Assembly: GCF_025999835.1 (NCBI RefSeq)
Contig: NZ_AP025628.1
Span: 186,001-250,000, forward strand
Source: Caldinitratiruptor microaerophilus
GTDB taxonomy: Bacteria; Bacillota; Sulfobacillia; Symbiobacteriales; ZC4RG38
DNA: 64,000 bases
Direction of reading: 5' to 3'
The position numbers and the translations under genes are program-made. Below, piece by piece: positions 1-64,000 of the stretch. Within the stretch, counting starts at the first letter, position 1. Each line of letters begins with the position of its first letter. Under the pieces are notes generated by a model. The model saw only the letters and a program-made list of their open reading frames with translations, ran no database searches and had not been told where the DNA came from.

Positions 1-1304
1 TACGCGCCGATCAGCACCAGCACGAACCAGAGCATGACGTAGAGGACGATGACGGAGAGGGCGGTCCGCACCAGCCGGTCTTCCAGCACGGCGCTGCGGA
101 ACATGTGGAACTTCTCCACCACCACGGCCGACTCGGGCGCGACGAGACGCCGCACGTCGTGAGCGATCGCCTTGGCCGCCAGCCCGATGCGGACGGCCTT
201 GAACCCGCCGGCGGTGGAGCTCGCGCTGCCGCCGAAGAGCATCGCCAGCGTGATCGCCGCCAGCGCCAGCGGGCCCCACTCCCGTGCGAACTGCTGGGCG
301 TAGACGGTCATGAACCCGGTGGTGGTGTGCGCCGAGATGAGGCTGTACCAGCCGCGCCGGAAGAGGCCCACGGCGCCGGGGTAGGTCCCGGACACGGCCA
401 AATCCCACACCGTGAGGGCGCCCAGGACCGTGGTGGTGACCAGGAAGGTGACGGTCTCGAGGTTCCGGACGAGTTCCCGCCGGTCTCCCTGCCATACGGC
501 CCAGTGCAGGTTGAAGTTGAAGGAGCCGATGATGAAGAAGACGACCGTGACGACTTCATAGAGGAGGCTGTGGTAATAGACGATGTTCTGGGACATGGGG
601 GCGAACCCGCCCGTGCTCCACCCGGCCATGAACACCCAGAGCCCGTGGAGGAGCGCCCGCCCCGGCGGGAGGCCGATCGCCAGGCCCGCTGCCCACTGGA
701 GCGCGGTACCGACCGCCAGGTAGACGACACTGATGTACCAGATGGCCCGGGCCGTGTGGATCACGTTGGGCAGGAGGCGCTCGTCCTTCGCCTCGCCCAC
801 GTAGAGCTTGAACGCGCCGGGTAGCCCCCGCACGAAGAACATGAGGGCCAGGACGACCATGCCCTGCCCTCCGACCCAGGTGAGAAGGTGGCGCCACATG
901 TTCACCCCGTCGGCGATGTGGTCCAGGTCCTGGACCAGCACGAGGCCCGTGGTGGTGAACCCGCTCATGACATCGAAGGCGGCGTCGAGGTACGAGCCCC
1001 AGTGCCCGCTCAGGTAGTAGGGGACGGCGGCCACGAGCATGCCGATCAGCCAGGCAAAGGCCGCGGCCGCCATGCCTTGCGACCAGGTGAGGTCGCCTCC
1101 CCCCGGCGGACCCAGGAGCAGCATGCCGAACCCGACGACGGCTGCGACGGCCGCGCTGAGGGCGAAGTCGACTGCCACGGGCCACTCGCGCTGGATGAGG
1201 GCCGTTGCCAGGGGGATGAGCATCAACCCCCCCAGGCTGAGGACCACGAGGCCGGCGTAATAGGCGACCGCCTGCCACTGCCGGAGCCGCATCCGCCCGG
1301 CCAT
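1..1304 (-). CDS. trkH: Potassium transporter pore subunit, TrkH/KtrB family (C-terminus off the window)
   Basis: Membrane-embedded K+ uptake subunit that normally works with cytoplasmic RCK (TrkA) proteins. The frame runs off the left edge; 434 codons are visible, close to full family length, so only the last segment is missing. The protein is almost entirely hydrophobic helices. A filter-like segment, ASSTAGGFKAVRIG, encoded near positions 186-225, matches the S/T-x-G-G pattern of this superfamily's P-loops. ATG at 1302-1304 overlaps the stop of a small upstream membrane ORF (ATGA), which suggests translational coupling. The divergent operon at 1608-5609 encodes two TrkA-like proteins, which supports the assignment. 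TrkH versus KtrB cannot be decided from what is visible. Confidence 0.88.
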   Translation of the reverse strand, partial: MAGRMRLRQWQAVAYYAGLVVLSLGGLMLIPLATALIQREWPVAVDFALSAAVAAVVGFGMLLLGPPGGGDLTWSQGMAAAAFAWLIGMLVAAVPYYLSGHWGSYLDAAFDVMSGFTTTGLVLVQDLDHIADGVNMWRHLLTWVGGQGMVVLALMFFVRGLPGAFKLYVGEAKDERLLPNVIHTARAIWYISVVYLAVGTALQWAAGLAIGLPPGRALLHGLWVFMAGWSTGGFAPMSQNIVYYHSLLYEVVTVVFFIIGSFNFNLHWAVWQGDRRELVRNLETVTFLVTTTVLGALTVWDLAVSGTYPGAVGLFRRGWYSLISAHTTTGFMTVYAQQFAREWGPLALAAITLAMLFGGSASSTAGGFKAVRIGLAAKAIAHDVRRLVAPESAVVVEKFHMFRSAVLEDRLVRTALSVIVLYVMLWFVLVLIGA

Positions 1305-1441
1305 CACCACCGCCCCCCGGCCGCGAGGAGGGACAGCACGAGCCCGACGATGGCGATCGCCAGGGCGAATCCTACCTCGGCGAGTACCCCGGCCGCATGC
1401 CGCGGCGCCGGCGGCTCGCCCGCACCGCTTCCATTCCGCAC
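1304..1441 (-). CDS. Small single-pass membrane protein upstream of trkH
   Basis: A 45-residue ORF of unknown function. It starts at GTG 1439-1441, preceded about seven bases upstream by a GGGAGGG ribosome binding site. After a Gly/Pro-rich stretch it has one clear transmembrane helix, AEVGFALAIAIVGLVLSLLA, and ends AGGRW. Its TGA overlaps the trkH ATG, so the two are probably translated together. Small helical subunits accompany some K+ transporters, but no family was recognised. The good ribosome binding site, the coherent hydrophobic segment and the overlap argue for a real gene; its shortness argues for caution. Confidence 0.45.
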   Translation of the reverse strand: MRNGSGAGEPPAPRHAAGVLAEVGFALAIAIVGLVLSLLAAGGRW

Positions 1442-1539
1442 GGTACGATCCCTCCCATCGGCAGAGCGCCGACAGCGACAGCATAACCTCGGATTCCTCT
1501 CCCGTAAAGAAGCCCCCGTGGGGCGCGCCCACCGGGTGC

Positions 1540-1568
1540 TTGCGAGCGAGGAGACGCTGGAGTAGAGT
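1540..1568 (+). promoter_or_regulatory. Candidate promoter for the kinase-trkA operon
   Basis: TTGCGA at 1540-1545 and TAGAGT at 1563-1568 are separated by 17 bases, in the divergent gap between trkH and the sensor kinase. The predicted start lies about 30 bases ahead of the kinase ATG. Sequence match only. Confidence 0.45.
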
Positions 1569-1607
1569 GTTGCCAGCGGAGCCGGGCCGGGTGGAGGCGA
1601 CCGCTCC

Positions 1608-3563
1608 ATGTTCCGAAGCCTGCGCCAGAAGATCCTGGCCGGCAACCTGGTCCTGATCGCGATCTTCGCCGGGGTCGGCGCCTGGTCCGTCTACAATTTC
1701 TTCCGCCTGGCGGGGACCGTCGTGGCCCTCACCCGGGAGAACTACCGGTCCGTGGTGGCGGCCCAGCGGATGGTGGCGGCGCTCGAGCGCCAGGACAGCG
1801 GCCAGCTCCTCCTGCTCCTGGGCGAAGCGGACTTCGGCCGGGCCGAGTTCGCCTCGGGTCAGACGGAGTTCCTGGCATGGCTCGGGCGGGCCGAGGACAA
1901 CGTCACCCTGCCGGAGGAGCCGGCGCTCCTGCGGGAGATCCGCAGTCGCTACAGCGCGTACCAGCAGCTCCACGGCCGGTTCGCCGCTGCCCTCGCCCGG
2001 GGCGAGACCGCCGGGGCCCGATACCTGTACGAGCGGGAGATCGTGCCGGCCTTCCGGGAGCTGCGGGATGCCCTGGGGCGGCTCGCAGCCGCCAACGACG
2101 GCGCCATCGTCCGTCGCAACGAGGAGGCGCGGGTGGCCGCCCGGCGGGCGGCGTGGAGCACCCTCGCAGCTGGCGGGGCGGCCGTCCTGCTCGCGCTGTG
2201 GGCCGGATGGGGCCTCAGCGAGGCCATCGTCCGGCCGACCGCCAACCTGGCCCGTGCGGTTCGCCGGGTGGCGGCCGGGAACCTGGCGGAGGAGATCGAG
2301 GTGACCTCGGCCGACGAGATCGGCGAGGTCGCCGCCGAGTTCCGCCGCCTGGTCGAGCGGCTGCGCGCTTACCAGGAGAGCACGCTGGGGCGCATCCTGG
2401 CCGAGCGGCAGCGGTCGGACGCCATCGTGGGGGTGATCGGGGACCCCGTGGTCGTCCTCGACGGAGATCTGCGGGTGACGCTCATGAACCCGGCGGCCGA
2501 GCGGCTTTTCGGCGTCCGGGAGCGGGAGGCCGCCGGGCAGCCGCTGGCCCGGGTCAGCGGGCGGCCGGACGTGGTGGCCCGCCTCCGGGAGTCCCTGGAA
2601 GGGGGAGCCGGGGGTACCGGGCCCCTGGAACCGCTCCAGCTGGGCCCCAAGGGGCAGGAGCGGTACTACGACATCGAGGCCGTCCGCGTGACGGGGCCGG
2701 AAGGACCCCCGCAGGGGCTGGTCGCCCTCTTCAAGGACGTCACCCGGTTCAAGGAGCTGGGCGACATCAAGTCGGAGTTCGTCGCCACGGTCTCCCACGA
2801 GTTCCGTACCCCGCTCACCACCCTGACCATGGGGGTGAACCTGCTGCGAAAGAGCCCCCTGGCCGAGCCCGGCAGCCGCACCGCCGAGCTTCTCGACGCG
2901 ATGGCGGAGGAGACGGACCGGCTCACGCGCCTGGTGAACGACCTCCTCGACCTGTCCCGGCTGGAGGCCGGCCGCATCGAGATGGAGTTCCATCCGGTAC
3001 CGGTGAACGACCTCCTGGCGCACGCGGCGGGGGCGCTGCGGGCCCACGCGGAGGAGAAGGGCCTGGTGCTGCAGGTCGACCCGGACCCGGAGGAGTCCGT
3101 CGTGCGGGCGGACCCGGACCGGATCCTGCTCGTGCTGACGAACCTCCTCACGAACGCCGTCCGGTACACCCCCCGGGGCGGACGGGTGACGGTCCGGGCG
3201 GAGCGGCAGGGCCGGCGGGTCGTGATTGCGGTGGCGGACAGCGGCCCGGGCATCCCGCGGGAGCTCCAGTCCCGGATCTTCGAGAAGTTCTACCAGGTCC
3301 CCGGACGTCCCCGCGGCGGCGCCGGGCTGGGGCTTGCGATCTGCAAGGAGGTCGTTCAGGCACACGGCGGCCGGATCTGGGTCGAGAGCGAGGAGGGCCG
3401 GGGCGCCACGTTCCGCTTCACTCTGCCGCTTGCCCGCACGCCGCCCGCAGAGGCCGCCTCCCCGCCCGGAGGCGCGCCGGCACCGGGCGGGCCCGGCACC
3501 CCGTCCGAAACGATCCGACAGGAGGAGATCCCCGGTGGCGGGCGAGCACATCCTGGTGGTTGA
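1608..3563 (+). CDS. Membrane sensor histidine kinase (HAMP-PAS-HisKA-HATPase, KinB/NtrY-like)
   Basis: Inner-membrane kinase of 651 residues. A first transmembrane helix spans about 10-27, an alpha-helical extracytoplasmic domain about 35-180, and a second helix about 185-204. HAMP follows (about 205-258), then PAS (about 265-375), HisKA with the phosphoacceptor His397 in SHEFRTPLT, and HATPase with an N box near LLTNAVRYTP and a DSGPGIP G1 box. The ATG has GGTGGAGG about ten bases upstream. Its last 29 bases overlap the receiver-protein gene, so the two are co-expressed. The stimulus is unknown; the potassium-transport neighbours suggest ionic or osmotic sensing, which is inference. Confidence 0.93.
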   Translation: MFRSLRQKILAGNLVLIAIFAGVGAWSVYNFFRLAGTVVALTRENYRSVVAAQRMVAALERQDSGQLLLLLGEADFGRAEFASGQTEFLAWLGRAEDNVTLPEEPALLREIRSRYSAYQQLHGRFAAALARGETAGARYLYEREIVPAFRELRDALGRLAAANDGAIVRRNEEARVAARRAAWSTLAAGGAAVLLALWAGWGLSEAIVRPTANLARAVRRVAAGNLAEEIEVTSADEIGEVAAEFRRLVERLRAYQESTLGRILAERQRSDAIVGVIGDPVVVLDGDLRVTLMNPAAERLFGVREREAAGQPLARVSGRPDVVARLRESLEGGAGGTGPLEPLQLGPKGQERYYDIEAVRVTGPEGPPQGLVALFKDVTRFKELGDIKSEFVATVSHEFRTPLTTLTMGVNLLRKSPLAEPGSRTAELLDAMAEETDRLTRLVNDLLDLSRLEAGRIEMEFHPVPVNDLLAHAAGALRAHAEEKGLVLQVDPDPEESVVRADPDRILLVLTNLLTNAVRYTPRGGRVTVRAERQGRRVVIAVADSGPGIPRELQSRIFEKFYQVPGRPRGGAGLGLAICKEVVQAHGGRIWVESEEGRGATFRFTLPLARTPPAEAASPPGGAPAPGGPGTPSETIRQEEIPGGGRAHPGG

Positions 3564-4272
3564 CGACGAGAAGAACATCCGCCTCATGATGCAGGAGTGC
3601 CTCGAGCAGGCGGGCTACCAGGTCGACTCGGCGGTCGACGGCGAGCACGCGCTGGAGAAGATCGCTGCAAGGGGCTACGACCTGGTCCTCCTGGACCTGC
3701 GCCTGCCCGGCATGAGCGGCATGGAGGTCCTGCGCCAGGCCCGCGGCCGGCGCCCCGATCAGCCCGTGGTGATGATCACCGCCCACGGGACCATCGAGAC
3801 GGCGGTGGAGGCCATGAAGCTCGGCGCGGTGGACTACCTCCAGAAGCCCTTCACCCCGGACGAGATCCAGGCGATCGTCGCGCGGGTGCTGTCCCGGCGC
3901 CGGCTGCCGGTCGACGAGCCGGCGGCATCCTTCGCCACGTGCGTCGAGCAGGCGAAGCTCCTCATCCAGCGCGGCCAGCCGCGCGAGGCCCTGCCGTTCC
4001 TGCACCGGGCGGTGTCGCTGGAACCGGAGCACCCGGAGCCGTACAACCTCATGGGGGCCATCCACGAACTGCTCGGCGAGCCAGACCACGCACGGAAGAT
4101 GTACCGGGCGGCCCTAGCCATCGACCCGAGCTACCGCCCGGCTCTCACCAACCTGCACCGGATCACCCAGTGGGACTACCATCCGGAGACGCCCGAACTG
4201 GGCGAGGCGGGCGCCCCGCCGCCGGCCACGGACGGCGAGGGTACCGGCGAAGGGCCCGGTGGGGCGGAGTAG
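3535..4272 (+). CDS. Response regulator with receiver and TPR output domain
   Basis: A 245-residue protein. The receiver domain (about 4-122) has the acidic pair Asp10/Asp11, phosphoacceptor Asp54 in LVLLDLRLPG, and the conserved Lys in YLQKPF. After it come two to three tetratricopeptide-like repeats (about 135-210, for example PREALPFLHRAVSLEPEHPE) and an acidic, Gly/Pro-rich tail. No DNA-binding or enzymatic domain is visible, so output is probably by protein contact. Start is GTG 3535 with AGGAGGAG seven bases upstream, overlapping the kinase gene. Two TrkA-like genes follow within 13 bases, which makes potassium-channel regulation a plausible but unproven role. Confidence 0.88.
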   Translation: MAGEHILVVDDEKNIRLMMQECLEQAGYQVDSAVDGEHALEKIAARGYDLVLLDLRLPGMSGMEVLRQARGRRPDQPVVMITAHGTIETAVEAMKLGAVDYLQKPFTPDEIQAIVARVLSRRRLPVDEPAASFATCVEQAKLLIQRGQPREALPFLHRAVSLEPEHPEPYNLMGAIHELLGEPDHARKMYRAALAIDPSYRPALTNLHRITQWDYHPETPELGEAGAPPPATDGEGTGEGPGGAE

Positions 4273-4284
4273 GGGGCGCCGCCA

Positions 4285-4944
4285 GTGCATGTGGTCATCG
4301 TGGGCTGCGGGCGGGTCGGGTCCCGCCTGGCCACCAGCCTGGCCGTGTACGGGCACGACGTGGTGGTGGTCGACCGGCGGCCCGACGCCTTCGCCAACCT
4401 GGGCGCCGCCTTCAACGGCAGCACGGTGGTGGGGGTCGGGATCGACGAGGACGTCCTGCGCCGCGCCGGCACCGAGCATGCCGACGCCTTCGCGGCGGTC
4501 ACCAGCGAGGACGCCGTGAACGTGGTGGCGGCGCAGGTCGCCCGGGAGGTCTTCGGCGTGCCCCGGGTGGTGGCCCGGGTCAACGACCCGGCCAACGAGG
4601 AGAACTTCCGCGAGTTCGGCATCGCCACGTTCTCCCCCACCGACCTCGGCGCCGCCGCCGTCATCAGCATGCTCACCCTGGGGCACGTGCAGGTCCGGCA
4701 GGCGATGGGCGCCGGCGAGGTCCTCCTCGTGGAGTTCCCCGTCTCCGCTCGGCGGGCGGGGGTGGCCGCCGCCGCCCTGGAGATCCCCGGCAAGCTCCGG
4801 GTCGCCGCCGTCCTCCGCGGCGGGATCGCGCACGTTCCGGGAGGCGACTTCCGCCTCGAGGCGGGCGACACGGTGGTGGCGGCGGTACGGCGAGACCTGG
4901 CGGACAGCCTGCCGGCCCTCCTCGGGGAGGGGGAGACGGGATGA
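4285..4944 (+). CDS. trkA: TrkA/KtrA-like RCK potassium-uptake regulatory protein (first copy)
   Basis: Cytoplasmic gating subunit of Trk/Ktr systems, 219 residues. The N-terminal Rossmann fold begins VVIVGCGRVGSRLA (GxGxxG nucleotide motif) and continues through Asp34 (VVVVD) to about residue 135. A TrkA-C domain (about 140-215) contains the typical LEAGDTVVAAV ending. The length fits single-RCK KtrA-type proteins rather than the doubled TrkA of enterobacteria. Start is GTG 4285. The stop overlaps the next start (ATGA at 4941), so the two RCK proteins are translationally coupled and may form a mixed ring. Confidence 0.92.
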   Translation: MHVVIVGCGRVGSRLATSLAVYGHDVVVVDRRPDAFANLGAAFNGSTVVGVGIDEDVLRRAGTEHADAFAAVTSEDAVNVVAAQVAREVFGVPRVVARVNDPANEENFREFGIATFSPTDLGAAAVISMLTLGHVQVRQAMGAGEVLLVEFPVSARRAGVAAAALEIPGKLRVAAVLRGGIAHVPGGDFRLEAGDTVVAAVRRDLADSLPALLGEGETG

Positions 4945-5609
4945 ACGTGGTGGTCGTCGGGGCCGGGAAGGTGGGCTACTACCTCACCAAGACCCTGCTC
5001 GAGCACGGGCACCGGGTCTCCGTCGTGGAGAAGAACCCGGCGCGGTGTGCGCGCGTGGCGGAGGAGTTCGAGGTCCTCACCATCTGCGGCGATGCCACGG
5101 TGGTGGCCAACCTGGCGGACGCCGGCGCCGACCGGGCAGACGTCCTGGTCGCCACCACGGGGCTCGACGAGGTGAACCTGGTGACCTGCCAGCTGGCCCA
5201 GCGGCGGCTCGGCGTGCGGCGGACCGTCGCCCGGGTGAACAACCCGAAGAACCGGAGCCTCTTCCGGCGGCTCGGGGTTGATCTCACCGTGAGCAGCACC
5301 GGCCTCATCGTCGACCTCATCGAGCGGGAGATCGCCAGCGAGCACGTGCGGACACTCCTCACGTTCCACTACGGGGAGCTCACCCTGGTCGAGGTGACGC
5401 TGCCCGCCGGCGCGCCGGGCGCCCACCGCTCCGTGGCCCAGCTGGCGCCGCACCTGCCGGAGGGCTGCGTGCTCGTCTCCGTCATCCGGGGCGACCAGGT
5501 GCTGATCCCCCGCGGCGACACCGTCCTCCGGCCGGGAGACAGCGTGATGGCCCTGGCCCACACGGGGGCGGAGGAGTCCCTGCGCCGCGCCCTGGTGGGC
5601 CGGGCGTGA
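4941..5609 (+). CDS. trkA: TrkA/KtrA-like RCK potassium-uptake regulatory protein (second copy)
   Basis: Second RCK subunit, 222 residues. It has an N-terminal GAGKVGYYLTKTL Rossmann motif, Glu at the end of the second strand (SVVEKNP), an acidic turn GDATVVANLADAGAD, and a C-terminal TrkA-C domain ending RPGDSVMALA. It is clearly diverged from the preceding copy, so this is not a recent duplication. The ATG overlaps the upstream stop by the ATGA arrangement. With the kinase, receiver-TPR protein and divergent TrkH it completes a self-contained potassium module. Confidence 0.92.
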   Translation: MNVVVVGAGKVGYYLTKTLLEHGHRVSVVEKNPARCARVAEEFEVLTICGDATVVANLADAGADRADVLVATTGLDEVNLVTCQLAQRRLGVRRTVARVNNPKNRSLFRRLGVDLTVSSTGLIVDLIEREIASEHVRTLLTFHYGELTLVEVTLPAGAPGAHRSVAQLAPHLPEGCVLVSVIRGDQVLIPRGDTVLRPGDSVMALAHTGAEESLRRALVGRA

Positions 5610-5646
5610 GACGGGCGAGGAGAGAAGAGGAGTCAGCGAGGAGTTC

Positions 5647-7503
5647 ATGAAGCGGAGCGACCTGCGCAACGTGGCGATCATCGCCCACGTGGACCACGGC
5701 AAGACCACGCTGGTGGACGGCCTGCTGCGGCAGAGCGGAGTCTTCCGCCCGGGCGAGCCGGTCCAGGAGCGCGTGCTGGACACGAACGAGCTGGAGCGGG
5801 AGCGGGGGATCACGATCCTCGCCAAGAACACGGCCGTGCAGTACCGGGGGGTGAAGATCAACATCGTCGACACCCCGGGGCACGCCGACTTCTCCGGGGA
5901 GGTGGAGCGGATCCTGTCGATGGTGGACGGGGCGCTCCTGGTGGTGGACGCGTTCGAGGGTCCCATGGCCCAGACCAAGTACGTGCTGCGCAAGGCCCTG
6001 GAGGCCCGCCTCGTCCCCATCGTGGTCCTGAACAAGATGGACCGGCCGGATGCCCGCCCCCGCGAGGTGCTGGACGCCGTCCTGGAGCTCTTCATCGAGC
6101 TGGGGGCGGATGACCAGCAGATCGACTTTCCCGTGGTGTACGCCTCGGCCCGCCGGGGCACGGCGAGCCTGAGCCCCGACGACCCCGGCCGGGACCTGGA
6201 GCCCCTCTTCCGGACCATCATCGACCACGTGCCGGCGCCGGAGGGCGACCCGGACGGCCCTCTGCAGCTCCTGGTGACGACGCTGGACTACGACGAGTAC
6301 GTGGGGCGGGTGGCGATCGGCCGCATCGCCCGGGGGCGGATCGGTCCCGGTCAGGCGGTGAGCATCTGCCGGCGCGACGGCCGCACGGACCGCGGGCGGA
6401 CCCTCCAGGTCTTCACCTTCGCGGGGTTGCGGCGGGTGGCGGTGGAGAGCGCCACGGTCGGGGACATCGTGGCGGTGACCGGGCTCGAGTCGGTCCAGAT
6501 CGGCGAGACGATCTCGGACCCGGAGAACCCGCAGCCCCTGCCGGTCGTGCACGTCGACGAGCCCACCCTCACGATGACCTTCCGCACCTCGGACTCGCCC
6601 TTCGCCGGCCGCGACGGCCAGTACGTCACCTCCCGGCACCTGCGGGAGCGCCTGTTCCGGGAACTGGAGCGGAACGTGGCCCTGCGGGTGGAGGAGACGG
6701 ACGACCCCGACGTCTTCCAGGTGAGCGGCCGGGGCGAGCTGCACCTCGCCATCCTCATCGAGACGATGCGCCGGGAGGGGTACGAGCTCGCCGTCTCCCG
6801 GCCGGAGGTCATCACCCGCCGCGGCCCGGACGGCCAGCTGCTGGAACCGATCGAGACGCTCATCGTGGACATCCCCGAAGCATACCTCGGGGTCGTCATG
6901 GAGAAGGTGGGGGCCCGCCGGGGCGAGCTCGTCCACATGACCGCCTCCGGCGAGGGCCAGCTGCGGCTCGAGTTCACCGTCCCCGCCCGCGGCCTCATCG
7001 GCTACCGCGCCGAGTTCCTCACGGACACCCGCGGCTACGGCGTCATGCACCACCTGTTCCACGGGTACGGCCCCTACCGGGGAGATATCCCCGGCCGGTC
7101 GCGGGGCTCCGCGGTCGCCTCGGAGACCGGCACCGCCACCACGTACGCCCTTTACAACCTTCAGGAGCGGGTGACGTTCTTCATCACGCCCGGGACCGAG
7201 GTGTACCAGGGGATGGTCGTCGGGGAGCACGCCCGGGAGAACGACATCGACGTGAACGTCTGCAAGACGAAGCACCTCACCAACATCCGCTCGTCCACGC
7301 AGGAGCAGACCTTGCGGCTCGAGCCTCCGCGCCTCCTCACCCTCGAGCAGGCGCTGGAGTGGATCAAGGCCGACGAGCTCGTCGAGGTGACCCCGAAGGC
7401 GATCCGGGTGCGCAAGCGCTACCTGGACCCGATCGTGCGCGAGAAGCTCGCCCGCGGCAAGGAGCCCCGGGTGTTCGGCCCGGTGGGCCGGCCGGGACGG
7501 TAG
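5647..7503 (+). CDS. typA: Ribosome-associated translational GTPase TypA/BipA
   Basis: Elongation-factor-like GTPase of 618 residues that binds ribosomes and aids 50S assembly and stress or cold adaptation. The G domain shows G1 AHVDHGKTT (about 13-21), switch region ERERGITI, G3 DTPGHADF and G4 NKMD. Domains II, III and V and the TypA-specific C-terminal domain follow (for example the GRGELHLAILIETMRREG region and KTKHLTNIRSS). Length is typical. The ATG has GGAGTCAGCGAGGAG upstream. It lies 37 bases after trkA with no obvious promoter or terminator between them, so read-through is possible. Confidence 0.97.
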   Translation: MKRSDLRNVAIIAHVDHGKTTLVDGLLRQSGVFRPGEPVQERVLDTNELERERGITILAKNTAVQYRGVKINIVDTPGHADFSGEVERILSMVDGALLVVDAFEGPMAQTKYVLRKALEARLVPIVVLNKMDRPDARPREVLDAVLELFIELGADDQQIDFPVVYASARRGTASLSPDDPGRDLEPLFRTIIDHVPAPEGDPDGPLQLLVTTLDYDEYVGRVAIGRIARGRIGPGQAVSICRRDGRTDRGRTLQVFTFAGLRRVAVESATVGDIVAVTGLESVQIGETISDPENPQPLPVVHVDEPTLTMTFRTSDSPFAGRDGQYVTSRHLRERLFRELERNVALRVEETDDPDVFQVSGRGELHLAILIETMRREGYELAVSRPEVITRRGPDGQLLEPIETLIVDIPEAYLGVVMEKVGARRGELVHMTASGEGQLRLEFTVPARGLIGYRAEFLTDTRGYGVMHHLFHGYGPYRGDIPGRSRGSAVASETGTATTYALYNLQERVTFFITPGTEVYQGMVVGEHARENDIDVNVCKTKHLTNIRSSTQEQTLRLEPPRLLTLEQALEWIKADELVEVTPKAIRVRKRYLDPIVREKLARGKEPRVFGPVGRPGR

Positions 7504-7514
7504 GGGCTACGCGT

Positions 7515-8006
7515 ATGGTCGACGTGCGGGCGCTCGCCCTGGACCTCCTCGCCCGCCGGCGGGTACTGATCCTCAGCACCGCCGACCGGGAGGGGCCGTG
7601 GGCGGCGCCCGTGTTCTTCGCCGCCGACGGCTTCCGGCTGTACTTCGTGTCCGACCCGGCGACGCGCCACGGCCGTGCCATCGGCGGGGGCGCGACGGTG
7701 GCCGGCGCGGTCACGGCGGACTTCGAGCGCTGGCAGGACATCGAGGGCCTGCAGCTCGAGGGCTTCGCGGCGCCCGTCGGCAGCGCGGAGCACGAGGCGC
7801 GGGCCCGCGCCGTCTACCTGGCCCGCTTCCCCTTCGCCGCCGAATTCCTCAGTCCGGGCGGGCCCCTCTACGAGCGCGCGGGGCGCAAGGTCGCCTGGTA
7901 CGCCCTTGACGTGCGGCGGCTCTGGCTCACGGACAACCGCCTCGGCTTCGGCACCCGCCTCTGCCTGGAGGTGGGGCCGGCTACCGGACCAGCCGGCGGC
8001 GCATGA
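7515..8006 (+). CDS. Pyridoxamine 5'-phosphate oxidase-like FMN-binding split-barrel protein
   Basis: A 163-residue protein of the PNPOx-like/FMN split-barrel superfamily. The N-terminal part (VLILSTADREGPWAAPVFFA) and the following RLYFVSDPATRHGRAI segment match the conserved nitroreductase-like beta barrel used to bind flavin or related cofactors. Substrate cannot be assigned; relatives reduce F420, FMN or haem-linked substrates or are of unknown function. It starts 12 bases after typA, so it may be co-transcribed. Its 3' end overlaps the convergent ABC permease gene by 26 bases. Confidence 0.7.
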   Translation: MVDVRALALDLLARRRVLILSTADREGPWAAPVFFAADGFRLYFVSDPATRHGRAIGGGATVAGAVTADFERWQDIEGLQLEGFAAPVGSAEHEARARAVYLARFPFAAEFLSPGGPLYERAGRKVAWYALDVRRLWLTDNRLGFGTRLCLEVGPATGPAGGA

Positions 8007-8829
8007 GGAGGACCGGAACCGGCAGCAGGACGAGCGCGGCAACCAGGAGCCACAGGGCGTCGCCGGTGAGGTGACCGGTGCGCCCCATCACGAGCCCCCG
8101 GATGAGCCGCACCGCGTGCATGAGCGGCGTGAGGCCCGCGACGCGCTGCGCCCAGCCGGGCAGGTCGTCCAGCGGGAAGAAGATGCCGGAGAACATGAAC
8201 GTCGGCGTGATGAACAGGGTGAAGTAGTAGTCGAGCATCTCGATCTGGGGCACCGCGGCGGCCACGGCCATGGCGAGCGAGGCGAAGACGAGCCCGGTCA
8301 GGAAGGCGGCCGGGGGCACGAGGAGCAGCCGGGGGCCGGGCGCGGGCACGAGGCCCGCCCCGGTGATCACGAGGAGGATCACGCTGCCGTACATGGCGGA
8401 CTTCGTGGCGCCGGTGAGGAGCTCGCCGGCGATCACCTCGTCCAGGCTGACCGGGGTGGCGATGATGGCGTCGAAGGTCTTCTGGTACACCATCCGGACG
8501 TAGGTGCCGAAGGTGCACTCGAAGGTGGCCGCGAACATCGCCGACGACGCGACGAGGCCGGGCGCGATGAAGTTCTGGTACGGCACGCCCTCGATCCCGC
8601 TCACGTGGCGACCCAGCCCGAAGCCCATGCCGATCAGGTAGAGCATTGGCTCCAGGAAGCTGGAGAGCAGGTTCGAGAACCAGTAGCGGCGCCAGACGCG
8701 CAGGTTGCGGAGCCACACGTAGGCGAAGCGCCAGGACAGCTGGAGCGGCTCGGCCAGCCAGGCCGGCCGCTCCGCCCGTCCGGCGGGGGCGTCGGGTGCC
8801 CCGGGCAGCATCCGGCTCGGGTCTTCCAT
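7981..8829 (-). CDS. ABC-2 type transporter permease (exporter)
   Basis: Integral membrane component of an ABC exporter, 282 residues, DrrB/NodJ-like. After an N-terminal cytoplasmic helix with WLRNLRVWRRYWFSN there are about six transmembrane helices (LLSSFLEPMLYLIGMGFG onwards) and a basic C-terminus RRRLVR. The family exports drugs, polysaccharides or lipids; the substrate here is unknown. It follows its ATPase gene by 8 bases on the minus strand, forming a two-gene operon. Confidence 0.9.
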   Translation of the reverse strand: MEDPSRMLPGAPDAPAGRAERPAWLAEPLQLSWRFAYVWLRNLRVWRRYWFSNLLSSFLEPMLYLIGMGFGLGRHVSGIEGVPYQNFIAPGLVASSAMFAATFECTFGTYVRMVYQKTFDAIIATPVSLDEVIAGELLTGATKSAMYGSVILLVITGAGLVPAPGPRLLLVPPAAFLTGLVFASLAMAVAAAVPQIEMLDYYFTLFITPTFMFSGIFFPLDDLPGWAQRVAGLTPLMHAVRLIRGLVMGRTGHLTGDALWLLVAALVLLPVPVLLMRRRLVR

Positions 8830-8837
8830 CGCCTCGT

Positions 8838-9587
8838 TCAGCCCTCCCGCAGCGATCGGCCGGTGAGGCGGAGAAACACGTCCTCGAGGTTCGCGGCCCC
8901 GGGGTGGGCCGCCACCAGGTCCTCCGGCCGGCCCTCGGCGAGGATGCGGCCGTGGTCGATGATCGCCACCCGGTCACAGAGCTGCGTCGCTTCCTCCATG
9001 TAGTGGGTGGTCAGGAGGAGGGTCACCCCCTGCGCCCGCAGTTCCCGCAGCTTGTCCCACAGGAGGTGGCGGGCCTGGGGGTCGAGCCCCGTGGTGGGCT
9101 CGTCGAGGATGACCAGCTCGGGCCGGGCGATGAGCGCCCGGGCGATGACGAGCCGGCGCTTCATCCCGCCGGAGAGCTGGTCGACCCGCTGGTTCGCCCG
9201 CCCCGCCAGGGCGACGAACTCCAGGAGCTCGAGAGCCCGGTTCCGGGCCACTGCGGCGGAGAGGCCGAAGTAGCGGCCGTAGATGACCAGGTTCTCGAGC
9301 ACCGTGAAGTCCGGGTCAAGGTTATCCTCCTGCGGCACGACCCCGATGCGGGCCTTGATCCGCCGCATCTGCGAGCGCGCGTCGAGCCCCAGCACGGTGA
9401 GCTCGCCCGCCGTGATCGGGGTGCGGCCGTAGATCATCCTCATGGTCGTCGACTTCCCGGCCCCGTTGGGGCCGAGGAAGCCGTAACACTCGCCCGTCCG
9501 GATGGCCAGGTCGATCCCCGCCACCGCCAGGGTCGCACCGTACCGCTTGACGAGGCCGCGGGCCCGGACGGCGTGACTGCCGAGCAT
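8838..9587 (-). CDS. ABC transporter ATPase (DrrA/NodI-like exporter)
   Basis: Nucleotide-binding subunit, 249 residues. Walker A is GPNGAGKST (about 37-45), Q-loop [10 protein letters not shown], signature LSGGMKRR, Walker [15 protein letters not shown]-loop TTHYMEEA. The N-terminal [10 protein letters not shown] and the Q-loop are typical of the NodI/DrrA exporter group. ATG 9585-9587 with a GGGAGG site is preferred over an upstream TTG that would add 18 residues. The gene is divergent from the RuBisCO gene, and the 128 bases between them must carry both promoters. Confidence 0.93.
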
Positions 9588-9715
9588 GCGGAGGCATCCC
9601 TCCCCGGCTTCATTCCATAAGGCGCGGTCTATCCCTGCCAAGGACGATCGGGAGAGAAGCCTGCCCCTCCCTCCCGCTACACTGGGGGCAAGACCGGAGG
9701 GAGGGGGATGGCAAG

Positions 9716-11047
9716 GTGAGCACGTTTCAGGCGGGGGTTCGGCCCTACGCCGAGGGGTACCTCGATCTCGACTACCGGCCGAGGGACACGGACCTTCTCT
9801 GCGCGTTCCGCATCACTCCGGCGGCCGGGGTCTCCATGGAGGAGGCCGCGGCGGCGGTGGCGGCCGAGTCGTCCACGGGCACGTGGACCGAGGTCTGGTC
9901 GAACGAGCTGACCGATCTCGAGCGCTACAAGGCGCGGGTCTACCACGTCGAGGGCGACGTCGCGTTGATCGCTTACCCCCTTGACCTCTTCGAAGAGGGC
10001 AGCATCGCCAACATCCTGTCGAGCATCGTCGGAAACGTGTTCGGGTTCAAGGCGGTGGCGGCTCTGCGGCTCGAAGACATGCGCATCCCCGTGGCCCTGG
10101 TCAAGACGTTCCCCGGTCCGGTCACGGGCATCCGGAACGAGCGCGACCGGCTGAAGAAGCACGGCCGTCCCCTCCTGGGCGGCACCGTGAAGCCCAAGCT
10201 GGGACTGAGCCCGCAGGCGTACGCCACCATCGTCTACGAGAGCCTCGTGGGCGGACTGGATACCACCAAGGACGACGAGAACATGAACTCCCAGCCCTTC
10301 AGCCGCTGGCGCGACCGCTTCCTCTTCGTCATGGAGGCGGTGCACAAGGCCGAGGCCGAGACCGGCGAGGCGAAGGGCCACTGGCTGAACGTCACCGCCC
10401 CGAGCACGGAGGAGATGCTGCGGCGGACGGAGTTCGCCAGGGAGCAGGGCAGCCGCTACATCATGGTCGACTTCCTGACCGTAGGCTTCTCTGCCTTCGC
10501 CGACGTGCGCAGGCGTGCCGAGGAGCTCGGCCTCATGATCCACTGCCACCGGGCGATGCACGCCGTGTTCACCCGGCAGAAGAACCACGGGATCAACTTT
10601 CACGTGGTGGCCAAATGGCTGCGCCTCGCCGGCGGCGACCACCTCCACGTGGGTACGGTGCTGGGGAAGCTCGAGGGCAGCCTGCAGCACGTCCGGGAGA
10701 CGGTGGACATCCTGCGGGAACCTTACGTGAAGGCGGGCGGGTCACTGTGGTTCGACCAGGACTTCGCCGGCCACAAGTCCGTGTTCCCGGTCGCCTCCGG
10801 CGGTATCCACGTCCACCACATCCCCGAACTCTACCGCATCTTCGGCAACGACGCCTTCTGGCTCTTCGGCGGCGGCACCCACGGCCACCCGCGGGGCAGC
10901 CGGGCGGGCGCATACGCCAACCGGGTCGCCACGGAGGCGATCGTGGCCGGCAAGACGCTCGAGGAGGCAGCCCGGGGCTGCAGGGAGCTGCAGGAGGCCC
11001 TCGACCTCTGGCGGGACGTCCGCTTCGCGATGGCGCAGGCGGACTAG
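9716..11047 (+). CDS. cbbL: Ribulose-1,5-bisphosphate carboxylase/oxygenase large chain, form I-type without small subunit
   Basis: Carboxylates ribulose 1,5-bisphosphate in the Calvin-Benson-Bassham cycle. The 443 residues keep all catalytic landmarks: TVKPKLG with Lys159 and Lys161, carbamylated Lys185 with Asp187/Glu188 in TKDDEN, HCHRAMH (His278, Arg279, His282), loop-6 Lys318 in GTVLGKLEG, Ser361 in VASGGIH, and [12 protein letters not shown]. The NSQPFxRWRDRF segment and N-terminal [10 protein letters not shown] mark the form I lineage rather than II, III or the RuBisCO-like IV. No rbcS lies next to it or elsewhere in this window, and the C-terminus is shorter than in canonical form I. 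GTG 9716 follows GGAGGGAGGGGG. Its stop overlaps the convergent cbbR stop. Confidence 0.95.
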
Positions 11048-12012
11048 CCGCGGCCCCGGCTCCCACCGGCCTCGAGCAGGAGGGCGCGGAAGGCGGCCGC
11101 AGCGGGTGAGAGTGGCCCGCGAGGGTACGCCACGTACCAGTGGCGCTCCAGCGGTAACCCCGCCACGGCCAGCACCGACAGGCGGCCCGCCGCCACTTCG
11201 TGGCGGGCTGCGTACCAGGACAGCACAGCCACACCCAGCCCCGCGGCCACGGCCTCCTTGAGGGCGGCGTTGCTGCCCAGTTCCAGCAGTGGGTGGACCC
11301 GGCTCCCGGCTTCCCGGGCGGCGCGCTCCAGCGCCGCCCGGGTGCCGGAGCCGGGTTCTCGCACCAGCAGCGGCGCCTCCAGGAGGGCCGGTAGGGTCGC
11401 ACCGGGAAGGGCGGTGGCGGGGTCCGGCGGTTGGGGCAACTCCCCCCCGATCGCCCAGCGAGGCCCCCGCGGGTCAGCCCAGGGGTGGTGCGGCGGCCCG
11501 ACCGCCACCAGGGGGTTCGCCAGGAAGGGGTCCTGCACGAGCCCGGTGCCGTCCGGCACGTGGCCCAGGACCCCGAGGTCGGCCTGCATGTCCCTCAGTG
11601 CAGCCTCGACCGCCGCCCGGTTGGCGACCTGCAGGGTCACCTCCACGCCGGGGTGGAGGCGGTGGAACCGGCTCAGGTAGTGTGGGACGATGTAGGCGCC
11701 GGCCGTGGTGTCGGCCGCCACGCGCAGGCTCCCCGCGGCGAGCGTGCGCAGCGCCCGCATCCCGGCCTCGACCGCCGCCAGCAGGCGGAACAGTTCATCC
11801 GCGTATGCCAGGAGGCGCTCGCCCGCCTCCGTCAGGACCAGGCGCCGGCCCGCCTGGCGGAAGAGCCGCAGGCCGAAGCGCCGCTCCAGCTGGCGGATGT
11901 GGGCGGAGACGGCGGGCTGGGTCATGAAGAGAGCCTCCGCCGCGCGAGAGAACGAGCCCAGCCGCGCGGCGGTCTGGAACACCCGCAGCGGGTACGGGTT
12001 CAGGTCGTCCAC
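11044..12012 (-). CDS. cbbR: LysR-type regulator, CbbR-like
   Basis: LysR-family transcription factor, 322 residues. The N-terminal winged helix-turn-helix (about 4-63) contains [26 protein letters not shown] type-2 periplasmic-binding-fold effector domain follows (about 90-300). CbbR proteins bind near Calvin-cycle promoters and respond to metabolites such as RuBP. The position, tail to tail with the RuBisCO gene and divergent from phosphoribulokinase, is typical of CbbR, but the name rests on context and general similarity. The C-terminal region is Gly/Arg-rich. Confidence 0.85.
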
Positions 12013-12173
12013 CGTCTCCCCCCTTTCCGGCCTTGCCGTGAATCATGGGGTGGCTTCGACCGCCGCGTCAACGGTCCGGCGGCGGATTGCGGGCCACCGC
12101 CCCCGTCGGGTGGAGGCGCAGCCTTGCGCCGGCCGCTCCGCCGTTCGGCGACGGTAGTGGTCGTTCACCCCCC

Positions 12174-12222
12174 GCTTGTGGCCATCCGGCGATGCGAAAT
12201 TGCTCACAAGCCAGGCGATGCG
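12174..12222. promoter_or_regulatory. Candidate CbbR operator in the cbbR-prk gap
   Basis: A perfect 7-bp inverted repeat, GCTTGTG (12174-12180) and CACAAGC (12205-12211), and a 9-bp direct repeat GGCGATGCG (12188-12196 and 12214-12222) lie between the divergent cbbR and prk starts. LysR regulators normally act from such intergenic sites. Binding by this regulator is inferred. Confidence 0.35.
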
Positions 12223-12258
12223 TACCGTAGTCTCAAAGCACGGGCGAGGAGTGAGAGC

Positions 12259-13179
12259 ATGGCGCGGACCTCCGTGATCCTGGTGGGGATCGCCGGCGAC
12301 AGCGGCGCCGGGAAGTCGACCTTTGCCGAGGCCCTGCGCCAGCGCCTGGGCCGTGCGCGGACGACGGTGGTTGGCCTCGACGACTACCACCTGCTCGACC
12401 GCGAGGAGCGCAAGCGCCTCGGCGTGACGGCCCTGCACCCGAAGGCCAACAACTTCGGCCTGCTCGTCGACCACGTCTGGCAGTTGCGGCAGGGCCGGTC
12501 CGTCCTGAAGCCGGTGTACGACCATCAGACGGGGACGTTCGGACGGCCGGAGCGGGTCGTGCCCCGGGACGTGGTCCTCCTCGAAGGCCTGCACCCGTTC
12601 CTGATGGTGTTGCTGAGGGAGCTCCTCGACTTCAAGATCTACTACGACACCCACCGCGACCTGCGGGTCCGGTGGAAGGTCCAGCGGGACGCAGCCGAGC
12701 GGGGCTACACGGAGGAAGAAGTGCGGCGAGAGATCGAGAGGCGCCGCCCCGACGTCGAGCGTTACGTGGAGCCGCAGCGGCGCCACGCCGACCTCCTGAT
12801 CCGGCTCCTGCCCGGCGGCCGTGGCGATGACGGCGTCCGGGTCTGTCTCCTGGAGCCGGCCCGCGCGCCGAGCCGGGTGGTGCGCTGGGTCGCGCTCGCT
12901 GCCCGGTTCGGCCTGCTGGGGGCGGCCCCCGTATACGACCGCCTCCACGGTCGGGCGTTTCACGGGGTCGACCTGGCCGACCCGGTCCCCGCCGCGGCCG
13001 CCGCGGCCGTCCTCGAGATGGCGGACGTGCCGACCGGCGCCGGGGACGCGCTGAACGGCGGAGACCTGACCCCCGTCGAGTTCACCCAGACGCTCGTGGC
13101 CGGCGTGGTCCGGACCCTCGCCGACGGAGCCGAGATCCCCCGGACCTCGGAGCCCCATCTCACCGTTCAGGTGTCCTGA
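12259..13179 (+). CDS. prk: Phosphoribulokinase (class II-like)
   Basis: Phosphorylates ribulose 5-phosphate to RuBP, the RuBisCO substrate. The 306 residues carry P-loop GDSGAGKST (about 13-21), DDYHLLDREERK, TALHPKANNF, KPVYDHQTG and LEGLHPF, then the WKVQRDAAERGYT segment. These motifs match the cyanobacterial/plant-like class II enzymes more than proteobacterial class I. The C-terminal third (from about 235) is less conserved. ATG 12259 has GAGGAG upstream. With the RuBisCO and CbbR genes it gives the two diagnostic Calvin-cycle enzymes within 3.5 kb. Confidence 0.92.
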   Translation: MARTSVILVGIAGDSGAGKSTFAEALRQRLGRARTTVVGLDDYHLLDREERKRLGVTALHPKANNFGLLVDHVWQLRQGRSVLKPVYDHQTGTFGRPERVVPRDVVLLEGLHPFLMVLLRELLDFKIYYDTHRDLRVRWKVQRDAAERGYTEEEVRREIERRRPDVERYVEPQRRHADLLIRLLPGGRGDDGVRVCLLEPARAPSRVVRWVALAARFGLLGAAPVYDRLHGRAFHGVDLADPVPAAAAAAVLEMADVPTGAGDALNGGDLTPVEFTQTLVAGVVRTLADGAEIPRTSEPHLTVQVS

Positions 13180-13198
13180 GGCGCGGCGAACGGCGGCG

Positions 13199-13230
13199 GC
13201 CCGGCGGCGAATGGCTGCCGGGCGGCCTTT
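13199..13230 (+). terminator. Terminator after prk
   Basis: A 10-bp stem GCCCGGCGGC/GCTGCCGGGC (one G-T pair) with a 5-base loop, 20 bases after the prk stop and followed by GGCCTTTCTC. This is a typical weak-T high-GC terminator. Confidence 0.6.
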
Positions 13231-13332
13231 CTCTCGCGCCGGTCCGATTGTATTATCCGCAGAAACATGCAGCGGGTTCGGGTGTGGCGCGGCTGGCCCA
13301 CCGGAGACCGACGCGAACGGGAGGTGACGGCG

Positions 13333-14454
13333 GTGAGCGAGCGGGCTGCAGCCGGCTGGCCCCTGGCCTGGACCCTGGACGAACTTTCGGCCCGCCGGAT
13401 CGCCGAGATCCTCCACGACATCACCGGCTCCCGCGGCGTGGTCGTGACCGACGGGCGGACCCTCCTGGGGAGCGCCGGCGAGATCTGCACCCGGCACGAG
13501 CCTTGCCTGGGGCTCCGGGACCCGGCGGTGCGGGGGGCCCTACGGGCCCGGCGCCCCTGCCAGGCGCCGATCGGAACGGGGGAGCTGTGCGAGGACCGGG
13601 GGTGCCGGTGCGACCCCGGTACGGTGGCGCTCATCCCCTTGCTCCTGCACGGGGAAGTGGCCGGGGTGGTGAAGCTCTACACCCCGGCCACGTGTCCGTC
13701 GGGCCGGGACCTGGCCCGGCTCATGGCGGGCATCTCCAAGCTCATCGAGCTCCAACGGGCCGTGGCCGAGGCCGCGGTCCACAAGGAGCTGGTGGCCAAG
13801 GCCCGCCTCGAGGCGCTGCAGGCGCAGATCCGCCCTCACTTCCTCTTCAACACCCTCAATACCATCCTCCTGTACAGCTACACGGACATGCGCCGGGCCC
13901 GGGAGCTGCTGGTCAGGCTGGGAGACTTCTTCCGCCGCTCCCTCGGATCTCGCGGCAACTTCATCCCCCTGGTCGACGAGATCGAGTACCTGAACACGTA
14001 CCTCTACTTCGAAAAGGCCCGCTTCGGCGAGCGCCTCCGGCTGTCGATCCGGGTCGACCCCGCCGCCCTGTGGGTGGAGATCCCGGTGCTCACGCTGCAG
14101 CCCCTGGTGGAGAACGCGATCGTGCACGGGCTGGCGCCCCGGGAGGAAGGGGGCATGCTCCACATTCGCGTTCGGCGGCGGGGCCGCGAGGTCCACGCGG
14201 TAGTGGCCGACAGCGGCGTCGGCATGGGGCCGGAGGAGCGCCGGCGCGTGCTGGAGGCGGACTTCGGTACCGGTTCGGGCATCGGGCTGAACAACGTGAA
14301 CGACCGGCTCCGGGCGGTGTACGGTCCGGCGTACGGCCTCCGCATTCGCAGCCGCCGGGGGCGCGGAACGATCGTGCGGGTCCGGTTCCCGGTGCCCGAC
14401 CCGGGCGGGAGAGGAGGTGCACGAGGTGGCGCTCCGGGCGCTGATCGTCGATGA
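13333..14454 (+). CDS. Soluble LytS/YehU-type sensor histidine kinase with cysteine-rich GAF-like domain
   Basis: A 373-residue kinase of the LytS (His_kinase plus HATPase) class without any transmembrane helix. The kinase core starts near RLEALQAQIRPHFLFNTLNT, whose His is the phosphoacceptor; LVENAIVHG is the N box and DSGVGMG the G box. The N-terminal 150 residues look GAF-like and contain seven cysteines (ICTRHEPC, RRPC, LCEDRGCRC, ATCPS), which suggests metal or redox sensing. GTG 13333 is chosen because GGGAGGTG lies about eight bases upstream; longer starts are possible. The gene overlaps the LytTR regulator gene, forming a two-component pair. Confidence 0.87.
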   Translation: MSERAAAGWPLAWTLDELSARRIAEILHDITGSRGVVVTDGRTLLGSAGEICTRHEPCLGLRDPAVRGALRARRPCQAPIGTGELCEDRGCRCDPGTVALIPLLLHGEVAGVVKLYTPATCPSGRDLARLMAGISKLIELQRAVAEAAVHKELVAKARLEALQAQIRPHFLFNTLNTILLYSYTDMRRARELLVRLGDFFRRSLGSRGNFIPLVDEIEYLNTYLYFEKARFGERLRLSIRVDPAALWVEIPVLTLQPLVENAIVHGLAPREEGGMLHIRVRRRGREVHAVVADSGVGMGPEERRRVLEADFGTGSGIGLNNVNDRLRAVYGPAYGLRIRSRRGRGTIVRVRFPVPDPGGRGGARGGAPGADRR

Positions 14455-15253
14455 CGAGGCACCGGCCCGGCTCCAGCTCCGGCTTCGGCTGGAGCGGTTC
14501 CCGGAGGTCGAGGTGGTGGGGGAGGCGCAGAGCGGCCGGGAGGCGCTCGAACTCCTGCGGGCGCTCGACTACGACGTCGTGTTCATCGACATCCGCATGC
14601 CCGGGCTTTCGGGCCTCGAGGTCGCCGAGGCGCTCAAGAACCGGCAGCCCGCGCCCCGGGTCGTGTTCGTCACGGCGTACGAGGAGTATGCCCTACGAGC
14701 CTTCGGCGCCCGTGCCTTCGACTACCTCCTCAAACCGTTCGACGACGAGCGGCTGGCAGAGACCATCCGCCGGCTCCAGGAGGCGCAGCGGGAGCGCCAG
14801 GGGCCCGGGGGCGGCGATGCGGCCGGCGGTTCCGGCCGTCCGCGCGGAGAGGGCGAGGGTGGACGCACGGGCGAAGGCGCGCCCGGTGCCGGCCCCCGCG
14901 AGCTGCAGTGGCTGCTGGTGCAGCGGGACGGCGTGAGCGTCCCGCTGGCGGTACAGGACGTCATCTTCGTCGAGTCGCAGGGCGACTACGTCGCGGTGGT
15001 GACCCACGCCGGCCGCTTCCTCGCCCGCTACAGCATCCAGGAGCTCGCCCAGTGGCTGCCGGCGAGCCGGTTCGTCCGCTGCCACCGGAGCTACATCGTG
15101 AACGTCGCCTGCGTGAGAGAGATCGCCCCGATGTTCAACGGTACCTACCTCCTGCGGATGAAAGACCGGGAGCGCAGCGAGGTGCCGGTCAGCCGCAGCG
15201 GTGCCCGGCGGCTGAGGGGGCTCTTCTGGGTCGACGCCCGGGGCGGGGGATGA
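14426..15253 (+). CDS. LytTR-type response regulator
   Basis: A 275-residue response regulator. The receiver domain (about 1-115) begins ALRALIVDDEAPAR, has phosphoacceptor Asp in DVVFIDIRMPG and Lys in YLLKPF. A Gly-rich linker (about 125-155) leads to a LytTR DNA-binding domain with FVESQGDYVAVVTHAGRFL and FVRCHRSYIVNVACVREI. GTG 14426 is preferred because GAGGAGG sits eight bases upstream; GTG 14417 is an alternative. It overlaps the kinase gene by 29 bases. Targets are unknown; the actin-like gene 130 bases downstream is a candidate. Confidence 0.93.
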   Translation: MALRALIVDDEAPARLQLRLRLERFPEVEVVGEAQSGREALELLRALDYDVVFIDIRMPGLSGLEVAEALKNRQPAPRVVFVTAYEEYALRAFGARAFDYLLKPFDDERLAETIRRLQEAQRERQGPGGGDAAGGSGRPRGEGEGGRTGEGAPGAGPRELQWLLVQRDGVSVPLAVQDVIFVESQGDYVAVVTHAGRFLARYSIQELAQWLPASRFVRCHRSYIVNVACVREIAPMFNGTYLLRMKDRERSEVPVSRSGARRLRGLFWVDARGGG

Positions 15254-15307
15254 CGTTCCGGGGGTTTCTCGTGGCACGCATGCAACTCTGGCAGGGATTG
15301 GAGGAAT

Positions 15308-15327
15308 GGTGTGGAATGTAACACACC
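15308..15327. promoter_or_regulatory. Palindrome upstream of the ParM-like gene
   Basis: GGTGTG (15308-15313) and CACACC (15322-15327) form a perfect 6-bp inverted repeat with an 8-base AT-richer centre. It lies between the LytTR regulator and the actin-like gene, 60 bases before the chosen start. Position and symmetry suggest an operator, possibly autoregulatory. Confidence 0.4.
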
Positions 15328-15386
15328 GGGAATTTCACGTGCGGCCGGAGCGGCACACAGGGCCGGCCCGAGAAGGAGGCAGGCCG

Positions 15387-16427
15387 TTGCAGCGGGCGAT
15401 TGGTATCGACGTGGGCTACGGGTTCGTCAAGGTCACCGACGGCCAGGCGCGGCACACCTTCCCCAGCGTCGTGGGCGCAGCAGCAGGGCCCGGCGTGATC
15501 CGCACCCGGCTGCGGCCGGCGGAACCCCTGCACGAGCTGGTCATCGAGATCGAGGGGCAGACCCACTACGTGGGGGCGATGGCCATCCAGGAGGGGGCCC
15601 TCGCGTTCCGCTCGCTCTCGACGGGCCGCACCGAGGGCAACGACTTCAAGGTCCTGTTCCTGACCGGGCTGAGCCTCTTCAGCGACAAGCCGCTCAACAG
15701 CTTCGCGGTGGTGACCGGCCTGCCGCCGGGGCGGATGCACACCGAGAAAGAAGTGTCCGCCATGATGGAGGGCGAGCACCACGTGGCGGTGTACCGGGAC
15801 GGCCAGCGGCGGGAGATGGCCATCCGGGTCGACCGCCTCGTCGTGGTGCCGCAGCCCCTGGGCACCTTCTGGGCCCACGCGCTCGACGGCCGGGGCCAGC
15901 CCCGCGAGGACCCGACGCTTCTTGAGGGCCGCGTGGGGATCATCGACGTCGGCTTCCGGACCGTCGACCTGGCGACCGTCGCCGCGGGCGAGTACGTGGC
16001 GCGGGCCAGCCGGACCATCCCGGTGGGCCTCGCCCACGCCTACGACCTCATCGCCGCCCGCCTGGGGCAGGAGATCGGGCTGGAGCGGGAGACCTACGCC
16101 CTGGACGAGAGCGTGATCAGCGGCGAGGTGCGGGTGAACGGGAAGCGCATCGACATCTCGGCCATCCGCGACGAGGCGCTGCGCCACCTGGCCACCAAGG
16201 TGCTGGTCGAGATCCAGTCGTTCTGGCAGGTGCCCGAGTTCGACCTGCTCCTCCTCACCGGCGGCGGCGGCAAGCTCCTCGCCCCCTACTTGCTGGGCCA
16301 GCTCAGCCAGCTGCAGCTGATGGAGGGGCCGGTCACGGCGAACAGCCGCGGCTACGTGAACTGGGCGAACCGCCTCTGGAACCCGCAGGGCCAGAACTGG
16401 GCCGAGGAGCACATGCGGCCCGCCTGA
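15387..16427 (+). CDS. ParM/Alp-like bacterial actin homologue
   Basis: An actin-superfamily ATPase of 346 residues, similar to plasmid-segregation ParM and archaeal Ta0583-type actins. The phosphate-1 motif is GIDVGYGFVKV near the N-terminus. Phosphate-2 is GIIDVGFRTVDLATV (about 180-195), and LLLLTGGGGKLL (about 287-298) is the adenosine motif. TTG 15387 is selected because AAGGAGG lies seven bases upstream and the fold starts at once; an in-frame ATG at 15306 would add a basic, unconserved leader. No parR-like partner or centromere repeat is seen. The gene stands alone and ends at a strong hairpin. Confidence 0.82.
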   Translation: MQRAIGIDVGYGFVKVTDGQARHTFPSVVGAAAGPGVIRTRLRPAEPLHELVIEIEGQTHYVGAMAIQEGALAFRSLSTGRTEGNDFKVLFLTGLSLFSDKPLNSFAVVTGLPPGRMHTEKEVSAMMEGEHHVAVYRDGQRREMAIRVDRLVVVPQPLGTFWAHALDGRGQPREDPTLLEGRVGIIDVGFRTVDLATVAAGEYVARASRTIPVGLAHAYDLIAARLGQEIGLERETYALDESVISGEVRVNGKRIDISAIRDEALRHLATKVLVEIQSFWQVPEFDLLLLTGGGGKLLAPYLLGQLSQLQLMEGPVTANSRGYVNWANRLWNPQGQNWAEEHMRPA

Positions 16428-16435
16428 GAAGGGAA

Positions 16436-16462
16436 GCCCCACCGGCCTGGGGCCGGTGGGGC
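16436..16462. terminator. Bidirectional hairpin terminator
   Basis: A perfect 12-bp stem GCCCCACCGGCC/GGCCGGTGGGGC with a 3-base loop, 8 bases after the actin-like gene and 22 bases from the convergent DUF302 stop. It serves both strands; T-runs are weak. Confidence 0.7.
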
Positions 16463-16484
16463 GGTGTGTCTCTCCCGGGAGCCC

Positions 16485-16880
16485 TCAGACCTTCGCCGCT
16501 TCGTTCACGGCTTCCGTGAGGACTTCCTCCACCTCGCGGGCCAGCGGATCGAGGCGGGTGTCCCCCAGGGTGCCCAGCAGCTTCACCGGCCGGGCCAGGC
16601 CGATCCGGGTCTCCCCGCCCTGGCGCGACACCACGACCTTGCACGGCAGCAGGTAGGCGATGTCGAGGTTCGTCTCCAGCGCCTGCTTGGCCCGCGGGGC
16701 GCTGCACACCTCGAGCACCCGCACCTTGGGCTCCAGGTCCAGGCCCTTCTCCCGCAGCTTCTCGTTCATGTCGAGATGCCACAGCACCGCGAACTTGCGG
16801 TCGGCCAGGGCCTTCTCGAGGTCGGCGATGGCGGTGTCGAGGTCCTTCGGCGTCGTCACGGAGTAGGCGATGTCCACCAC
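16485..16880 (-). CDS. DUF302 family protein
   Basis: A 131-residue protein of the DUF302 family, whose function is not established. The fold region includes FAVLWHLDMNEKLREKG, VLEVCSAPRAKQALE and IAYLLPCKVVVSRQGG. The two cysteines in EVCSAP and LLPCKV are conserved features of the family. GTG start at 16878-16880 is preceded by GGGGGGATAG. It lies 3 bases after an ArsR-family gene, so both are co-transcribed. DUF302 proteins often sit with redox or sulfur genes; no more can be said here. Confidence 0.85.
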   Translation of the reverse strand: MVDIAYSVTTPKDLDTAIADLEKALADRKFAVLWHLDMNEKLREKGLDLEPKVRVLEVCSAPRAKQALETNLDIAYLLPCKVVVSRQGGETRIGLARPVKLLGTLGDTRLDPLAREVEEVLTEAVNEAAKV

Positions 16881-16883
16881 GAT

Positions 16884-17234
16884 CTATCCCCCCAGGTTCT
16901 CGGTTCCCAGGCGCTCCTGCTCGAGGAGCGACCGCTGGCGCTCCAGGTTCTGTACCAGGGCCTCGCGGACGGCGCGGCACGCATCCAGGATCACCGGCGA
17001 GGTGAGCCGGTAGTACACGTTCAGCCCCTCGCGCCGCGCCTCGACCAGCCCGTGCTGGCGCATCAGCGCCAGGTGCTGTGACAGGTTGGCGGGCGTCGTC
17101 TCCACCGCCCGCGCCAGCTCCCCTGCCGAGCGCTCGCCGTGCTCCAGCGCGTACAGGATCTCCAGGCGCTTTGTGTTCGCCAGGACCCGGCAAAGTGAAG
17201 CCTGGAGTTCCAGAAGCCTGCGATCGGTGACCAC
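16884..17234 (-). CDS. ArsR-family winged-helix repressor
   Basis: A 116-residue regulator. The winged helix-turn-helix comprises LANTKRLEILYALEHG, SAGELARAVETTPANLSQHLALMRQHGLV and EGLNVYYRLTS. No metal-binding CxC motif is present in the recognition helix; the one visible cysteine near the N-terminus (ASLCRV) and another in DACRAV could be redox-active. GTG 17232-17234 after GGAGGG is preferred; an in-frame ATG at 17304-17306 would add 24 residues. It probably controls itself and the DUF302 gene. Confidence 0.87.
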   Translation of the reverse strand: MVTDRRLLELQASLCRVLANTKRLEILYALEHGERSAGELARAVETTPANLSQHLALMRQHGLVEARREGLNVYYRLTSPVILDACRAVREALVQNLERQRSLLEQERLGTENLGG

Positions 17235-17252
17235 GAACGCTCGCCCTCCGGG

Positions 17253-17280
17253 GTGTGCACTTCCGCAGCGGTGTGTACTT
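17253..17280. promoter_or_regulatory. Tandem repeats upstream of the arsR-type gene
   Basis: GTGTGCACTT (17253-17262) and GTGTGTACTT (17271-17280) are direct repeats with 18-bp spacing, just before the ArsR-type start. They are a plausible operator for autoregulation. Sequence evidence only. Confidence 0.35.
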
Positions 17281-17454
17281 AAGGATCGACGAAAATTCCA
17301 TTCCACTATCGCGCGCCGGTGCAGGCGCTGTCAATCCTCACCGGACCGCCGGTGCGGACCGCCCGACGGAGATCGCCAGCAGTGCCGTGTGCAGGGAGCC
17401 GTGCTCCGGGTGACGGAAGTTACGACAACCGGTGGACCAGGGAGGCAGCGTGCG

Positions 17455-17880
17455 GTGAAGAAGGTGCTGGTGGCGACGGACGGCTCGGAGCACGCGGAGA
17501 AGGCGCTCCGGTGGGCCCTGGACTATGGCAGGCGGTGCGGTGCCGAACTGCACGTGGTCACGGTGGTACCGGCGCTCACGCCGATCCCGGGCAGCCCCGG
17601 TATCCCCGAGTACGACCGGTACATGGAGGCCGCCCTGGCGGAGGCCGAGCGTCTCCTGGCCGGCATCCGGGAGCGACTGGCGGAGGGCGGCGCGGCGGTG
17701 CAGGTGCACAGCGGGACCGGTCGCCCCTCCCAGGAGATCCTGCGGACGGCCGAGTCCATCGGGGCCGACCTGATCGTGGTCGGGAGTCGCGGGCTCAGCC
17801 GCCTCGAGGGGGCCATCCTGGGCAGCGTGAGCACGGAGGTCGTGCACCTGTCCCGGATCCCCGTCGTCGTCGTGCGTTGA
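17455..17880 (+). CDS. Universal stress protein (UspA family)
   Basis: A 141-residue single-domain USP. It starts KKVLVATDGSEHAEKALRWA and ends with the ATP-binding signature GADLIVVGSRGLSRLEGAILGSVS (G-2x-G-9x-G-S), then SRIPVVVVR, so it is probably the ATP-binding type. GTG 17455 is used because GGGAGGC lies about eight bases upstream. It is monocistronic, between the divergent arsR-type gene and the cobalamin riboswitch. Confidence 0.93.
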   Translation: MKKVLVATDGSEHAEKALRWALDYGRRCGAELHVVTVVPALTPIPGSPGIPEYDRYMEAALAEAERLLAGIRERLAEGGAAVQVHSGTGRPSQEILRTAESIGADLIVVGSRGLSRLEGAILGSVSTEVVHLSRIPVVVVR

Positions 17881-17906
17881 GGCGCCGGCCCGGCGGCCGG
17901 GGCCAC

Positions 17907-17936
17907 TTGTTTCCACGGAGCAGCAACACCTATAAT
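17907..17936 (+). promoter_or_regulatory. Promoter of the cobalamin operon
   Basis: TTGTTT (17907-17912), an 18-base spacer and a perfect TATAAT (17931-17936). Transcription would start about 15 bases before the riboswitch aptamer. Confidence 0.65.
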
Positions 17937-17944
17937 GAATGACG

Positions 17945-18128
17945 GTGAGTGCAACGACCGGGTGTTCCCGCTGCAGCGGGGGCCAAGAGGGAAGTCCGGT
18001 GTAGCCGGTTGACGGCGAGTCCGGCGCGGTCCCGCCACTGTGACCGGGGAGCCCCGCACGGAGCCCACTGGCTCAGGCCGGGAAGGGGTGCGGGGGCGAG
18101 GATCCGGGAGCCAGGAGACCTGCCCGGG
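17945..18128 (+). promoter_or_regulatory. Cobalamin (adenosylcobalamin) riboswitch
   Basis: The leader carries the class hallmarks in order: GGGAAGTCCGGTG, then CCCGCCACTGTGACCGG (the B12-box core) and AGCCAGGAGACCTGCC near 18110-18125. They are spaced as in cobalamin riboswitches. A strong terminator follows at 18207, so coenzyme B12 binding probably ends transcription before btuF. The downstream genes are all for cobinamide/cobalamin uptake and nucleotide-loop assembly, which agrees with the ligand. Confidence 0.92.
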
Positions 18129-18206
18129 TCGTTCACGGGCCCGCCTTCGCGGAGAGGGAGGTCCGTCGGGCTGCCGTCGGCGGTCCGTGCGGCGCGTGCC
18201 CGCATC

Positions 18207-18248
18207 GGGCGCCCCGGTCTCGAAGGCCGGGGCGCCCGTCCCGTTTTC
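18207..18248 (+). terminator. Riboswitch-controlled terminator
   Basis: An 11-bp perfect stem GGGCGCCCCGG/CCGGGGCGCCC with a 9-base loop, followed by GTCCCGTTTT. It lies between the cobalamin aptamer and the btuF start, as expected for an attenuation-type expression platform. Confidence 0.75.
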
Positions 18249-18299
18249 CGCATCCGGAGGGCGGGGTGCCCCTCACATCGCCGGGCGGAGGGATGACCC

Positions 18300-19319
18300 T
18301 TGCCGGAAGGAATGCGCCGTAAGTCCGTTGCCCTGCTGGCCGTTCTGGTCGCCGTCCTTGCTCTCGTGACCGCCTGCTCGGGCCCACCCCGTCCGTCCGG
18401 GAAGGACGGGACCTCCGGCGCCGCCGCACAGGAGACCACGGGGGCCCCCGGGGGTGGTGCCGCTGCCGAGGCCGCCCGCACTTCGTACCCCCTCACCGTC
18501 CAGGATGACGCCGGTCGCACCGTCACGATCCGCTCCCGCCCCGAGCGCATCCTCTCCCTCGCGCCCAGCAACACGGAGATCCTCTTCGCCGTGGGTGCGG
18601 GCGACCGGGTGGTCGGGCGCACCGACTACTGCGACTACCCGCCGGAGGCGCAGAAGGTCCCCAGCGTGGGCGGCATCGTCGACCCCAACGTGGAGAAGAT
18701 GGTTTCGCTCAAGCCTGACGTGGTCTTCATGATCGGCGGCAGCGAGCCGCTGCGGCAGAAGCTCGAGGGCGACCTCGGCATGACAGCCGTCGTGCTCGAC
18801 CCGAAGACCCTGGACGAGGTGTACGCCAAGATCCGCCTAGTCGGCCGCATCGTGGACAAGACGGCCGAGGCGGAGCAGGTGGTCGCCCGGATGCAGGAGC
18901 GGGTCGCGGCGATCGAGGCCCGGGTGCGGGACATCCCGCCGTCCGAGCGACCCACCGTCTTCTACGAGGTGTGGCCGGATCCCCTCATGACGGCCGGCCC
19001 CGGCAGCTTCATCGACGACCTGATCCGGCGGGCGGGGGGCGTCAACGTCGCCGCCGACGCCGGCCAGCCCTGGGCGCAGTACAGCCTCGAGGCTGTCATC
19101 AAGCACGACCCCGCCGTGATCCTGACGCCCTCTGCGGAGAGCGGGAAGGCCCTGAAGGATCGGGCGAGGCCCGGATGGGAGAAGATCCGTGCCGTGCGCG
19201 AGGGGCGGGTGTACGTGCTCCCGGACCAGAACGTGGTGTCGCGGCCCGGACCCCGCCTGGTGGACGGCCTGGAGCAGATCGCGCGCCTCCTCCACCCGGA
19301 CCGCTTCCCGCAGGGGTGA
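18300..19319 (+). CDS. btuF: Cobalamin/cobinamide ABC transporter substrate-binding lipoprotein (BtuF-like)
   Basis: Extracytoplasmic binding protein of 339 residues. It has a lipoprotein signal peptide with lipobox LVTAC, then a Gly/Ala-rich linker. The BtuF/FhuD-type helical-backbone fold follows, with RILSLAPSNTEILFAVGAGDRVVGRTDYCDYP and GGIVDPNVEKMVSLKPDVVF. The GPGSFIDDLIRRAGGVNVA segment is typical of B12/iron-chelate binding proteins. TTG 18300 has GGAGGG at good spacing; ATG 18312 is an alternative. The riboswitch upstream supports a corrinoid rather than a siderophore. Confidence 0.92.
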   Translation: MPEGMRRKSVALLAVLVAVLALVTACSGPPRPSGKDGTSGAAAQETTGAPGGGAAAEAARTSYPLTVQDDAGRTVTIRSRPERILSLAPSNTEILFAVGAGDRVVGRTDYCDYPPEAQKVPSVGGIVDPNVEKMVSLKPDVVFMIGGSEPLRQKLEGDLGMTAVVLDPKTLDEVYAKIRLVGRIVDKTAEAEQVVARMQERVAAIEARVRDIPPSERPTVFYEVWPDPLMTAGPGSFIDDLIRRAGGVNVAADAGQPWAQYSLEAVIKHDPAVILTPSAESGKALKDRARPGWEKIRAVREGRVYVLPDQNVVSRPGPRLVDGLEQIARLLHPDRFPQG

Positions 19320-20326
19320 GGGCTGTGACGCCCCGCGTGCGCGGGCCGCTCGCCCTGGGGATCGCCGCGGGGGTCCTGGTGGCCACGCTCCTGACCGGTG
19401 CGGCGGTCGGGGCCGTACCGGTACCGCTCGGGCTCCTCCTCCGTCCGCAGGATCCCGCCGCGGCGATCCTCATCCAGGTCCGTCTTCCCCGCGTGCTCCT
19501 GGGCGCCGTGACCGGCATGTCCCTCGCCCTGGCGGGTGCGGCCTTCCAGGGCCTCTTCCGCAACCCGATGGCCGACCCGTCCGTGGTGGGGGTCTCGGCC
19601 GGCGCCTCGCTGGGCGCGACCCTCGTCCTCACGCTCGCCGGGAAGTCGCCCGGCCTGGTGCCTCTAGCCTCCGTGCCCGCCGCGGCCTTCCTGGGTGGCC
19701 TTCTGGCGGTCTGGACGGTCTGGCGGCTGGCTGCGGCCGGCGGCCGGGTCCCGATCCTGGGGCTCCTCCTCGCCGGGGTCGCCGTCGGTTCGCTGGCGAT
19801 GGCGATCGTCTCCCTCCTCATCCTGAGCGACCCGGACCGGGCGGGGGAGATCGTCTTCTGGCTGGTGGGGAGCCTGAGCGCGGCGAGCTGGAAGAAGGTC
19901 GCCGTGGCGGCGCCCTGGTCGGCGGCCGGCCTCTTCGTCCTGCTCGCCCACCGCCGGCAGCTGAACGCGTTCCTGCTGGGCGAGGAGACCGCCCACCTGC
20001 TCGGGGTGGAGGTCGAGGCCGCGAAGCGCTGGATCTTCCTCGCCGGCTCGGGCCTCGTGGCCGCGGCGGTGGCCTTCACGGGCAACATCGCCTTCGTGGG
20101 GCTGGTCGTCCCCCACGCCACCCGGCTCCTGGTGGGCCCGGACCACCGCTACCTGCTGCCGGTGGCGTCCCTGCTGGGCGGGGCCGCCCTGGTGGCCGCC
20201 GACACCCTGGCCCGGACCCTCGCGGCGCCGGCCGAGCTGCCGGTCGGGGTGATCATGTCCCTCGCCGGCACCCCGGTCTTCCTGTACCTCGTCCGCCGGC
20301 GGCTCCAGCCGGCGACCAGCCTGTGA
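19316..20326 (+). CDS. btuC: Corrinoid ABC transporter permease (BtuC-like)
   Basis: A 336-residue FecCD/BtuC-family permease with about ten transmembrane helices. Signature segments are VRLPRVLLGAVTGMSLALAG, FQGLFRNPMADPSVVGVSAG and NIAFVGLVVPHATRLLVGPD. GTG 19316 overlaps the btuF stop (GTGA); another GTG lies at 19325. It forms the membrane channel with the BtuD-like ATPase. Confidence 0.94.
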   Translation: MRAVTPRVRGPLALGIAAGVLVATLLTGAAVGAVPVPLGLLLRPQDPAAAILIQVRLPRVLLGAVTGMSLALAGAAFQGLFRNPMADPSVVGVSAGASLGATLVLTLAGKSPGLVPLASVPAAAFLGGLLAVWTVWRLAAAGGRVPILGLLLAGVAVGSLAMAIVSLLILSDPDRAGEIVFWLVGSLSAASWKKVAVAAPWSAAGLFVLLAHRRQLNAFLLGEETAHLLGVEVEAAKRWIFLAGSGLVAAAVAFTGNIAFVGLVVPHATRLLVGPDHRYLLPVASLLGGAALVAADTLARTLAAPAELPVGVIMSLAGTPVFLYLVRRRLQPATSL

Positions 20327-20367
20327 CTGCGCCCCGGGTGCCCCGGGCGGCGGGAGGGGAGTCTCCC

Positions 20368-21189
20368 ATGCCGAGAAGCGAGACCGCACAGGCCCACATC
20401 CAGGTCCTGGGTGTCAGTTGCGCCTACGGCGCCCATCCCGTGCTCGCCGGGGTGACCCTGCAGGTGCGGCGGGGGGAGTTCGCGGGCATCGTCGGCCCGA
20501 ACGGGTCGGGCAAGACGACCCTCCTGCGGGCGATCGCCCGGGTGCTCGCCCCGACCGCGGGCTCCGTGCTCGTCGACGGCCGTGACGTCGCCCGCCTCGG
20601 CGCCCGGGCGCTGGCGCGGGAGATCGGCGCGGTGGCCCAGGACACCGCGGTCCCGTTCGACTTCACCGTGGAGGAGATCGTGCAGATGGGCCGCCTGCCC
20701 CACCTCGGGCCGCTCCAGGCCGAGGGACCCCGTGACCGGCAGGCCGTCGAGCGGGCGCTGGCGCTCACCCGGACCGATGCGCTCCGGGACCGGCCGGTCA
20801 CCGGCCTGAGCGGCGGCGAGCGGCAACGGGTCCTCCTGGCCCGGGCGCTGGCGCAGGAGCCCCGGATTCTCCTCCTGGACGAGCCGACGGCCCACCTCGA
20901 CGTCGGCCACCAGGTGGAGGTCATGGACCTCATCTGGCGGCTCAACCGGACCGCCGGCGTCACCGTGCTGGCGGTTCTTCACGACCTCAACCTGGCCGCC
21001 CAGTACTGCGACCGGCTCTTCCTGCTCAGCGGCGGCCGCCTCCTGGCCGCCGGCACGCCGGCGGAGGTGCTCACGGAGACCTGGATCCGCACCGCGTACG
21101 GCGCCCACACGGTGATCGTCCGCCATCCCCGCACGGGTTGCCCCCAGGTCCTGCCCCTGGCAGGGGATGCCGTCCGGGTCGTGGGGTGA
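20368..21189 (+). CDS. btuD: Corrinoid ABC transporter ATPase (BtuD-like)
   Basis: A 273-residue nucleotide-binding subunit. Walker A is GPNGSGKTT, Q-loop AVAQDTAVPFDFTVEEIV, signature LSGGERQR, Walker B ILLLDEPTAHLD, H-loop LAVLHDLNLAAQYCD. Q-loop and D-loop resemble the FecE/BtuD group. ATG 20368 follows GGGAGGGGAG. The C-terminal tail carries VIVRHPRTGCPQVLPL, also found in other Firmicutes members. Confidence 0.94.
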   Translation: MPRSETAQAHIQVLGVSCAYGAHPVLAGVTLQVRRGEFAGIVGPNGSGKTTLLRAIARVLAPTAGSVLVDGRDVARLGARALAREIGAVAQDTAVPFDFTVEEIVQMGRLPHLGPLQAEGPRDRQAVERALALTRTDALRDRPVTGLSGGERQRVLLARALAQEPRILLLDEPTAHLDVGHQVEVMDLIWRLNRTAGVTVLAVLHDLNLAAQYCDRLFLLSGGRLLAAGTPAEVLTETWIRTAYGAHTVIVRHPRTGCPQVLPLAGDAVRVVG

Positions 21190-21830
21190 CGCCGGTGCTG
21201 AGCCTGGTCCTGGGCGGCGCCCGCAGCGGGAAGAGCCGCTTCGCGATCGAGCTGGCCGCTCGCAGCGGCTCCCGCGTGGTCTACGTGGCGACCGGCGTGG
21301 TGACCGACCCCGAGATGGCCGTCCGGGTGGCCCGCCACCGTGCTGCCCGGCCCCCGGGGTGGGTCACGGTGGAAGAGCCCCTGGAACCGTCGGTGGCCGT
21401 GCGCCGGCACGCGGCGGCGGACGCGGTGGTGGTGGACTGCCTGGGCTTCGCCGTCAGCAACCGGCTCCTGGCGCTGTGGAGGGAGCCCCAGGGCCCCCCG
21501 GTCGCCGACCCGCAGGTCCTGGAGCAGGTCGAGGGGGCCGTGCTGGCGGAGGCCCGCGCCCTGGCGGAGGCGGCCCGGGCGGCGGCCGCGCATGTGATCG
21601 TGGTCTCCAACGAGGTCGGCCTGGGGCCGGTGCCGGAGAGCGCCCTCGGCCGGGCGTTCCGGGATCTCCTGGGGCTGGCCAACCAGGCGGTGGCCGCCGC
21701 GGCGGACGCGGTGTACGTCACCTGGGCCGGCATCCCCGTGGAGGTGAAGGCGTTGGACGCCCGGCGCCTGCAACGGAGTGGCGCGGACCCCGGGGCCCCC
21801 GCCGTCGCGCCGGGCCCGGCGGAGGGGTGA
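21186..21830 (+). CDS. cobU: Adenosylcobinamide kinase/adenosylcobinamide-phosphate guanylyltransferase
   Basis: CobU/CobP phosphorylates adenosylcobinamide and transfers GMP to give AdoCbi-GDP, the penultimate step of nucleotide-loop assembly. The 214 residues begin LVLGGARSGKSRFAIELA with the P-loop. YVATGVVTDPEMAVRVARHRA carries the histidine that takes up GMP, and VVDCLGFAVSN and VIVVSNEVGLGPVPE follow. GTG 21186 overlaps the btuD stop; GTG 21195 is also possible. Confidence 0.94.
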   Translation: MTPVLSLVLGGARSGKSRFAIELAARSGSRVVYVATGVVTDPEMAVRVARHRAARPPGWVTVEEPLEPSVAVRRHAAADAVVVDCLGFAVSNRLLALWREPQGPPVADPQVLEQVEGAVLAEARALAEAARAAAAHVIVVSNEVGLGPVPESALGRAFRDLLGLANQAVAAAADAVYVTWAGIPVEVKALDARRLQRSGADPGAPAVAPGPAEG

Positions 21831-21833
21831 GCC

Positions 21834-22613
21834 GTGCGGCGAAGCGGGTGGACGCGCGCGCTCACGGGCGCCGCGCTGGCGGTGCGATTCCTCACCCGCC
21901 TCCCGGTTCCCCTGCCGGCGGGGGAGCGGATGGGTCTCGGCGCCGCGGTCCCGTGGTTCCCGCTGGCGGGGGCGGCCGCCGGCCTCGCCGCGGCTGCCAC
22001 CGACGCGGCGCTCGGGCTCTTCTTCCCCGTGCCGGTCCGGTCGGCGGGCGCGACCCTGGCAGCGGTGCTGGTCACCGGCGCCCTGCACCTCGACGGCCTC
22101 ATGGACACCGCCGACGGGCTGGGCGGGTCCGGCGGCGACCGGGAGCGGGCGCTGGCCATCATGCGGGACAGCCGGGTCGGGGCGATGGGGGCCGCCGCAG
22201 GTGCCCTGGCGCTTCTCCTCCGGTACGCCCTGGTGAGCGCGCTGGCCGCGCAGGCGCCCGGCGGACGGGCCGGCGCCCTCGTCGCCGCGGCGGCGCTCGG
22301 CCGGTGGGGCATCGTGCTGGCCGCCTGGGGCCGGCCGCCCGCCCGGGCGGGCCTGGGCAGCCAGCTGCAGGAGGGGTTTTCCCCGGCGGGGGCGGTGGGA
22401 GCGGCCGTGCTGGCGGCGCTGCTGAGCGCCGGGGCCGGGGCCGGGCGAGGGCTCCTGGCCTTCGGCGTGGCGAGCGCGACGGCCGCCGCCCTGGCGGCAT
22501 GGCTCGGGCGGCGGCTCGGCGGATACACGGGTGATACGCTGGGGGCCACCGCGGAGGTGACCGAACTGGCCGCGCTGGCGGCCCTGGCGGCCCGGTGGCC
22601 GCCGGCCCCCTGA
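21834..22613 (+). CDS. cobS: Adenosylcobinamide-GDP ribazoletransferase (cobalamin synthase)
   Basis: Joins AdoCbi-GDP with alpha-ribazole to complete cobalamin, in the membrane. The 259 residues are mostly hydrophobic helices and contain the family motif LHLDGLMDTADGLGG (acidic, Mg2+-binding) followed by ALAIMRDSRVGAMG. The C-terminal RRLGGYTGDTLGATAEVTEL is the second conserved segment. It starts 3 bases after cobU and ends the riboswitch-controlled operon. Confidence 0.94.
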   Translation: MRRSGWTRALTGAALAVRFLTRLPVPLPAGERMGLGAAVPWFPLAGAAAGLAAAATDAALGLFFPVPVRSAGATLAAVLVTGALHLDGLMDTADGLGGSGGDRERALAIMRDSRVGAMGAAAGALALLLRYALVSALAAQAPGGRAGALVAAAALGRWGIVLAAWGRPPARAGLGSQLQEGFSPAGAVGAAVLAALLSAGAGAGRGLLAFGVASATAAALAAWLGRRLGGYTGDTLGATAEVTELAALAALAARWPPAP

Positions 22614-22625
22614 GCGCGGAGCGGG

Positions 22626-22883
22626 CTAGGCGCGCCGGCGCTGCAGGGCCGGCCAGAGGCGTTCGAGCACCGCGAGCACCTGGCCCAGGTTGCCCTTCAG
22701 TGTGACCGTGCCGGTGGAATCGCCGGGCAGGCCGGCCACACAGTGAACTTCCACGCGCACCTCCATGCCGTCGAGGACCCCGTCGGCCTCGACCACGCTC
22801 TCCAGGAGGTTGACCGGCGTCTCGGCGACCCGCATGCCCCGCGTCCGGCAGGCACCGACCAGGTCGGACTTCCCTTCGATCAA
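22626..22883 (-). CDS. Small hypothetical protein
   Basis: An 85-residue ORF, not recognised. TTG 22881-22883 is chosen because GAGGGGGAAAA lies eight bases upstream; a longer ATG start at 22922 is possible. The sequence reads like a small alpha/beta protein (ETPVNLLESVVEADGV, GMEVRVEVHCVAGLPG, GNLGQVLAVLERLWPAL). It converges on cobS with a 12-base gap and is followed by no clear terminator. Codon use resembles its neighbours. Confidence 0.5.
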   Translation of the reverse strand: MIEGKSDLVGACRTRGMRVAETPVNLLESVVEADGVLDGMEVRVEVHCVAGLPGDSTGTVTLKGNLGQVLAVLERLWPALQRRRA

Positions 22884-23058
22884 GGGTTTTCCCCCTCGCC
22901 ATCGACGCGAACCGATGCCCACATTGTAGCCTCCCGGGTGGCTGCAGTGGAGTCTTGCGCCGCCCGGCGGTTGCTGGTAAAATCCGCGCTCGGCGAGGGC
23001 GCGGCCTCACGCAAATGCAACAGGTCGCGCACGTTCTGCGGGGTGTTGTTGCACCCAG

Positions 23059-23087
23059 TTGACAAGGCGGGTACTGCCTGTTAGCCT
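23059..23087 (+). promoter_or_regulatory. Promoter of the riboswitch leader
   Basis: A perfect TTGACA (23059-23064), a 17-base spacer and TAGCCT (23082-23087), just upstream of the c-di-GMP-type aptamer. Confidence 0.55.
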
Positions 23088-23124
23088 GGGAACTGGAAAG
23101 CGAGCCGGGCTGTCGCCCGGAAGC

Positions 23125-23240
23125 CAGAACGCACCGGCCCGAAACGGCAAACCCGGCGAAAGCCGGGGGCGCAAAGTCACCGGTCTACCGTCCGGGGCCG
23201 TTCCCCCAGCGGCCCCGGGCCACGACAGCGGGACTGCCGA
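23125..23240 (+). promoter_or_regulatory. Cyclic di-GMP-I (GEMM-I) riboswitch
   Basis: The GEMM-I core is readable. GGCAAACC (23146-23153) is followed by a GAAA-capped stem CGGC/GCCG, then GGGGCGCAAAGTCACCGGTCTACC (23166-23189), matching the GACGCAAAGCC-CCGG-CTA consensus. A P3 stem CCGGGGCCG/CGGCCCCGG (23192-23218) and a closing CAGCGGGACTG follow. A terminator hairpin lies about 10 bases later. The ligand could be c-di-GMP or, in variants, cGAMP; the discriminating base was not assigned with certainty. The nearest downstream gene is pdp. Confidence 0.75.
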
Positions 23241-23251
23241 AGGCCAGGCGC

Positions 23252-23285
23252 CACCCCTGTGGCACCGGCCACAGGGGCTTTTCGC
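23252..23285 (+). terminator. Terminator after the c-di-GMP-type aptamer
   Basis: Stem CCCCTGTGG/CCACAGGGG with loop CACCGG, followed by CTTTTC. It is the probable expression platform of the riboswitch. Confidence 0.75.
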
Positions 23286-23538
23286 TGGTACGCCGAGGAC
23301 GCCACGGGCAGGGCGGGGCGGCCGCGGCCAGCCGGGGAGCTTTCCGGAACGCAGCCCCCTTTCTGTTCCCTCTTCTTCCTCACCCGGAGACGCTCGCCCT
23401 GGCTCCCCCCACCCGGGCGGGCGGAAACCGGGGGACTCGCGGGCGGATCCGTCCCCTCCGGATCTGCCTGTCTTGTTTTTCCGGGGTGCGGTACCATCGA
23501 GGGTAGGCGGATGGAAACGCCCTTGGGGGGTTCGGCGG
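23286..23538 (+). other. Long leader between riboswitch terminator and pdp
   Basis: About 250 bases without a supported gene. Pyrimidine-rich tracts occur near 23358-23420 and a short T-run near 23472. It may carry a second promoter for pdp or be a 5' UTR. Confidence 0.4.
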
Positions 23539-24867
23539 ATGCGGGTCTACGACATCCTGTACAAGAAGCGCCACGGCGGGGAACTGTCGGCGGAGGAGAT
23601 CGAGTTCCTCGTCAGCGGCTATGCCCGGGGAGAGGTGCCGGACTACCAGATGGCGGCGTGGGCCATGGCCGTCTGCGTCCGGGGGATGACCGACCGGGAG
23701 ACCGCGGACCTGACCATGGCCATGGTCCGGTCGGGGGCGACGGTCGACCTGCGCGCGATCCGGGGGGTGAAGGTGGACAAGCACTCCACGGGCGGGGTGG
23801 GCGACACGACCTCGCTCGTCCTCGTGCCCCTGGTCGCCGCGTGCGGGGTGCCCGTCGCCAAGATGTCGGGCCGGGGGCTCGGCCACACCGGCGGGACCAT
23901 CGACAAGCTGGAGTCGATCCCCGGGTTCCGGGTCGAACTGCCGGCGCAGGCCCTGGCGGATCAGGTGAACCGCATCGGCTGCGCCATCGCCGCGGCCACC
24001 GCCGACCTGGTGCCTGCGGACAAGAAGCTCTACGCCTTGCGGGACGTGACCGCCACGGTCGACAGCATCCCCCTCATCGCCGCGAGCGTCATGTCGAAGA
24101 AGATCGCCGGCGGCGCCGACGCCATCGTCCTCGACGTCAAGACCGGCGACGGCGCGTTCGTCCGCACCCCGGACGAGGCGTTCGAGCTGGCGCGGACCAT
24201 GGTGGCGATCGGCACCCGGGCCGGCCGCCAGACCGTGGCCTATGTCACGGGGATGGACCAGCCGCTGGGCTATGCCGTGGGCAACGCCCTGGAGGTCGCC
24301 GAGGCGGTGGAGACCCTGCGCGGGTTCGGCCCGCCGGACCTCGAGGAGCTCTGCCTGGTCCTGGGTAGCGAGATGCTGCGCCTGGGTGGCGCCGCGGCCA
24401 CCGCGGAGGAGGCCCGGGCGGCCCTCAAGCGGGCCCTCCGCTCCGGCCGGGCCCTCGACAAGCTGCGGGAGCTGGTGCAGGCCCAGGGCGGCGACGTGAG
24501 CTACGTGAACCAGCCGGTCAAGTTGCCCCGGGCCCCGGTCATCCGGGAGGTGCCGGCGCCCGCCGCCGGGTACGTGAGCGCGATCCGCGCGCTGGAGGTC
24601 GGCCTCACGGCGATGTTCCTCGGGGCCGGCCGCGCCCGGAAGGAGGACGTCATCGACCTCTCCGCCGGGGTGCTGCTGCGCAAGAAGGTCGGCGACCGGG
24701 TCGAGGCGGGCGAGGCGCTGGCGGAGGTGCACGCGCCCGACCCCGACCGGGCCGCGGAAGCGGCGCGCCGGATCGCCGCCGCGTACGTCATCGGGCCGGA
24801 GGCGCCCCCGGCCCAGCCGCTCGTCTACGGGCGGGTGACCGCCGCGGGGGTCGAGCGGTACGGGTGA
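23539..24867 (+). CDS. pdp: Pyrimidine-nucleoside phosphorylase
   Basis: Phosphorolyses thymidine, uridine or deoxyuridine to base and (deoxy)ribose 1-phosphate for salvage. The 442 residues show the thymidine-phosphorylase signature KVDKHSTGGVGDTTSLVLVPL, the KMSGRGLGHTGGTIDKLESI segment and VMSKKIAGGADAIVLDVKTGDGAF. The C-terminal PYNP domain carries KVGDRVEAGEALAEVH. Length is typical of Firmicutes Pdp. ATG 23539 begins directly at the conserved RVYDILYKKRHGG. The c-di-GMP-type leader about 250 bases upstream is unusual for this gene. Confidence 0.95.
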   Translation: MRVYDILYKKRHGGELSAEEIEFLVSGYARGEVPDYQMAAWAMAVCVRGMTDRETADLTMAMVRSGATVDLRAIRGVKVDKHSTGGVGDTTSLVLVPLVAACGVPVAKMSGRGLGHTGGTIDKLESIPGFRVELPAQALADQVNRIGCAIAAATADLVPADKKLYALRDVTATVDSIPLIAASVMSKKIAGGADAIVLDVKTGDGAFVRTPDEAFELARTMVAIGTRAGRQTVAYVTGMDQPLGYAVGNALEVAEAVETLRGFGPPDLEELCLVLGSEMLRLGGAAATAEEARAALKRALRSGRALDKLRELVQAQGGDVSYVNQPVKLPRAPVIREVPAPAAGYVSAIRALEVGLTAMFLGAGRARKEDVIDLSAGVLLRKKVGDRVEAGEALAEVHAPDPDRAAEAARRIAAAYVIGPEAPPAQPLVYGRVTAAGVERYG

Positions 24868-24888
24868 TCCGGACCCTAAATGCACTGG

Positions 24889-24915
24889 GGCCGGCGAGCA
24901 CGCGCCTCGCCGGCC
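24889..24915. terminator. Bidirectional terminator between pdp and crp-type gene
   Basis: A perfect 10-bp stem GGCCGGCGAG/CTCGCCGGCC with a 7-base loop, 22 bases after pdp and 24 bases from the convergent regulator stop. Confidence 0.7.
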
Positions 24916-24938
24916 TCGTTCCGTCTCTTGTCGCCCCC

Positions 24939-25619
24939 TCAGTCGAGGTAGCGCTTCAGCTGCTCTTCCCGGACGATCATCACGTCGCCCTCCCGGACCT
25001 CGATGGCCCCCTCGCGGCGGAAGTCGCCCAGAACCCGCGTCACCGTCTCCCGGGAGGCGCCGATGAGCCCGCCGATCTCCTGGTGGGTGAGGTCCAGCTT
25101 CATCCGGACCCCGCCCGGAACCTTCTCGCCGTGTTCCCGTGCGTGCTGGAGGAGGAGCGCGGCGAGGCGCTGCTGCACCCCGGACACGGACAGGCCGTGC
25201 ACGCGGTCCTGCGCCTGCCGGAGGCGCCAGGCCACCGTGCCCATGGTCCGGGCCGCCAGGGAGGGGATCTCTTCCAGCAGTGCGTGCAGGTCGTCCGCGC
25301 GGATCATCCAGATCAGCGAGTCCTCCACGGCCTGGGCGCTGGCCGGGTACGGCGAGCGGTCCAGGGCGACCACGAGGCCGAAGACCTGGTTGTCGGTCCA
25401 GATCGCGATGATCTGCTCGCGTCCCTCCGGCGAGACCCGGTACACCTTGACGCGTCCGTGGCGGACGAAGTACACGGCCTCGCCCGGTTCGCCCTCGCTG
25501 AAGATGACGGAGCCCTTCCGGTAGCGCCGCTCGTGCACGCAGGCCGCGACCCGCCGGAGCTCCTCGTCGCTGAGGCCGGCGAACATCGCGATGTCCCGCA
25601 GCGCTCCGGGCTCGAGCAT
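24939..25619 (-). CDS. Crp/Fnr-family transcriptional regulator
   Basis: A 226-residue regulator. The cyclic-nucleotide-binding domain (about 15-125) contains KGSVIFSEGEPGEAVYFVRHGRVKVYR, and a long dimerisation helix follows. The C-terminal winged helix includes LTHQEIGGLIGASRETVTRVLGDFRREG. No N-terminal cysteine cluster is present, so it is not an Fe-S FNR; the canonical cAMP-binding Arg/Ser are not evident, so the ligand is unknown. ATG 25617-25619 has GGAGGAG upstream and is preferred over a start 7 codons earlier. It is divergent from the acoR-type gene. Confidence 0.93.
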   Translation of the reverse strand: MLEPGALRDIAMFAGLSDEELRRVAACVHERRYRKGSVIFSEGEPGEAVYFVRHGRVKVYRVSPEGREQIIAIWTDNQVFGLVVALDRSPYPASAQAVEDSLIWMIRADDLHALLEEIPSLAARTMGTVAWRLRQAQDRVHGLSVSGVQQRLAALLLQHAREHGEKVPGGVRMKLDLTHQEIGGLIGASRETVTRVLGDFRREGAIEVREGDVMIVREEQLKRYLD

Positions 25620-25639
25620 GCTGGCTCTCCTCCGGCCCA

Positions 25640-25668
25640 ATCATAACCAAGCGGGTCTCTGCGGTCCA
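25640..25668 (-). promoter_or_regulatory. Promoter of the crp-type gene
   Basis: On the minus strand, TGGACC (25663-25668), a 17-base spacer and TATGAT (25640-25645) precede the gene by about 20 bases. Confidence 0.45.
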
Positions 25669-25804
25669 GCCGCTGAGGACGGTTCTCATCGCCGGAAGGG
25701 CCGCAGGAATCGGGAGCGGGGAGTCGAAGAAACAAAAAAGCCAAACGCGCGACTCGGGTTCTCCCTGGGCCTCCGGAGGCCCGGGAGACGAGGGGGCCGC
25801 CGCG

Positions 25805-26887
25805 ATGTTGGACGAGCGCCTCCTGCCATCCGCGCGCCCTGCCCCGGCGCACCGGTTGCGCGCGCTCTGGCGCGCCCGCGAGGCGTTCCTGGCCTCCGAG
25901 CCTGTCCGGCCGCCTGTCCGTCCCGTGGTCCTCGCCGCCTGGATGCGGTCTCGCCAGGCGGGGGTGGACCCGGCCCGCAAGGAGATCCCCCTCGTGCGAC
26001 CGGACGGCGGGGTGGCGGACGACCAGGCCGAGCGGCTCCTGCGCGCCGGCCGTCCCGTGGTCGCCACGGCCGGGGAACTGCTGCGCGGCACCGGGCACGG
26101 GGTCATCCTCGCCGACGCGCAGGGGGTCGTCCTCGCGGTGGCCGGCGACCGCCCGCTGGCCGCGGCGGCCGAGCGGGTCGGGTGTGTCCCCGGTGCCACC
26201 TGGGAGGAGCGCCTGGTGGGCAACAACGCGATCGGGACGAGCCTCCGGCTGGCGCGGCCCGTTCGCTTCGCCCACGCGGAGCACTTCTGCGAGGGGTGGG
26301 GGGACTGGACCTGCGCTGCGGTGCCCATCCGGTTGCCCGGCGAGGGGGCGGTCATCGGCAGCATCGACGTGAGCGGGTACCGGACCGGGGCGAGCCCCCG
26401 GGCGCTCGTGCTGGCCGCCCGGCTCGGCCGGGTGATCGAGAACCTGCTGGCCGGCCCCGGGTCCCGGGCGACCCCGCCGGGCGCGGCCGGGCCCCGCCGC
26501 CCGGAGGGCGGGAGCCTGCCGCCTTCCCGCCTCGTGGACGTGCCCGCGCCGCCGGGGCTCGTGATCCTGCGGCGGGGAGAACGGCGCCTGCTGGTGCGGG
26601 CCGACCAGGTCTACCTGTTCCGGGCGTCGGGCGGAGCGGTGTTCGCCCTGACCGACCAGGGGGAGTTTCCGGCGGAAGCGGACGGGCTCGTCACCCTGGA
26701 GGACCGCCTTGCCCCCTACGGCTTCTTCCGGACCGATCGGGCGCACCTGGTGAACCTGAACCGGGTGCGCGAGGTGCAGCCGATGTTCAACCGGACGCTG
26801 GTGCTCGTGCTCGGGAACCGGACGGCCACGGAGGTGCCGGTCTCCCGGCGCCGGGCGGCCGCCCTGCGGGAACTGCTGGGGCTGTGA
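25805..26887 (+). CDS. AcoR-type GAF sensor fused to a LytTR DNA-binding domain
   Basis: A 360-residue regulator. The first 220 residues match the sensory half of AcoR-type acetoin regulators: VVLAAWMRSRQAGVDP, a GAF domain with GVILADAQGVVLAV, then GNNAIGTSLRLARPV, AEHFCEGWGDWTCAAVPI and IGSIDVSG. AcoR would continue into a sigma54 AAA+ domain and a Fis helix. Here the remainder (about 250-358) is instead a LytTR domain, with GFFRTDRAHLVNLNRVREV and ATEVPVSRRR. The dehydrogenase operon it would control starts 148 bases downstream, behind three 21-bp-phased repeats. Start ATG 25805 follows GAGGGGG. Confidence 0.88.
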   Translation: MLDERLLPSARPAPAHRLRALWRAREAFLASEPVRPPVRPVVLAAWMRSRQAGVDPARKEIPLVRPDGGVADDQAERLLRAGRPVVATAGELLRGTGHGVILADAQGVVLAVAGDRPLAAAAERVGCVPGATWEERLVGNNAIGTSLRLARPVRFAHAEHFCEGWGDWTCAAVPIRLPGEGAVIGSIDVSGYRTGASPRALVLAARLGRVIENLLAGPGSRATPPGAAGPRRPEGGSLPPSRLVDVPAPPGLVILRRGERRLLVRADQVYLFRASGGAVFALTDQGEFPAEADGLVTLEDRLAPYGFFRTDRAHLVNLNRVREVQPMFNRTLVLVLGNRTATEVPVSRRRAAALRELLGL

Positions 26888-26902
26888 ACCGGGGACGGGG
26901 TG

Positions 26903-26953
26903 CCGCTCGTGACCCGATCCGTACCGCTCGTGGGCTGGCCGGGACCGCTCGTG
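26903..26953 (+). repeat. Three 9-bp direct repeats with exact 21-bp period (candidate LytTR operator)
   Basis: CCGCTCGTG occurs at 26903-26911, 26924-26932 and 26945-26953, each separated by 12 bases. LytTR-domain regulators such as AgrA bind pairs of about 9-bp direct repeats with 12-13-bp spacers. The array lies between the LytTR-type activator gene and the dehydrogenase operon it probably controls, and ends 9 bases before a TTGACT -35-like element at 26963. Confidence 0.75.
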
Positions 26954-26962
26954 TCCCGGCCT

Positions 26963-26968
26963 TTGACT
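26963..26968 (+). promoter_or_regulatory. -35 element of the dehydrogenase operon
   Basis: TTGACT, just downstream of the triple repeat. No good -10 is seen at 16-18 bases, which fits a promoter that needs an activator. TAGCGA at 26991 would need a 22-base spacer. Confidence 0.4.
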
Positions 26969-27035
26969 TGTCCCTGCCCCGGCGCGACGGTAGCGAGTGG
27001 GGAGAAATCGCCGACACAGGAGGGGAGTGCTGGGC

Positions 27036-28025
27036 ATGGCCGTGGATCGGACGACGCTTCTCACCATGTACCGGGACATGTGGACCATCCGCCTGTTCGA
27101 GGACGCCATGGCGGCCGCGTACCTGGAGGGCAAGCAGCCGGTCTTCAACATCGCCGCCGGGCCGGTCCCCGGGGAGATGCACCTGGCCGCCGGGCAGGAG
27201 CCGGTGGCGGTGGGGGTCTGCGCGCACCTGCGGCGCGAGGACGCCGTGGCGGGGACGCACCGGCCGCACCACTTCGCCATCGCCAAGGGCATGGACCTGC
27301 GGCGGATGGCCGCCGAGATCTTCGGCAAGGTCACCGGTCTGGGCCGCGGCAAGGGCGGCCACATGCACCTCTTCGATCCGGAGACGCACTTCGGCTGCGG
27401 CGGGATCGTGGGCGCGGGCATCCCGCACGCGGTGGGCGCTGCCCTGGCGTTCAAGAAGCAGGGCCGGGACAACGTGGCCGTCGCCTTCTTCGGCGACGGG
27501 GCGGCCAACCAGGGCGCCTTCCACGAGGGGCTCAACCTGGCGGCGCTGTGGAAGCTGCCCGTGATCTTCGTGGTCGAGGACAACGCCTGGGCGATCTCGG
27601 TGCCCAAGGCGAAGTCGACCGCCATCGCCTCCAACGCCGACCGGGCTGCCGCCTACGGGATCCCCGGCGTGTACGTGGGCGAGAACGACGCCCTGGCCGT
27701 GTACGAGGCGGCGGGCGAGGCCGTGGCCCGGGCGCGCCGCGGCGAGGGTCCGACCCTCCTGGAGGTCAAGACCGACCGCTACTACGGCCACTTCCAGGGC
27801 GACCCGGAGGTGTACCGGCCGAAGGACGAGGTGCCGCGCCTCAAGGCGAACGACCCGATCGACCGGCTCGGCCGCCGGATCCTCGAGACCGGCGCCGGCA
27901 CCCAGGCCGACCTGGACGCGGCCCGGGAGGAGGCCCGGGCGAAGGTCGACGACGCCTTCCGCTTCGCCCGGGAGAGCCCGTATCCGTCGCCCGAGGAAGC
28001 CCTGATGCACGTGTTCGCGGAGTAG
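27036..28025 (+). CDS. acoA: Acetoin/2-oxoacid dehydrogenase E1 alpha subunit
   Basis: Thiamine-diphosphate-dependent decarboxylase alpha chain, 329 residues. The ThDP-binding motif runs from FFGDGAANQGAFHEGLN through VIFVVEDN. Other family segments are GEMHLAAGQEPVAVG, THRPHHFAIAKGMD and KGGHMHLFDPETHFGCGGIVG. The HRPHHFAIAKG and MHLFD pattern resembles AcoA of acetoin dehydrogenase more than pyruvate dehydrogenase. ATG 27036 lies 12 bases after GGAGGGGAG. It is the first gene of acoABC, and the AcoR-type regulator upstream supports acetoin as substrate; 2-oxoacids cannot be excluded. Confidence 0.88.
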   Translation: MAVDRTTLLTMYRDMWTIRLFEDAMAAAYLEGKQPVFNIAAGPVPGEMHLAAGQEPVAVGVCAHLRREDAVAGTHRPHHFAIAKGMDLRRMAAEIFGKVTGLGRGKGGHMHLFDPETHFGCGGIVGAGIPHAVGAALAFKKQGRDNVAVAFFGDGAANQGAFHEGLNLAALWKLPVIFVVEDNAWAISVPKAKSTAIASNADRAAAYGIPGVYVGENDALAVYEAAGEAVARARRGEGPTLLEVKTDRYYGHFQGDPEVYRPKDEVPRLKANDPIDRLGRRILETGAGTQADLDAAREEARAKVDDAFRFARESPYPSPEEALMHVFAE

Positions 28026-28038
28026 GGGGGTGTCCGAC

Positions 28039-29055
28039 ATGGCGGTGGAGACTCGCCGGCTCACCATGGGCAAGGCGATCGCCGAGGCGATCGCGCAGGA
28101 GATGGAGCGCGACCCGCGCGTCTTCGTCATGGGCGAGGACGTCGGCGTGTACGGGGGCATCTTCGGCGCCACGCAGGGCCTCTACGAGAAGTTCGGCCCC
28201 GAGCGGGTCATGGACACCCCGATCTCGGAGACGGGCTTCATCGGCGCGGCGCTGGGCGCGGCGCTGGAGGGGATGCGGCCCATCGCCGAGCTGATGTTCG
28301 TCGACTTCTTCGGCGTGGCGATGGACCAGATCTACAACCACATCGCGAAGATCCACTACATGTCGGGCGGCGGGTTCAAGGTGCCCGTCGTCATCATGAC
28401 GGCGATCGGCGGCGGGTACAGCGACGCCGCCCAGCACTCCCAGTGCCTGTACGGGCTCTTCGCCCACGTGCCGGGGCTCAAGATCGTGGTGCCCTCGAAC
28501 GCGTACGATGCGAAGGGCCTCATGATCCAGGCCATCCGGGATGACAACCCGGTCATGTACTTCTTCCACAAAGGCCTGATGGGCCTGGGGTGGATGACCC
28601 CGCAGCCCTCGGCCATGTCCGAGGTACCCGAGGAGCCGTACACGATCCCCTTCGGCAAGGCGGACGTGAAGCGGCCGGGGCGGGACGTGACGGTCGTGAG
28701 CGTGGCGATGGGCGTGCACCGGGCCATGGAGGCGGCGGAGGTCCTCGCCCGGGACGGGATCGAGGTGGAGGTCCTCGACCTGCGCACGCTCGTGCCGCTC
28801 GACCGGGACGCCATCGTCGAGTCGGTGAAGAGGACCCACCGGCTCCTGGTGGTCGACGAGGACTACCTGAGCTACGGCATGTCCGGCGAGGTGGCGGCGA
28901 CGGTGGCGGAGCGGGCCCTCGACTACCTCGACGCGCCCGTGCGCCGCATCGCCGTGCCCGACGTGCCCATCCCGTACAGCCGCCCGCTGGAGCAGTTCGT
29001 GCTGCCGAGCGCCGACAAGATCGTCGCCGCGGTGCGGGAGATGCTGGGCGAATAA
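28039..29055 (+). CDS. acoB: Acetoin/2-oxoacid dehydrogenase E1 beta subunit
   Basis: A 338-residue beta chain with the transketolase pyrimidine-binding fold. Key segments are VFVMGEDVGVYGGIFGAT, DTPISETGFIGAALGAALEG, ELMFVDFFGVAMDQI, and the C-terminal EVLDLRTLVPLDRDAIVESV. It pairs with the alpha chain to form the alpha2beta2 E1. ATG 28039 has GGGGGG nine bases upstream; a GTG at 28030 is an alternative. It sits 13 bases after acoA. Confidence 0.92.
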   Translation: MAVETRRLTMGKAIAEAIAQEMERDPRVFVMGEDVGVYGGIFGATQGLYEKFGPERVMDTPISETGFIGAALGAALEGMRPIAELMFVDFFGVAMDQIYNHIAKIHYMSGGGFKVPVVIMTAIGGGYSDAAQHSQCLYGLFAHVPGLKIVVPSNAYDAKGLMIQAIRDDNPVMYFFHKGLMGLGWMTPQPSAMSEVPEEPYTIPFGKADVKRPGRDVTVVSVAMGVHRAMEAAEVLARDGIEVEVLDLRTLVPLDRDAIVESVKRTHRLLVVDEDYLSYGMSGEVAATVAERALDYLDAPVRRIAVPDVPIPYSRPLEQFVLPSADKIVAAVREMLGE

Positions 29056-29071
29056 TTCGAGGTGGAACGCG

Positions 29072-30310
29072 TTGCCGTACGAGTTCCGGCTCCCTCTTGA
29101 CATCGCAGGTCCCGACGCAGAAGGCTTCGTGGTGAACTGGTTCAAGGCGGAGGGGGAAGCCGTCCGCGCCGGCGAGCTGCTCCTGGAGGTCCAGTTCGAC
29201 AAGGTCGCCACGGAGGTGGCCGCGCCGAGGGACGGTGTCCTCGCACGCATCCGGGTCCCGGCCGGGCAGCCGGTCCGCCCCGGCGACGTCGTGTGCGAGA
29301 TCGCGGAGCGGCCGGGAGCCCCCGCGGAGGTCTCCGCCGGGGCGGGGTCCGCCGCCGCCCCGGCGGCCGCGGGCGGCCCGACCGGGGCCACCGGCGCTGC
29401 CCCGGCGGCCCCGGTCTCGCCGGCGGCGCGCCGCCTGGCGAAGGAGCTGGGCGTCGACCTGTCCCGGGTCCAGGGGAGCGGCCCGGGTGGCCGGATCACC
29501 GAGGCCGACGTGCGCCGCGCCGCGGAGGCGGCAGGCGCGCCTGCCGGGCCCGGCCCTGCCGGCGGACCGGCTGCGCCCGCCGGGACCGCCGCGGCCGCCG
29601 GCCAGCGCCCCGTGCCGATCGCCGGCGTACAGGGCCGCTGGGAGCCGCTCCCGCCGGCCCAGCGCGTCCTGGCGTCCCGGATGGCCCAGAGCATGCGGGA
29701 GGCGCCGCAGCTCACCCTGGAGCGGCAGGCCGACGTGACAGCGCTCGTCCGCCGCCGGGAGGCGCTGCGGGAGCAGGGCTCCCGGGTCACCCTGACCGAC
29801 CTCCTGCACCGCGCCGTGGCCCTCGCCCTGCGGGAGCATCCCCGTCTCCAGGCCGTCTGGCAGGAGGACGCCCTGTTCGTGCCCGAGGCGATCAACCTGG
29901 GCGTGGCCGTGGCGGACGGCGACCTCCTCGTGGTGCCGGTCATCCGGGGGGCGGATCGCCTGAGCCTGGAGGAGCTGGCGGCCGAGCGGGAGCGACTGGT
30001 GGCGGCCGCGCGGGCAGGCACCCTGACCGCACGGGACCTGGAGGGCGGCACGTTCACCGTCACGAACCTGGGAGGCTACGGCATCGACTTCTTCACGCCC
30101 ATCCTGAACCCGCCCCAGAGCGCGATCCTCGGGGTGGGGCGGGTGGCGGACGCCCTCGCCCTGGAGGGTGAGCGCGTGGTCGCCCGCAAGCTGCTGACGC
30201 TGAGCCTCACCATCGACCACCGCGTTGTCAACGGGGCGCCGGCGGCGCTGTTCCTGGACCGGCTCGCCGGGCTCCTCGCGGAGCCGGAAGCCTGGGCGAC
30301 CGTTTCCTGA
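29072..30310 (+). CDS. acoC: Dihydrolipoamide acyltransferase E2 component
   Basis: A 412-residue E2. The single lipoyl domain (about 1-80) carries the lipoyl lysine in VQFDKVATEV. An Ala/Pro/Gly linker leads to a peripheral-subunit-binding domain (about 115-150: SPAARRLAKELGVDL, GSGPGGRITEADV). A second linker leads to the acyltransferase core (about 190-410). The active-site motif reads DHRVVNG, where most family members have DHRxxDG; the catalytic His is kept. TTG start at 29072 with GAGGTGG upstream. No E3 gene follows; E3 must be encoded elsewhere. A strong hairpin ends the operon. Confidence 0.9.
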   Translation: MPYEFRLPLDIAGPDAEGFVVNWFKAEGEAVRAGELLLEVQFDKVATEVAAPRDGVLARIRVPAGQPVRPGDVVCEIAERPGAPAEVSAGAGSAAAPAAAGGPTGATGAAPAAPVSPAARRLAKELGVDLSRVQGSGPGGRITEADVRRAAEAAGAPAGPGPAGGPAAPAGTAAAAGQRPVPIAGVQGRWEPLPPAQRVLASRMAQSMREAPQLTLERQADVTALVRRREALREQGSRVTLTDLLHRAVALALREHPRLQAVWQEDALFVPEAINLGVAVADGDLLVVPVIRGADRLSLEELAAERERLVAAARAGTLTARDLEGGTFTVTNLGGYGIDFFTPILNPPQSAILGVGRVADALALEGERVVARKLLTLSLTIDHRVVNGAPAALFLDRLAGLLAEPEAWATVS

Positions 30311-30352
30311 GCCCGCGCCCGGCCCGCGCCGGCCGTCGACTCCGCGCTTCGA

Positions 30353-30391
30353 AGCCCCTGGGGCCCAGCCGCCGGCTGGGCCCCAGGGGCT
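30353..30391. terminator. Strong hairpin terminator after acoC
   Basis: A perfect 18-bp stem, left arm 30353-30370 and right arm 30374-30391, with loop GCC. It is followed by TGTGGG rather than a T-run and is the longest perfect inverted repeat noted in the window. Confidence 0.7.
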
Positions 30392-30477
30392 TGTGGGTGG
30401 AATACCTCCGGCCGGCAGGAGGGGGCACCCGTCCGGAGCGAATCGTATCTGGCGTGAACGCCCGGGAGGTTGACAGG

Positions 30478-32478
30478 ATGGCGACGGTGGAGCTTCTCGT
30501 GGGCCCGACGGGCTCCGGGAAGACCACCCGCCTGGCCCGGCACTGTCGTGCCCTGCGGGATGCGGGGGAGCGGCCGGACGGGATCCTGGTCCTGGTCCCG
30601 GACGGGCGCCGGCAGGCGGCCTGGCGGGAGCACCTCGGCACCCCTGTCCCGGCCGTTCAGTCCCTCTACGGGTTCATGGCCGCGGAGGTGCGCCTCTTCT
30701 GGCCCCTGCTGGCGCCGGAGCCGGAGCACGCCGGCGCCCTCGAGCCCCTGGTGGTCGACGGCGACGTCACCGCGCACCTGTTGCGGACGCTCCTCGTCCA
30801 CCGCCGGGCTACCGGCCCGCTGGCCTACGCGCGGGCGAGCGACCGCCGGCTGGCCTTCCAGCTGGAGGCGCTGCTGTGGGCAGCTACGTCCGCCGGCATG
30901 GACCTGCCGGCGGCCGCCGAGCGGCTGGCCTCGGCCGGGACGGCCGACCCCCAGGTGCTGACGCAGGCCCGGGACATCCTGGACGCGTACCGGCAGTGCC
31001 TGCAGGCCGCCGGGGCTGCCGACTTCCCGCTGGTGACCGAGCTGTACGTGCGCCGGCTCTTCCCGCTTCCCGCGTACCGGGCGCACCTGCGGGAACGTGC
31101 CCGGCACGTGGTGGTGGACGACCTCCACGAGGCCCCGCCGGTCCTCCACGACGTGATCGCTGCACTGGCCGGGGAGGCGCGCAGCGCCGTCCTGGCTGCC
31201 GGCGCGGACGGCGGCCGTCCGGGGCGCACGTGGGATGCCGTGACGGCCCTCCAGGCCCGCCTTGGTGGCGACGTCCGGGTCACCCTCCTCACCGGCTGCT
31301 ACACGGGGTCCCCGGCCGCCGCCCGGACGGCCGCGGCCCTCGCGGCCCGCCTGCGTCCCGGCGACCCCGCCACGGCTGCGGCGGAAACCCCTCCGGGGCC
31401 GCTCCTCCCCATCCGCCGCCTGCACGCCGAGTTCCGGCCCGAGATGCTGCGGCTCCTCGGCCAGGCGGTCCGGGAGCACATGGACGCCGGGGTGTCGCCG
31501 GGGGACATCGCCGTGCTCTCCCCGTGGCCCGACGCCGCACTCCGGGAGGCGATCCGTGAGGCCGGAGCGCCCGTGCTGGACCTGAGCCCCTCGCCCCTCG
31601 CCGCCCAGCCCTGCGTGCGCGCGCTCCTCGCCCTGGTGGCCCTGGCCAGACCCGGCGCGCTGCCCGGGGCGGGGCATGACCTCCTGCGCGACGGCCTGGG
31701 CTGGCTCCTGGGACTCGACCCCGTCCGGAGCTCCGCGCTGGCGGCTGCGGTGGGCGGAGGGGCCAGCAGCGCGCCCGACCCGGCCCTCCTGCACCGGGTG
31801 GGGTTCCTGGCCGGCGAGCGGTGGGAGCGGGTCCGCGGCTGGCTGCAGAGCGTGGGGGAGGGGTCTCAGCCGGGCCCCGCCGACCTCCTCGCCCGGGCGG
31901 TGGCCGAGGCCATCGCCCCCCTCACCCGGCAGGCCGCGGCCCTGGAGCCCTGCGCCAGGGCGGTCGAGATCGCCCGCCAGGTCGAGCGGATCACCACGAG
32001 CCCCGCCTACCCGGAGCCCGGACGCGACCCGCTCAGCGCCGCCCTGGAGGCCGTCCTCCACGGGCGCTGGGACCCCGGCGCCGCCCCTCGCCGGGCATCC
32101 CGGGCGGCCGGTCGCCGGGACGCCGTCGTGCTCACGACCCCGTGGCGCTTCCTCGCCCAGGGGCTGGCGGCGCGGGTGCAGGTGTGGGCGGACGTGACGG
32201 CCCCCGGCTGGCTTCCCAGCGGCGCCGGCCCCCTCGCCAACCCCCACGTCCTGGCCCCCGGCTGGCCGGAAGGGGCCGTCTGGACCGACGCGCACGGCGC
32301 GGCGGCGCGGCGGGACGCCGCGGCAGGCACCGTGTCGGCGCTCCTCCGCCGCTGCCGCGAGGCGCTGGTCGTCGGCTCGTCCGCCGTGGACGCCGCCGGC
32401 CACGACAGCCCCGGCGGCCTGCTGCCGCTGCTGGATGAGGCCATGGCCGGGGCTGCGGCGGGGGGTGCGGCCCCGTGA
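30478..32478 (+). CDS. AddB/SF1 helicase-like protein (P-loop, probable partner of a helicase-nuclease complex)
   Basis: A 666-residue protein with Walker A GPTGSGKTT (residues 9-17) and a Walker B-like VVVDDLHEA (about 212-219). The layout resembles the N-terminal, largely non-motor half of AddB/RecC-type proteins. No clear motif V/VI follows (the C-terminal half is Ala/Arg-rich), so helicase activity may be lost. ATG 30478 is preceded by GGGAGG. Its stop overlaps the GTG of the next helicase (GTGA at 32475). Assignment rests on the P-loop, size and neighbours; exact orthology is uncertain. Confidence 0.65.
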   Translation: MATVELLVGPTGSGKTTRLARHCRALRDAGERPDGILVLVPDGRRQAAWREHLGTPVPAVQSLYGFMAAEVRLFWPLLAPEPEHAGALEPLVVDGDVTAHLLRTLLVHRRATGPLAYARASDRRLAFQLEALLWAATSAGMDLPAAAERLASAGTADPQVLTQARDILDAYRQCLQAAGAADFPLVTELYVRRLFPLPAYRAHLRERARHVVVDDLHEAPPVLHDVIAALAGEARSAVLAAGADGGRPGRTWDAVTALQARLGGDVRVTLLTGCYTGSPAAARTAAALAARLRPGDPATAAAETPPGPLLPIRRLHAEFRPEMLRLLGQAVREHMDAGVSPGDIAVLSPWPDAALREAIREAGAPVLDLSPSPLAAQPCVRALLALVALARPGALPGAGHDLLRDGLGWLLGLDPVRSSALAAAVGGGASSAPDPALLHRVGFLAGERWERVRGWLQSVGEGSQPGPADLLARAVAEAIAPLTRQAAALEPCARAVEIARQVERITTSPAYPEPGRDPLSAALEAVLHGRWDPGAAPRRASRAAGRRDAVVLTTPWRFLAQGLAARVQVWADVTAPGWLPSGAGPLANPHVLAPGWPEGAVWTDAHGAAARRDAAAGTVSALLRRCREALVVGSSAVDAAGHDSPGGLLPLLDEAMAGAAAGGAAP

Positions 32479-34655
32479 CCCCGCGCCCGGACCAGGCGGC
32501 CGTCCTGGGGTACGAAGGAGGCTACCTGGCGGTCTCCGCCGTGCCCGGCGCCGGCAAGACCCACGTCCTGGCCCGCCTGGCGGCGAATCTCATCGCCTCC
32601 GGCCGGCCCGCCCCGGGCCAGGTCCTGGTCGTCACCTACACGAACGCCGCGGTGGGGAACTTCCGGGCCCGCATCGGCCGCTTCCTGACCGAGCTCCGGC
32701 TCCCCCCGGGCGAGGGGTATGACGTGCGAACCCTGCACTCGCTGGCGCTGGCCATCGTCCGGGAGCGGCCCGAGCGGCTCGGCGTTCCCGACCCGCCCCC
32801 GGTGCTGGGGGACATGCAGCGCGACCGGCTCGTCGCCCGGATCACCCGCCAGTGGCTGCGCCACCACGCCGCGCGGTGCGAAGGGGTCTTCCGGGAGGAC
32901 CTGCGGCCACAGGTCCGGGCACGGGCCGAGGAGGACTGGGAGAAGGCCCTGCGGCGGGTGTTCGCCGCCATGTTCAGCCGGTTCAAGGCGCAGGGGCTGG
33001 AGCCGGCAGAGGCCGACCGGCTCACCCGTTCCCTCCCTGCCGGGAGCCTGGTCCGCTGGGCGGCCGAAGCCTACCACCTGTACGAGCGCGAGCTGGCCGG
33101 GCAGAACCTCCTCGATTACGACGACCTGGTGCGCGGGGCCCGGGCCCTCCTGGCGGAGGACCCGGACCTCGCCCGCCGTCTGCGCCGGCGCTGGACGTTC
33201 ATCCTCGAAGACGAGGCTCAGGACAGCACCCCTGCGCAGGAGGCGATCCTGGAGGCCCTGGCCGGTCCGGGTGGCAACCTCGTGCGGGTGGGCGACCCGA
33301 ACCAGGCGATCATGGGCACGTTCACCGCCGCCGACCCGAACGGCTTCCGGCGCTTCTGCGCCCGTTCCGACGTGCGGCATCGGACCCTCGTCCACGCCGG
33401 CCGGAGCAGCGTCCAGGTGATCGCCGCCGCCAACCGGCTCGTGGCCTGGGCGACGGAAGAGGCCCCGGACCCTGCAGCCCGGTCGGCCCTCGTGCGGCAG
33501 GAGATCCGCCCGGTTCCCCCCGGCGACCCCCAGCCCAACCCGGCAGCGGCTCCCCGGGGGCTCCAGATCGTCGAGAGCCGCACCCTGGACGACGAGCTGC
33601 GCCGCCTCGCCCGGTGGGCCGCCCGCGGGGTGCGCGAGGCGCCCGGAGAAACCCTGGCCGTCCTCCTGCCGACGAACGAGCTGGTGCAGGCCTTCGCCCG
33701 GCGGGTCCGGGAGGAGGGCGTCCGGGCGGTGGAGCTGCGGCGGGCGGAGCCGGAGGACGGCGACGTGCTCGACCGGCTCACGCCCGTGGTCGAGTTCCTG
33801 GCGCGGCCCGACGACCCGGCCCTGCTGGGGCCGGCCCTGGCGGCGCTCGCAGGCCCGGCGGCCGTGGCGCCGGCGGCCCCGCCCGACCTGCGCCCGGAGG
33901 AACTGTTCTTCCCCCTCGAGAGCCCCCGGCCCTTGCACGACCTCAGAGCCTTCTACGGTGACGCCGCCGAGGTGCTCCGGCCGGCGGCGGAGCGGCTGCG
34001 GGCCCTCCTCGCCGACCCGCCGGGCCGCCCCGATGCCTGGCTCCTCGCTGCCGCGCGGGCGCTGGGCCTCGAGGGGGCCGACGCGGCCGCCGCCCACCTC
34101 CTGGCGGCGCGCGCGGCCGTCTGGCTGGAGGAGCGCCCCCTGGCCGGACCCGGCGACGTGGCGCGCTGGCTGCGCGAAAGCGGCGAGGAGCTGCGCCGTC
34201 TGGTCGCTCCCCTGCGCGACCGCCGTGGCTTTGCGGCGGAGCCCGGGGTCGTGTACGCGGTCACCGCCCACTCGGCAAAGGGGCTCGAGTGGGACGCGGT
34301 GGCGGTCGCCTGCGTGACCGAGCACCACTACCCGGCCACCGTGGACGCCGCCTCCCGGGAGCGGTGGTACCTGCGCGAAGGCTTCGCCGACCCGGAGGCG
34401 GCGGCGCTGGCCGGCTGGCAGGCCCTGACGGGGGACGCCCCCGCCGGGGGGTCCCGGACCGGCCGGGAGGAGTTCGTGGCCGAGCGCCTGCGCCTGCTGT
34501 ACGTGGCGATTACCCGCGCGCGCCGCCGCCTGGTCCTGAGCTACCACACCACCCGCCGCCAGGGCGGGCGCGACGTGCCCGTCCGGCCCTCTCCCGCCCT
34601 GGAGGCGCTGCGGTCCCTCGTGGAGGCGATGCCCGGTGCCGGCGCTACCCGCTGA
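32475..34655 (+). CDS. UvrD/PcrA-like SF1A DNA helicase
   Basis: A 726-residue ATP-dependent helicase. Motifs in order: Q motif MTPRPDQAAVL, I AVPGAGKTHVLAR, Ia VVTYTNAAV, II ILEDEAQDSTPAQE, III VGDPNQAIMGTF, V VTAHSAKGLEWDAVAV, VI LLYVAITRARRRLVLS. It has no nuclease domain; that activity is supplied by the following gene, which overlaps by 20 bases. Start is GTG 32475, inside the preceding stop. In AddA the helicase and nuclease are fused; here they are separate. Confidence 0.9.
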   Translation: MTPRPDQAAVLGYEGGYLAVSAVPGAGKTHVLARLAANLIASGRPAPGQVLVVTYTNAAVGNFRARIGRFLTELRLPPGEGYDVRTLHSLALAIVRERPERLGVPDPPPVLGDMQRDRLVARITRQWLRHHAARCEGVFREDLRPQVRARAEEDWEKALRRVFAAMFSRFKAQGLEPAEADRLTRSLPAGSLVRWAAEAYHLYERELAGQNLLDYDDLVRGARALLAEDPDLARRLRRRWTFILEDEAQDSTPAQEAILEALAGPGGNLVRVGDPNQAIMGTFTAADPNGFRRFCARSDVRHRTLVHAGRSSVQVIAAANRLVAWATEEAPDPAARSALVRQEIRPVPPGDPQPNPAAAPRGLQIVESRTLDDELRRLARWAARGVREAPGETLAVLLPTNELVQAFARRVREEGVRAVELRRAEPEDGDVLDRLTPVVEFLARPDDPALLGPALAALAGPAAVAPAAPPDLRPEELFFPLESPRPLHDLRAFYGDAAEVLRPAAERLRALLADPPGRPDAWLLAAARALGLEGADAAAAHLLAARAAVWLEERPLAGPGDVARWLRESGEELRRLVAPLRDRRGFAAEPGVVYAVTAHSAKGLEWDAVAVACVTEHHYPATVDAASRERWYLREGFADPEAAALAGWQALTGDAPAGGSRTGREEFVAERLRLLYVAITRARRRLVLSYHTTRRQGGRDVPVRPSPALEALRSLVEAMPGAGATR

Positions 34656-35433
34656 CCTGCTGCTGAGCCAGTCGGCCCTGGCCGACTTCGCCGAGTGCCC
34701 GCTCCGCTTCCGCTACCGCTACCTGGACGGCGTCCGGTTGCCGGAGGCCACTGCGCCGGAAGTGCGCACCCGGGTCGAGCGGGGCCGGGCCTTCCACCTG
34801 CTCGCGCACCGCCACTTCGCCGGCCTGGAGCCGGTGGTTCCGCCCGGCGTGCCCCACGCCGCCGAGCTCGCGGAGTGGGTCCGGGCGCTGCATCGCTTCT
34901 GCTCCCCGCGCCCGGACCGAACATACCTCCCCGAGTTCGAGCTGGGGCTGCGGGCCCCCGACCTCCCGCTCGCCGCCCGCTACGACCTCCTGGTCCTCGA
35001 GCCGGACGGGCGCAGGACCATTTACGACTGGAAGACGTCGCCCCTGCCGCCCTCCGGCCGCCTGGCGGCCTCCCTCCAGACCCGGGTGTACCGGCTCGTC
35101 CTGGCCCTCGCCGGCCCCCCGTACGCGCCCGCCGCCCCGGAGGACATCCGGATGGTGTACTGGTACCCCGGCGACCCGGACCAGCCCGCGGTCCTGTCGT
35201 ACTCGGCCGAGCTCCTGGCCGAGGACGCCGCGGTGGTGGGGGAGCTGGTCCGTCGCCTCCGGGACACCCCGGCGGCGGCCATGGCCGCCACCGACGACGA
35301 CTCCGTCTGCCGGCACTGCACCTACCGCCCCCTCTGCTTCGGGGCGGCGCGGGAGGAAGTGGCCGAGGAGGAGGAGGCGTCGGAGATCCTCGCCACCTTC
35401 TCCTGGGACGACCTGCCGGAGGTGAACCCGTGA
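34636..35433 (+). CDS. PD-(D/E)XK nuclease with four-cysteine Fe-S-type cluster (RecB/AddB-like)
   Basis: A 265-residue nuclease of the RecB/Cas4 superfamily. The active site is readable as Asp117 in AARYDLLV, then Asp131 and Lys133 in YDWKT, with QTRVYRLVL as the following helix motif. Four cysteines, Cys21 (AECPLRFRY) and Cys225/Cys228/Cys234 (CRHCTYRPLC), match the split 4Fe-4S staple of AddB and Cas4 nucleases. No cas genes are near. GTG 34636 overlaps the helicase gene, and the stop overlaps recJ (GTGA), so all act together in end resection or repair. Confidence 0.88.
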   Translation: MPALPADLLLSQSALADFAECPLRFRYRYLDGVRLPEATAPEVRTRVERGRAFHLLAHRHFAGLEPVVPPGVPHAAELAEWVRALHRFCSPRPDRTYLPEFELGLRAPDLPLAARYDLLVLEPDGRRTIYDWKTSPLPPSGRLAASLQTRVYRLVLALAGPPYAPAAPEDIRMVYWYPGDPDQPAVLSYSAELLAEDAAVVGELVRRLRDTPAAAMAATDDDSVCRHCTYRPLCFGAAREEVAEEEEASEILATFSWDDLPEVNP

Positions 35434-37799
35434 ACGTCCGCTGGCTCCCGCCCCCGGCGCTGGCCGTGCCGCCCGGTCTGGCCGCCGCCACCGGCCTTCA
35501 CCCCCGCGCCGCCGAGCTGCTCTTCCGGCGCGGCCTGCGCGACCCGGAGGCGGTGCGGCGCTTCCTCGACCCGCCGCTCGGCTGCGACCCGGCCGAGGTC
35601 CCGGACCTCGAGGCCGCTGCTGCCGCCGTCCTGGGGGCGCTGCGCCGGGGCGAGCGGGTCGCCGTCTACGGGGACTACGACGCCGACGGCGTCACTGCGA
35701 CGGCACTCCTCGTGCGGGCCTTGCGGCTGCTCGGCGCCGAGCCCCGCTACTACCTCCCCGACCGTTTCCACGAGGGCTATGGCCTGAGCGCCCGCCGGGT
35801 GGAGGAGATGGCGGCGGACGGCGCCCGGCTCATCCTCACCTGCGACTGCGGGGTCACGGCCCACGCCGAGGTCGACCTCGCCGCCCGCCTGGGCATTCCG
35901 GTCGTGGTGACCGACCACCACGAGCTGCCGGCCGAGCTCCCTCGCGCCACCGCCGTGGTCTCCCCGCTCCGCCTCCCCCCGGACCACCCGTGCCGTCACC
36001 TGCCGGGCGTCGGTACCGCGTGGCTCCTGGCCCGGGAGCTGTTTCGCCAGGCCGGGCGCGACCCCGCCCTGGCCGACCGCCACCTGGAGCTGGTGGCGAT
36101 CGGCATCGTGGCCGACGTGGTCCCCGTCGTGGGCACCAACCGGGCGCTCCTGCGGGAGGGGCTGGCCCGGCTCTGGCACACGGAGCTGCCCGGCCTGGCG
36201 GCCCTGCTGCGCCTGGCGGTGGGCGACCGGGAGGGCGACGAGGAGGACGTCGCCTTCCACCTCGTGCCGAGGCTGAACGCGGCGGGCCGCCTCGCCTCCG
36301 CCGACCTGGCGGCGCGGCTCCTCCTCGCCGACGACCCCGCCGAAGGTGCCCGGCTGGCGCAGGAACTCGACGCCCTGAACCGCCGCCGGCGTGAGCTCAC
36401 GGCGGCCGTCCTGGCCGACGCCGAGGCGATGCTGGCCGGGGCCGGCGGCCCCGGACCGGCCGCCCTGCTCTACCGTCCGGACTGGCCCGAGGGCGTGCTG
36501 GGAATCGCTGCCGGCCAGCTGGCCCGCCGGCTCGGGGTCCCGGTGGCCCTCCTGACCCTGAAGGGCGACGGCCGGACCGCGACCGGTTCGGCCCGCGCGC
36601 CCGATGGGGTGCCCCTGTTCGACGTGGTGGCGGACTGCGCGCCGCTCCTGGACCGCTTCGGCGGGCACGCGGCCGCCGCCGGCTTCGCTCTGGCTGCGGA
36701 CCGGGTGCCGGCCTTCGCCGAGCGGTTCCGGGCCCGCGCGGCCGCGCGGGTGCCCGGACCGGCGGAGGTGGTGGTGAAGGAGGCGGACCTCGAGGTCGAC
36801 CTCGGGGAGGTCGGCCTGGCCTTGCAGGCCGGCCTGCGCCAGGCTGCTCCCTTCGGCCAGGGCCACCCGGCGCCCGTGCTGTTCGCCCGCGGGGTGCAGG
36901 TGCTCTGGGCCGGCCCGACGGGGGACGGGCGCCACCTGCGGCTGGTGCTCGGAGACGGGCAGGTGCGACTGCGCGCGATCTGGTGGGGCGCGGGCACGAG
37001 CACCCTTCCGGATGGCCCTGTCGGCGTCGCCTTCCGGCTCGGGCTGAGCCGGTGGGGCGGCACGACCGAGGTCCAGCCCGTGGTGGAAGGTCTGGCGCCC
37101 TGGGACGGCGGCGCCCCGATCGTCGTGGGGGAGGTGGCCGCCGCCCAGGACGCGACCCTGGCCGCCAGGGGTGAGGTCGCCGCCGCGCGGGGGAGCGAGC
37201 CGGCGGCGCGCGGGACGGCGGGCGCGGCCGGCGAGCCGGTGCAGCTCGTCGACCGGCGGGGCGAGGCCCTGGACCGCGTCCGGAGGGAGTTTCCGGGCGC
37301 GGCCGTGCTCCCGGGGGACGGCGATCTGCCCCGCGCCGCGGCGGTCATCCTCGCGCAGGCGCCGCCCGGGCCAGAACTCCTGGCGGAGGTGCTCGCGGCG
37401 ACGGGCGCGCGGGTGGCGGTGCTCGCCTGGCCGCGGGCGGCCTCTCCCAGTCCGCTTCCCCGCTGGCTCCTGCGCCTGGCCGGCGCGGTGCGTCCCGCCG
37501 CCGGCGACGGGCGCTGGGTGGACCCGGCGCGCCTGGCGCTGTCCCTGTGGGAGACCGAGGCGGCGGTCTGGGCCGGCCTCGAGGCCCTCCGGGAGGCGGG
37601 CCGGCTGGACTGGGAGGACGACGGCGGCGGCCTCGTCTTGCGGCTCCTGGACGGCGGCAGCGCCCCGGCGGACACACCGGCGATGCGACGCCTGGCGCGC
37701 TGCCTGCGGGAGACCCGCGCCTTCCGGGCCTTCCTCGCCCGGGCCTCGCCCGATGAGATCCGACCGCTCCTGCAACGCGGCAGGAAGGTCCGGGGTTGA
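35430..37799 (+). CDS. recJ: Single-stranded-DNA-specific exonuclease RecJ
   Basis: A 5'-3' ssDNA exonuclease of the DHH family, 789 residues. Metal-binding motifs are YGDYDADGVTA (about 80-90), LTCDCGVTAHAEVD and VVVTDHHELPAEL. A DHHA1 domain has FGGHAAAAGFAL, and an OB-like region has FGQGHPAPVLFARGV. The extra C-terminal 200 residues are common in Firmicutes RecJ; here part of it (about 570-600) is a low-complexity Ala/Gly/Arg stretch. GTG 35430 follows GGAGGTG and overlaps the nuclease stop. It is the last gene of a four-gene repair operon. Confidence 0.93.
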   Translation: MNVRWLPPPALAVPPGLAAATGLHPRAAELLFRRGLRDPEAVRRFLDPPLGCDPAEVPDLEAAAAAVLGALRRGERVAVYGDYDADGVTATALLVRALRLLGAEPRYYLPDRFHEGYGLSARRVEEMAADGARLILTCDCGVTAHAEVDLAARLGIPVVVTDHHELPAELPRATAVVSPLRLPPDHPCRHLPGVGTAWLLARELFRQAGRDPALADRHLELVAIGIVADVVPVVGTNRALLREGLARLWHTELPGLAALLRLAVGDREGDEEDVAFHLVPRLNAAGRLASADLAARLLLADDPAEGARLAQELDALNRRRRELTAAVLADAEAMLAGAGGPGPAALLYRPDWPEGVLGIAAGQLARRLGVPVALLTLKGDGRTATGSARAPDGVPLFDVVADCAPLLDRFGGHAAAAGFALAADRVPAFAERFRARAAARVPGPAEVVVKEADLEVDLGEVGLALQAGLRQAAPFGQGHPAPVLFARGVQVLWAGPTGDGRHLRLVLGDGQVRLRAIWWGAGTSTLPDGPVGVAFRLGLSRWGGTTEVQPVVEGLAPWDGGAPIVVGEVAAAQDATLAARGEVAAARGSEPAARGTAGAAGEPVQLVDRRGEALDRVRREFPGAAVLPGDGDLPRAAAVILAQAPPGPELLAEVLAATGARVAVLAWPRAASPSPLPRWLLRLAGAVRPAAGDGRWVDPARLALSLWETEAAVWAGLEALREAGRLDWEDDGGGLVLRLLDGGSAPADTPAMRRLARCLRETRAFRAFLARASPDEIRPLLQRGRKVRG

Positions 37800-37817
37800 T
37801 GAGGAAAAATTCTTACG

Positions 37818-38462
37818 GTGAGGGCCGTGGTGTATGAAGACCGGAGGACCGCAGGCCGGGCGCTGGCGAAGGCGCTGGGCGCGTACCACGGGAAGCGGCC
37901 GCTGGTGCTCGGCATTCCCCGGGGCGGGGTGATCGTCGCGGCCGAGGTGGCCGCGGCCCTGGACGGGGAACTGGACGTGGTGGTGGCGCGGAAGATCGGC
38001 GCGCCGTGGCATCCCGAGTACGCGCTCGGCGCCGTCGACCCCGACGGCGAGGTGGTGCTCGGGCCGGAGCTGTCGGGCGCGGGCGAGGCGGCGGCCGCTC
38101 TGGCCCGGGAGGTGGCCGCTGCCCGTGCCGAGGTCGAGCGGAGGCTTCACTGCTACCGCCGCGGTCCCGAGCCCCTCATCCAGGGGCGGGTGGTGATCGT
38201 GGTGGACGACGGGGTGGCGACGGGGCTGACCGCACGGGCCGCCCTGGGCTGGGTGCGCCGCCGCCGGCCGGCCCGCCTCGTGTTCGGCGCCCCGGTCGGC
38301 GGCCCCGACCAGCTGGCGGAACTGGCCGGGTGGTGCGACGAGATCGTCTGTCCCCTCCAGCCGGGCGATTTCGCCGCGGTGAGCCGGTATTACCGCCGCT
38401 ATCCGGCGGTGAGCGACGATGAGGTCCTCGCCGCGCTGCGGGGGCGCGGTTCGGGCGGCTAG
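37818..38462 (+). CDS. Phosphoribosyltransferase-domain protein
   Basis: A 214-residue type I PRTase. It has VVIVVDDGVATGLTARAAL as PRPP-binding loop (about 125-143) and LVLGIPRGGVIVAAEVA and VVARKIGAPWHPEYALGAV in the first half. These match stand-alone PRTase-like proteins, often annotated as conserved phosphoribosyltransferases of unknown substrate. GTG 37818 is a poorly supported start; the nearest GAGG is 13 bases away. The stop overlaps the convergent small membrane-protein gene by 4 bases. Confidence 0.85.
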   Translation: MRAVVYEDRRTAGRALAKALGAYHGKRPLVLGIPRGGVIVAAEVAAALDGELDVVVARKIGAPWHPEYALGAVDPDGEVVLGPELSGAGEAAAALAREVAAARAEVERRLHCYRRGPEPLIQGRVVIVVDDGVATGLTARAALGWVRRRRPARLVFGAPVGGPDQLAELAGWCDEIVCPLQPGDFAAVSRYYRRYPAVSDDEVLAALRGRGSGG

Positions 38463-38719
38463 CCGCCCAGAAGCCACCACACCGCCGCCGCCAGCGCCGT
38501 GGCGCCCCAGAGCACGTAGCTGCCGGCCCGCGTCCGGCTGCGCCGGGACAGCCAGACGCTGAGGACCACCCCGCCGGCGAAGATGAGGAGTGGCAGGCCG
38601 TTCAGGAGCAGCACCGGCCCCAGGGGTACGCCGTGGACGCCGAGGCGTACCAGGGCGACGGCAGCGGCCACGAGGCCCAGAACCAGGGCGGCGATCCCCC
38701 CGACGGCAAGCGGGTGCAT
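38459..38719 (-). CDS. Small three-helix membrane protein, hypothetical
   Basis: An 86-residue protein with three predicted transmembrane helices: GGIAALVLGLVAAAVALVRL, PLLIFAGGVVLSVWLS and YVLWGATALAAAVWWLLGG. A basic loop RRSRTRAG lies between the second and third. ATG 38717-38719 has AAGGAG eight bases upstream. No family recognised. It converges on the phosphoribosyltransferase gene. Confidence 0.65.
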   Translation of the reverse strand: MHPLAVGGIAALVLGLVAAAVALVRLGVHGVPLGPVLLLNGLPLLIFAGGVVLSVWLSRRSRTRAGSYVLWGATALAAAVWWLLGG

Positions 38720-39284
38720 GCGATCTCTCCTTCGTGCGGCAGGACGCCGGCCCGTGCGACGGGTCCGGCCGGATCGCCGGCCTGCGGATCGTCCGTCGTG
38801 GCGGCTCCGGTCCCGCGGTGGTGAGACGGGGCGGTCGGGTACCACCCCGGCCTGGCCGGTGCGTCCGGTGCGCGGCGGGCGGGGTTCCGTCTGGCAGGAC
38901 GGGTTGTCGCCGGGCGGGACAACGTGCACGCTTGGAACTCTCGGGGGAGGGGACGGCCGCCCGGGCCGGCGCCCCCAGCTTCCCCTGACCAGATCCGGGA
39001 GAAAACCTTGGACACACGCCGGTGGTCTTTCCTGCTCCGCACCGGCGCGCTTGACACGCACGGGACTGCACCGTAACCGCCAGAATACCTGCCGTCCGTT
39101 GCGTCGGCGCAATTTGGCCAATAAAAAAGATTTCTCGATAGCCCCCTTTCCCGTGCCTTCCTTCGCCTCTACAATATGGTATGGGTATCGAGAGTCCAGA
39201 CCGCTTCACAACGGGCTCGCCTTGAAAGGGTAGAGGACGGCTCATCAAACTATGGGTAAAAGTGGATAAACAGGTTATTCTAGC
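38720..39284. other. Non-coding stretch with lower-GC patch
   Basis: About 560 bases with no supported gene. The first half is GC-rich like the rest. From about 39060 the sequence becomes visibly AT-richer (AATTTGGCCAATAAAAAAG at 39110-39128, TACAATATGGTATGGG near 39170), unlike its surroundings. This runs into the transposon relic, so the patch is probably part of the same transferred segment. Confidence 0.5.
39051..39079 (+). promoter_or_regulatory. Possible promoter in the AT-richer patch
   Basis: A perfect TTGACA (39051-39056), a 17-base spacer and TAACCG (39074-39079; weak). No gene starts within 500 bases, so it may belong to the decayed element. Confidence 0.3.
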
Positions 39285-39605
39285 CATATCAAGCTGGGCG
39301 AACGGGCCAAGAAGCAAGGCATCTCGTACAAGACTGCCGGGCGGTGGGTCCGGCAAGGCAGCACGAACGCCATCGAGCAGCACCGGGAACTTGCGAACTT
39401 CTTCCGCGGCCGGAAGGAAGGCTGGAAGGTGGGCTTTCCGGGACGTGAACGCGGCCCGGAACCTGCTCCATCTGGCCAGTTACGGCGTGGCCGGCTACCG
39501 GGAGTTCCCCGGGGAGTGACGCCTGTGGACACCGGAGGTTGCAGGCTTCGGCCGGTGCCGGTGGAGGAAGCAGGAAGCAACCGGGACAGGTGTCCTGAGA
39601 CGTTG
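39285..39605 (+). pseudogene. Relic of an IS607-type element (TnpA N-terminus joined to TnpB C-terminus)
   Basis: From 39291 one frame reads KLGERAKKQGISYKTAGRW, the MerR-like N-terminus of IS607 serine recombinases. About 130 bases later another frame reads RDVNAARNLLHLASYG and AGYREFPGE, the C-terminal end of the TnpB/OrfB accessory protein. A further shift gives EEAGSNRDRCPETLGHEL, typical of TnpB tails. More than a kilobase of the element is therefore missing and at least two frameshifts remain. No start codon or ribosome binding site supports expression. The neighbouring AT-richer DNA fits a transferred element. Confidence 0.65.
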
Positions 39606-39645
39606 GGCCATGAGTTGCAGAACGGGCCGGAGAGGAGAGGCCGGG

Positions 39646-40254
39646 ATGGCGCAGCTCGTTCCCTTCAGAAGTTTCCGTCATCCATCGCGGCCCGGCCCTG
39701 AGAGTGCCCGGAGTGCCGGTGAAGAGGGATCCGCGGAGGACCGGGGGGAGGCGCACGAGGACGCCTTCGCCGCCCTGATGCAACGGTACAGGGAGGCGCT
39801 CCGGGCCTTCACGTTCCGGCTCGTGGGCGACCCGTACGTGGCGGAGGAGATCTGCCAGGACACGCTGCTGAAAGCGTGGCAGCAGGCCACCTCCTTCCGG
39901 GTGGAGGCCCACCTGCGCGCGTGGCTGTTCCGGGTGGCGCGCAACAGCGCCATCGACCACCTGCGCAGGCGCCGCCCGTGCACGGAGGAACTCGGCCAGG
40001 GGCACCCGGACCCGGCCACCCTGCCGGAGGAGGAGGTCGAGCGTGCCTGGGTGATCTCGTGCCTGGGCGAGGCGCTGTCCCGGCTGCCGCCGGTCTACCG
40101 GGAGGTGGTGGAGCTCCGGTACTTCCAGCAGCTCGAGTACGCCGAGATCGCCCGCATCCTCGAGATTCCGCTGGGGACGGTCAAGAGCCGGCTGGCCTAC
40201 GCGCTGAACCGCCTGTCGAAGATCCTCCGGGAACAGGGGGTGGACCGCTGCTGA
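39646..40254 (+). CDS. ECF-type RNA polymerase sigma factor
   Basis: A 202-residue sigma-70 family factor of the extracytoplasmic-function group. After an unconserved 35-residue N-terminus, region 2 reads FAALMQRYREALRAFTFRLVGDPYVAEEICQDTLLKAW and SAIDHLRRRR. Region 4 reads ALSRLPPVYREVVELRYFQQLEYAEIARILEIPLGTVKSRLAYAL. ATG 39646 has GGAGAGG upstream. No anti-sigma gene follows; pgsA does. It starts about 40 bases after the transposon relic, so its original promoter may have been replaced. Confidence 0.93.
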   Translation: MAQLVPFRSFRHPSRPGPESARSAGEEGSAEDRGEAHEDAFAALMQRYREALRAFTFRLVGDPYVAEEICQDTLLKAWQQATSFRVEAHLRAWLFRVARNSAIDHLRRRRPCTEELGQGHPDPATLPEEEVERAWVISCLGEALSRLPPVYREVVELRYFQQLEYAEIARILEIPLGTVKSRLAYALNRLSKILREQGVDRC

Positions 40255-40263
40255 GAAGGCGTC

Positions 40264-40272
40264 TGCTATAAT
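40264..40272 (+). promoter_or_regulatory. Extended -10 promoter of pgsA
   Basis: TGCTATAAT at 40264-40272 combines an extended TGN with a perfect TATAAT, 30 bases before the pgsA ATG. No good -35 is seen, which is usual for extended -10 promoters. Confidence 0.5.
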
Positions 40273-40301
40273 GGGGGGAGCACCGGCCGGAAGGGATCGT
40301 C

Positions 40302-40853
40302 ATGCCGAGGTCGTTGAATGTCCCGAACGCCATCACGCTGGCCCGCATCGCCCTGGTCCCGCTCCTCCTGTACGTTCTCCTGGGCCGGCTGCCCTACGGC
40401 CAGTTCTGGGCGGCCCTGGTCTTCGCCGTCGGTGCCCTGACGGACGGGGTGGACGGGTACGTCGCCCGCCGGACGGGTCAGGTGACGGTCGTGGGGAAGC
40501 TGATCGATCCGCTGGCGGACAAGCTCCTGGTCGCCGCCGCCCTGGTCGCCCTGGTCGAGCGGGGCGCGCTGTCGTCGTGGGTCGTCCTTGTCATCCTTGC
40601 CCGGGAGTTCGCGATCACGGGCCTGCGGGCCGTGGCGGCCGCCGACGGCGTGGTGATCGCGGCCAGCCCCTGGGGGAAGCTGAAGACGGCGCTGCAGATC
40701 GCGGCGATCCTCGTGGTCATCGTCAGCCAGGAGCCCGCGGCCGCCGTGCTCCGGGCGGTGGGTCCGTGGGCGCTGGCGGCGGCGGTCGTCGCGACGGTCG
40801 CCTCGGGCGTCGACTACGGCTGGCGCTACGCGCGCCTGGCCGGCGCCCGGTAG
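40302..40853 (+). CDS. pgsA: CDP-diacylglycerol-glycerol-3-phosphate 3-phosphatidyltransferase
   Basis: Makes phosphatidylglycerol phosphate at the membrane. The 183 residues have about five helices and the CDP-alcohol phosphatidyltransferase motif TDGVDGYVARRTGQVTVVGKLIDPLADKL (D-G-x2-A-R-x8-G-x3-D-x3-D pattern), with N-terminal NVPNAITLARIALVPLL. Length is normal. It is expressed from its own extended -10 promoter. Confidence 0.95.
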   Translation: MPRSLNVPNAITLARIALVPLLLYVLLGRLPYGQFWAALVFAVGALTDGVDGYVARRTGQVTVVGKLIDPLADKLLVAAALVALVERGALSSWVVLVILAREFAITGLRAVAAADGVVIAASPWGKLKTALQIAAILVVIVSQEPAAAVLRAVGPWALAAAVVATVASGVDYGWRYARLAGAR

Positions 40854-40874
40854 GCCCGGTTCGGGGGGGTCCGC

Positions 40875-41240
40875 GTGCGGTTTCTCCTGCTCAGTTCGCC
40901 GCAGCCCCGGGTGGAACTCCCCGGGGAGTTCGCGCCCCCGGCGGTGGTCGACCTGCGGCCGGTGGACTGGGAGCGCGAGCTGGCGCTGATCGCCGACATG
41001 GGCGAGCAGCGCACCGGCGGGTACAGCGTCCGGGTCCTCGGGGTCAAGGTGGAGAGCGGGCAGGCGCTGGTCGACCTGGAGGTCCGCCGGCCGGCTCCGG
41101 GCGGCCTGGTGACGCAGGCGATCACCCACCCCGCGTGCCTCGCCCGGATCCCGCGGGCCGGGCTGGCGCCGGGCGCGCGGATCCGGGTCCGGGACCAGCA
41201 GGGTGACGTGCTGGCCGACCTGCCGGCGCCGCCGGCGTGA
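40875..41240 (+). CDS. PrcB-domain protein
   Basis: A 121-residue protein whose C-terminal half (MGEQRTGGYSVRVLGVKVES, then ALVDLEVRRPAPGG and ITHPACLARIPR) matches the PrcB C-terminal domain. PrcB was first described as a partner of the PrtP (dentilisin) protease complex in Treponema. No signal peptide is obvious. It starts at GTG 40875, 22 bases after pgsA, and is followed by the thiamine pyrophosphokinase gene, so it is likely in that operon. Function here is unknown. Confidence 0.75.
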   Translation: MRFLLLSSPQPRVELPGEFAPPAVVDLRPVDWERELALIADMGEQRTGGYSVRVLGVKVESGQALVDLEVRRPAPGGLVTQAITHPACLARIPRAGLAPGARIRVRDQQGDVLADLPAPPA

Positions 41241-41250
41241 GGGCGCTGCT

Positions 41251-41895
41251 GTGCGCGCGCTGGTCTTCTCGGGCGGGAGCCTTCATGACCCGGGGCGCGT
41301 GCGCCGGGTGATTCGGCCTTCGCCCGCTGATCTCGTGCTCGCGGCGGACTCCGGCGCCGCCCACGCCCTGGCACTGGGCCTGGTGCCGGCCCTGGTCGTG
41401 GGGGACCTGGACTCGGTGGCGTCCGAGGTCCTCGCGCAGCTCGAGGCGCGCCGGATTCCCATCCAGGTGGTTCCCCGGGCGAAGGATCAGACCGATACCC
41501 ACCTGGCCGTGGAGGAGGCGCTCCGCCGGGGAGCGACGGAGCTCGTGCTGATCGCCGGCAGCGGCAGCCGGCTGGACCACACGGTGGCGAATCTCCTCGT
41601 CCTGGCAGGGCTCGACCCCGCCGTGCGGGCGATGGCGGTGGGCGACGCCTACACGGCCTGGCTCGTGGGGCCCGACCAGGTCCTGGAGGTCGCACCCGAG
41701 CCGGGCTGGTTCCTCTCCCTCCTGCCGCTCACGCCGGTGGTGACCGGGGTGCACGCGCGCAACGTGCGCTGGGAGCTCGAGGGTGCCACCCTGCGCTGGG
41801 GCGAGTCCCTGGGCGTCTCCAACGAGTTCCGGGAGGGCCCGGCGTCCATCCGGGTCGGAGAGGGCCGTCTCCTGGTCGTGGTGGCCCGGGACTGA
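41251..41895 (+). CDS. thiN: Thiamine diphosphokinase
   Basis: Converts thiamine to thiamine diphosphate, the cofactor of E1 enzymes such as the one at 27.0-29.1 kb. The 214 residues carry the family motifs ADSGAAHALALGLVP, VVGDLDSV, KDQTDTHLAVEEAL and GSGSRLDHTVANL, and a C-terminal beta domain ending RVGEGRLLVVVAR. GTG 41251 is chosen as the first start before the conserved VFSGG strand. Confidence 0.93.
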   Translation: MRALVFSGGSLHDPGRVRRVIRPSPADLVLAADSGAAHALALGLVPALVVGDLDSVASEVLAQLEARRIPIQVVPRAKDQTDTHLAVEEALRRGATELVLIAGSGSRLDHTVANLLVLAGLDPAVRAMAVGDAYTAWLVGPDQVLEVAPEPGWFLSLLPLTPVVTGVHARNVRWELEGATLRWGESLGVSNEFREGPASIRVGEGRLLVVVARD

Positions 41896-42032
41896 CGGCG
41901 GCCCGGGGCGCGGGCGGGCGCCGCCCGCCGGGGCGGCAGGAATCGGCGGCCGCGGTCTCGAACCCCCTCTACCGGCTCGTGACATCGCGCGCAAGTGCGC
42001 CCGCGCGGCCGGCGAAAGCGAGGATCCCGTGC

Positions 42033-42917
42033 ATGGCCGACACACCCGGGATCGTTCCCCGGGCGGAGATACTGCTCATCGGCGGTTCCTCCACGTTCTC
42101 CCTGCGGTTCCCGGAGGACCTCGCCGACCCCGGCGTGAGGGTCCTGGAGCCGCGCCTGGTCTTCGACACCCCGTACGGGCCCAGCCCGCGCCTGAGCCTC
42201 TTCGAACTCGACGGCCGCCGGGTCCTCACGGTCAAGATGCACGGGTGGCGTTCCGGGATCACCCGGGCCGACGCCTCCCGGCAGCTCTTCTGGGTGGCCC
42301 AGCAGGCCGGCGTGACCCGGGTCCTGGCCGAGGGCGGCGTTGGCAGCATCAGCCGCCTGCTCGAGCTGCGGGACCTGGTCATCCCCGACGACTACATCGA
42401 CGTGAGCGTGCGCAAGGACGTGGGGCTGGGCGGCCCGTACCTGCTCTCGATGCGCGATCCGCTGTGCCCGGACCTGCGCAGGGCCCTGGCGGACGCTGCC
42501 GTGGCGGCGGCGCTGGCCGAGCTGGGGGCCCGGCCGGGCCGGCTCCCCCGGCGCGTGTTCACGCGGGGCGTGTACGCGAACACGGACGGGCGGCACTTCG
42601 AGAGCCGGGCCGAGGTGCAGATGCTCGCCCGCGCCGGCGCCGACGTGGTAGGGCAGTCCCTCTGCCCCGAGGTGTACCTGGCCCGCGAGATCGGGGCGTG
42701 CTACGCCGGGATCCACATGGTGGTCAACTACGCCGAGGGCGTGGTGGCGGACTGGCGGCACGAGGACCTGAAGGATCTCTTCTACGGCGAGGCGGCGGCC
42801 ATCGGGCGGATCCTGCTGGACGCCCTGCGCCGCATCCCGGCGGAGCGCGCCTGCGCCTGCCCGTCCTTCCGCCATCCCACCCTCCTCGTCGACCGGGAAG
42901 AAGGGGACACATGCTGA
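42033..42917 (+). CDS. MTAP/PNP-family nucleoside phosphorylase in the futalosine cluster
   Basis: A 294-residue member of the nucleoside phosphorylase superfamily, closest to S-methyl-5'-thioadenosine phosphorylases: AEGGVGSISRLLELRDLVIPDDYIDV and SLCPEVYLAREIGACYAGIHMVVNYAEG. It directly precedes mqnE with a 7-base overlap. In the futalosine menaquinone route a nucleosidase (MqnB) must remove the base from aminofutalosine or futalosine, and this gene occupies that place, so it probably does this step in phosphorolytic form. A canonical mqnB is not present here. Start ATG 42033; an upstream ATG at 41979 is less likely. Confidence 0.82.
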   Translation: MADTPGIVPRAEILLIGGSSTFSLRFPEDLADPGVRVLEPRLVFDTPYGPSPRLSLFELDGRRVLTVKMHGWRSGITRADASRQLFWVAQQAGVTRVLAEGGVGSISRLLELRDLVIPDDYIDVSVRKDVGLGGPYLLSMRDPLCPDLRRALADAAVAAALAELGARPGRLPRRVFTRGVYANTDGRHFESRAEVQMLARAGADVVGQSLCPEVYLAREIGACYAGIHMVVNYAEGVVADWRHEDLKDLFYGEAAAIGRILLDALRRIPAERACACPSFRHPTLLVDREEGDTC

Positions 42918-44059
42918 AAGCCTACGTGGAGCGCTCGGAACTGGCGGACATCGCGGCCAGGGTGGAGGCCGGCGAGCGGCTCACCCGGGAGGACGGGTAC
43001 CGTCTGGCGCGCACGAAGGACATCCTGGCGCTGGGTTACCTGGCGGACCTCGCGCGGCGCCGGCAGGTCGGCGACGTCGCGTACTTCATCAACAACTACC
43101 ACATCAACCACACGAACATCTGCTACGCCGGCTGCAAGTTCTGCGCCTTCGCCCGCCGCCGCGATGAGGAGGGGGCCTACACCCTCACCATCGACCAGGT
43201 CGAGGCCGAGGCCGAGAAGGCCCGGGCGCTCGGCGCCACCGAAGTGCACGTCATCGGCGGCCTCAACCCGCACGTCCCGTACGAGTACTACCGCGAGGTC
43301 GTGCGGGCGATCCGGCGCGTCCACCCCGGGGCGCTCGTCCAGGCCTACGACGCGGTGGAGATCGACTTCCTGGCCCGCCTGGCCCGGAAGAGCCCCCGGG
43401 CCGTTCTGGAGGACCTGGTTGCCGACGGCCTGTCGGCGCTCCCGGGCGGCGGCGGCGAGATCTTCGCCGAGCGGGTGCACAAGGCGCTCTACCCCGGCAA
43501 GATCGGCGGCCCCCGGTACCTGGAGATCCACCGCATCGCCCACTCGATGGGGCTGCGGTCCAACTGCTCGATCCTGTACGGTCACATCGAGACGCCGGAA
43601 GAGCGGGTCGACCACATGCTGGCGCTCCGGGACCTGCAGGACGAGACCGGCGGGTTCCTGGCCTTCATCTCGTTCCCCTATCACCCGGCGAACACCCCGC
43701 TCACGAAGGAACTCCTCGCCCGGGGCGAGCGGGTCCCGCCGGCCACGACGGGGATCGACGACCTCCGCCACCTGGCGCTGGCCCGGCTCCTGCTCGACAA
43801 CATCCCGCACATCCGGGTCTTCTGGATGGCGGTCGGCATGAAGATGGCCCAGGCCTCGCTGGCGTGGGGGGTCGACGACCTCGACGGCACCGTGCGCAAG
43901 GAGCGCATCATCCACGACGCCGGCGCGGACACCGCGCAGGAGGCGGACGTCGGGGAGATGGTCCACCTCATCCGGCAGGCCGGGCGGATTCCCGTCGAGC
44001 GGGACACGCTCTACCGGCACCTGCGGGAGTACGGTCCGGTTCCTGCGGGGGAGGCGTAG
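42911..44059 (+). CDS. mqnE: Aminofutalosine synthase
   Basis: Radical-SAM enzyme joining 3-enolpyruvylbenzoate-type product and SAM to give aminofutalosine, in menaquinone biosynthesis. The 382 residues have the CxxxCxxC cluster Cys71/Cys75/Cys78 (ICYAGCKFCAF), INNYHINHTN before it, and HVIGGLNPHVPYEYY, LPGGGGEIFAERV and VFWMAVGMKMAQ. These separate MqnE from MqnC. The ATG at 42911 overlaps the preceding stop and has AAGGGGA upstream. Confidence 0.95.
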   Translation: MLKAYVERSELADIAARVEAGERLTREDGYRLARTKDILALGYLADLARRRQVGDVAYFINNYHINHTNICYAGCKFCAFARRRDEEGAYTLTIDQVEAEAEKARALGATEVHVIGGLNPHVPYEYYREVVRAIRRVHPGALVQAYDAVEIDFLARLARKSPRAVLEDLVADGLSALPGGGGEIFAERVHKALYPGKIGGPRYLEIHRIAHSMGLRSNCSILYGHIETPEERVDHMLALRDLQDETGGFLAFISFPYHPANTPLTKELLARGERVPPATTGIDDLRHLALARLLLDNIPHIRVFWMAVGMKMAQASLAWGVDDLDGTVRKERIIHDAGADTAQEADVGEMVHLIRQAGRIPVERDTLYRHLREYGPVPAGEA

Positions 44060-44064
44060 CGGCC

Positions 44065-44976
44065 GTGGCCCTCGAGACCTGGCCCGGAGCGGCGCTGGCC
44101 CGCACGCCCGAGGCGGGTGCCCTGTGGCGGCTGGGGCCGGTGCGTCTGGGTTACATCGACTACCTGAACACGCTGCCGGTGTACTTCGGCATCGAGCAGG
44201 GGATCATCGACCTGCCGGTCGCCGTGCGCCGGGGCGTGCCGTCCGAGCTGAACCGCCTGTTCCTGGACGGTAGCCTCGACATCACGCCGATCTCCTCGAT
44301 CGAGTTCGGCCGTCACGCCGACCGCTGCGTCCTCCTGCCGGACCTCTCCATCAGCGCGGACGGCCGGGTGGCGAGCATCCTGCTCTTCCACCGGGTCCCC
44401 CTGCCCCGGGTGCGGCGGGTGGCGCTGACCACGGCCTCGGCCACCTCGGTGGTGCTGACCCGCATCATCCTCGAGCGGCACCTGGGGCTCGTGCCCGAGT
44501 ACGTGCGCATGGCCCCCGACCTGGACGCGATGCTGGCCGGGGCCGACGCCGCGCTCATGATCGGCGACGACGCCCTCCTGGCCGACCAGGCCCGCCGGGA
44601 GGGGCGGTATCCCGGCGTCCTCGCCCTGGACCTCGGCGAGGCCTGGAAGGAGATGACCGGGCTCCCGATGGTGTACGCCCTGTGGGTGATCCGGGCCGAA
44701 TTCGCCCGGAGGAGCCCCGAGGGCGTGTGGCTGGTGGGCCGGCTCCTGCAGGAGAGCCAGGCGTACTCCTGGACCCACCGGGACGCGCTCCTGGCGGAGG
44801 CCCGCCGGCGCCGGCACCTGCCGGAACCCGTGATCGAGGACTACTTCCGGCTCATCCGGCACGAGTTCGGCCCGCGGTACCGCGAGGCACTCCTCACCTT
44901 CTTCCGCCACGCCCACGCCCTGGGCGAACTGGCAGAGGTGCCGGTCCTGCGGGTCTGGGGGGAGGAAGGGCGTTGA
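44065..44976 (+). CDS. mqnA: Chorismate dehydratase
   Basis: Converts chorismate to 3-[(1-carboxyvinyl)oxy]benzoate, the first futalosine-pathway step. The 303 residues have a periplasmic-binding-protein-like fold with RLGYIDYLNTLPVYFGIEQG, GSLDITPISSIEFGRHAD, ATSVVLTRIILERHLGL and ADAALMIGDDALL. GTG 44065 has GGGGGAGG ten bases upstream. The stop overlaps mqnC (TTGA). Confidence 0.95.
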   Translation: MALETWPGAALARTPEAGALWRLGPVRLGYIDYLNTLPVYFGIEQGIIDLPVAVRRGVPSELNRLFLDGSLDITPISSIEFGRHADRCVLLPDLSISADGRVASILLFHRVPLPRVRRVALTTASATSVVLTRIILERHLGLVPEYVRMAPDLDAMLAGADAALMIGDDALLADQARREGRYPGVLALDLGEAWKEMTGLPMVYALWVIRAEFARRSPEGVWLVGRLLQESQAYSWTHRDALLAEARRRRHLPEPVIEDYFRLIRHEFGPRYREALLTFFRHAHALGELAEVPVLRVWGEEGR

Positions 44977-46082
44977 GCATCGCCACCGGCACCGGCATCC
45001 GGCACATCCTCGAGAAGGCGTACGCTGGCGAGCGGCTCACCTTCGAGGACGGCCTGGCGCTCATGAAGAGCCCGGACCTCCTGGAGATCGCCGCTGCGGC
45101 CGACCACGTGCGCCGCCGCTTCCACCCGGATGACACGGTGACCTTCATCATCGACCGGAACATCAACTACACGAACATCTGCGCCGCGCAGTGCTCGTTC
45201 TGCGCCTTCAAGCGCGACCCGGGGCACCCCGAGGGCTACGTCCTCTCGTGGGAGGAGCTCGACCGGAAGTGCCAGGAGCTGGTCGACCAGGGCGGCACGC
45301 AGGTCCTGCTCCAGGGCGGCCTCAATCCGGACCTGAAGCTCGAATACTACCAGGAACTCATCCACCGCATCCAGTCGAAGTTCCCCCAGCTCACCGTCCA
45401 CGGGTTCTCGCCCGCCGAGATCTGGTTCCTCGCCCGCATCTCCCGGATGACCCTGCGGGAGTGCATCCAGGCGCTCAGGGACGCCGGCCTGCGGTCGATC
45501 CCCGGCGGCGGCGGCGAGATCCTCGTCGACCGGGTCCGGCGGCGCATCGGCAAGGGCAAGGTCCTGACCGACCAGTGGTTCGAGGTCATGGAGGTCGCCC
45601 AGGAACTCGGGCTCAACACCACCGCCACGATGATGTACGGGCACGTCGAGACGGTGGAGGAGCAGGTCGAGACCCTGGTCCGGATCCGCAACTCCCAGGA
45701 CCGGTACGGCGGGTACATGGCCTTCATCCACTGGGACTTCCAGCCCGGCGGCACCCGGCTGGGGCTGGAGATGGAAGCGGAGGGGGGATATCACCTCGGC
45801 ACCGGCTGGGACTACCTGCGCATCATGGCGGTGGCCCGGCTGATCCTGGACAACATCCCGAACATCCAGGTGTCGTGGGTGACGCAGGGCCCGAAGCTCG
45901 CCCAGGTGGCGCTGCGCTTCGGCGCCAACGACTTCGGCGGGACGATGATGGAGGAGAACGTGGTCTCCGCCGCCGGGACGATCCACCACGTGAACCCGGA
46001 CGACGCCGTCCGGCTCATCCGGGACGCCGGCTTCCATCCGGCCCAGCGGGACACGTTCTACAACGTCATTCGGCGGTTCTGA
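44973..46082 (+). CDS. mqnC: Cyclic dehypoxanthinylfutalosine synthase
   Basis: Radical-SAM cyclase of the futalosine menaquinone pathway, 369 residues. CxxxCxxC is Cys70/Cys74/Cys77 (ICAAQCSFCAF) after RNINYTN. Other MqnC segments are LLQGGLNPDLKLEYYQEL, SIPGGGGEILVDRVRRRI and FGANDFGGTMMEENVVSAAG. TTG 44973 follows GGAGGAAGG and overlaps the mqnA stop. MqnD is not in the window. Confidence 0.95.
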   Translation: MSIATGTGIRHILEKAYAGERLTFEDGLALMKSPDLLEIAAAADHVRRRFHPDDTVTFIIDRNINYTNICAAQCSFCAFKRDPGHPEGYVLSWEELDRKCQELVDQGGTQVLLQGGLNPDLKLEYYQELIHRIQSKFPQLTVHGFSPAEIWFLARISRMTLRECIQALRDAGLRSIPGGGGEILVDRVRRRIGKGKVLTDQWFEVMEVAQELGLNTTATMMYGHVETVEEQVETLVRIRNSQDRYGGYMAFIHWDFQPGGTRLGLEMEAEGGYHLGTGWDYLRIMAVARLILDNIPNIQVSWVTQGPKLAQVALRFGANDFGGTMMEENVVSAAGTIHHVNPDDAVRLIRDAGFHPAQRDTFYNVIRRF

Positions 46083-46103
46083 CGCCTCGGGGCGGATCGG
46101 CAC

Positions 46104-46132
46104 TTGCAGGTCCGGCAGCGGTGGTGTATGAT
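46104..46132 (+). promoter_or_regulatory. Promoter of the RNA-binding protein gene
   Basis: TTGCAG (46104-46109), a 17-base spacer and TATGAT (46127-46132). The start codon is about 145 bases from the expected transcription start, leaving an unusually long leader. Confidence 0.6.
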
Positions 46133-46282
46133 GGGACCATCGGCCGGTGAGCGCGCCGGCGCACAACGGTTCCTCCGCGAGTTGCAACTTGGGTCCGGAC
46201 CAGGGCGGCTACTGCGGGCAGACCGGGTGCCGCCCTGCGCCGTGTTCGGGCCGAAATCGGAACCGCGTGAGGAGACGCGCGC

Positions 46283-46579
46283 ATGACCAAGACGCTGTAT
46301 TTCGGCAACCTGTCCTGGGCCACCACGGAGGGGGACCTCCAGCAACTCGTCAGCCAGTACGCCGAGGTGATCTCGGCCCGGATCGCCACCGACCGTGAGA
46401 CCGGCCGCTCCCGGGGCTTCGGCTTCGTGGAGGTGCCGGCGGACGCCGCCGAGGCCGTGATCGCCTCCCTGAACGGCCAGGAATTCGACGGCCGGACCAT
46501 CACGGTGAACGAGGCCCGGCCGCGCGAGGAGCGCCCCCGCGAGGATCGCTCCCGCCGCGCCGCCCCCCGCCGCTGGTAA
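46283..46579 (+). CDS. RNA-binding protein with a single RRM
   Basis: A 98-residue RRM protein. RNP2 is TLYFGNLSW (residues 4-12) and RNP1 SRGFGFVEV (about 43-51). The tail is Arg/Glu-rich (PREERPREDRSRRAAPRRW). Such proteins are common in cyanobacteria, where some are cold-induced, and occur in some other bacteria; they bind RNA, but targets are unknown. ATG 46283 follows GAGGAGACGCG. The long leader and strong terminator mark a monocistronic, possibly post-transcriptionally regulated gene. Confidence 0.95.
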   Translation: MTKTLYFGNLSWATTEGDLQQLVSQYAEVISARIATDRETGRSRGFGFVEVPADAAEAVIASLNGQEFDGRTITVNEARPREERPREDRSRRAAPRRW

Positions 46580-46609
46580 GGACCGCGTGCGACTGTCGGC
46601 GCCGGAAGG

Positions 46610-46644
46610 AAGGCCGCCCCCGCCACACAGGCGGGGGCGGCCTT
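46610..46644. terminator. Bidirectional terminator after the RRM gene
   Basis: A perfect 15-bp stem AAGGCCGCCCCCGCC/GGCGGGGGCGGCCTT with loop ACACA, flanked by TTCC on both strands. It lies 30 bases after the RRM gene and only 4 bases from the stop of a small convergent ORF. Confidence 0.8.
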
Positions 46645-46648
46645 TCCA

Positions 46649-46819
46649 TCACCCCTCCCGCACGTCGGCGACCGTGCCGCCCGTGATGCGGACGAGGTCC
46701 CGCGGGCTCAGGCGGAACACGGCGTGGGGCGTGCCGGCTGCCGCCCGCCGCAGAGGAACCCCCTGCCCCTGGGCCGAACAGTAGGGCTCTGGACAGCGCA
46801 GCCCGCAAGCGAGGTGCAC
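46649..46819 (-). CDS. Possible small cysteine-containing protein
   Basis: A 56-residue ORF from GTG 46817-46819. Its first 15 residues hold three cysteines ([18 protein letters not shown]) and the remainder reads like a small folded domain ([25 protein letters not shown]). Its stop lies just before a terminator hairpin that also works on the minus strand, which supports a real gene ending there. No Shine-Dalgarno is visible and no family was recognised. It is divergent from the galactonate dehydratase gene. Confidence 0.42.
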
Positions 46820-46824
46820 GCGAC

Positions 46825-47973
46825 GTGAAGATCACGCGGATGGAACTGTTCAAGGTCCCGCCCCGCTGGCTCTTCCTGAAGGTCGAGACCGACGAGGGGA
46901 TCACGGGCTGGGGCGAGCCGGTGGTGGAGGGCCGGGCCGACACCGTCCTGGCGGCCGTGAAGGAGCTGGCGGGCTACCTCGTCGGGAAGGACCCGCTCCG
47001 GATCGAGGACCACTGGCAGGTGATGTACCGGGGCGGGTTCTACCGCGGCGGCCCGGTGCTGATGAGCGCGATCGCCGGCATCGACCAGGCGCTCTGGGAC
47101 ATCAAGGGCAAGTACCACGGGGCCCCGGTGTACGAGCTCCTCGGCGGCCCGTGCCGGGACCGGATCCGGGTGTACAACTGGATCGGCGGCGACCGGCCCG
47201 CCGACGTGGCCGAGCAGGCCCGCCGGCAGGTCGAGGCGGGCCTCACGGCCATCAAGATGAACGGCACCGAGGAGATGCACTACATCGACTCGCTGGAGAA
47301 GGTGGAGGCGGCGGTGCGGCGCCTGGCCGCCGTGCGGGAGGCGGTGGGCAAGGGCGTGGACATCGCGGTCGACTTCCACGGCCGCGTCCACCGGGCGATG
47401 GCGAAGGTGCTGGCCAAGGAACTGGAGCCGTACCGGCCGATGTTCATCGAGGAGCCCGTGCTCCCCGAACATCCCGAGGCCCTGCGCGAGGTGGCCCGGC
47501 ACACGACGATCCCGATCGCCACCGGCGAGCGGCTCTTCTCCCGCTGGGACTTCAAGGGCCTCCTCGCCGGCGGCGCGGTCGACATCATCCAGCCCGACCT
47601 CTCGCACGCCGGCGGGATCACGGAGGTTCGCAAGATCGCCGCCATGGCCGAGGCGTACGACGTGGCCCTGGCTCCCCACTGCCCGCTGGGCCCCATCGCG
47701 CTGGCGGCATGCCTTCAGGTCGACGCCTGCTCGCCCAACGCCTTCATCCAGGAGCAGAGCCTCGGGATCCACTACAACCGGGGCGCCGACCTCCTCGACT
47801 ACCTCGCCGACCCCGGCGTCTTCCGGTACAAGGACGGGTACGTCGAGCTGCCGAAGGGCCCGGGGCTGGGCATCGAGATCGACGAGGCGAAGGTGCGGGA
47901 GGCGGCCCGCACCGGCCACGACTGGCACAACCCGGTGTGGCGCAACGCCGACGGCACCGTCGCGGAGTGGTGA
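46825..47973 (+). CDS. dgoD: D-galactonate dehydratase
   Basis: Enolase-superfamily enzyme that dehydrates D-galactonate to 2-dehydro-3-deoxygalactonate. The 382 residues follow DgoD almost throughout: [113 protein letters not shown] and the ending ADGTVAEW. Metal ligands lie in VDFHGR, EEP and TGER, and His in APHCPLG. Start GTG 46825. It stands before a sugar ABC importer, which fits uptake and use of sugar acids. Confidence 0.93.
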
Positions 47974-48035
47974 GTGGCGGATTGTGGGTCGTGGGGGACC
48001 GGCGTACCGGGAGTGCCGGCTTCGCGGGGGTGCTA

Positions 48036-48048
48036 GAAAACGATTTTC
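48036..48048. promoter_or_regulatory. Palindromic operator candidate
   Basis: GAAAACGATTTTC, a 5-bp-arm palindrome in otherwise GC-rich DNA, 7 bases upstream of the -35 of the sugar-transporter promoter. It could bind the RpiR regulator encoded downstream or a LacI/CcpA-type factor. Confidence 0.45.
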
Positions 48049-48054
48049 CTCCTC

Positions 48055-48083
48055 TTGCTCCCGTCGAGTAAATTTGTTACGTT
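48055..48083 (+). promoter_or_regulatory. Promoter of the sugar ABC operon
   Basis: TTGCTC (48055-48060), a 17-base spacer and TACGTT (48078-48083), about 70 bases before the binding-protein start. Confidence 0.4.
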
Positions 48084-48150
48084 GTGGTCGGAGTGCCTCG
48101 TTCGCTCCAGTCGTACCAGCACTACCAGCACCGCAAGAGGGGGTACACAC

Positions 48151-49494
48151 GTGAAACGGGTCCTGCACCGTCTCGCCTGGGCCGCGGCGTTCGCCGTCCT
48201 CCTCAGCGCCTGCTCGAAGCCTGCCGGGCAGCCGGCCGCCGGCCAGCAGGGGCAGCCGGGCACGGAGAAGCCCGCCGCGAGCCAGCCGTACGCCGGCACC
48301 ACGATCCGCTTCCTGGCCGCCAACCACCCCTGGACGGACACGATCAAGGGCCTGCTGCCCGAGTTCGAGCAGAAGACGGGCATCAAGGTCAACATGGAGA
48401 GCATCGCCGAGAACCAGCTGACCCAGAAGCTGACGGTCGAGCTGACGGCGGGCGGCGGTACCGTCGACGTGTTCATGCAGCGGCCGCTCCAGGAGGCCAA
48501 GCTCTTCCAGAAGAACGGCTGGTACGCGGACCTGAACGAGTACCTGAAGGATAGCGCCAAGACCCCGGCCGACTACGACTTCGCGGATTTCTACCCCGGC
48601 CCGGTCGAGACGGAGACCGTGCAGGGGCACCTCACCGGCATCCCCCTCATCACCGAGCAGCAGATCATCTACTACCGGAAGGACCTCTTCGAGGCGAAGG
48701 GGATCAAGGTTCCGACCACGATGGAGGAACTCGAGGCGGCCGCCAAGGCGCTCCATGACCCCAGCGGCGGCGTCTACGGGATCGTCATGCGGGGCCAGGG
48801 CAACCCGGCGGTCACCCAGTTCTCGAGCTTCCTCTACAGCATGGGCGGGGACTTCCTGCAGGACGGCAAGGCCGCCATCGCCACCCCCGAGGCGATCAAG
48901 GCGTTCACGTTCTACGGCAAGCTGCTGCGGGAGTACGGCCCGCCCGGCGTGCTGAACATGTCCTGGCCGCAGGCGGCGGCGCTCTTCGCCCAGGGCAAGG
49001 CGGCCATGTGGCTCGACGCCAACTCCCTCTACAACAACGTCACCGACCCGAAGAAGTCCACCGTCGCCGACAAGGTCGGCTTCGCCCAGTTCCCCGCCGG
49101 CGACAAGGGCTCGCTGCCGTACTCGGTGACGTCCTGGGGCATCAGCATCGCCGCCTCCAGCAAGAACAGGGACGCGGCCTGGGAGTTCGTGAAGTGGGCG
49201 ACCAGCAAGGAGATCGTCCTGAAGACCCAGTCGGCCGGTAACCCCGGCGCCCGGAAGTCGGTCTGGGAAAACCCCGAGGGCACCAAGGCGTGGCCGGCGG
49301 AGTGGGTCGAGGTGGCCCGGAAGTCCAGCGCCGTGGGCCGACCGGCCGACCGGCCCCAGGTGATCAACGTGGGCCAGGCCCGGGACATCATCGGCGAGGT
49401 CATCACGGCGGCCATCACCGGCAAGGACGTGGCCGCGGCCGCCAAGGACGCGAACGCGCGCTTCCAGCAGCTGATCGACAGCGAGAGCAAGTGA
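48151..49494 (+). CDS. Sugar ABC transporter substrate-binding lipoprotein
   Basis: A family-1 extracellular solute-binding protein, 447 residues. A lipoprotein signal peptide with lipobox LLSAC is followed by a Gln/Gly/Pro-rich linker and the binding domain. Typical segments are LLPEFEQKTGIKVNMESIAENQ, IPLITEQQIIYYRKDLFEAKGI, FAQGKAAMWLDANSLYN and DAAWEFVKWATSKE. GTG 48151 follows AAGAGGGGG. The ligand is unknown; the neighbours suggest galactonate, gluconate or a related sugar acid or glycoside. No ATPase gene is in the operon. Confidence 0.92.
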   Translation: MKRVLHRLAWAAAFAVLLSACSKPAGQPAAGQQGQPGTEKPAASQPYAGTTIRFLAANHPWTDTIKGLLPEFEQKTGIKVNMESIAENQLTQKLTVELTAGGGTVDVFMQRPLQEAKLFQKNGWYADLNEYLKDSAKTPADYDFADFYPGPVETETVQGHLTGIPLITEQQIIYYRKDLFEAKGIKVPTTMEELEAAAKALHDPSGGVYGIVMRGQGNPAVTQFSSFLYSMGGDFLQDGKAAIATPEAIKAFTFYGKLLREYGPPGVLNMSWPQAAALFAQGKAAMWLDANSLYNNVTDPKKSTVADKVGFAQFPAGDKGSLPYSVTSWGISIAASSKNRDAAWEFVKWATSKEIVLKTQSAGNPGARKSVWENPEGTKAWPAEWVEVARKSSAVGRPADRPQVINVGQARDIIGEVITAAITGKDVAAAAKDANARFQQLIDSESK

Positions 49495-49508
49495 CGGAAG
49501 CCGGGGGA

Positions 49509-49541
49509 GCCGCCCGGGCCGGCCAGGCCGGCCCGGGCGGC
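49509..49541 (+). repeat. Intercistronic hairpin between binding protein and permease
   Basis: A perfect 16-bp inverted repeat GCCGCCCGGGCCGGCC/GGCCGGCCCGGGCGGC around a single A, 14 bases after the binding-protein stop. Such hairpins usually protect or partially end the upstream message, so that binding protein is made in excess over permeases. Confidence 0.6.
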
Positions 49542-49565
49542 ACGCTCCGAGAGCGGGGTGCGTGG

Positions 49566-50441
49566 ATGGGGATCCGGGCAGATCAGGCGGTGCGATGGCT
49601 GTTCCCGCTGCCGGCACTGGCGTTCGTCGTCGTGATGATGCTGTTCCCCATCGTGTACACGGCGTGGCTGTCCCTGCACGAGTGGTCGATGTCCGCCGTC
49701 ACGCCGCCGCGCCTCGTGGGGCTGCGCAACTACGCGACCCTCCTCGGCGCCGATCCGCGCTTCTGGATGGCCGTGTGGCGGACGATCTACTTCACCGGCC
49801 TCGCCCTCGTGGTGGAAACCGTGCTCGGGGTCGCCATCGCCCTCCTGCTGAACCGGGACTTTCCGGGGAAGAACCTGGTCAAGACCCTCGTGCTGCTGCC
49901 GATGATCGCCACCCCGGTGGCGATCGGGATGGTGTGGCTCCTCTTCTACGAGCCGACCATCGGCCTGGCGAACTACGTGCTCGGCCTGTTCCACCTGCCG
50001 CCCCAGCCCTGGCTGGCCTCTGAGCGGGGTGCGCTGCCCTCGCTGGCCCTCGTCGACATCTGGCAGTGGACCCCCATGGTCGCTCTGATCGTCCTGGCCG
50101 GGTTGGCCTCCCTGCCGGCGGATCCCTTCGAGGCGGCCCAGGTCGACGGCGCCACCCCGCTGCAGGTGCTGTGGCACGTCACCCTGCCGCTCCTGCGGCC
50201 GACCATCGGCGTCGCGGTGATCCTGCGCGCGATCGACGCCCTGAAGACCTTCGACATCATCTACGCGATGACCCAGGGCGGCCCGAACTACGCCTCCGAG
50301 ACGCTGAACCTGTACGCCTACACGCTCGGCTTCAGCTACTTCCGGATGGGCATGGCCTCCGCGCTGCTGGAGATCTTCTTCGCCCTGGTGCTGGGGGTCG
50401 TGGTGCTCCTGAACCGGGCGCGCCGGGGGGTGCTGATGTGA
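49566..50441 (+). CDS. Sugar ABC transporter permease (MalF/UgpA-type)
   Basis: A 291-residue inner-membrane permease with about six helices. The first is LFPLPALAFVVVMMLFPIVY. The EAA loop reads DPFEAAQVDGATPLQVLWHVTLPLLRP. ATG 49566 is used; the upstream site is only GGGGTG. It overlaps the next permease by the stop/start GTGA. Confidence 0.92.
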   Translation: MGIRADQAVRWLFPLPALAFVVVMMLFPIVYTAWLSLHEWSMSAVTPPRLVGLRNYATLLGADPRFWMAVWRTIYFTGLALVVETVLGVAIALLLNRDFPGKNLVKTLVLLPMIATPVAIGMVWLLFYEPTIGLANYVLGLFHLPPQPWLASERGALPSLALVDIWQWTPMVALIVLAGLASLPADPFEAAQVDGATPLQVLWHVTLPLLRPTIGVAVILRAIDALKTFDIIYAMTQGGPNYASETLNLYAYTLGFSYFRMGMASALLEIFFALVLGVVVLLNRARRGVLM

Positions 50442-51262
50442 GCCGGGGACGCCTGCGCACACTCGTCAGCGTCCTCCATGGCCTCGGCGTGGCCGTGGTG
50501 CTGGCCGTCTTCCTGTTCCCCTTCGCGTGGATGGTCATGTCGTCGTTCAAGACCCAGGTGCAGATCACGGCCACCCCGCCGCAGTGGATCTGGCAGCCCA
50601 CGCTCGAGAACTACGTCGAGGTCCTGCAGGCCCAGCGCTTCGGCACCTATATCTGGAACAGCTTCGTGGTGGCGGCGGGGTCGACCCTGGCCGGATTTGT
50701 CCTCGGCCTGCCGGCGGCGTATGCCATCGCCCGGTACCGCCAGCACGGCCTCGGCATGGTCATCCTGGTGGCCCGGATCGTGCCGGGCATCACCTTCCTG
50801 GTGCCGTGGTACATCTTCTTCAGCAAGCTGAAGCTGGTCGACACCTACACGGCCCTGATCCTCAGCCACCTGCTGGTGGTCATGCCCTTCATCGTCTGGG
50901 TGATGATCGCCTTCTTCGAGGCCATTCCCACTGAGGTCATCGAGGCAGCGATGGTCGACGGCTGCACCGAGGCGGGCGCCTTCTGGCGGGTCGTGCTCCC
51001 GATCTCCGGCCCGGGCCTCGTCACCTCCGGCATCCTGGCCTTCATCTTCTCCTGGAACAACTTCATGTTTTCCGTGATCCTCACGGGAGCCCGGACCAAG
51101 ACTCTGCCGGTGGCGATCTTCAACTTCCTCTCCTACTCGGAGATCAACTGGGGCGCCCTCATGGCCGCGGCGGTGATCATCACGCTGCCGGTCGTGATCC
51201 TCGGGCTCGTGACCCAGCGCTACATCGTCCGCGGCCTGACGGCCGGGGCCGTGAAGGGGTAG
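50438..51262 (+). CDS. Sugar ABC transporter permease (MalG/UgpE-type)
   Basis: A 274-residue partner permease with six helices. The EAA loop is IPTEVIEAAMVDGCTEAGAFWRVVLPISGPG, and the C-terminus YIVRGLTAGAVKG is classical for MalG-type proteins. GTG 50438 overlaps the preceding stop. The ATPase must be shared from elsewhere, as is common for CUT1 importers. Confidence 0.93.
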   Translation: MSRGRLRTLVSVLHGLGVAVVLAVFLFPFAWMVMSSFKTQVQITATPPQWIWQPTLENYVEVLQAQRFGTYIWNSFVVAAGSTLAGFVLGLPAAYAIARYRQHGLGMVILVARIVPGITFLVPWYIFFSKLKLVDTYTALILSHLLVVMPFIVWVMIAFFEAIPTEVIEAAMVDGCTEAGAFWRVVLPISGPGLVTSGILAFIFSWNNFMFSVILTGARTKTLPVAIFNFLSYSEINWGALMAAAVIITLPVVILGLVTQRYIVRGLTAGAVKG

Positions 51263-51267
51263 TCCGC

Positions 51268-52137
51268 ATGGAAGGGAGCTCGGGCGTGCGGGTCGGGACG
51301 GCCGTGGAGGCCCGGATCCGGGCCCGCTGGCCGCACCTCTCCGCCAAGGAGCAGGCGGTGGCCGATTTCCTGCTCGCAGACCCGAACGGATTCGTCTCGC
51401 TCTCGATCTCGGCCATCGCCGCCCGCTGCGGTGTCTCGGAGACCGTGATCGTCCGTCTCTACCGCAAGCTGGGGTACGATGGCTTTCACGAGTTCAAGAT
51501 CGACATCGCGCGCTCGCTCACCGGCGCGCCGGTGGCCGCGGCGGGCGACATCCGCGAGGGCGACGGCCCGGACACCGTGGTGCAGAAGATCTTCGCCGCG
51601 ACCCGCCAGGCGCTGGACGACGCGCTGCCTGCCGTCGATCCGGCCGTCCTGGCCCGGGTGCGTGACGTGCTCCTCCAGGCGCGCCGGGTGGTGGTGATGG
51701 GCTTCGGCGGGTCGGCGCCGGTGGCCCTCGACCTGGCCCACAAGCTGCTCAAGATCGGCATCGTGTCCACCCCGCTCTGGGACTCGCACGTCCAGGGGAT
51801 GGCCGCGGCGGTCCTGGGTCCGGGCGACGCCGTGGTGGCCGTCTCCCACTCAGGCGATTCGCGGGACATCGTGGAGGCGCTGGAGTCGGCGCGGGCCCGC
51901 GGCGCCGCGACGGTCCTCTTGACCGGCTTTCCGGGTTCGCCGGCGGCGCGGGCGGCGGAGCTGGTGCTCCTGGCCCCGTGCCGGGAGACGCAGTACCGCA
52001 CCGACTCGATGACCTCGCGCATCGTTCAGCTGGCGGTGATCGACGCCCTCTACGTGGCGATGGTCCTGGCCGACCCCGAACGGGCCCGGGCCGTCATCCA
52101 CGAGACCTCACGGGCAGCCGCCCGGAAGAAGCTGTGA
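51268..52137 (+). CDS. MurR/RpiR-family regulator with SIS domain
   Basis: A 289-residue regulator. The N-terminal helix-turn-helix (about 20-85) contains LSAKEQAVADFLLADP and ISAIAARCGVSETVIVRLYRKLGYDGFHEFK. A SIS sugar-phosphate-binding domain follows (about 125-260: VVVMGFGGSAPVALDLAHKLLKIG, VAVSHSGDSRDIVEAL). It lies in the sugar-acid operon, so it probably senses a phosphorylated intermediate such as 6-phosphogluconate and controls this cluster. Confidence 0.93.
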   Translation: MEGSSGVRVGTAVEARIRARWPHLSAKEQAVADFLLADPNGFVSLSISAIAARCGVSETVIVRLYRKLGYDGFHEFKIDIARSLTGAPVAAAGDIREGDGPDTVVQKIFAATRQALDDALPAVDPAVLARVRDVLLQARRVVVMGFGGSAPVALDLAHKLLKIGIVSTPLWDSHVQGMAAAVLGPGDAVVAVSHSGDSRDIVEALESARARGAATVLLTGFPGSPAARAAELVLLAPCRETQYRTDSMTSRIVQLAVIDALYVAMVLADPERARAVIHETSRAAARKKL

Positions 52138-53663
52138 GCGGGCAGCCCGTGCTGATCGCCGTCGACCTGGGCACGACGTCGTGCCGGGCGTTCGCCTTCG
52201 CCCCCGACGGGCGTGTGCTGGGACAGGCGGGTCGGTCGTACCCCCTGCGGACGCCCGGGTCCGGCCGTGTCGAGCAGGACCCGGCCGAGCTGCTGGCCGC
52301 CGCCGACGCGGCCGTACCGGCCGCGCTCGCGCAGGCCGGCGCGGGGCCGGGAGACGTGCTCGGCCTCGTGCTCTCGACCTACCTGCACGGGCTCGGCGCG
52401 CTCGACGCGCGGGGGGCGCCGCTCACTCCCGTCCTCACCTGGGCCGACGGGCGCGCCGCCCCTCAGGCGGACGCCATGCGTGCCCGCCCCGACTGGGCGG
52501 GCCTGGCCGCCCGCACGGGCTGCCCGCCCCACCCGATGTACCCGCTCTACAAGCTGCGCTGGCTCCGGGAGGAGCGACCCGACCTCTGGTCCCGGGCAGC
52601 CGGCTTCGCCGACCCCAAGTCGCTGCTGATCCGCCACTGGACCGGGGAGTGGGCCCTGGACCACAGCGTGGCGTCGGCCACGGGGCTGGTGGACGTCTCC
52701 CGGCTCGACTGGGACCCGGGGGCACTCGCCTGGGCGGGGGTCGACCCCTCCCGGTTGCCGGCCCTCGTCCCGCCCACGACGGCCCTGCCCCTGCTGCGGG
52801 AGGCCGCCGCCAGGCTCGGGCTGCGGGCGGGGACCCCGGTCGTGGTGGGGGCCGGCGACGGAATGCTCGCCAACCTCGGCAGCGGCGCCATCGAGCCCGG
52901 GGTGCTGGCGGCGACGGTCGGAACCAGCGCCGCCCTGCGGGCGGTGCTGCCCGTGCCCCGCACCGACCCCCGGGCGCGCCTCTGGTGCTACCATCTCGCA
53001 CCGGGCCGCTACGTGCTGGGAGGGTCGCTGAGCAGCGGCGGGATGGTCCTCGCCTGGGTGCGGGACCGGCTGTACGCGCCGGACACGCCCTACGAGACCC
53101 TGCTGGCCGAGGCGGCAGCGGTCCCGCCGGGGGCGGGTGGCCTCCTGTTCCTGCCCTACCTGAGCGGCGAGCGCTCGCCCGGGTTCAACGCCCGCATGCG
53201 GGGGGTGTGGTTCGGCCTCGGCCTGGAGCACGGCCGGGGACACCTGGTCCGCTCGGCCCTGGAAGGGATCGCCTTCCGCCTCGCCAGCGTGCTGGAGCCC
53301 CTGGAGGAGCTGGCCGGGCCCGCGCGGGAGGTGCGGGCCGCGGGCGGGCTGGCCCGGTCGCCCCTGTGGCTGTCGGTGTGCGCCGACGTGCTCGGGCGCG
53401 AGGTCGCCGTCCCCGACCAGGTGGAGTCCACCGCGCTCGGGGCGTTCGTCCTGGGCGGCGTCGCGCTCGGCCTCTTCCCGGGCCTGGAGGCGGTGCACCG
53501 GTTCGTGGGGGTGCGCGAGCGCGTGGCGCCCGACCCGGACCGGCACGCACACTACCGGGAGCTGTTCGACCTCTACCGCCGCGTGGACACGAAGGTCCGG
53601 GAGGAGTTCGACGTCCTCGCGCGGTTGCGGGCCCGCCACCCACCCGGGGGCGGCGGGGGCTGA
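52134..53663 (+). CDS. gntK: FGGY-family carbohydrate kinase, probable gluconokinase
   Basis: A 509-residue sugar kinase. The N-terminal phosphate-binding loop is AVDLGTTSCRAFAFAPDG. The family signature includes FLPYLSGERSPGFNARMRGVWFGL, VGAGDGMLANLGSGA and RAAGGLARSPLWLSVCADVLGREV. These resemble the FGGY gluconokinase group. Gluconate to 6-phosphogluconate fits the next gene, a 6-phosphogluconate dehydrogenase. GTG 52134 overlaps the rpiR stop (GTGA). Substrate specificity is inferred from context. Confidence 0.85.
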   Translation: MSGQPVLIAVDLGTTSCRAFAFAPDGRVLGQAGRSYPLRTPGSGRVEQDPAELLAAADAAVPAALAQAGAGPGDVLGLVLSTYLHGLGALDARGAPLTPVLTWADGRAAPQADAMRARPDWAGLAARTGCPPHPMYPLYKLRWLREERPDLWSRAAGFADPKSLLIRHWTGEWALDHSVASATGLVDVSRLDWDPGALAWAGVDPSRLPALVPPTTALPLLREAAARLGLRAGTPVVVGAGDGMLANLGSGAIEPGVLAATVGTSAALRAVLPVPRTDPRARLWCYHLAPGRYVLGGSLSSGGMVLAWVRDRLYAPDTPYETLLAEAAAVPPGAGGLLFLPYLSGERSPGFNARMRGVWFGLGLEHGRGHLVRSALEGIAFRLASVLEPLEELAGPAREVRAAGGLARSPLWLSVCADVLGREVAVPDQVESTALGAFVLGGVALGLFPGLEAVHRFVGVRERVAPDPDRHAHYRELFDLYRRVDTKVREEFDVLARLRARHPPGGGGG

Positions 53664-53732
53664 GGCCCCGGCCGGTTCCGGCACCGCCGGACCCGGGAGG
53701 GAATCCGGAATCTCGGACGAGGATGTGCGCGA

Positions 53733-54647
53733 ATGGCAGACAGGGCGTTTGGCGTGATCGGTCTCGGCCGGATGGGTGGCGGCGTGGCGCGGCGCCTCCT
53801 CGAGGCGGGGTTCGACGTGGTGGTCCACGATCGGGACGAGGCCGCCGTGGCCGCCGCCGTGGCGGCTGGAGCCACCGCCGCCGCGGACCCCGCGGACGTG
53901 GCGGCGCGCCTCCGGCCGCCGCGGGTGGTCTGGATCATGGTGCCGGCCGGGGAGCCGGTGGACCAGGTGGTCGATGCCCTCGGCCCCGCGCTGGAGGCAG
54001 GGGACGTGGTCATCGACGGGGGAAACTCCTTCTACCGCGACTCGCTGCGCCGGCACGATCTCCTGCGCGCGCGAGGGATCCACTTCCTCGACTGCGGCTC
54101 CAGCGGCGGCATCGAGGGGGCGGAGCGGGGGCTCTGCCTCATGATCGGCGGCGACCCGGAGCCGTTCGCCCTGGCGGAGCCCCTCTTCCGGGCGATCGCC
54201 CGCCCCGGCGGTTACGCCCGGGTGGGCCCGGCGGGGGCGGGCCACTACGCCAAGATGGTCCACAACGCCATCGAGTACGCCTTCCTGGAGGCCCTCGGCG
54301 AAGGGTTCGAGCTTCTGCGGTCCGCGCCCTACGAGTACGACCTGGCGTCCCTCGCGGACCTGTGGCAGAACGGCAGCGTGATCCGGGGCTGGCTCCTCGA
54401 GCTGGCGGCCGCCGCATTCCGCCGGGACCCGGACCTCGCCGGCATCACGGGGGTGGTCGGCGGCGGCGACACCGGCAACTGGGCCATCCAGGAGGCCTGG
54501 TCCCGGGGGGTGCCGCTGCCGGGCATCGCCCTCGCCTACGCCATGCGCCTTCGGTCCCGGCAGGCGGACACCTTCGCCGGGAAGGTCGTCTCCGCCCTCC
54601 GGTGGGAGTTCGGCCGCCACGCGACGGTTCCGACCTCTCGGGGGTGA
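53733..54647 (+). CDS. gnd: 6-phosphogluconate dehydrogenase, decarboxylating (short type)
   Basis: Oxidatively decarboxylates 6-phosphogluconate to ribulose 5-phosphate. The 304 residues are the short (Gnd/GntZ-like) form: Rossmann motif GVIGLGRMGGGVARRL, VIDGGNSFYRDSLRR, GSSGGIEGAERGLCLMIGGD, HYAKMVHNAIEYAFLEA with catalytic Lys, and a truncated C-terminus. The start ATG is 53733. The product is the substrate of the phosphoribulokinase at 12.3 kb. Confidence 0.92.
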   Translation: MADRAFGVIGLGRMGGGVARRLLEAGFDVVVHDRDEAAVAAAVAAGATAAADPADVAARLRPPRVVWIMVPAGEPVDQVVDALGPALEAGDVVIDGGNSFYRDSLRRHDLLRARGIHFLDCGSSGGIEGAERGLCLMIGGDPEPFALAEPLFRAIARPGGYARVGPAGAGHYAKMVHNAIEYAFLEALGEGFELLRSAPYEYDLASLADLWQNGSVIRGWLLELAAAAFRRDPDLAGITGVVGGGDTGNWAIQEAWSRGVPLPGIALAYAMRLRSRQADTFAGKVVSALRWEFGRHATVPTSRG

Positions 54648-55049
54648 AGTCGGATCTCAGGGCGACCGGCGCCGGCCGGGAACCGGGCACCCCCCTCCCA
54701 GAGCACGCGGGTACCACAAGCCCTGGCACTGCATTTCTGGCAAACCCGCCGCGATCCTTCGTGTGCAGAATCCGCGGAACCGCGGCCGAACTGTGCTCGA
54801 CTTGCCCAGGCAGGTGAACAGAACGCCACGATATCGGTAAACTACGGGCGCGTCCGGGCACTCTTTCACCCACCTCCCGGGTGGCAACTGCGTTTTCTGC
54901 AAACCTGGCGCGGGGCCCGATTCGCGATTTCTGCAGTTGTTCCCGCCTGCGCTCGCCTGCGGAGGATCGGCCGCCACCGGAGGAACCCATAGGGCTGCAG
55001 CCGAATCTCCTCCACCGGACAACCACAAGGTACGGAGGGGTGGTCGCAG
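54648..55049. other. 402-base intergenic region with degenerate TTTCTGCA-type repeats
   Basis: No gene is supported. A motif close to GCGTTTTCTGCAAAC occurs four times in degenerate form: GCATTTCTGGCAAACC (about 54729), inverted as TGTGCAGAATCCGC (about 54763), GCGTTTTCTGCAAACC (about 54891) and GCGATTTCTGCAG (about 54923). The first and third copies are embedded in a longer imperfect repeat starting TGGCA. It may hold binding sites for a regulator, or a small RNA. AT content is slightly raised. Confidence 0.4.
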
Positions 55050-56726
55050 GTGGACCCGGAAACGGTGCGTCGGATGGCCGAGGCGGCGGATCTTCCCCTC
55101 ACCCCCGAGGAGCGGGAGGCCGTGGCGCGCACCCTCGGGGCGTGGCTCGAGGCGCTCGAGCGGGCCGCCGAGGGGGTCGACCTCTTCGACGAGGAGCCGG
55201 TTCTGGCGCCGGCGCCGCTCGGGCCCGGAGGCGCTCCGCCGCCGGCGGCCGGAAACGGACGGGACGGGTCACCCCCTCCGGGCGGCGGATCCGGCCCGGA
55301 CGGCCTCCGGGCACTGGCCGGTGAGGACGAGCTGGCCTTCATGCCCATCTCCGAGCTGGCCCCGCTCCTCCGGGGCCGCCAGGTGTCGCCCGTCGAGGTG
55401 ACCGAGGCGGTCCTCGCGCGCATCGAGGCGCTCGAGCCGCAGCTGAACGCGCACATCACCGTCCTGGCCGATGCGGCCAGGGAGTCGGCGCGGGCCGCCG
55501 AGGCCGAGATCCTGCGGGGGAACTACCGGGGGCCGCTGCACGGCGTCCCGATCGGCCTCAAGGACCTGTACGACGTGGCCGGCGTGCCCACCACCGCGGG
55601 CACCCGGGCGCTGGACGGCTACGTACCGCGGCAGGATGCCACGGCGGTGCGGCGCCTGCGGGAGGCGGGAGCCGTCCTGGTGGGCAAGCACAACCTGCAC
55701 GAGATCGCCTTCGGGGCGACGGGCGCCAACCCGCACTACGGGCCGTCCCGGAACCCGTGGGACCGGGAGCGTCACACCGGGGGCTCGTCGAGCGGGACGG
55801 CGGCCGCCGTTGCCGCGGGGATGTGCCACGCCGGCCTGGGCAGCGACACGGGGGGGTCGATCCGCATCCCCGCCGCCCTCACCGGCCTCGTGGGGCTCAA
55901 GCCCACCTATGGCCGGGTATCCCGCCGCGGCGTGATCCCGCTGGCGTGGTCCCTGGACCACGCCGGCCCCCTCTCCCGCACGGTGGCCGACGCGGCGCTG
56001 GTGCTGGCGGCCATCGCCGGGCACGACCCGGACGACCCGACCTCCATCGCCGCCCCGGTGCCCGACTACGCCGCCGCGCTGGACCGCGACGTCCGGGGGC
56101 TTCGCATCGGGGTTCCGGAGGAGTACTATTTTGAGTACGTCCAACCGGACGTGCGGGCCGCGGTGCTGGCGGCCGTGCAGGTCCTGGAGGAGCTCGGGGC
56201 GGTCCGGGTGCCGGTGTCGCTCCCCACCACGGCGGTCGTGCCGGCCATCCACACGCCGATCATCGCCGCCGAGGCCGCCAGCTGGCACGCCCGGCGGCTG
56301 CGGGAAGAGCCCGGCGGTTACGGCCCCGAGGTGCGCACCCGCCTCCAGGCCGGCGCGCTCCTGCCCGCGGCGGCCTACGTGCTGGCCCAGCGCCTGCGGT
56401 CCCGCCTGCGGCGGGAGTACGCGGCCGTCCTGGCCCGGGTCGACGTCGTCGCCACCCCGGCGGTGCCGGTGCCGGCGCCCCGGCTCGGTGAGAGCGAGGT
56501 CCAGGTGGAGGGCCGCACCCTCGAGGTGCGATCGGCCCTGGTGCGGCTCACCAGCCCCCTGGACCACACCGGCCTGCCGGCCGTGACCGTGCCGTGCGGC
56601 CAGGCAAAGGGCGGGTTGCCCGTGGGGCTGCAGTTCTTCGGCCGCCCGCTCGACGAGGTCACCGTGCTGCGCGCGGCCGCCGCGTACGAGTCGGCCCGGG
56701 GCCCCTGGGCCCGGCCGCCGCTGTGA
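55050..56726 (+). CDS. Amidase with N-terminal GatC-like domain (GatC-GatA-type fusion)
   Basis: A 558-residue amidase-signature enzyme. Residues 1-50 ([35 protein letters not shown]) resemble GatC of the Asp/Glu-tRNA amidotransferase. A Pro/Gly-rich linker leads to the amidase domain from about 90. The catalytic Ser-cisSer-Lys triad is visible as [10 protein letters not shown] (Lys), [14 protein letters not shown] (cis-Ser) and [13 protein letters not shown] (nucleophile Ser). No GatB is near, and downstream enzymes do not belong to translation, so it is more probably a stand-alone amidase than GatCAB. GTG 55050 follows GGAGGGGTGG. Confidence 0.85.
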
Positions 56727-56815
56727 GCGGCCCGCCCGGGCCGGGGCTCCGGCGGCGGGGCCCGGGGCGCGGGTGGAGCGCCGGCCGTGGGCGACCGCTT
56801 CTTGGAGGGACTCGT

Positions 56816-57769
56816 GTGCCGAACCCCGGTTACCGTCTCCTGGTGCTCGACCTGGACGGCACCCTGCTCGACGCCCGGGGCCAACTCCCCGAGGCGCACC
56901 GCCGGGCGGTGCAGACCGTGCGCCGGCAGGGGGTGGAGGTGCTCATCGCCACCGGGCGCGACTGGGACGCCATGCTCGACGTCTACCGGGCCCTGGGCCT
57001 GAGCACCCCGGCCATCACCATCGCCGGGGCGCAGATCGTCGACTCGGACGGCAGGGTGCTCAAGGAGCACCGCATGCACCCGGACGCCGTGGCAGCGATC
57101 GAGTCGGCGGCGGAGGCGGCCGGCGCGTCCCTGGTCGCCGTCCAGGACTCCGGGCTGTCCCTGGGTACGCGGCGGGCGGATGATTTCGGGCCGTGGGAGA
57201 TCTGGAACCCGTGGACGCGCATCGTGGGCGAGCCGCTGGCCCGCCACCGGGGCGGCAAGCTTCCGCTCTTCATGGCGGTTTACGGCAAGCGGTCCTGCGA
57301 GGCGCTCCTCCCGCTGGCGCCCGCCCTGCCCGACACGCAGTGGGAACTGTGGGCTCCTCGCGACGACGAGCACGTCCTGTACCTGTGGCACCGGGACGCG
57401 AACAAGGGGACCGCCCTCGCCGAGTTCTGCGCGGCGCGGGGGTACCGACCCGAGGAGGTCGTGGCGATGGGCGACGCCCTCCTCGACCTCTCGATGCTGA
57501 GCTGGGCGGGTACGGGGGTGGCCATGGCCGCCGCGCCGGACGAGGTCAAGCGCGTCTGCGCCCTCGTGACCGAGCCCGACGACCCCCACCCCGTGGCCAC
57601 CGCGCTCTGGCGGCTGGGCCTCACCCCCACGCTGGAACCGGACGGCCGGGCGGTCGCCGGCACCGCCGGTCCCGGTCACGAGGGTATCCGACTCGGCGGG
57701 CCGCCGGGGGGCGGGGCGAAGGGCCTGCCCGAAGAGCTGCCCGGGGGTCCGCAGGGCGGCGAGGCGTGA
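56816..57769 (+). CDS. HAD-superfamily (Cof-type) phosphatase
   Basis: A 317-residue class IIB HAD hydrolase. Motif I is LLVLDLDGTLLDARG, motif II ATGRD, motif III near DANKGTALAEFC, and motif IV VAMGDALLDLSMLSWAGTGVAM. The C-terminal 40 residues are a Gly/Pro-rich extension. It probably dephosphorylates a small metabolite. GTG 56816 follows GGAGGG. It lies upstream of a GrdB-family gene with a near-overlapping end. Confidence 0.88.
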   Translation: MPNPGYRLLVLDLDGTLLDARGQLPEAHRRAVQTVRRQGVEVLIATGRDWDAMLDVYRALGLSTPAITIAGAQIVDSDGRVLKEHRMHPDAVAAIESAAEAAGASLVAVQDSGLSLGTRRADDFGPWEIWNPWTRIVGEPLARHRGGKLPLFMAVYGKRSCEALLPLAPALPDTQWELWAPRDDEHVLYLWHRDANKGTALAEFCAARGYRPEEVVAMGDALLDLSMLSWAGTGVAMAAAPDEVKRVCALVTEPDDPHPVATALWRLGLTPTLEPDGRAVAGTAGPGHEGIRLGGPPGGGAKGLPEELPGGPQGGEA

Positions 57770-57789
57770 AGGAGACGGGAGAGACGGGT

Positions 57790-58560
57790 ATGTCCGATCC
57801 GGCAGCGGCGCTGGAGGCGATCCGCCGGTCGATCCGGAGCGCGCAGGACCCCGAGTTCGAATGGCTGCGGACCGCGTTCGTGCCCTGGGCGCACGTGCAG
57901 GTGCCCGTGCGCCGGGCGCGGGTCGCGCTGGTCACGACCGGTGGGGTGTACCTCGGCAACGACTTCCATGAGCCCTTCGACCCCGGCCAGCCCTGGGGGG
58001 ACCCCGGTTTCCGGGAGTTCCCGTGGGTGGTGGAGGCGGAGGACCTGAAGGTGGCCCACCCGTACTACGACGATCGCCACGCGGTCCGCGACCCCAACGT
58101 GGTGTTCCCGGTGGAGCGGCTGCGCGAGCTGGCGGACATGGGCGTGGTGGGCGGACCGGCCCCCTTCCACTACAGCGTGATGGGCCACCTGCCCCGGCCG
58201 GCGCGCTTCCTCGCCGAGACGCTGCCCGCCCTGGTCGAGCGGCTGCGGCGCGCCCAGGCCGGCGCCGTCGTGGTGGTGGCCGTCTCGCCCCTCTGCCACC
58301 AGACGGCAGCGCTCATCGCCCGGGGGGTGGAGGCTGCGGGGATCCCCACCGTGTGCCTGGGCGTGGAGCCTGCGGTGTGGACGGCGGTGCAGCCGCCCCG
58401 GGCCGTGTGGGTCCGCCACCCGGTGGGGGCGCCGCTGGGGCAGCCGGGCAACGCGGCCAAGCAGCAGCAGGTGCTCCGCGACACGCTCGACGCGCTCGAG
58501 ACCATGGCCGAGCGGGGATCCCTGTGGGAGCTCCCGTACCGATGGACGGGCGATGTGTGA
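57790..58560 (+). CDS. Glycine/sarcosine/betaine/D-proline reductase selenoprotein B-family protein (without Sec)
   Basis: A 256-residue protein of the GrdB/PrdB family, which in clostridia is a selenoenzyme. Segments RRARVALVTTGGVYLGNDFHEPFD, HPYYDDRHAVRDPNVVFPVERLRELADMGVVGG and AAGIPTVCLGVEP are diagnostic. At the position of the catalytic selenocysteine the sequence reads VVAVSPLCHQT, with Ser/Cys and no in-frame TGA, so it is not a Sec enzyme. Relatives are of unknown function. ATG 57790 has GGGAGAG upstream; a GTG at 57766 would overlap the HAD stop. Confidence 0.83.
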   Translation: MSDPAAALEAIRRSIRSAQDPEFEWLRTAFVPWAHVQVPVRRARVALVTTGGVYLGNDFHEPFDPGQPWGDPGFREFPWVVEAEDLKVAHPYYDDRHAVRDPNVVFPVERLRELADMGVVGGPAPFHYSVMGHLPRPARFLAETLPALVERLRRAQAGAVVVVAVSPLCHQTAALIARGVEAAGIPTVCLGVEPAVWTAVQPPRAVWVRHPVGAPLGQPGNAAKQQQVLRDTLDALETMAERGSLWELPYRWTGDV

Positions 58561-58582
58561 ATCGCGCCCCACCCGGAAGAGG

Positions 58583-58610
58583 TTTGAGGGGGTGGGTTGT
58601 GGAACATAAT
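58583..58610 (+). promoter_or_regulatory. Promoter of the amino-acid ABC operon
   Basis: TTTGAG (58583-58588), a 16-base spacer and CATAAT (58605-58610), about 60 bases before the binding-protein ATG. Confidence 0.4.
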
Positions 58611-58667
58611 CGCCGATATGGGCACCGGGGCCGAACCCGGAAGTGTGGACCACAAGGGGGTCACGAC

Positions 58668-59585
58668 ATGTCGAAGATGTCCCGGGCGAAGGGGGCAGCG
58701 CTGGCGCTCCTGACCGTGCTCGCCCTCGCGCTCACCGCGTGCGGGAAGGGCAGCGCCCCGGCCGCTTCGGGCGGCGGTCAGCCGGCGCAGGGCCAGGCCG
58801 CGCAGGGTCAGGGCGGTCAGGAGCAGGCCAAGCCCGCCGGGGGCCAGGCCACCCAGCAGGCCCAGGCCGGCGGCATCGCCGTGCCGCAGCGCATCAAGGA
58901 CGCCGGCAAGATGACCTTCGCCACCGACGACACCTACCCGCCGATGGAGTACAAGGACACGGACAACAAGACCATCATCGGCTTCGACGTCGACGTGGCG
59001 AACGAGGTGGCCCGGCGGCTGGGCGTCAAGGCCGAGATGGTCTCCACCGAGTGGGACGGCCTCCTGGTCGGGCTCACCGGCCGGCGCTTCGACGCCGTGA
59101 TCTCCAGCATGAACGTCACGCCGGAGCGCCAGCAGCAGGTCGACTTCGTGGAGTACGCCAAGCTGGCCCAGGTGTTCGTGGTGCCCAAGGGCGCCGCCCC
59201 GGTGAAGAAGCTCGAGGACCTCAAGGGCCGTGTCGTGGCGGTGCAGAAGAACACCACCTCGGAGGACCTGGCCCGGAGCGTCCAGGGGGTCAAGGAGATC
59301 AAGTCCTACGATAGCTTCGCGGACACGTTCATCGCCGTGGAGCAGAAGCGGGCCGACGTGATCGTGATCGACGAGCCGGTGGGCCTCTTCTACGTGAAGC
59401 AGAAGCCGGACGTCTTCGAGGTCACCGGGACCGCCGCCGAGCCGGAGCCGGTCGGGATTGCCCTCCGCAAGGACGACGCCGAACTGAAGGCCGCCGTCGA
59501 GGCCGCGATCGCCGAGATGAAGAAGGACGGCACCCTCGCGGCGATCAGCAAGAAGTGGTTCGGCTCCGACATCTCCGTCCGCTAG
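58668..59585 (+). CDS. Polar amino-acid ABC transporter substrate-binding lipoprotein
   Basis: A family-3 solute-binding protein, 305 residues. Signal peptide with lipobox LALTAC, then a Gln/Gly-rich linker (about 25-68) and the binding domain: MTFATDDTYPPMEYKD, GFDVDVANEVARRLGVKAEMVSTEWDGLLVGL, FDAVISSMNVTPERQQQVDF, and the C-terminal KKWFGSDI. ATG 58668 has AAGGGGG eight bases upstream. The ligand is probably glutamine or another polar amino acid. Three transport genes and murT-gatD follow. Confidence 0.93.
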   Translation: MSKMSRAKGAALALLTVLALALTACGKGSAPAASGGGQPAQGQAAQGQGGQEQAKPAGGQATQQAQAGGIAVPQRIKDAGKMTFATDDTYPPMEYKDTDNKTIIGFDVDVANEVARRLGVKAEMVSTEWDGLLVGLTGRRFDAVISSMNVTPERQQQVDFVEYAKLAQVFVVPKGAAPVKKLEDLKGRVVAVQKNTTSEDLARSVQGVKEIKSYDSFADTFIAVEQKRADVIVIDEPVGLFYVKQKPDVFEVTGTAAEPEPVGIALRKDDAELKAAVEAAIAEMKKDGTLAAISKKWFGSDISVR

Positions 59586-59597
59586 CCCGTGCCCGGC

Positions 59598-59630
59598 GCC
59601 CCGGGGGTCGGTCCGCCCGGCCCCCGGGGC
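59598..59630 (+). repeat. Intercistronic hairpin in the amino-acid ABC operon
   Basis: A 10-bp inverted repeat GCCCCGGGGG/CCCCCGGGGC with a 13-base loop, 12 bases after the binding-protein stop. It holds the same place as the hairpin in the sugar ABC operon. Confidence 0.5.
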
Positions 59631-59671
59631 CGGCGCGCCCGCAGCCGCTTCCGTGAGAGGGGAAGGGACGC

Positions 59672-60331
59672 TTGCAGCCCGGTTTCTGGGAGTTCTCCCG
59701 CGACCTCATCCCGCACCTGGCCCGGGGGGCCGTGGTGACGGTCGAACTGACCTTCGGCTCCTTCGCCATCGGGCTGGTCCTCGGACTCATCGCGGCGCTC
59801 TGCCGGATCGCACGCAGTCTCCCCCTCCGGGCCGCCGCCAACCTGTACGTCACCGTGATCCGGGGCACGCCGGCGCTGGTTCAGATCATGGCGCTGTGGG
59901 GGGCGCTCCCGGAGTTCGGCATCACGCTACCGGAGTTCACCGTGGGCGTGCTGGCGCTGGGGATCAACTCGGGCGCGTACATCGCGGAGATCATCCGGGC
60001 TGCCATCCAGTCGATCGACCGGGGTCAGATGGAGGCGGCCCGCTCCCTCGGCATGAGCTATGCCCAGGCGATGCGGCGGATCATCCTGCCCCAGACCTAC
60101 CGCCGCACCCTGCCGCCCCTGGTGAACGAACTGGTGGCGCTCACCAAGGACACCTCGCTCGTGGGCGCCGTGGCCCTGCACGAGCTGTTCCGGAACGGCC
60201 GGGAAGTGTACGCCCGCACGTTCCGCGCCGCCGAGACCTGGCTCTGGGTCTCGGTCTTCTACCTGGCGATGACCGTGGTGCTCTCGGCGATCGCCGCTCG
60301 CCTGGAGCGGAGTCTGGAGGTGAAGGAGTAG
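59672..60331 (+). CDS. Polar amino-acid ABC transporter permease
   Basis: A 219-residue HisM/GlnP-type permease with about five helices. [22 protein letters not shown] is the first. [20 protein letters not shown] and the EAA-like loop [45 protein letters not shown] are diagnostic. TTG 59672 follows GAGGGGAAGGG. Confidence 0.95.
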
Positions 60332-60335
60332 GGGG

Positions 60336-61100
60336 ATGGCAGAGCCGATCATCCGGGTCGAGAACGTGCACAAGCGCTTCGGCTCCCTGGAGGTGCTCCG
60401 GGGCCTGAGCCTGAGGGTCGACCCGGGCGAGGTCGTGTGCATCATCGGCCCCAGCGGGTCGGGGAAGTCCACCCTGCTCCGCTGCATCAACTACCTGGAG
60501 CCGATCCAGGAGGGCCGGATCTACGTCGACGGGGAACTGGTCGGCATGCGCGAGGTGAACGGGCGGCTCGTCCCGGCCCGGGAGGCCGATCTGAACCGGA
60601 TGCGGGCGAAGATCGGCATGGTGTTCCAGCGCTTTCACCTGTTTCCCCACATGACCGCGCTGCAGAATGTGATGGAGGGACCGCTGCAGGTGCGGCGCAT
60701 GCGCAGGGACGAGGCCGAGGCGCTCGCCCTGCGGCTCCTGCGCAAGGTGGGGCTGGCTGACAAGGCCACGCAGTACCCCTCCCGCCTCTCCGGCGGCCAG
60801 CAGCAGCGGGTCGCCATCGCCAGGGCGCTGGCGATGGAGCCGAGGATCATGCTGTTCGACGAGCCGACGTCCGCCCTGGACCCGGAGCTGGTCGGCGAGG
60901 TCCTCCAGGTCATGCGGGACCTGGCCGCCGAGGGCATGACCATGCTGGTGGTGACCCACGAGATGGGGTTCGCCCGGGAGGTGGCGGATCGGGTCGTCTT
61001 CATCGACGGCGGGGTGATCCTGGAGGAGGGGCCGCCGGCCGAGGTGTTCGGCTCGCCCCGCCATCCCCGCACCCGGGAGTTCCTGAGCAAGGTCCTGTGA
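60336..61100 (+). CDS. glnQ: Polar amino-acid ABC transporter ATPase (GlnQ-like)
   Basis: A 254-residue ATPase. Walker A is [10 protein letters not shown]-loop [19 protein letters not shown], signature [15 protein letters not shown], Walker [21 protein letters not shown]-loop [19 protein letters not shown] 60336 is 4 bases after the permease stop. It overlaps murT (GTGA at 61097), so transporter and murein genes are translated together. Confidence 0.96.
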
Positions 61101-62620
61101 GCCGGGCGGTGGCGCACCCGGATCCCCAGGCGTGGCCGGAGTTGAGCGACGTGCGACCGAAGTTCCTCTTGGCCCTGTGGGCGGGGAAACTCGCGATGGC
61201 GCTGTCCCGCCGCCTTGGCCGGGGCGGGTCCTCGCTGCCGGGCCGGATCGCGCGGCGGATCGAGCCGCGCGTCCTGGACGAGCTGGCACGGGGCCCCCAC
61301 ATGGGCAGCCTCGCGATATCCGGCACCAACGGGAAGACGACGACGGCCAAGCTCGTCGCCGGCATCGCCGCGCGGGCGGGCCGCCGGGTCATCCACAACC
61401 GGGCCGGCGCCAACATGATCGACGGGGTGACGGCCGCCTTCCTGGAGGACGCGACCTGGAGCGCCCGGCCCCGGGGCGAGGTGGCCGTCCTGGAGGTCGA
61501 CGAGGCCTCCGTGCCGGGCGTCTTCGCCGCGATCCGGCCCCGGGTGGCGCTGGTCACGAACTTCTTCCGGGATCAGCTCGACCGGTACGGCGAGCTGAAC
61601 CACACGGTGGGGCTCGTCCGGCAGGGCCTCGAGCGGCTTGCGGCGGGCGGCCGGGCCGTGCTCTGCGCGGACGATCCCCTGTGTGCCGGGCTGGCCAAGG
61701 GGCTCGCCCCGGGGGTCCAGGTCCCGGTCGCGGCCGGAACGGCGGCCGCCGGGATCGCCGCCGCCGCAGAACCCGGTGGACCGGCATCGGACACGCTCTT
61801 CTACGGTCTGGAGGACCCCACCGCCGGCGGCGCCGCCGCCCATGCGGCGGACGCCCGGCGCTGCGTGCGGTGCGGGCACCCGTACGAGTACGAGCACGTG
61901 TACTACGCCCACCTGGGCCAGTACCGCTGCCCGGCCTGCGGCCACCGGCGGCCCCGGCCGCAGGTGTATGCCGAGAACCTGCGCGACGCGGACCTCACGG
62001 GCACCACGTTCGACCTCGTCACCCCGGCCGGAGTGCGCACCTGCCGGGTGCAGGCCCCCGGCCTGTACAACGTCTACAACGCCGTGGGTGCCGCAGCGGC
62101 GGCCTACGCGCTGGGGGTCGACCTGGACGTCATCGCCGCAGGCCTCAGCGAGACGTCCGCCGCCTTCGGGCGCATGGAGCGGCTGAAGGCCGAGGGGCGG
62201 GAGGTCCTGGTGGCGCTGGTGAAGAACCCGGCGGGGTACAACCAGGTCCTCCGGACGGTACTTGGCGTGGAAGGGCCCAAGAACCTCCTGCTGCTCCTGA
62301 ACGACCTGGCGGCCGACGGCACCGACGTGTCCTGGATCTGGGACGTCGACTTCGAGGTCCTGGCCGCGCGGGACGGGGAACTGAACCTCGTCATCTGCTC
62401 CGGGCGGCGGGCCGAGGACCTAGCCGTCCGCATGAAGTACGCCGGGGTGAGCCCGGCGCGCATCGTGGTGGAGGCGGACCCCTCCCGGGCCCTCGAGCAG
62501 GGGCTGCGCTTCACCCGGCCCGGGGAGGTCCTGTACGTCCTGCCGACGTACACCGCCATGCTGGAGCTACGGACGGTGCTGCAGCAGCGCGGCTACCTGC
62601 GGGGCGCCTGGGACATCTGA
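61097..62620 (+). CDS. murT: Lipid II isoglutaminyl synthase subunit MurT
   Basis: Mur-ligase-like subunit that, with GatD, amidates the D-Glu of lipid II. The 507 residues include P-loop SGTNGKTTT (about 75-83), the [10 protein letters not shown] and [14 protein letters not shown] segments, and the MurT zinc ribbon Cys256/Cys259 and Cys278/Cys281. The C-terminal DUF1727 region contains [24 protein letters not shown] and a conserved Asp for GatD activity. GTG 61097 overlaps the glnQ stop. gatD follows. Confidence 0.95.
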
Positions 62621-62647
62621 GCCGTGCCCACGGGGGCGGGGGATCGA

Positions 62648-63388
62648 ATGCGCGCGGAGATCCGCATCCTGAGCCTGTACCCGGAGATCCTGAACATCTA
62701 CGGCGACCGCGGCAACCTCATCACCCTGGTGCAGCGGGCCCGCTGGCACGGGCTGGAGCCCGTGGTCACCGAGGCGTCCATCGGAGACCCGGTCGACTTC
62801 CGGCGGTACGACCTGGTCGCCATCGGCGGCGGGCAGGACAGGGAGCAGAAGCTGATCGCGGCGGACTTCAAGGACGAAAAGGGCCCCTCCCTGGCCGAGG
62901 CCGTCCGGGAGGGGGTCGCTGTCCTGGCGGTCTGCGGGGCGTACCAGCTGATGGGCAAGTACTACCGCACGGCCCAGGGCGAGGAGATCCCGGGGCTCGG
63001 GATCTTCGACGCCTGGACCGAGGCCGGGTCCCGCCGGATGATCGGCGACGTCGTGGTGGAGACCGACCTCCTGGGCGGCACCCGCACGCTCGTGGGGTTC
63101 GAGAACCACTCGGGCCGCACGTTCCTGGGCCCGTCGGCGCGCCCCCTTGGCCGGGTCCTGCGGGGTCACGGGAACAACGGCGAGGACGGGCACGAGGGCA
63201 TCGTCCACCGCAGCGCGGTCGGCACCTACCTGCACGGGAGCCTCCTGCCCAAGAACCCCCACCTGGCCGACTGGCTCCTGCAGCGTGCCCTCGACTACCG
63301 GTACGGCGGCTCCGTGCGTCTGGGCCGGCTGGACGACGAGTTCGAGGAGCGGGCCCACGCCGCGATGGTCAGGCGCCTCCTGGGCTAG
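62648..63388 (+). CDS. gatD: Lipid II isoglutaminyl synthase glutaminase subunit GatD
   Basis: Class I glutamine amidotransferase that supplies ammonia to MurT. The 246 residues show LYPEILNIYGDRGNL, nucleophile Cys96 in AVCGAYQLMG, GFENHSGRT and catalytic His196 in GTYLHGSLLPKNP. ATG 62648 with GGGGGATCGA upstream is preferred over GTG 62624. The gene is convergent with the DUF2232 gene, overlapping by 4 bases. Peptidoglycan D-Glu amidation is typical of Gram-positive bacteria, which supports the lineage guess. Confidence 0.95.
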   Translation: MRAEIRILSLYPEILNIYGDRGNLITLVQRARWHGLEPVVTEASIGDPVDFRRYDLVAIGGGQDREQKLIAADFKDEKGPSLAEAVREGVAVLAVCGAYQLMGKYYRTAQGEEIPGLGIFDAWTEAGSRRMIGDVVVETDLLGGTRTLVGFENHSGRTFLGPSARPLGRVLRGHGNNGEDGHEGIVHRSAVGTYLHGSLLPKNPHLADWLLQRALDYRYGGSVRLGRLDDEFEERAHAAMVRRLLG

Positions 63389-64000
63389 CCGGTCCTCGCC
63401 GTGGGCCCCGGGCGCAGCCGCCGGAAGTCGAGGGCGAGGTCCAGGACGCCCAGGAAGCCGGCGGCGGGGCCCAGGTACGGCAAGAACAGGAGGAGGATCG
63501 CCATCCCGGTGGCCGCCCGGGGGGAGAAGGCCTGTCGCTCCTGGAGCCACCACGAGGCGACCGCGGCCCCCTGCAGGGCGAAGAGGAACTGCATCCCCAG
63601 GGCGACGTTGGTCACGACGGTCACCGCCCAGGCGGGCAGGTGGCGCTGCAGGAGCAGCGCCGGGGTCATGACCAGCACGTAGGCCCAGACGGACCAGACC
63701 GGCAGCGCCCAGCGGGCGAAGGGCGGCAGCGGCTCCACCGCGTGGCCGAGCCGCGGGAAGAGCCAGTGGACCAGGTAGTAGGTCAGGAGCGCCATCAGGG
63801 CCGCGTTGAGGACGAGCGCCAGAGGCAGGAGGGTCCGCATGAGGGTGGGGAGGGCGTCGAGCAGGGGCCGGTAGAGCTCCTGCTGCGCGGCCGGCAGGCG
63901 TGCCACCGCCTGCCGCATCGCGTCGGCGAAGGTCTGGATCTGGATGTCGAGCGGGTTCTGGCCCATGATGAGGAGGCTCAGGGCCACGGTGAGGAGGAGC
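63385..64000 (-). CDS. DUF2232 (YybS-like) membrane protein, N-terminus off the window
   Basis: The visible 205 codons encode the C-terminal part of an integral membrane protein with about five helices. One is LLPLALVLNAALMALLTYYL, and YVLVMTPALLLQRHLP and VVTNVALGMQFLFALQGAAVAS follow. They end in LDLALDFRRLRPGPTART. This matches the DUF2232/YybS family found beside dnaB/rplI in Firmicutes, where YybS has no proven function. The reading frame stays open to the right edge, so the start lies beyond it. Confidence 0.8.
   Translation of the reverse strand, partial: LLLTVALSLLIMGQNPLDIQIQTFADAMRQAVARLPAAQQELYRPLLDALPTLMRTLLPLALVLNAALMALLTYYLVHWLFPRLGHAVEPLPPFARWALPVWSVWAYVLVMTPALLLQRHLPAWAVTVVTNVALGMQFLFALQGAAVASWWLQERQAFSPRAATGMAILLLFLPYLGPAAGFLGVLDLALDFRRLRPGPTARTG

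Follow-up and report, generated by a model that had tools for sequence, protein, structure and literature searches.

Introduction

Proteins with a LytTR domain are known mainly as regulators of virulence and bacteriocin genes that work in two-component systems or are held by a membrane inhibitor. In the published promoters of LytTR activators, 9-bp repeats are usually separated by 12-bp spacers and show a strong bias toward a position 10 bp before the -35 element, as in the S. carnosus example ACCGCTTGT-12-ACCGCTTAT-10 (PMC6193735). Three repeats have been described for two one-component members of the family. RcoM of Paraburkholderia xenovorans, a PAS-LytTR protein, is given as an activator that binds upstream of the -35 element to three direct repeats at 12-13 bp intervals (cited in PMC11347149), and CoxC, likewise a one-component LytTR protein, represses from an operator of three repeats (PMC11347149). 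In the literature that we found, the three-box one-component members were previously known for CO sensing only.

Here we describe a locus in Caldinitratiruptor microaerophilus, a bacterium close to Symbiobacterium with a 3.60 Mb genome of 71% GC (PMC9933637), whose regulator-operator pair is a GAF-sensor variant within the known three-box one-component LytTR regulators, RcoM and CoxC. The window, by which we mean the whole stretch of 64,000 nucleotides that was analysed (contig NZ_AP025628.1, positions 186,001 to 250,000), has a G+C content of 73%. Ten kb upstream of the regulator-operator locus, at 13267-15253, it also encodes an ordinary pair of a LytS-type kinase and a LytTR response regulator.

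Results

A sigma54-activator type sensor with a LytTR output

The regulator is encoded on the + strand and comprises the following features.

25805-26887, + strand: one-component regulator, GAF-LytTR, 360 aa (open reading frame, Pfam, relatives and structure model)
26051-26440, + strand: GAF sensor domain, residues 83-212 (Pfam, E 5.8e-9)
26582-26878, + strand: LytTR DNA-binding domain, residues 260-358 (Pfam PF04397, E 1.3e-17; Foldseek)

A Pfam scan of the 360 residues returned GAF and LytTR only, with no AAA+ domain, no Fis helix-turn-helix and no heme-PAS or MHYT CO sensor. The structure model, built from a 10-sequence alignment, has a mean pLDDT of 71 with LytTR blocks at about 87-96, and Foldseek matched its C-terminal part to the LytTR domain 3d6w (TM 0.91 by target length) and to the AgrA-DNA structure 3bs1 (0.79). 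Among solved folds, the whole model is matched best by E. coli DhaR(N) (4lrx, E 3.4e-10), which covers the sensor part, and DhaR is also the top NCBIfam match of the sensor half, far under the cut-off. The Pfam assignments and the DhaR(N) match bear out the preliminary description of this DNA, which had proposed an AcoR-type GAF half with LytTR in place of the AAA+ and Fis domains; judged by these matches, the regulator combines a sensor half of sigma54-activator (AcoR/DhaR) type with a LytTR output. The genome has sigma54 together with two GAF-type sigma54 activators, paralogues that carry AAA+ and Fis domains, so a missing sigma54 does not account for the new output domain.

The three top fold matches are the DhaR(N)-DhaK and DhaR(N)-DhaL complexes. 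Since DhaR(N) was solved with its partner enzymes, the GAF domain need not bind a small molecule and a protein signal is possible: with the same regulator and operator, the GAF could sense a protein such as free E1/E2 subunits or another pathway enzyme, in the manner of the E. coli DhaR N-terminal half contacting DhaK and DhaL. These complexes and the NCBIfam match speak for such a sensor, whereas the window protein is without the PAS-like second sensor part that is present in its relatives from genomes G002 and G061 (see below), and no dha genes are adjacent; we rate a protein signal as rather unlikely.

A predicted three-box operator ahead of a putative -35 element

Directly behind the regulator, CCGCTCGTG occurs on the + strand at 26903-26911, 26924-26932 and 26945-26953, in steps of exactly 21 bp, and TTGACT follows on the same strand at 26963-26968, 9 bp past the last CCGCTCGTG, exactly as had been claimed. 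The LytTR register fits better when shifted left by a single base, with sites starting at 26902, 26923 and 26944; this places the -35 element exactly 10 bp after the last LytTR site. In this register the operator consists of three (G/A)CCGCTCGT sites with 12-bp spacers.

26902-26910, + strand: LytTR box 1, GCCGCTCGT, predicted site (sequence; shuffle statistics)
26923-26931, + strand: LytTR box 2, ACCGCTCGT, predicted site (sequence; shuffle statistics)
26944-26952, + strand: LytTR box 3, ACCGCTCGT, predicted site (sequence; shuffle statistics)
26963-26968, + strand: putative -35 TTGACT, 10 bp past box 3 (5/6 match; equal offset in G129 and G061)
26986-26991, + strand: possible weak -10 GACGGT, 17-bp spacer, 2/6 matches, a tentative assignment

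The layout matches that of the published LytTR-activator promoters and the letters are near-identical (PMC6193735). The preliminary description had taken 9-bp repeats with 12-bp spacers as the LytTR site geometry, which holds for LytTR generally, although the usual number of repeats is two and three is the RcoM/CoxC pattern. In 5000 dinucleotide shuffles, the intergenic region never reached the observed triplet score, and a chance repeat is ruled out by these shuffles together with the orthologous gaps described below. Exact CCGCTCGTG is present four times in the window, the fourth copy being at 25527 inside the FNR/CRP-like gene, and an exact 21-bp pair of CCGCTCGTG exists at one place in the 3,599,694-bp single-contig genome, namely this operator. 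A looser triplet, CCGYT at 21-bp steps, was found genome-wide at 2 places against 2-3 in the reversed control, which makes the loose pattern uninformative when taken by itself; with the loose triplet at control level and the exact pair nowhere else in the genome, a second target cannot be named. Matches to a sigma54 promoter (-24/-12) in the gap between regulator and E1α are at chance level, which, with the absence of AAA+ and Fis, agrees with the earlier proposal of sigma54-independent control.

The placement of the boxes bears on the direction of regulation. The regulator might be a repressor that leaves the DNA on meeting its signal, for which CoxC offers the precedent of a one-component LytTR protein repressing from a three-repeat operator (PMC11347149) and for which the good -35 element of the window (5/6) would be suitable. 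The CoxC sites, however, overlap the -35 element, whereas the window sites end 10 bp upstream of it at the published activator position, and the poor -10 of the window is expected of an activated promoter, so that we hold repression to be improbable. Because the boxes lie 10 bp upstream of the -35, the regulator probably activates the neighbouring operon.

Conservation of the regulator and operator in other Bacillota

The regulator gene stands directly upstream of E1α in four genomes from at least three families: the window genome, G002 of its own family, G129 of its order and G061, which belongs to a different family in the class. As in the window, the regulator of the linked genomes precedes E1α-E1β-E2 genes; that of G129 is cut by a contig end, which leaves the LytTR part alone visible. 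The preliminary description had staked the operator on the repeat recurring in relatives that carry this gene pair, and we searched the orthologous gaps, which are independent, with a box motif taken from the window alone. The G129 gap holds the triplet ACCGCCCAC, ACCGCTCAG, CCCACTCAG at 21/21 bp (p=0.0038), and the G061 gap the triplet ACCGTTGAA, ACCGTTCGT, ACCGCTCCC at 20/20 bp (p=0.0002). The G002 gap contains a recognisable pair alone, TCCGTTCAG and ACCGCTCAC, 21 bp apart (p=0.009 when scored with the published consensus and 0.18 under the strict motif), at a distance from the regulator stop codon that equals the window's and with a degenerate box 3. The best -35 element lies exactly 10 bp past box 3 in the window, G129 and G061, and the promoters of the latter two, TTGGCA-18-TACAAT in G129 and TTGCCC-18-CAAAAT in G061, each have a good -10. 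Across these genomes, the comparison indicates that the regulator-operator pair is real and conserved. After the regulator stop codon in G002 (loci L013/L050), there is also an extra ACCGCTTGT that starts 8 bp upstream of the first paired box and is out of phase.

This linkage bears on whether the operator could serve another LytTR protein, for instance the LytS/LytTR pair at 13267-15253, with the adjacency of the GAF-LytTR gene being incidental. The genome does have at least three further LytTR proteins, and the sites of different family members look alike (PMC6193735); against this, the GAF-LytTR gene adjoins E1α in all four genomes, with LytTR boxes in every gap, and we regard service to another LytTR protein as very improbable indeed.

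The downstream E1α lies outside the AcoA clade

Three genes follow the putative promoter.

27036-28025, + strand: E1 alpha subunit of a TPP-dependent 2-oxoacid/acetoin-type dehydrogenase, distinct subfamily, not AcoA clade (Pfam E1_dh; tree; 10-aa insertion)
28030-29055, + strand: E1 beta subunit (Pfam; PRK09212 subfamily above cut-off)
29072-30310, + strand: E2 acyltransferase with lipoyl, E3-binding and catalytic domains (Pfam)

The preliminary description had called these genes acoABC and the locus an acetoin switch. The E1α tree joins the window protein (100/99) to its orthologues in Bacillota and to two plasmid-encoded proteins, one of Gemmobacter, with 62.5% identity to it, and one of Halobaculum. 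It is own_729, the E1α encoded at 729 kb in the same genome, that groups (97/94) with the AcoAs adjoining butanediol/acetoin genes in Enterococcus and Acinetobacter, in a clade that also takes in the Mycetohabitans AcoA beside an acetoin-dehydrogenase E2. A 10-residue insertion (PVFNIAAGPV in the window protein) is common to the members of the window clade, which also have HR(P/A)HH where the AcoAs have HRGHGH, and the window E2 scores 57 bits to PRK14875, the acetoin-dehydrogenase E2, versus 257 bits to PDH E2. On this evidence the window E1/E2 enzyme is a subfamily separate from acetoin dehydrogenase, and the tree, the insertion and HR(P/A)HH lead us to reject acoABC as a clade assignment.

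An acetoin signal acting on an acetoin dehydrogenase operon would suit the AcoR/DhaR type of the sensor half and the 46% identity of the window E1α to an E. faecium protein encoded beside 2,3-butanediol dehydrogenase. With the E1α outside the AcoA clade and bearing its own insertion and HR(P/A)HH, both the acoABC label and the acetoin signal are left unsupported; the signal is probably not acetoin, and we consider the combination of acetoin signal and acetoin dehydrogenase improbable.

The E1α subfamily with the insertion occurs in Bacillota MAGs, a Gemmobacter plasmid and a Halobaculum plasmid; its members with the insertion and HR(P/A)HH include window 27036-28025, L154 7001-7984 and L155 6028-7053. 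At 729 kb in the window genome, the AcoA-clade E1α-E1β-E2 operon corresponds to L167 5319-8611, and no sigma54 activator was seen beside it in the stretch listed.

Related regulators in actinobacteria

A scan of the LytTR part against 84,980 species found, besides the linked Bacillota loci, many GAF-type-LytTR proteins in actinobacteria, in genera that include Geodermatophilus, Pseudonocardia, Saccharopolyspora and Arthrobacter. By domain content, the GAF-LytTR architecture is therefore not unique to the window. The actinobacterial proteins are GAF-PAS-LytTR regulators with an extra PAS-like part, as in G002 and G061, and their genes adjoin those for Zn-alcohol dehydrogenase, PQQ alcohol dehydrogenase or KatG. 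In most of them, a 21-bp triplet faces a divergent gene for an alcohol dehydrogenase. Their GAF part is poorly recognised by Pfam, yet aligns lengthwise with the window GAF.

With a strict box NCCGYTCRT at steps of exactly 21 bp, the actinobacterial loci gave 11 triplets of at least 22/24 in 136 kb, and neither reversed sequence nor 768 kb of other fetched loci contained any; as the motif was tightened after the first matches and the loci are related, these counts are descriptive. Ten of the 11 triplets are found in antisense orientation within the opening codons of the regulator gene, where box 3 falls on the start codon (around 2850-2950 in L066, L067, L118, L122, L123, L126 and L127, and at about 1923 in L079, 2774 in L060 and 1453 in L062). 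In most, a TTG lies 10 or 11 bp past box 3 toward the divergent dehydrogenase, and in the loci examined this -35-like TTG faces a divergent Zn-alcohol dehydrogenase gene. The proteins encoded there accordingly start with MNGxxxxTNGxxxxTSG, a pattern with a 7-residue period.

When the box was defined more loosely, 13 matches were obtained at the actinobacterial loci versus 8 in the reversed control, and for this reason the strict motif alone was relied on. A loose-motif scan upstream of the actinobacterial regulators returned a few triplets, and directly downstream of them none was convincing (17 loci, best p 0.047). LytTR triplets or partial triplets were also noted at or just past the end of katG, antisense, before a PQQ-associated gene (L097 about 6472, L072 about 6487, L107 about 6678).

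The GAF tree places the LytTR proteins of Bacillota together in a single clade (96/93), which sits amid sigma54 activators and is separate from the actinobacterial proteins. Two independent domain swaps are possible and are favoured by this tree; a single origin of the Bacillota and actinobacterial GAF-LytTR proteins is not rejected (p-AU 0.163). These proteins may belong to a sigma54-free family of one-component activators that spans both phyla, in which sensors of the sigma54-activator type sit on LytTR and one operator rule is shared, three LytTR boxes in 21-bp steps ending 10 bp short of a sigma70 -35, with an undescribed TPP-dependent dehydrogenase subfamily as the target of the Bacillota lineage and with the actinobacterial operator in the regulator's first codons; we hold this to be evenly balanced between right and wrong.

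Discussion

We propose a model for the control of the dehydrogenase operon that most reasonably fits these observations. The product of gene 25805-26887 would be a soluble one-component transcription activator, in which an N-terminal GAF module of the DhaR/AcoR type, without the PAS-like part, AAA+ or Fis, controls the LytTR domain. LytTR units would sit side by side, on one helix face, on the three (G/A)CCGCTCGT direct repeats, which are 21 bp apart and end 10 bp before the -35 element, and the bound units would recruit a sigma70-type polymerase that transcribes E1α-E1β-E2. The signal is probably the substrate of the window E1/E2 enzyme or a relative of that substrate. We consider it likely that a GAF-LytTR activator on three boxes upstream of a sigma70-type -35 drives E1α-E1β-E2. 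The domains, the repeat and its statistics, the conserved linkage and the conserved -35 offset are read directly from the DNA.

Several observations weigh against this model. The -10 of the window is weak, box 3 of G002 is degenerate, the known linked loci number only four, and DhaR(N), the closest solved sensor, was seen in complex with enzyme subunits. Furthermore CoxC, a three-box LytTR regulator, represses, though its boxes overlap the -35 (PMC11347149). Binding, the side-by-side occupancy, activation rather than repression and a small-molecule signal are the steps of the model that we infer.

The locus clearly exemplifies the transfer of a soluble metabolic sensor from the body of a sigma54 activator to a LytTR output, with the operator co-conserved. 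As the operator is co-conserved with the regulator, the protein and its DNA site are both defined and ready to test. The locus also flags a subfamily of E1/E2 dehydrogenases, whose substrate the regulator could report.

Set beside the sigma54 activators AcoR and DhaR, the window regulator has the same N-terminal GAF-type sensor half, but they have AAA+ and Fis domains whereas it is without both and sigma54 promoter matches are at chance. The LytTR Regulatory Systems (HdrRM/BrsRM type), which activate, resemble it in their 9-bp repeats of ACCRCTTRN type, separated by 12-bp spacers and in many cases placed 10 bp ahead of the -35 (PMC6193735). They differ in having two repeats and a regulator without a sensor domain that is held by a membrane inhibitor (PMC6193735); no membrane inhibitor is adjacent to the window regulator, whose neighbours are the FNR/CRP-like regulator and E1α. 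The actinobacterial GAF-PAS-LytTR regulators share the architecture, save for the extra PAS-like part, as well as the 21-bp-phased triplets and the TTG about 10 bp on, and differ in their neighbour genes, in an operator at their own gene start that faces a divergent gene, and in forming a separate sensor clade.

CoxC of Afipia carboxidovorans, an MHYT-LytTR protein, needs three repeats for binding, and differs in its membrane-bound MHYT CO sensor, its action as a repressor and its operator over the -35 (PMC11347149). RcoM, as far as the cited account describes it, resembles the window regulator as a one-chain sensor-LytTR protein with three repeats upstream of the -35, and differs in its heme-PAS CO sensor, its cox genes and its box TTCNNGCA; the window system, by comparison, has a GAF sensor, the boxes (A/G)CCGCTCGT and an E1/E2 dehydrogenase operon.
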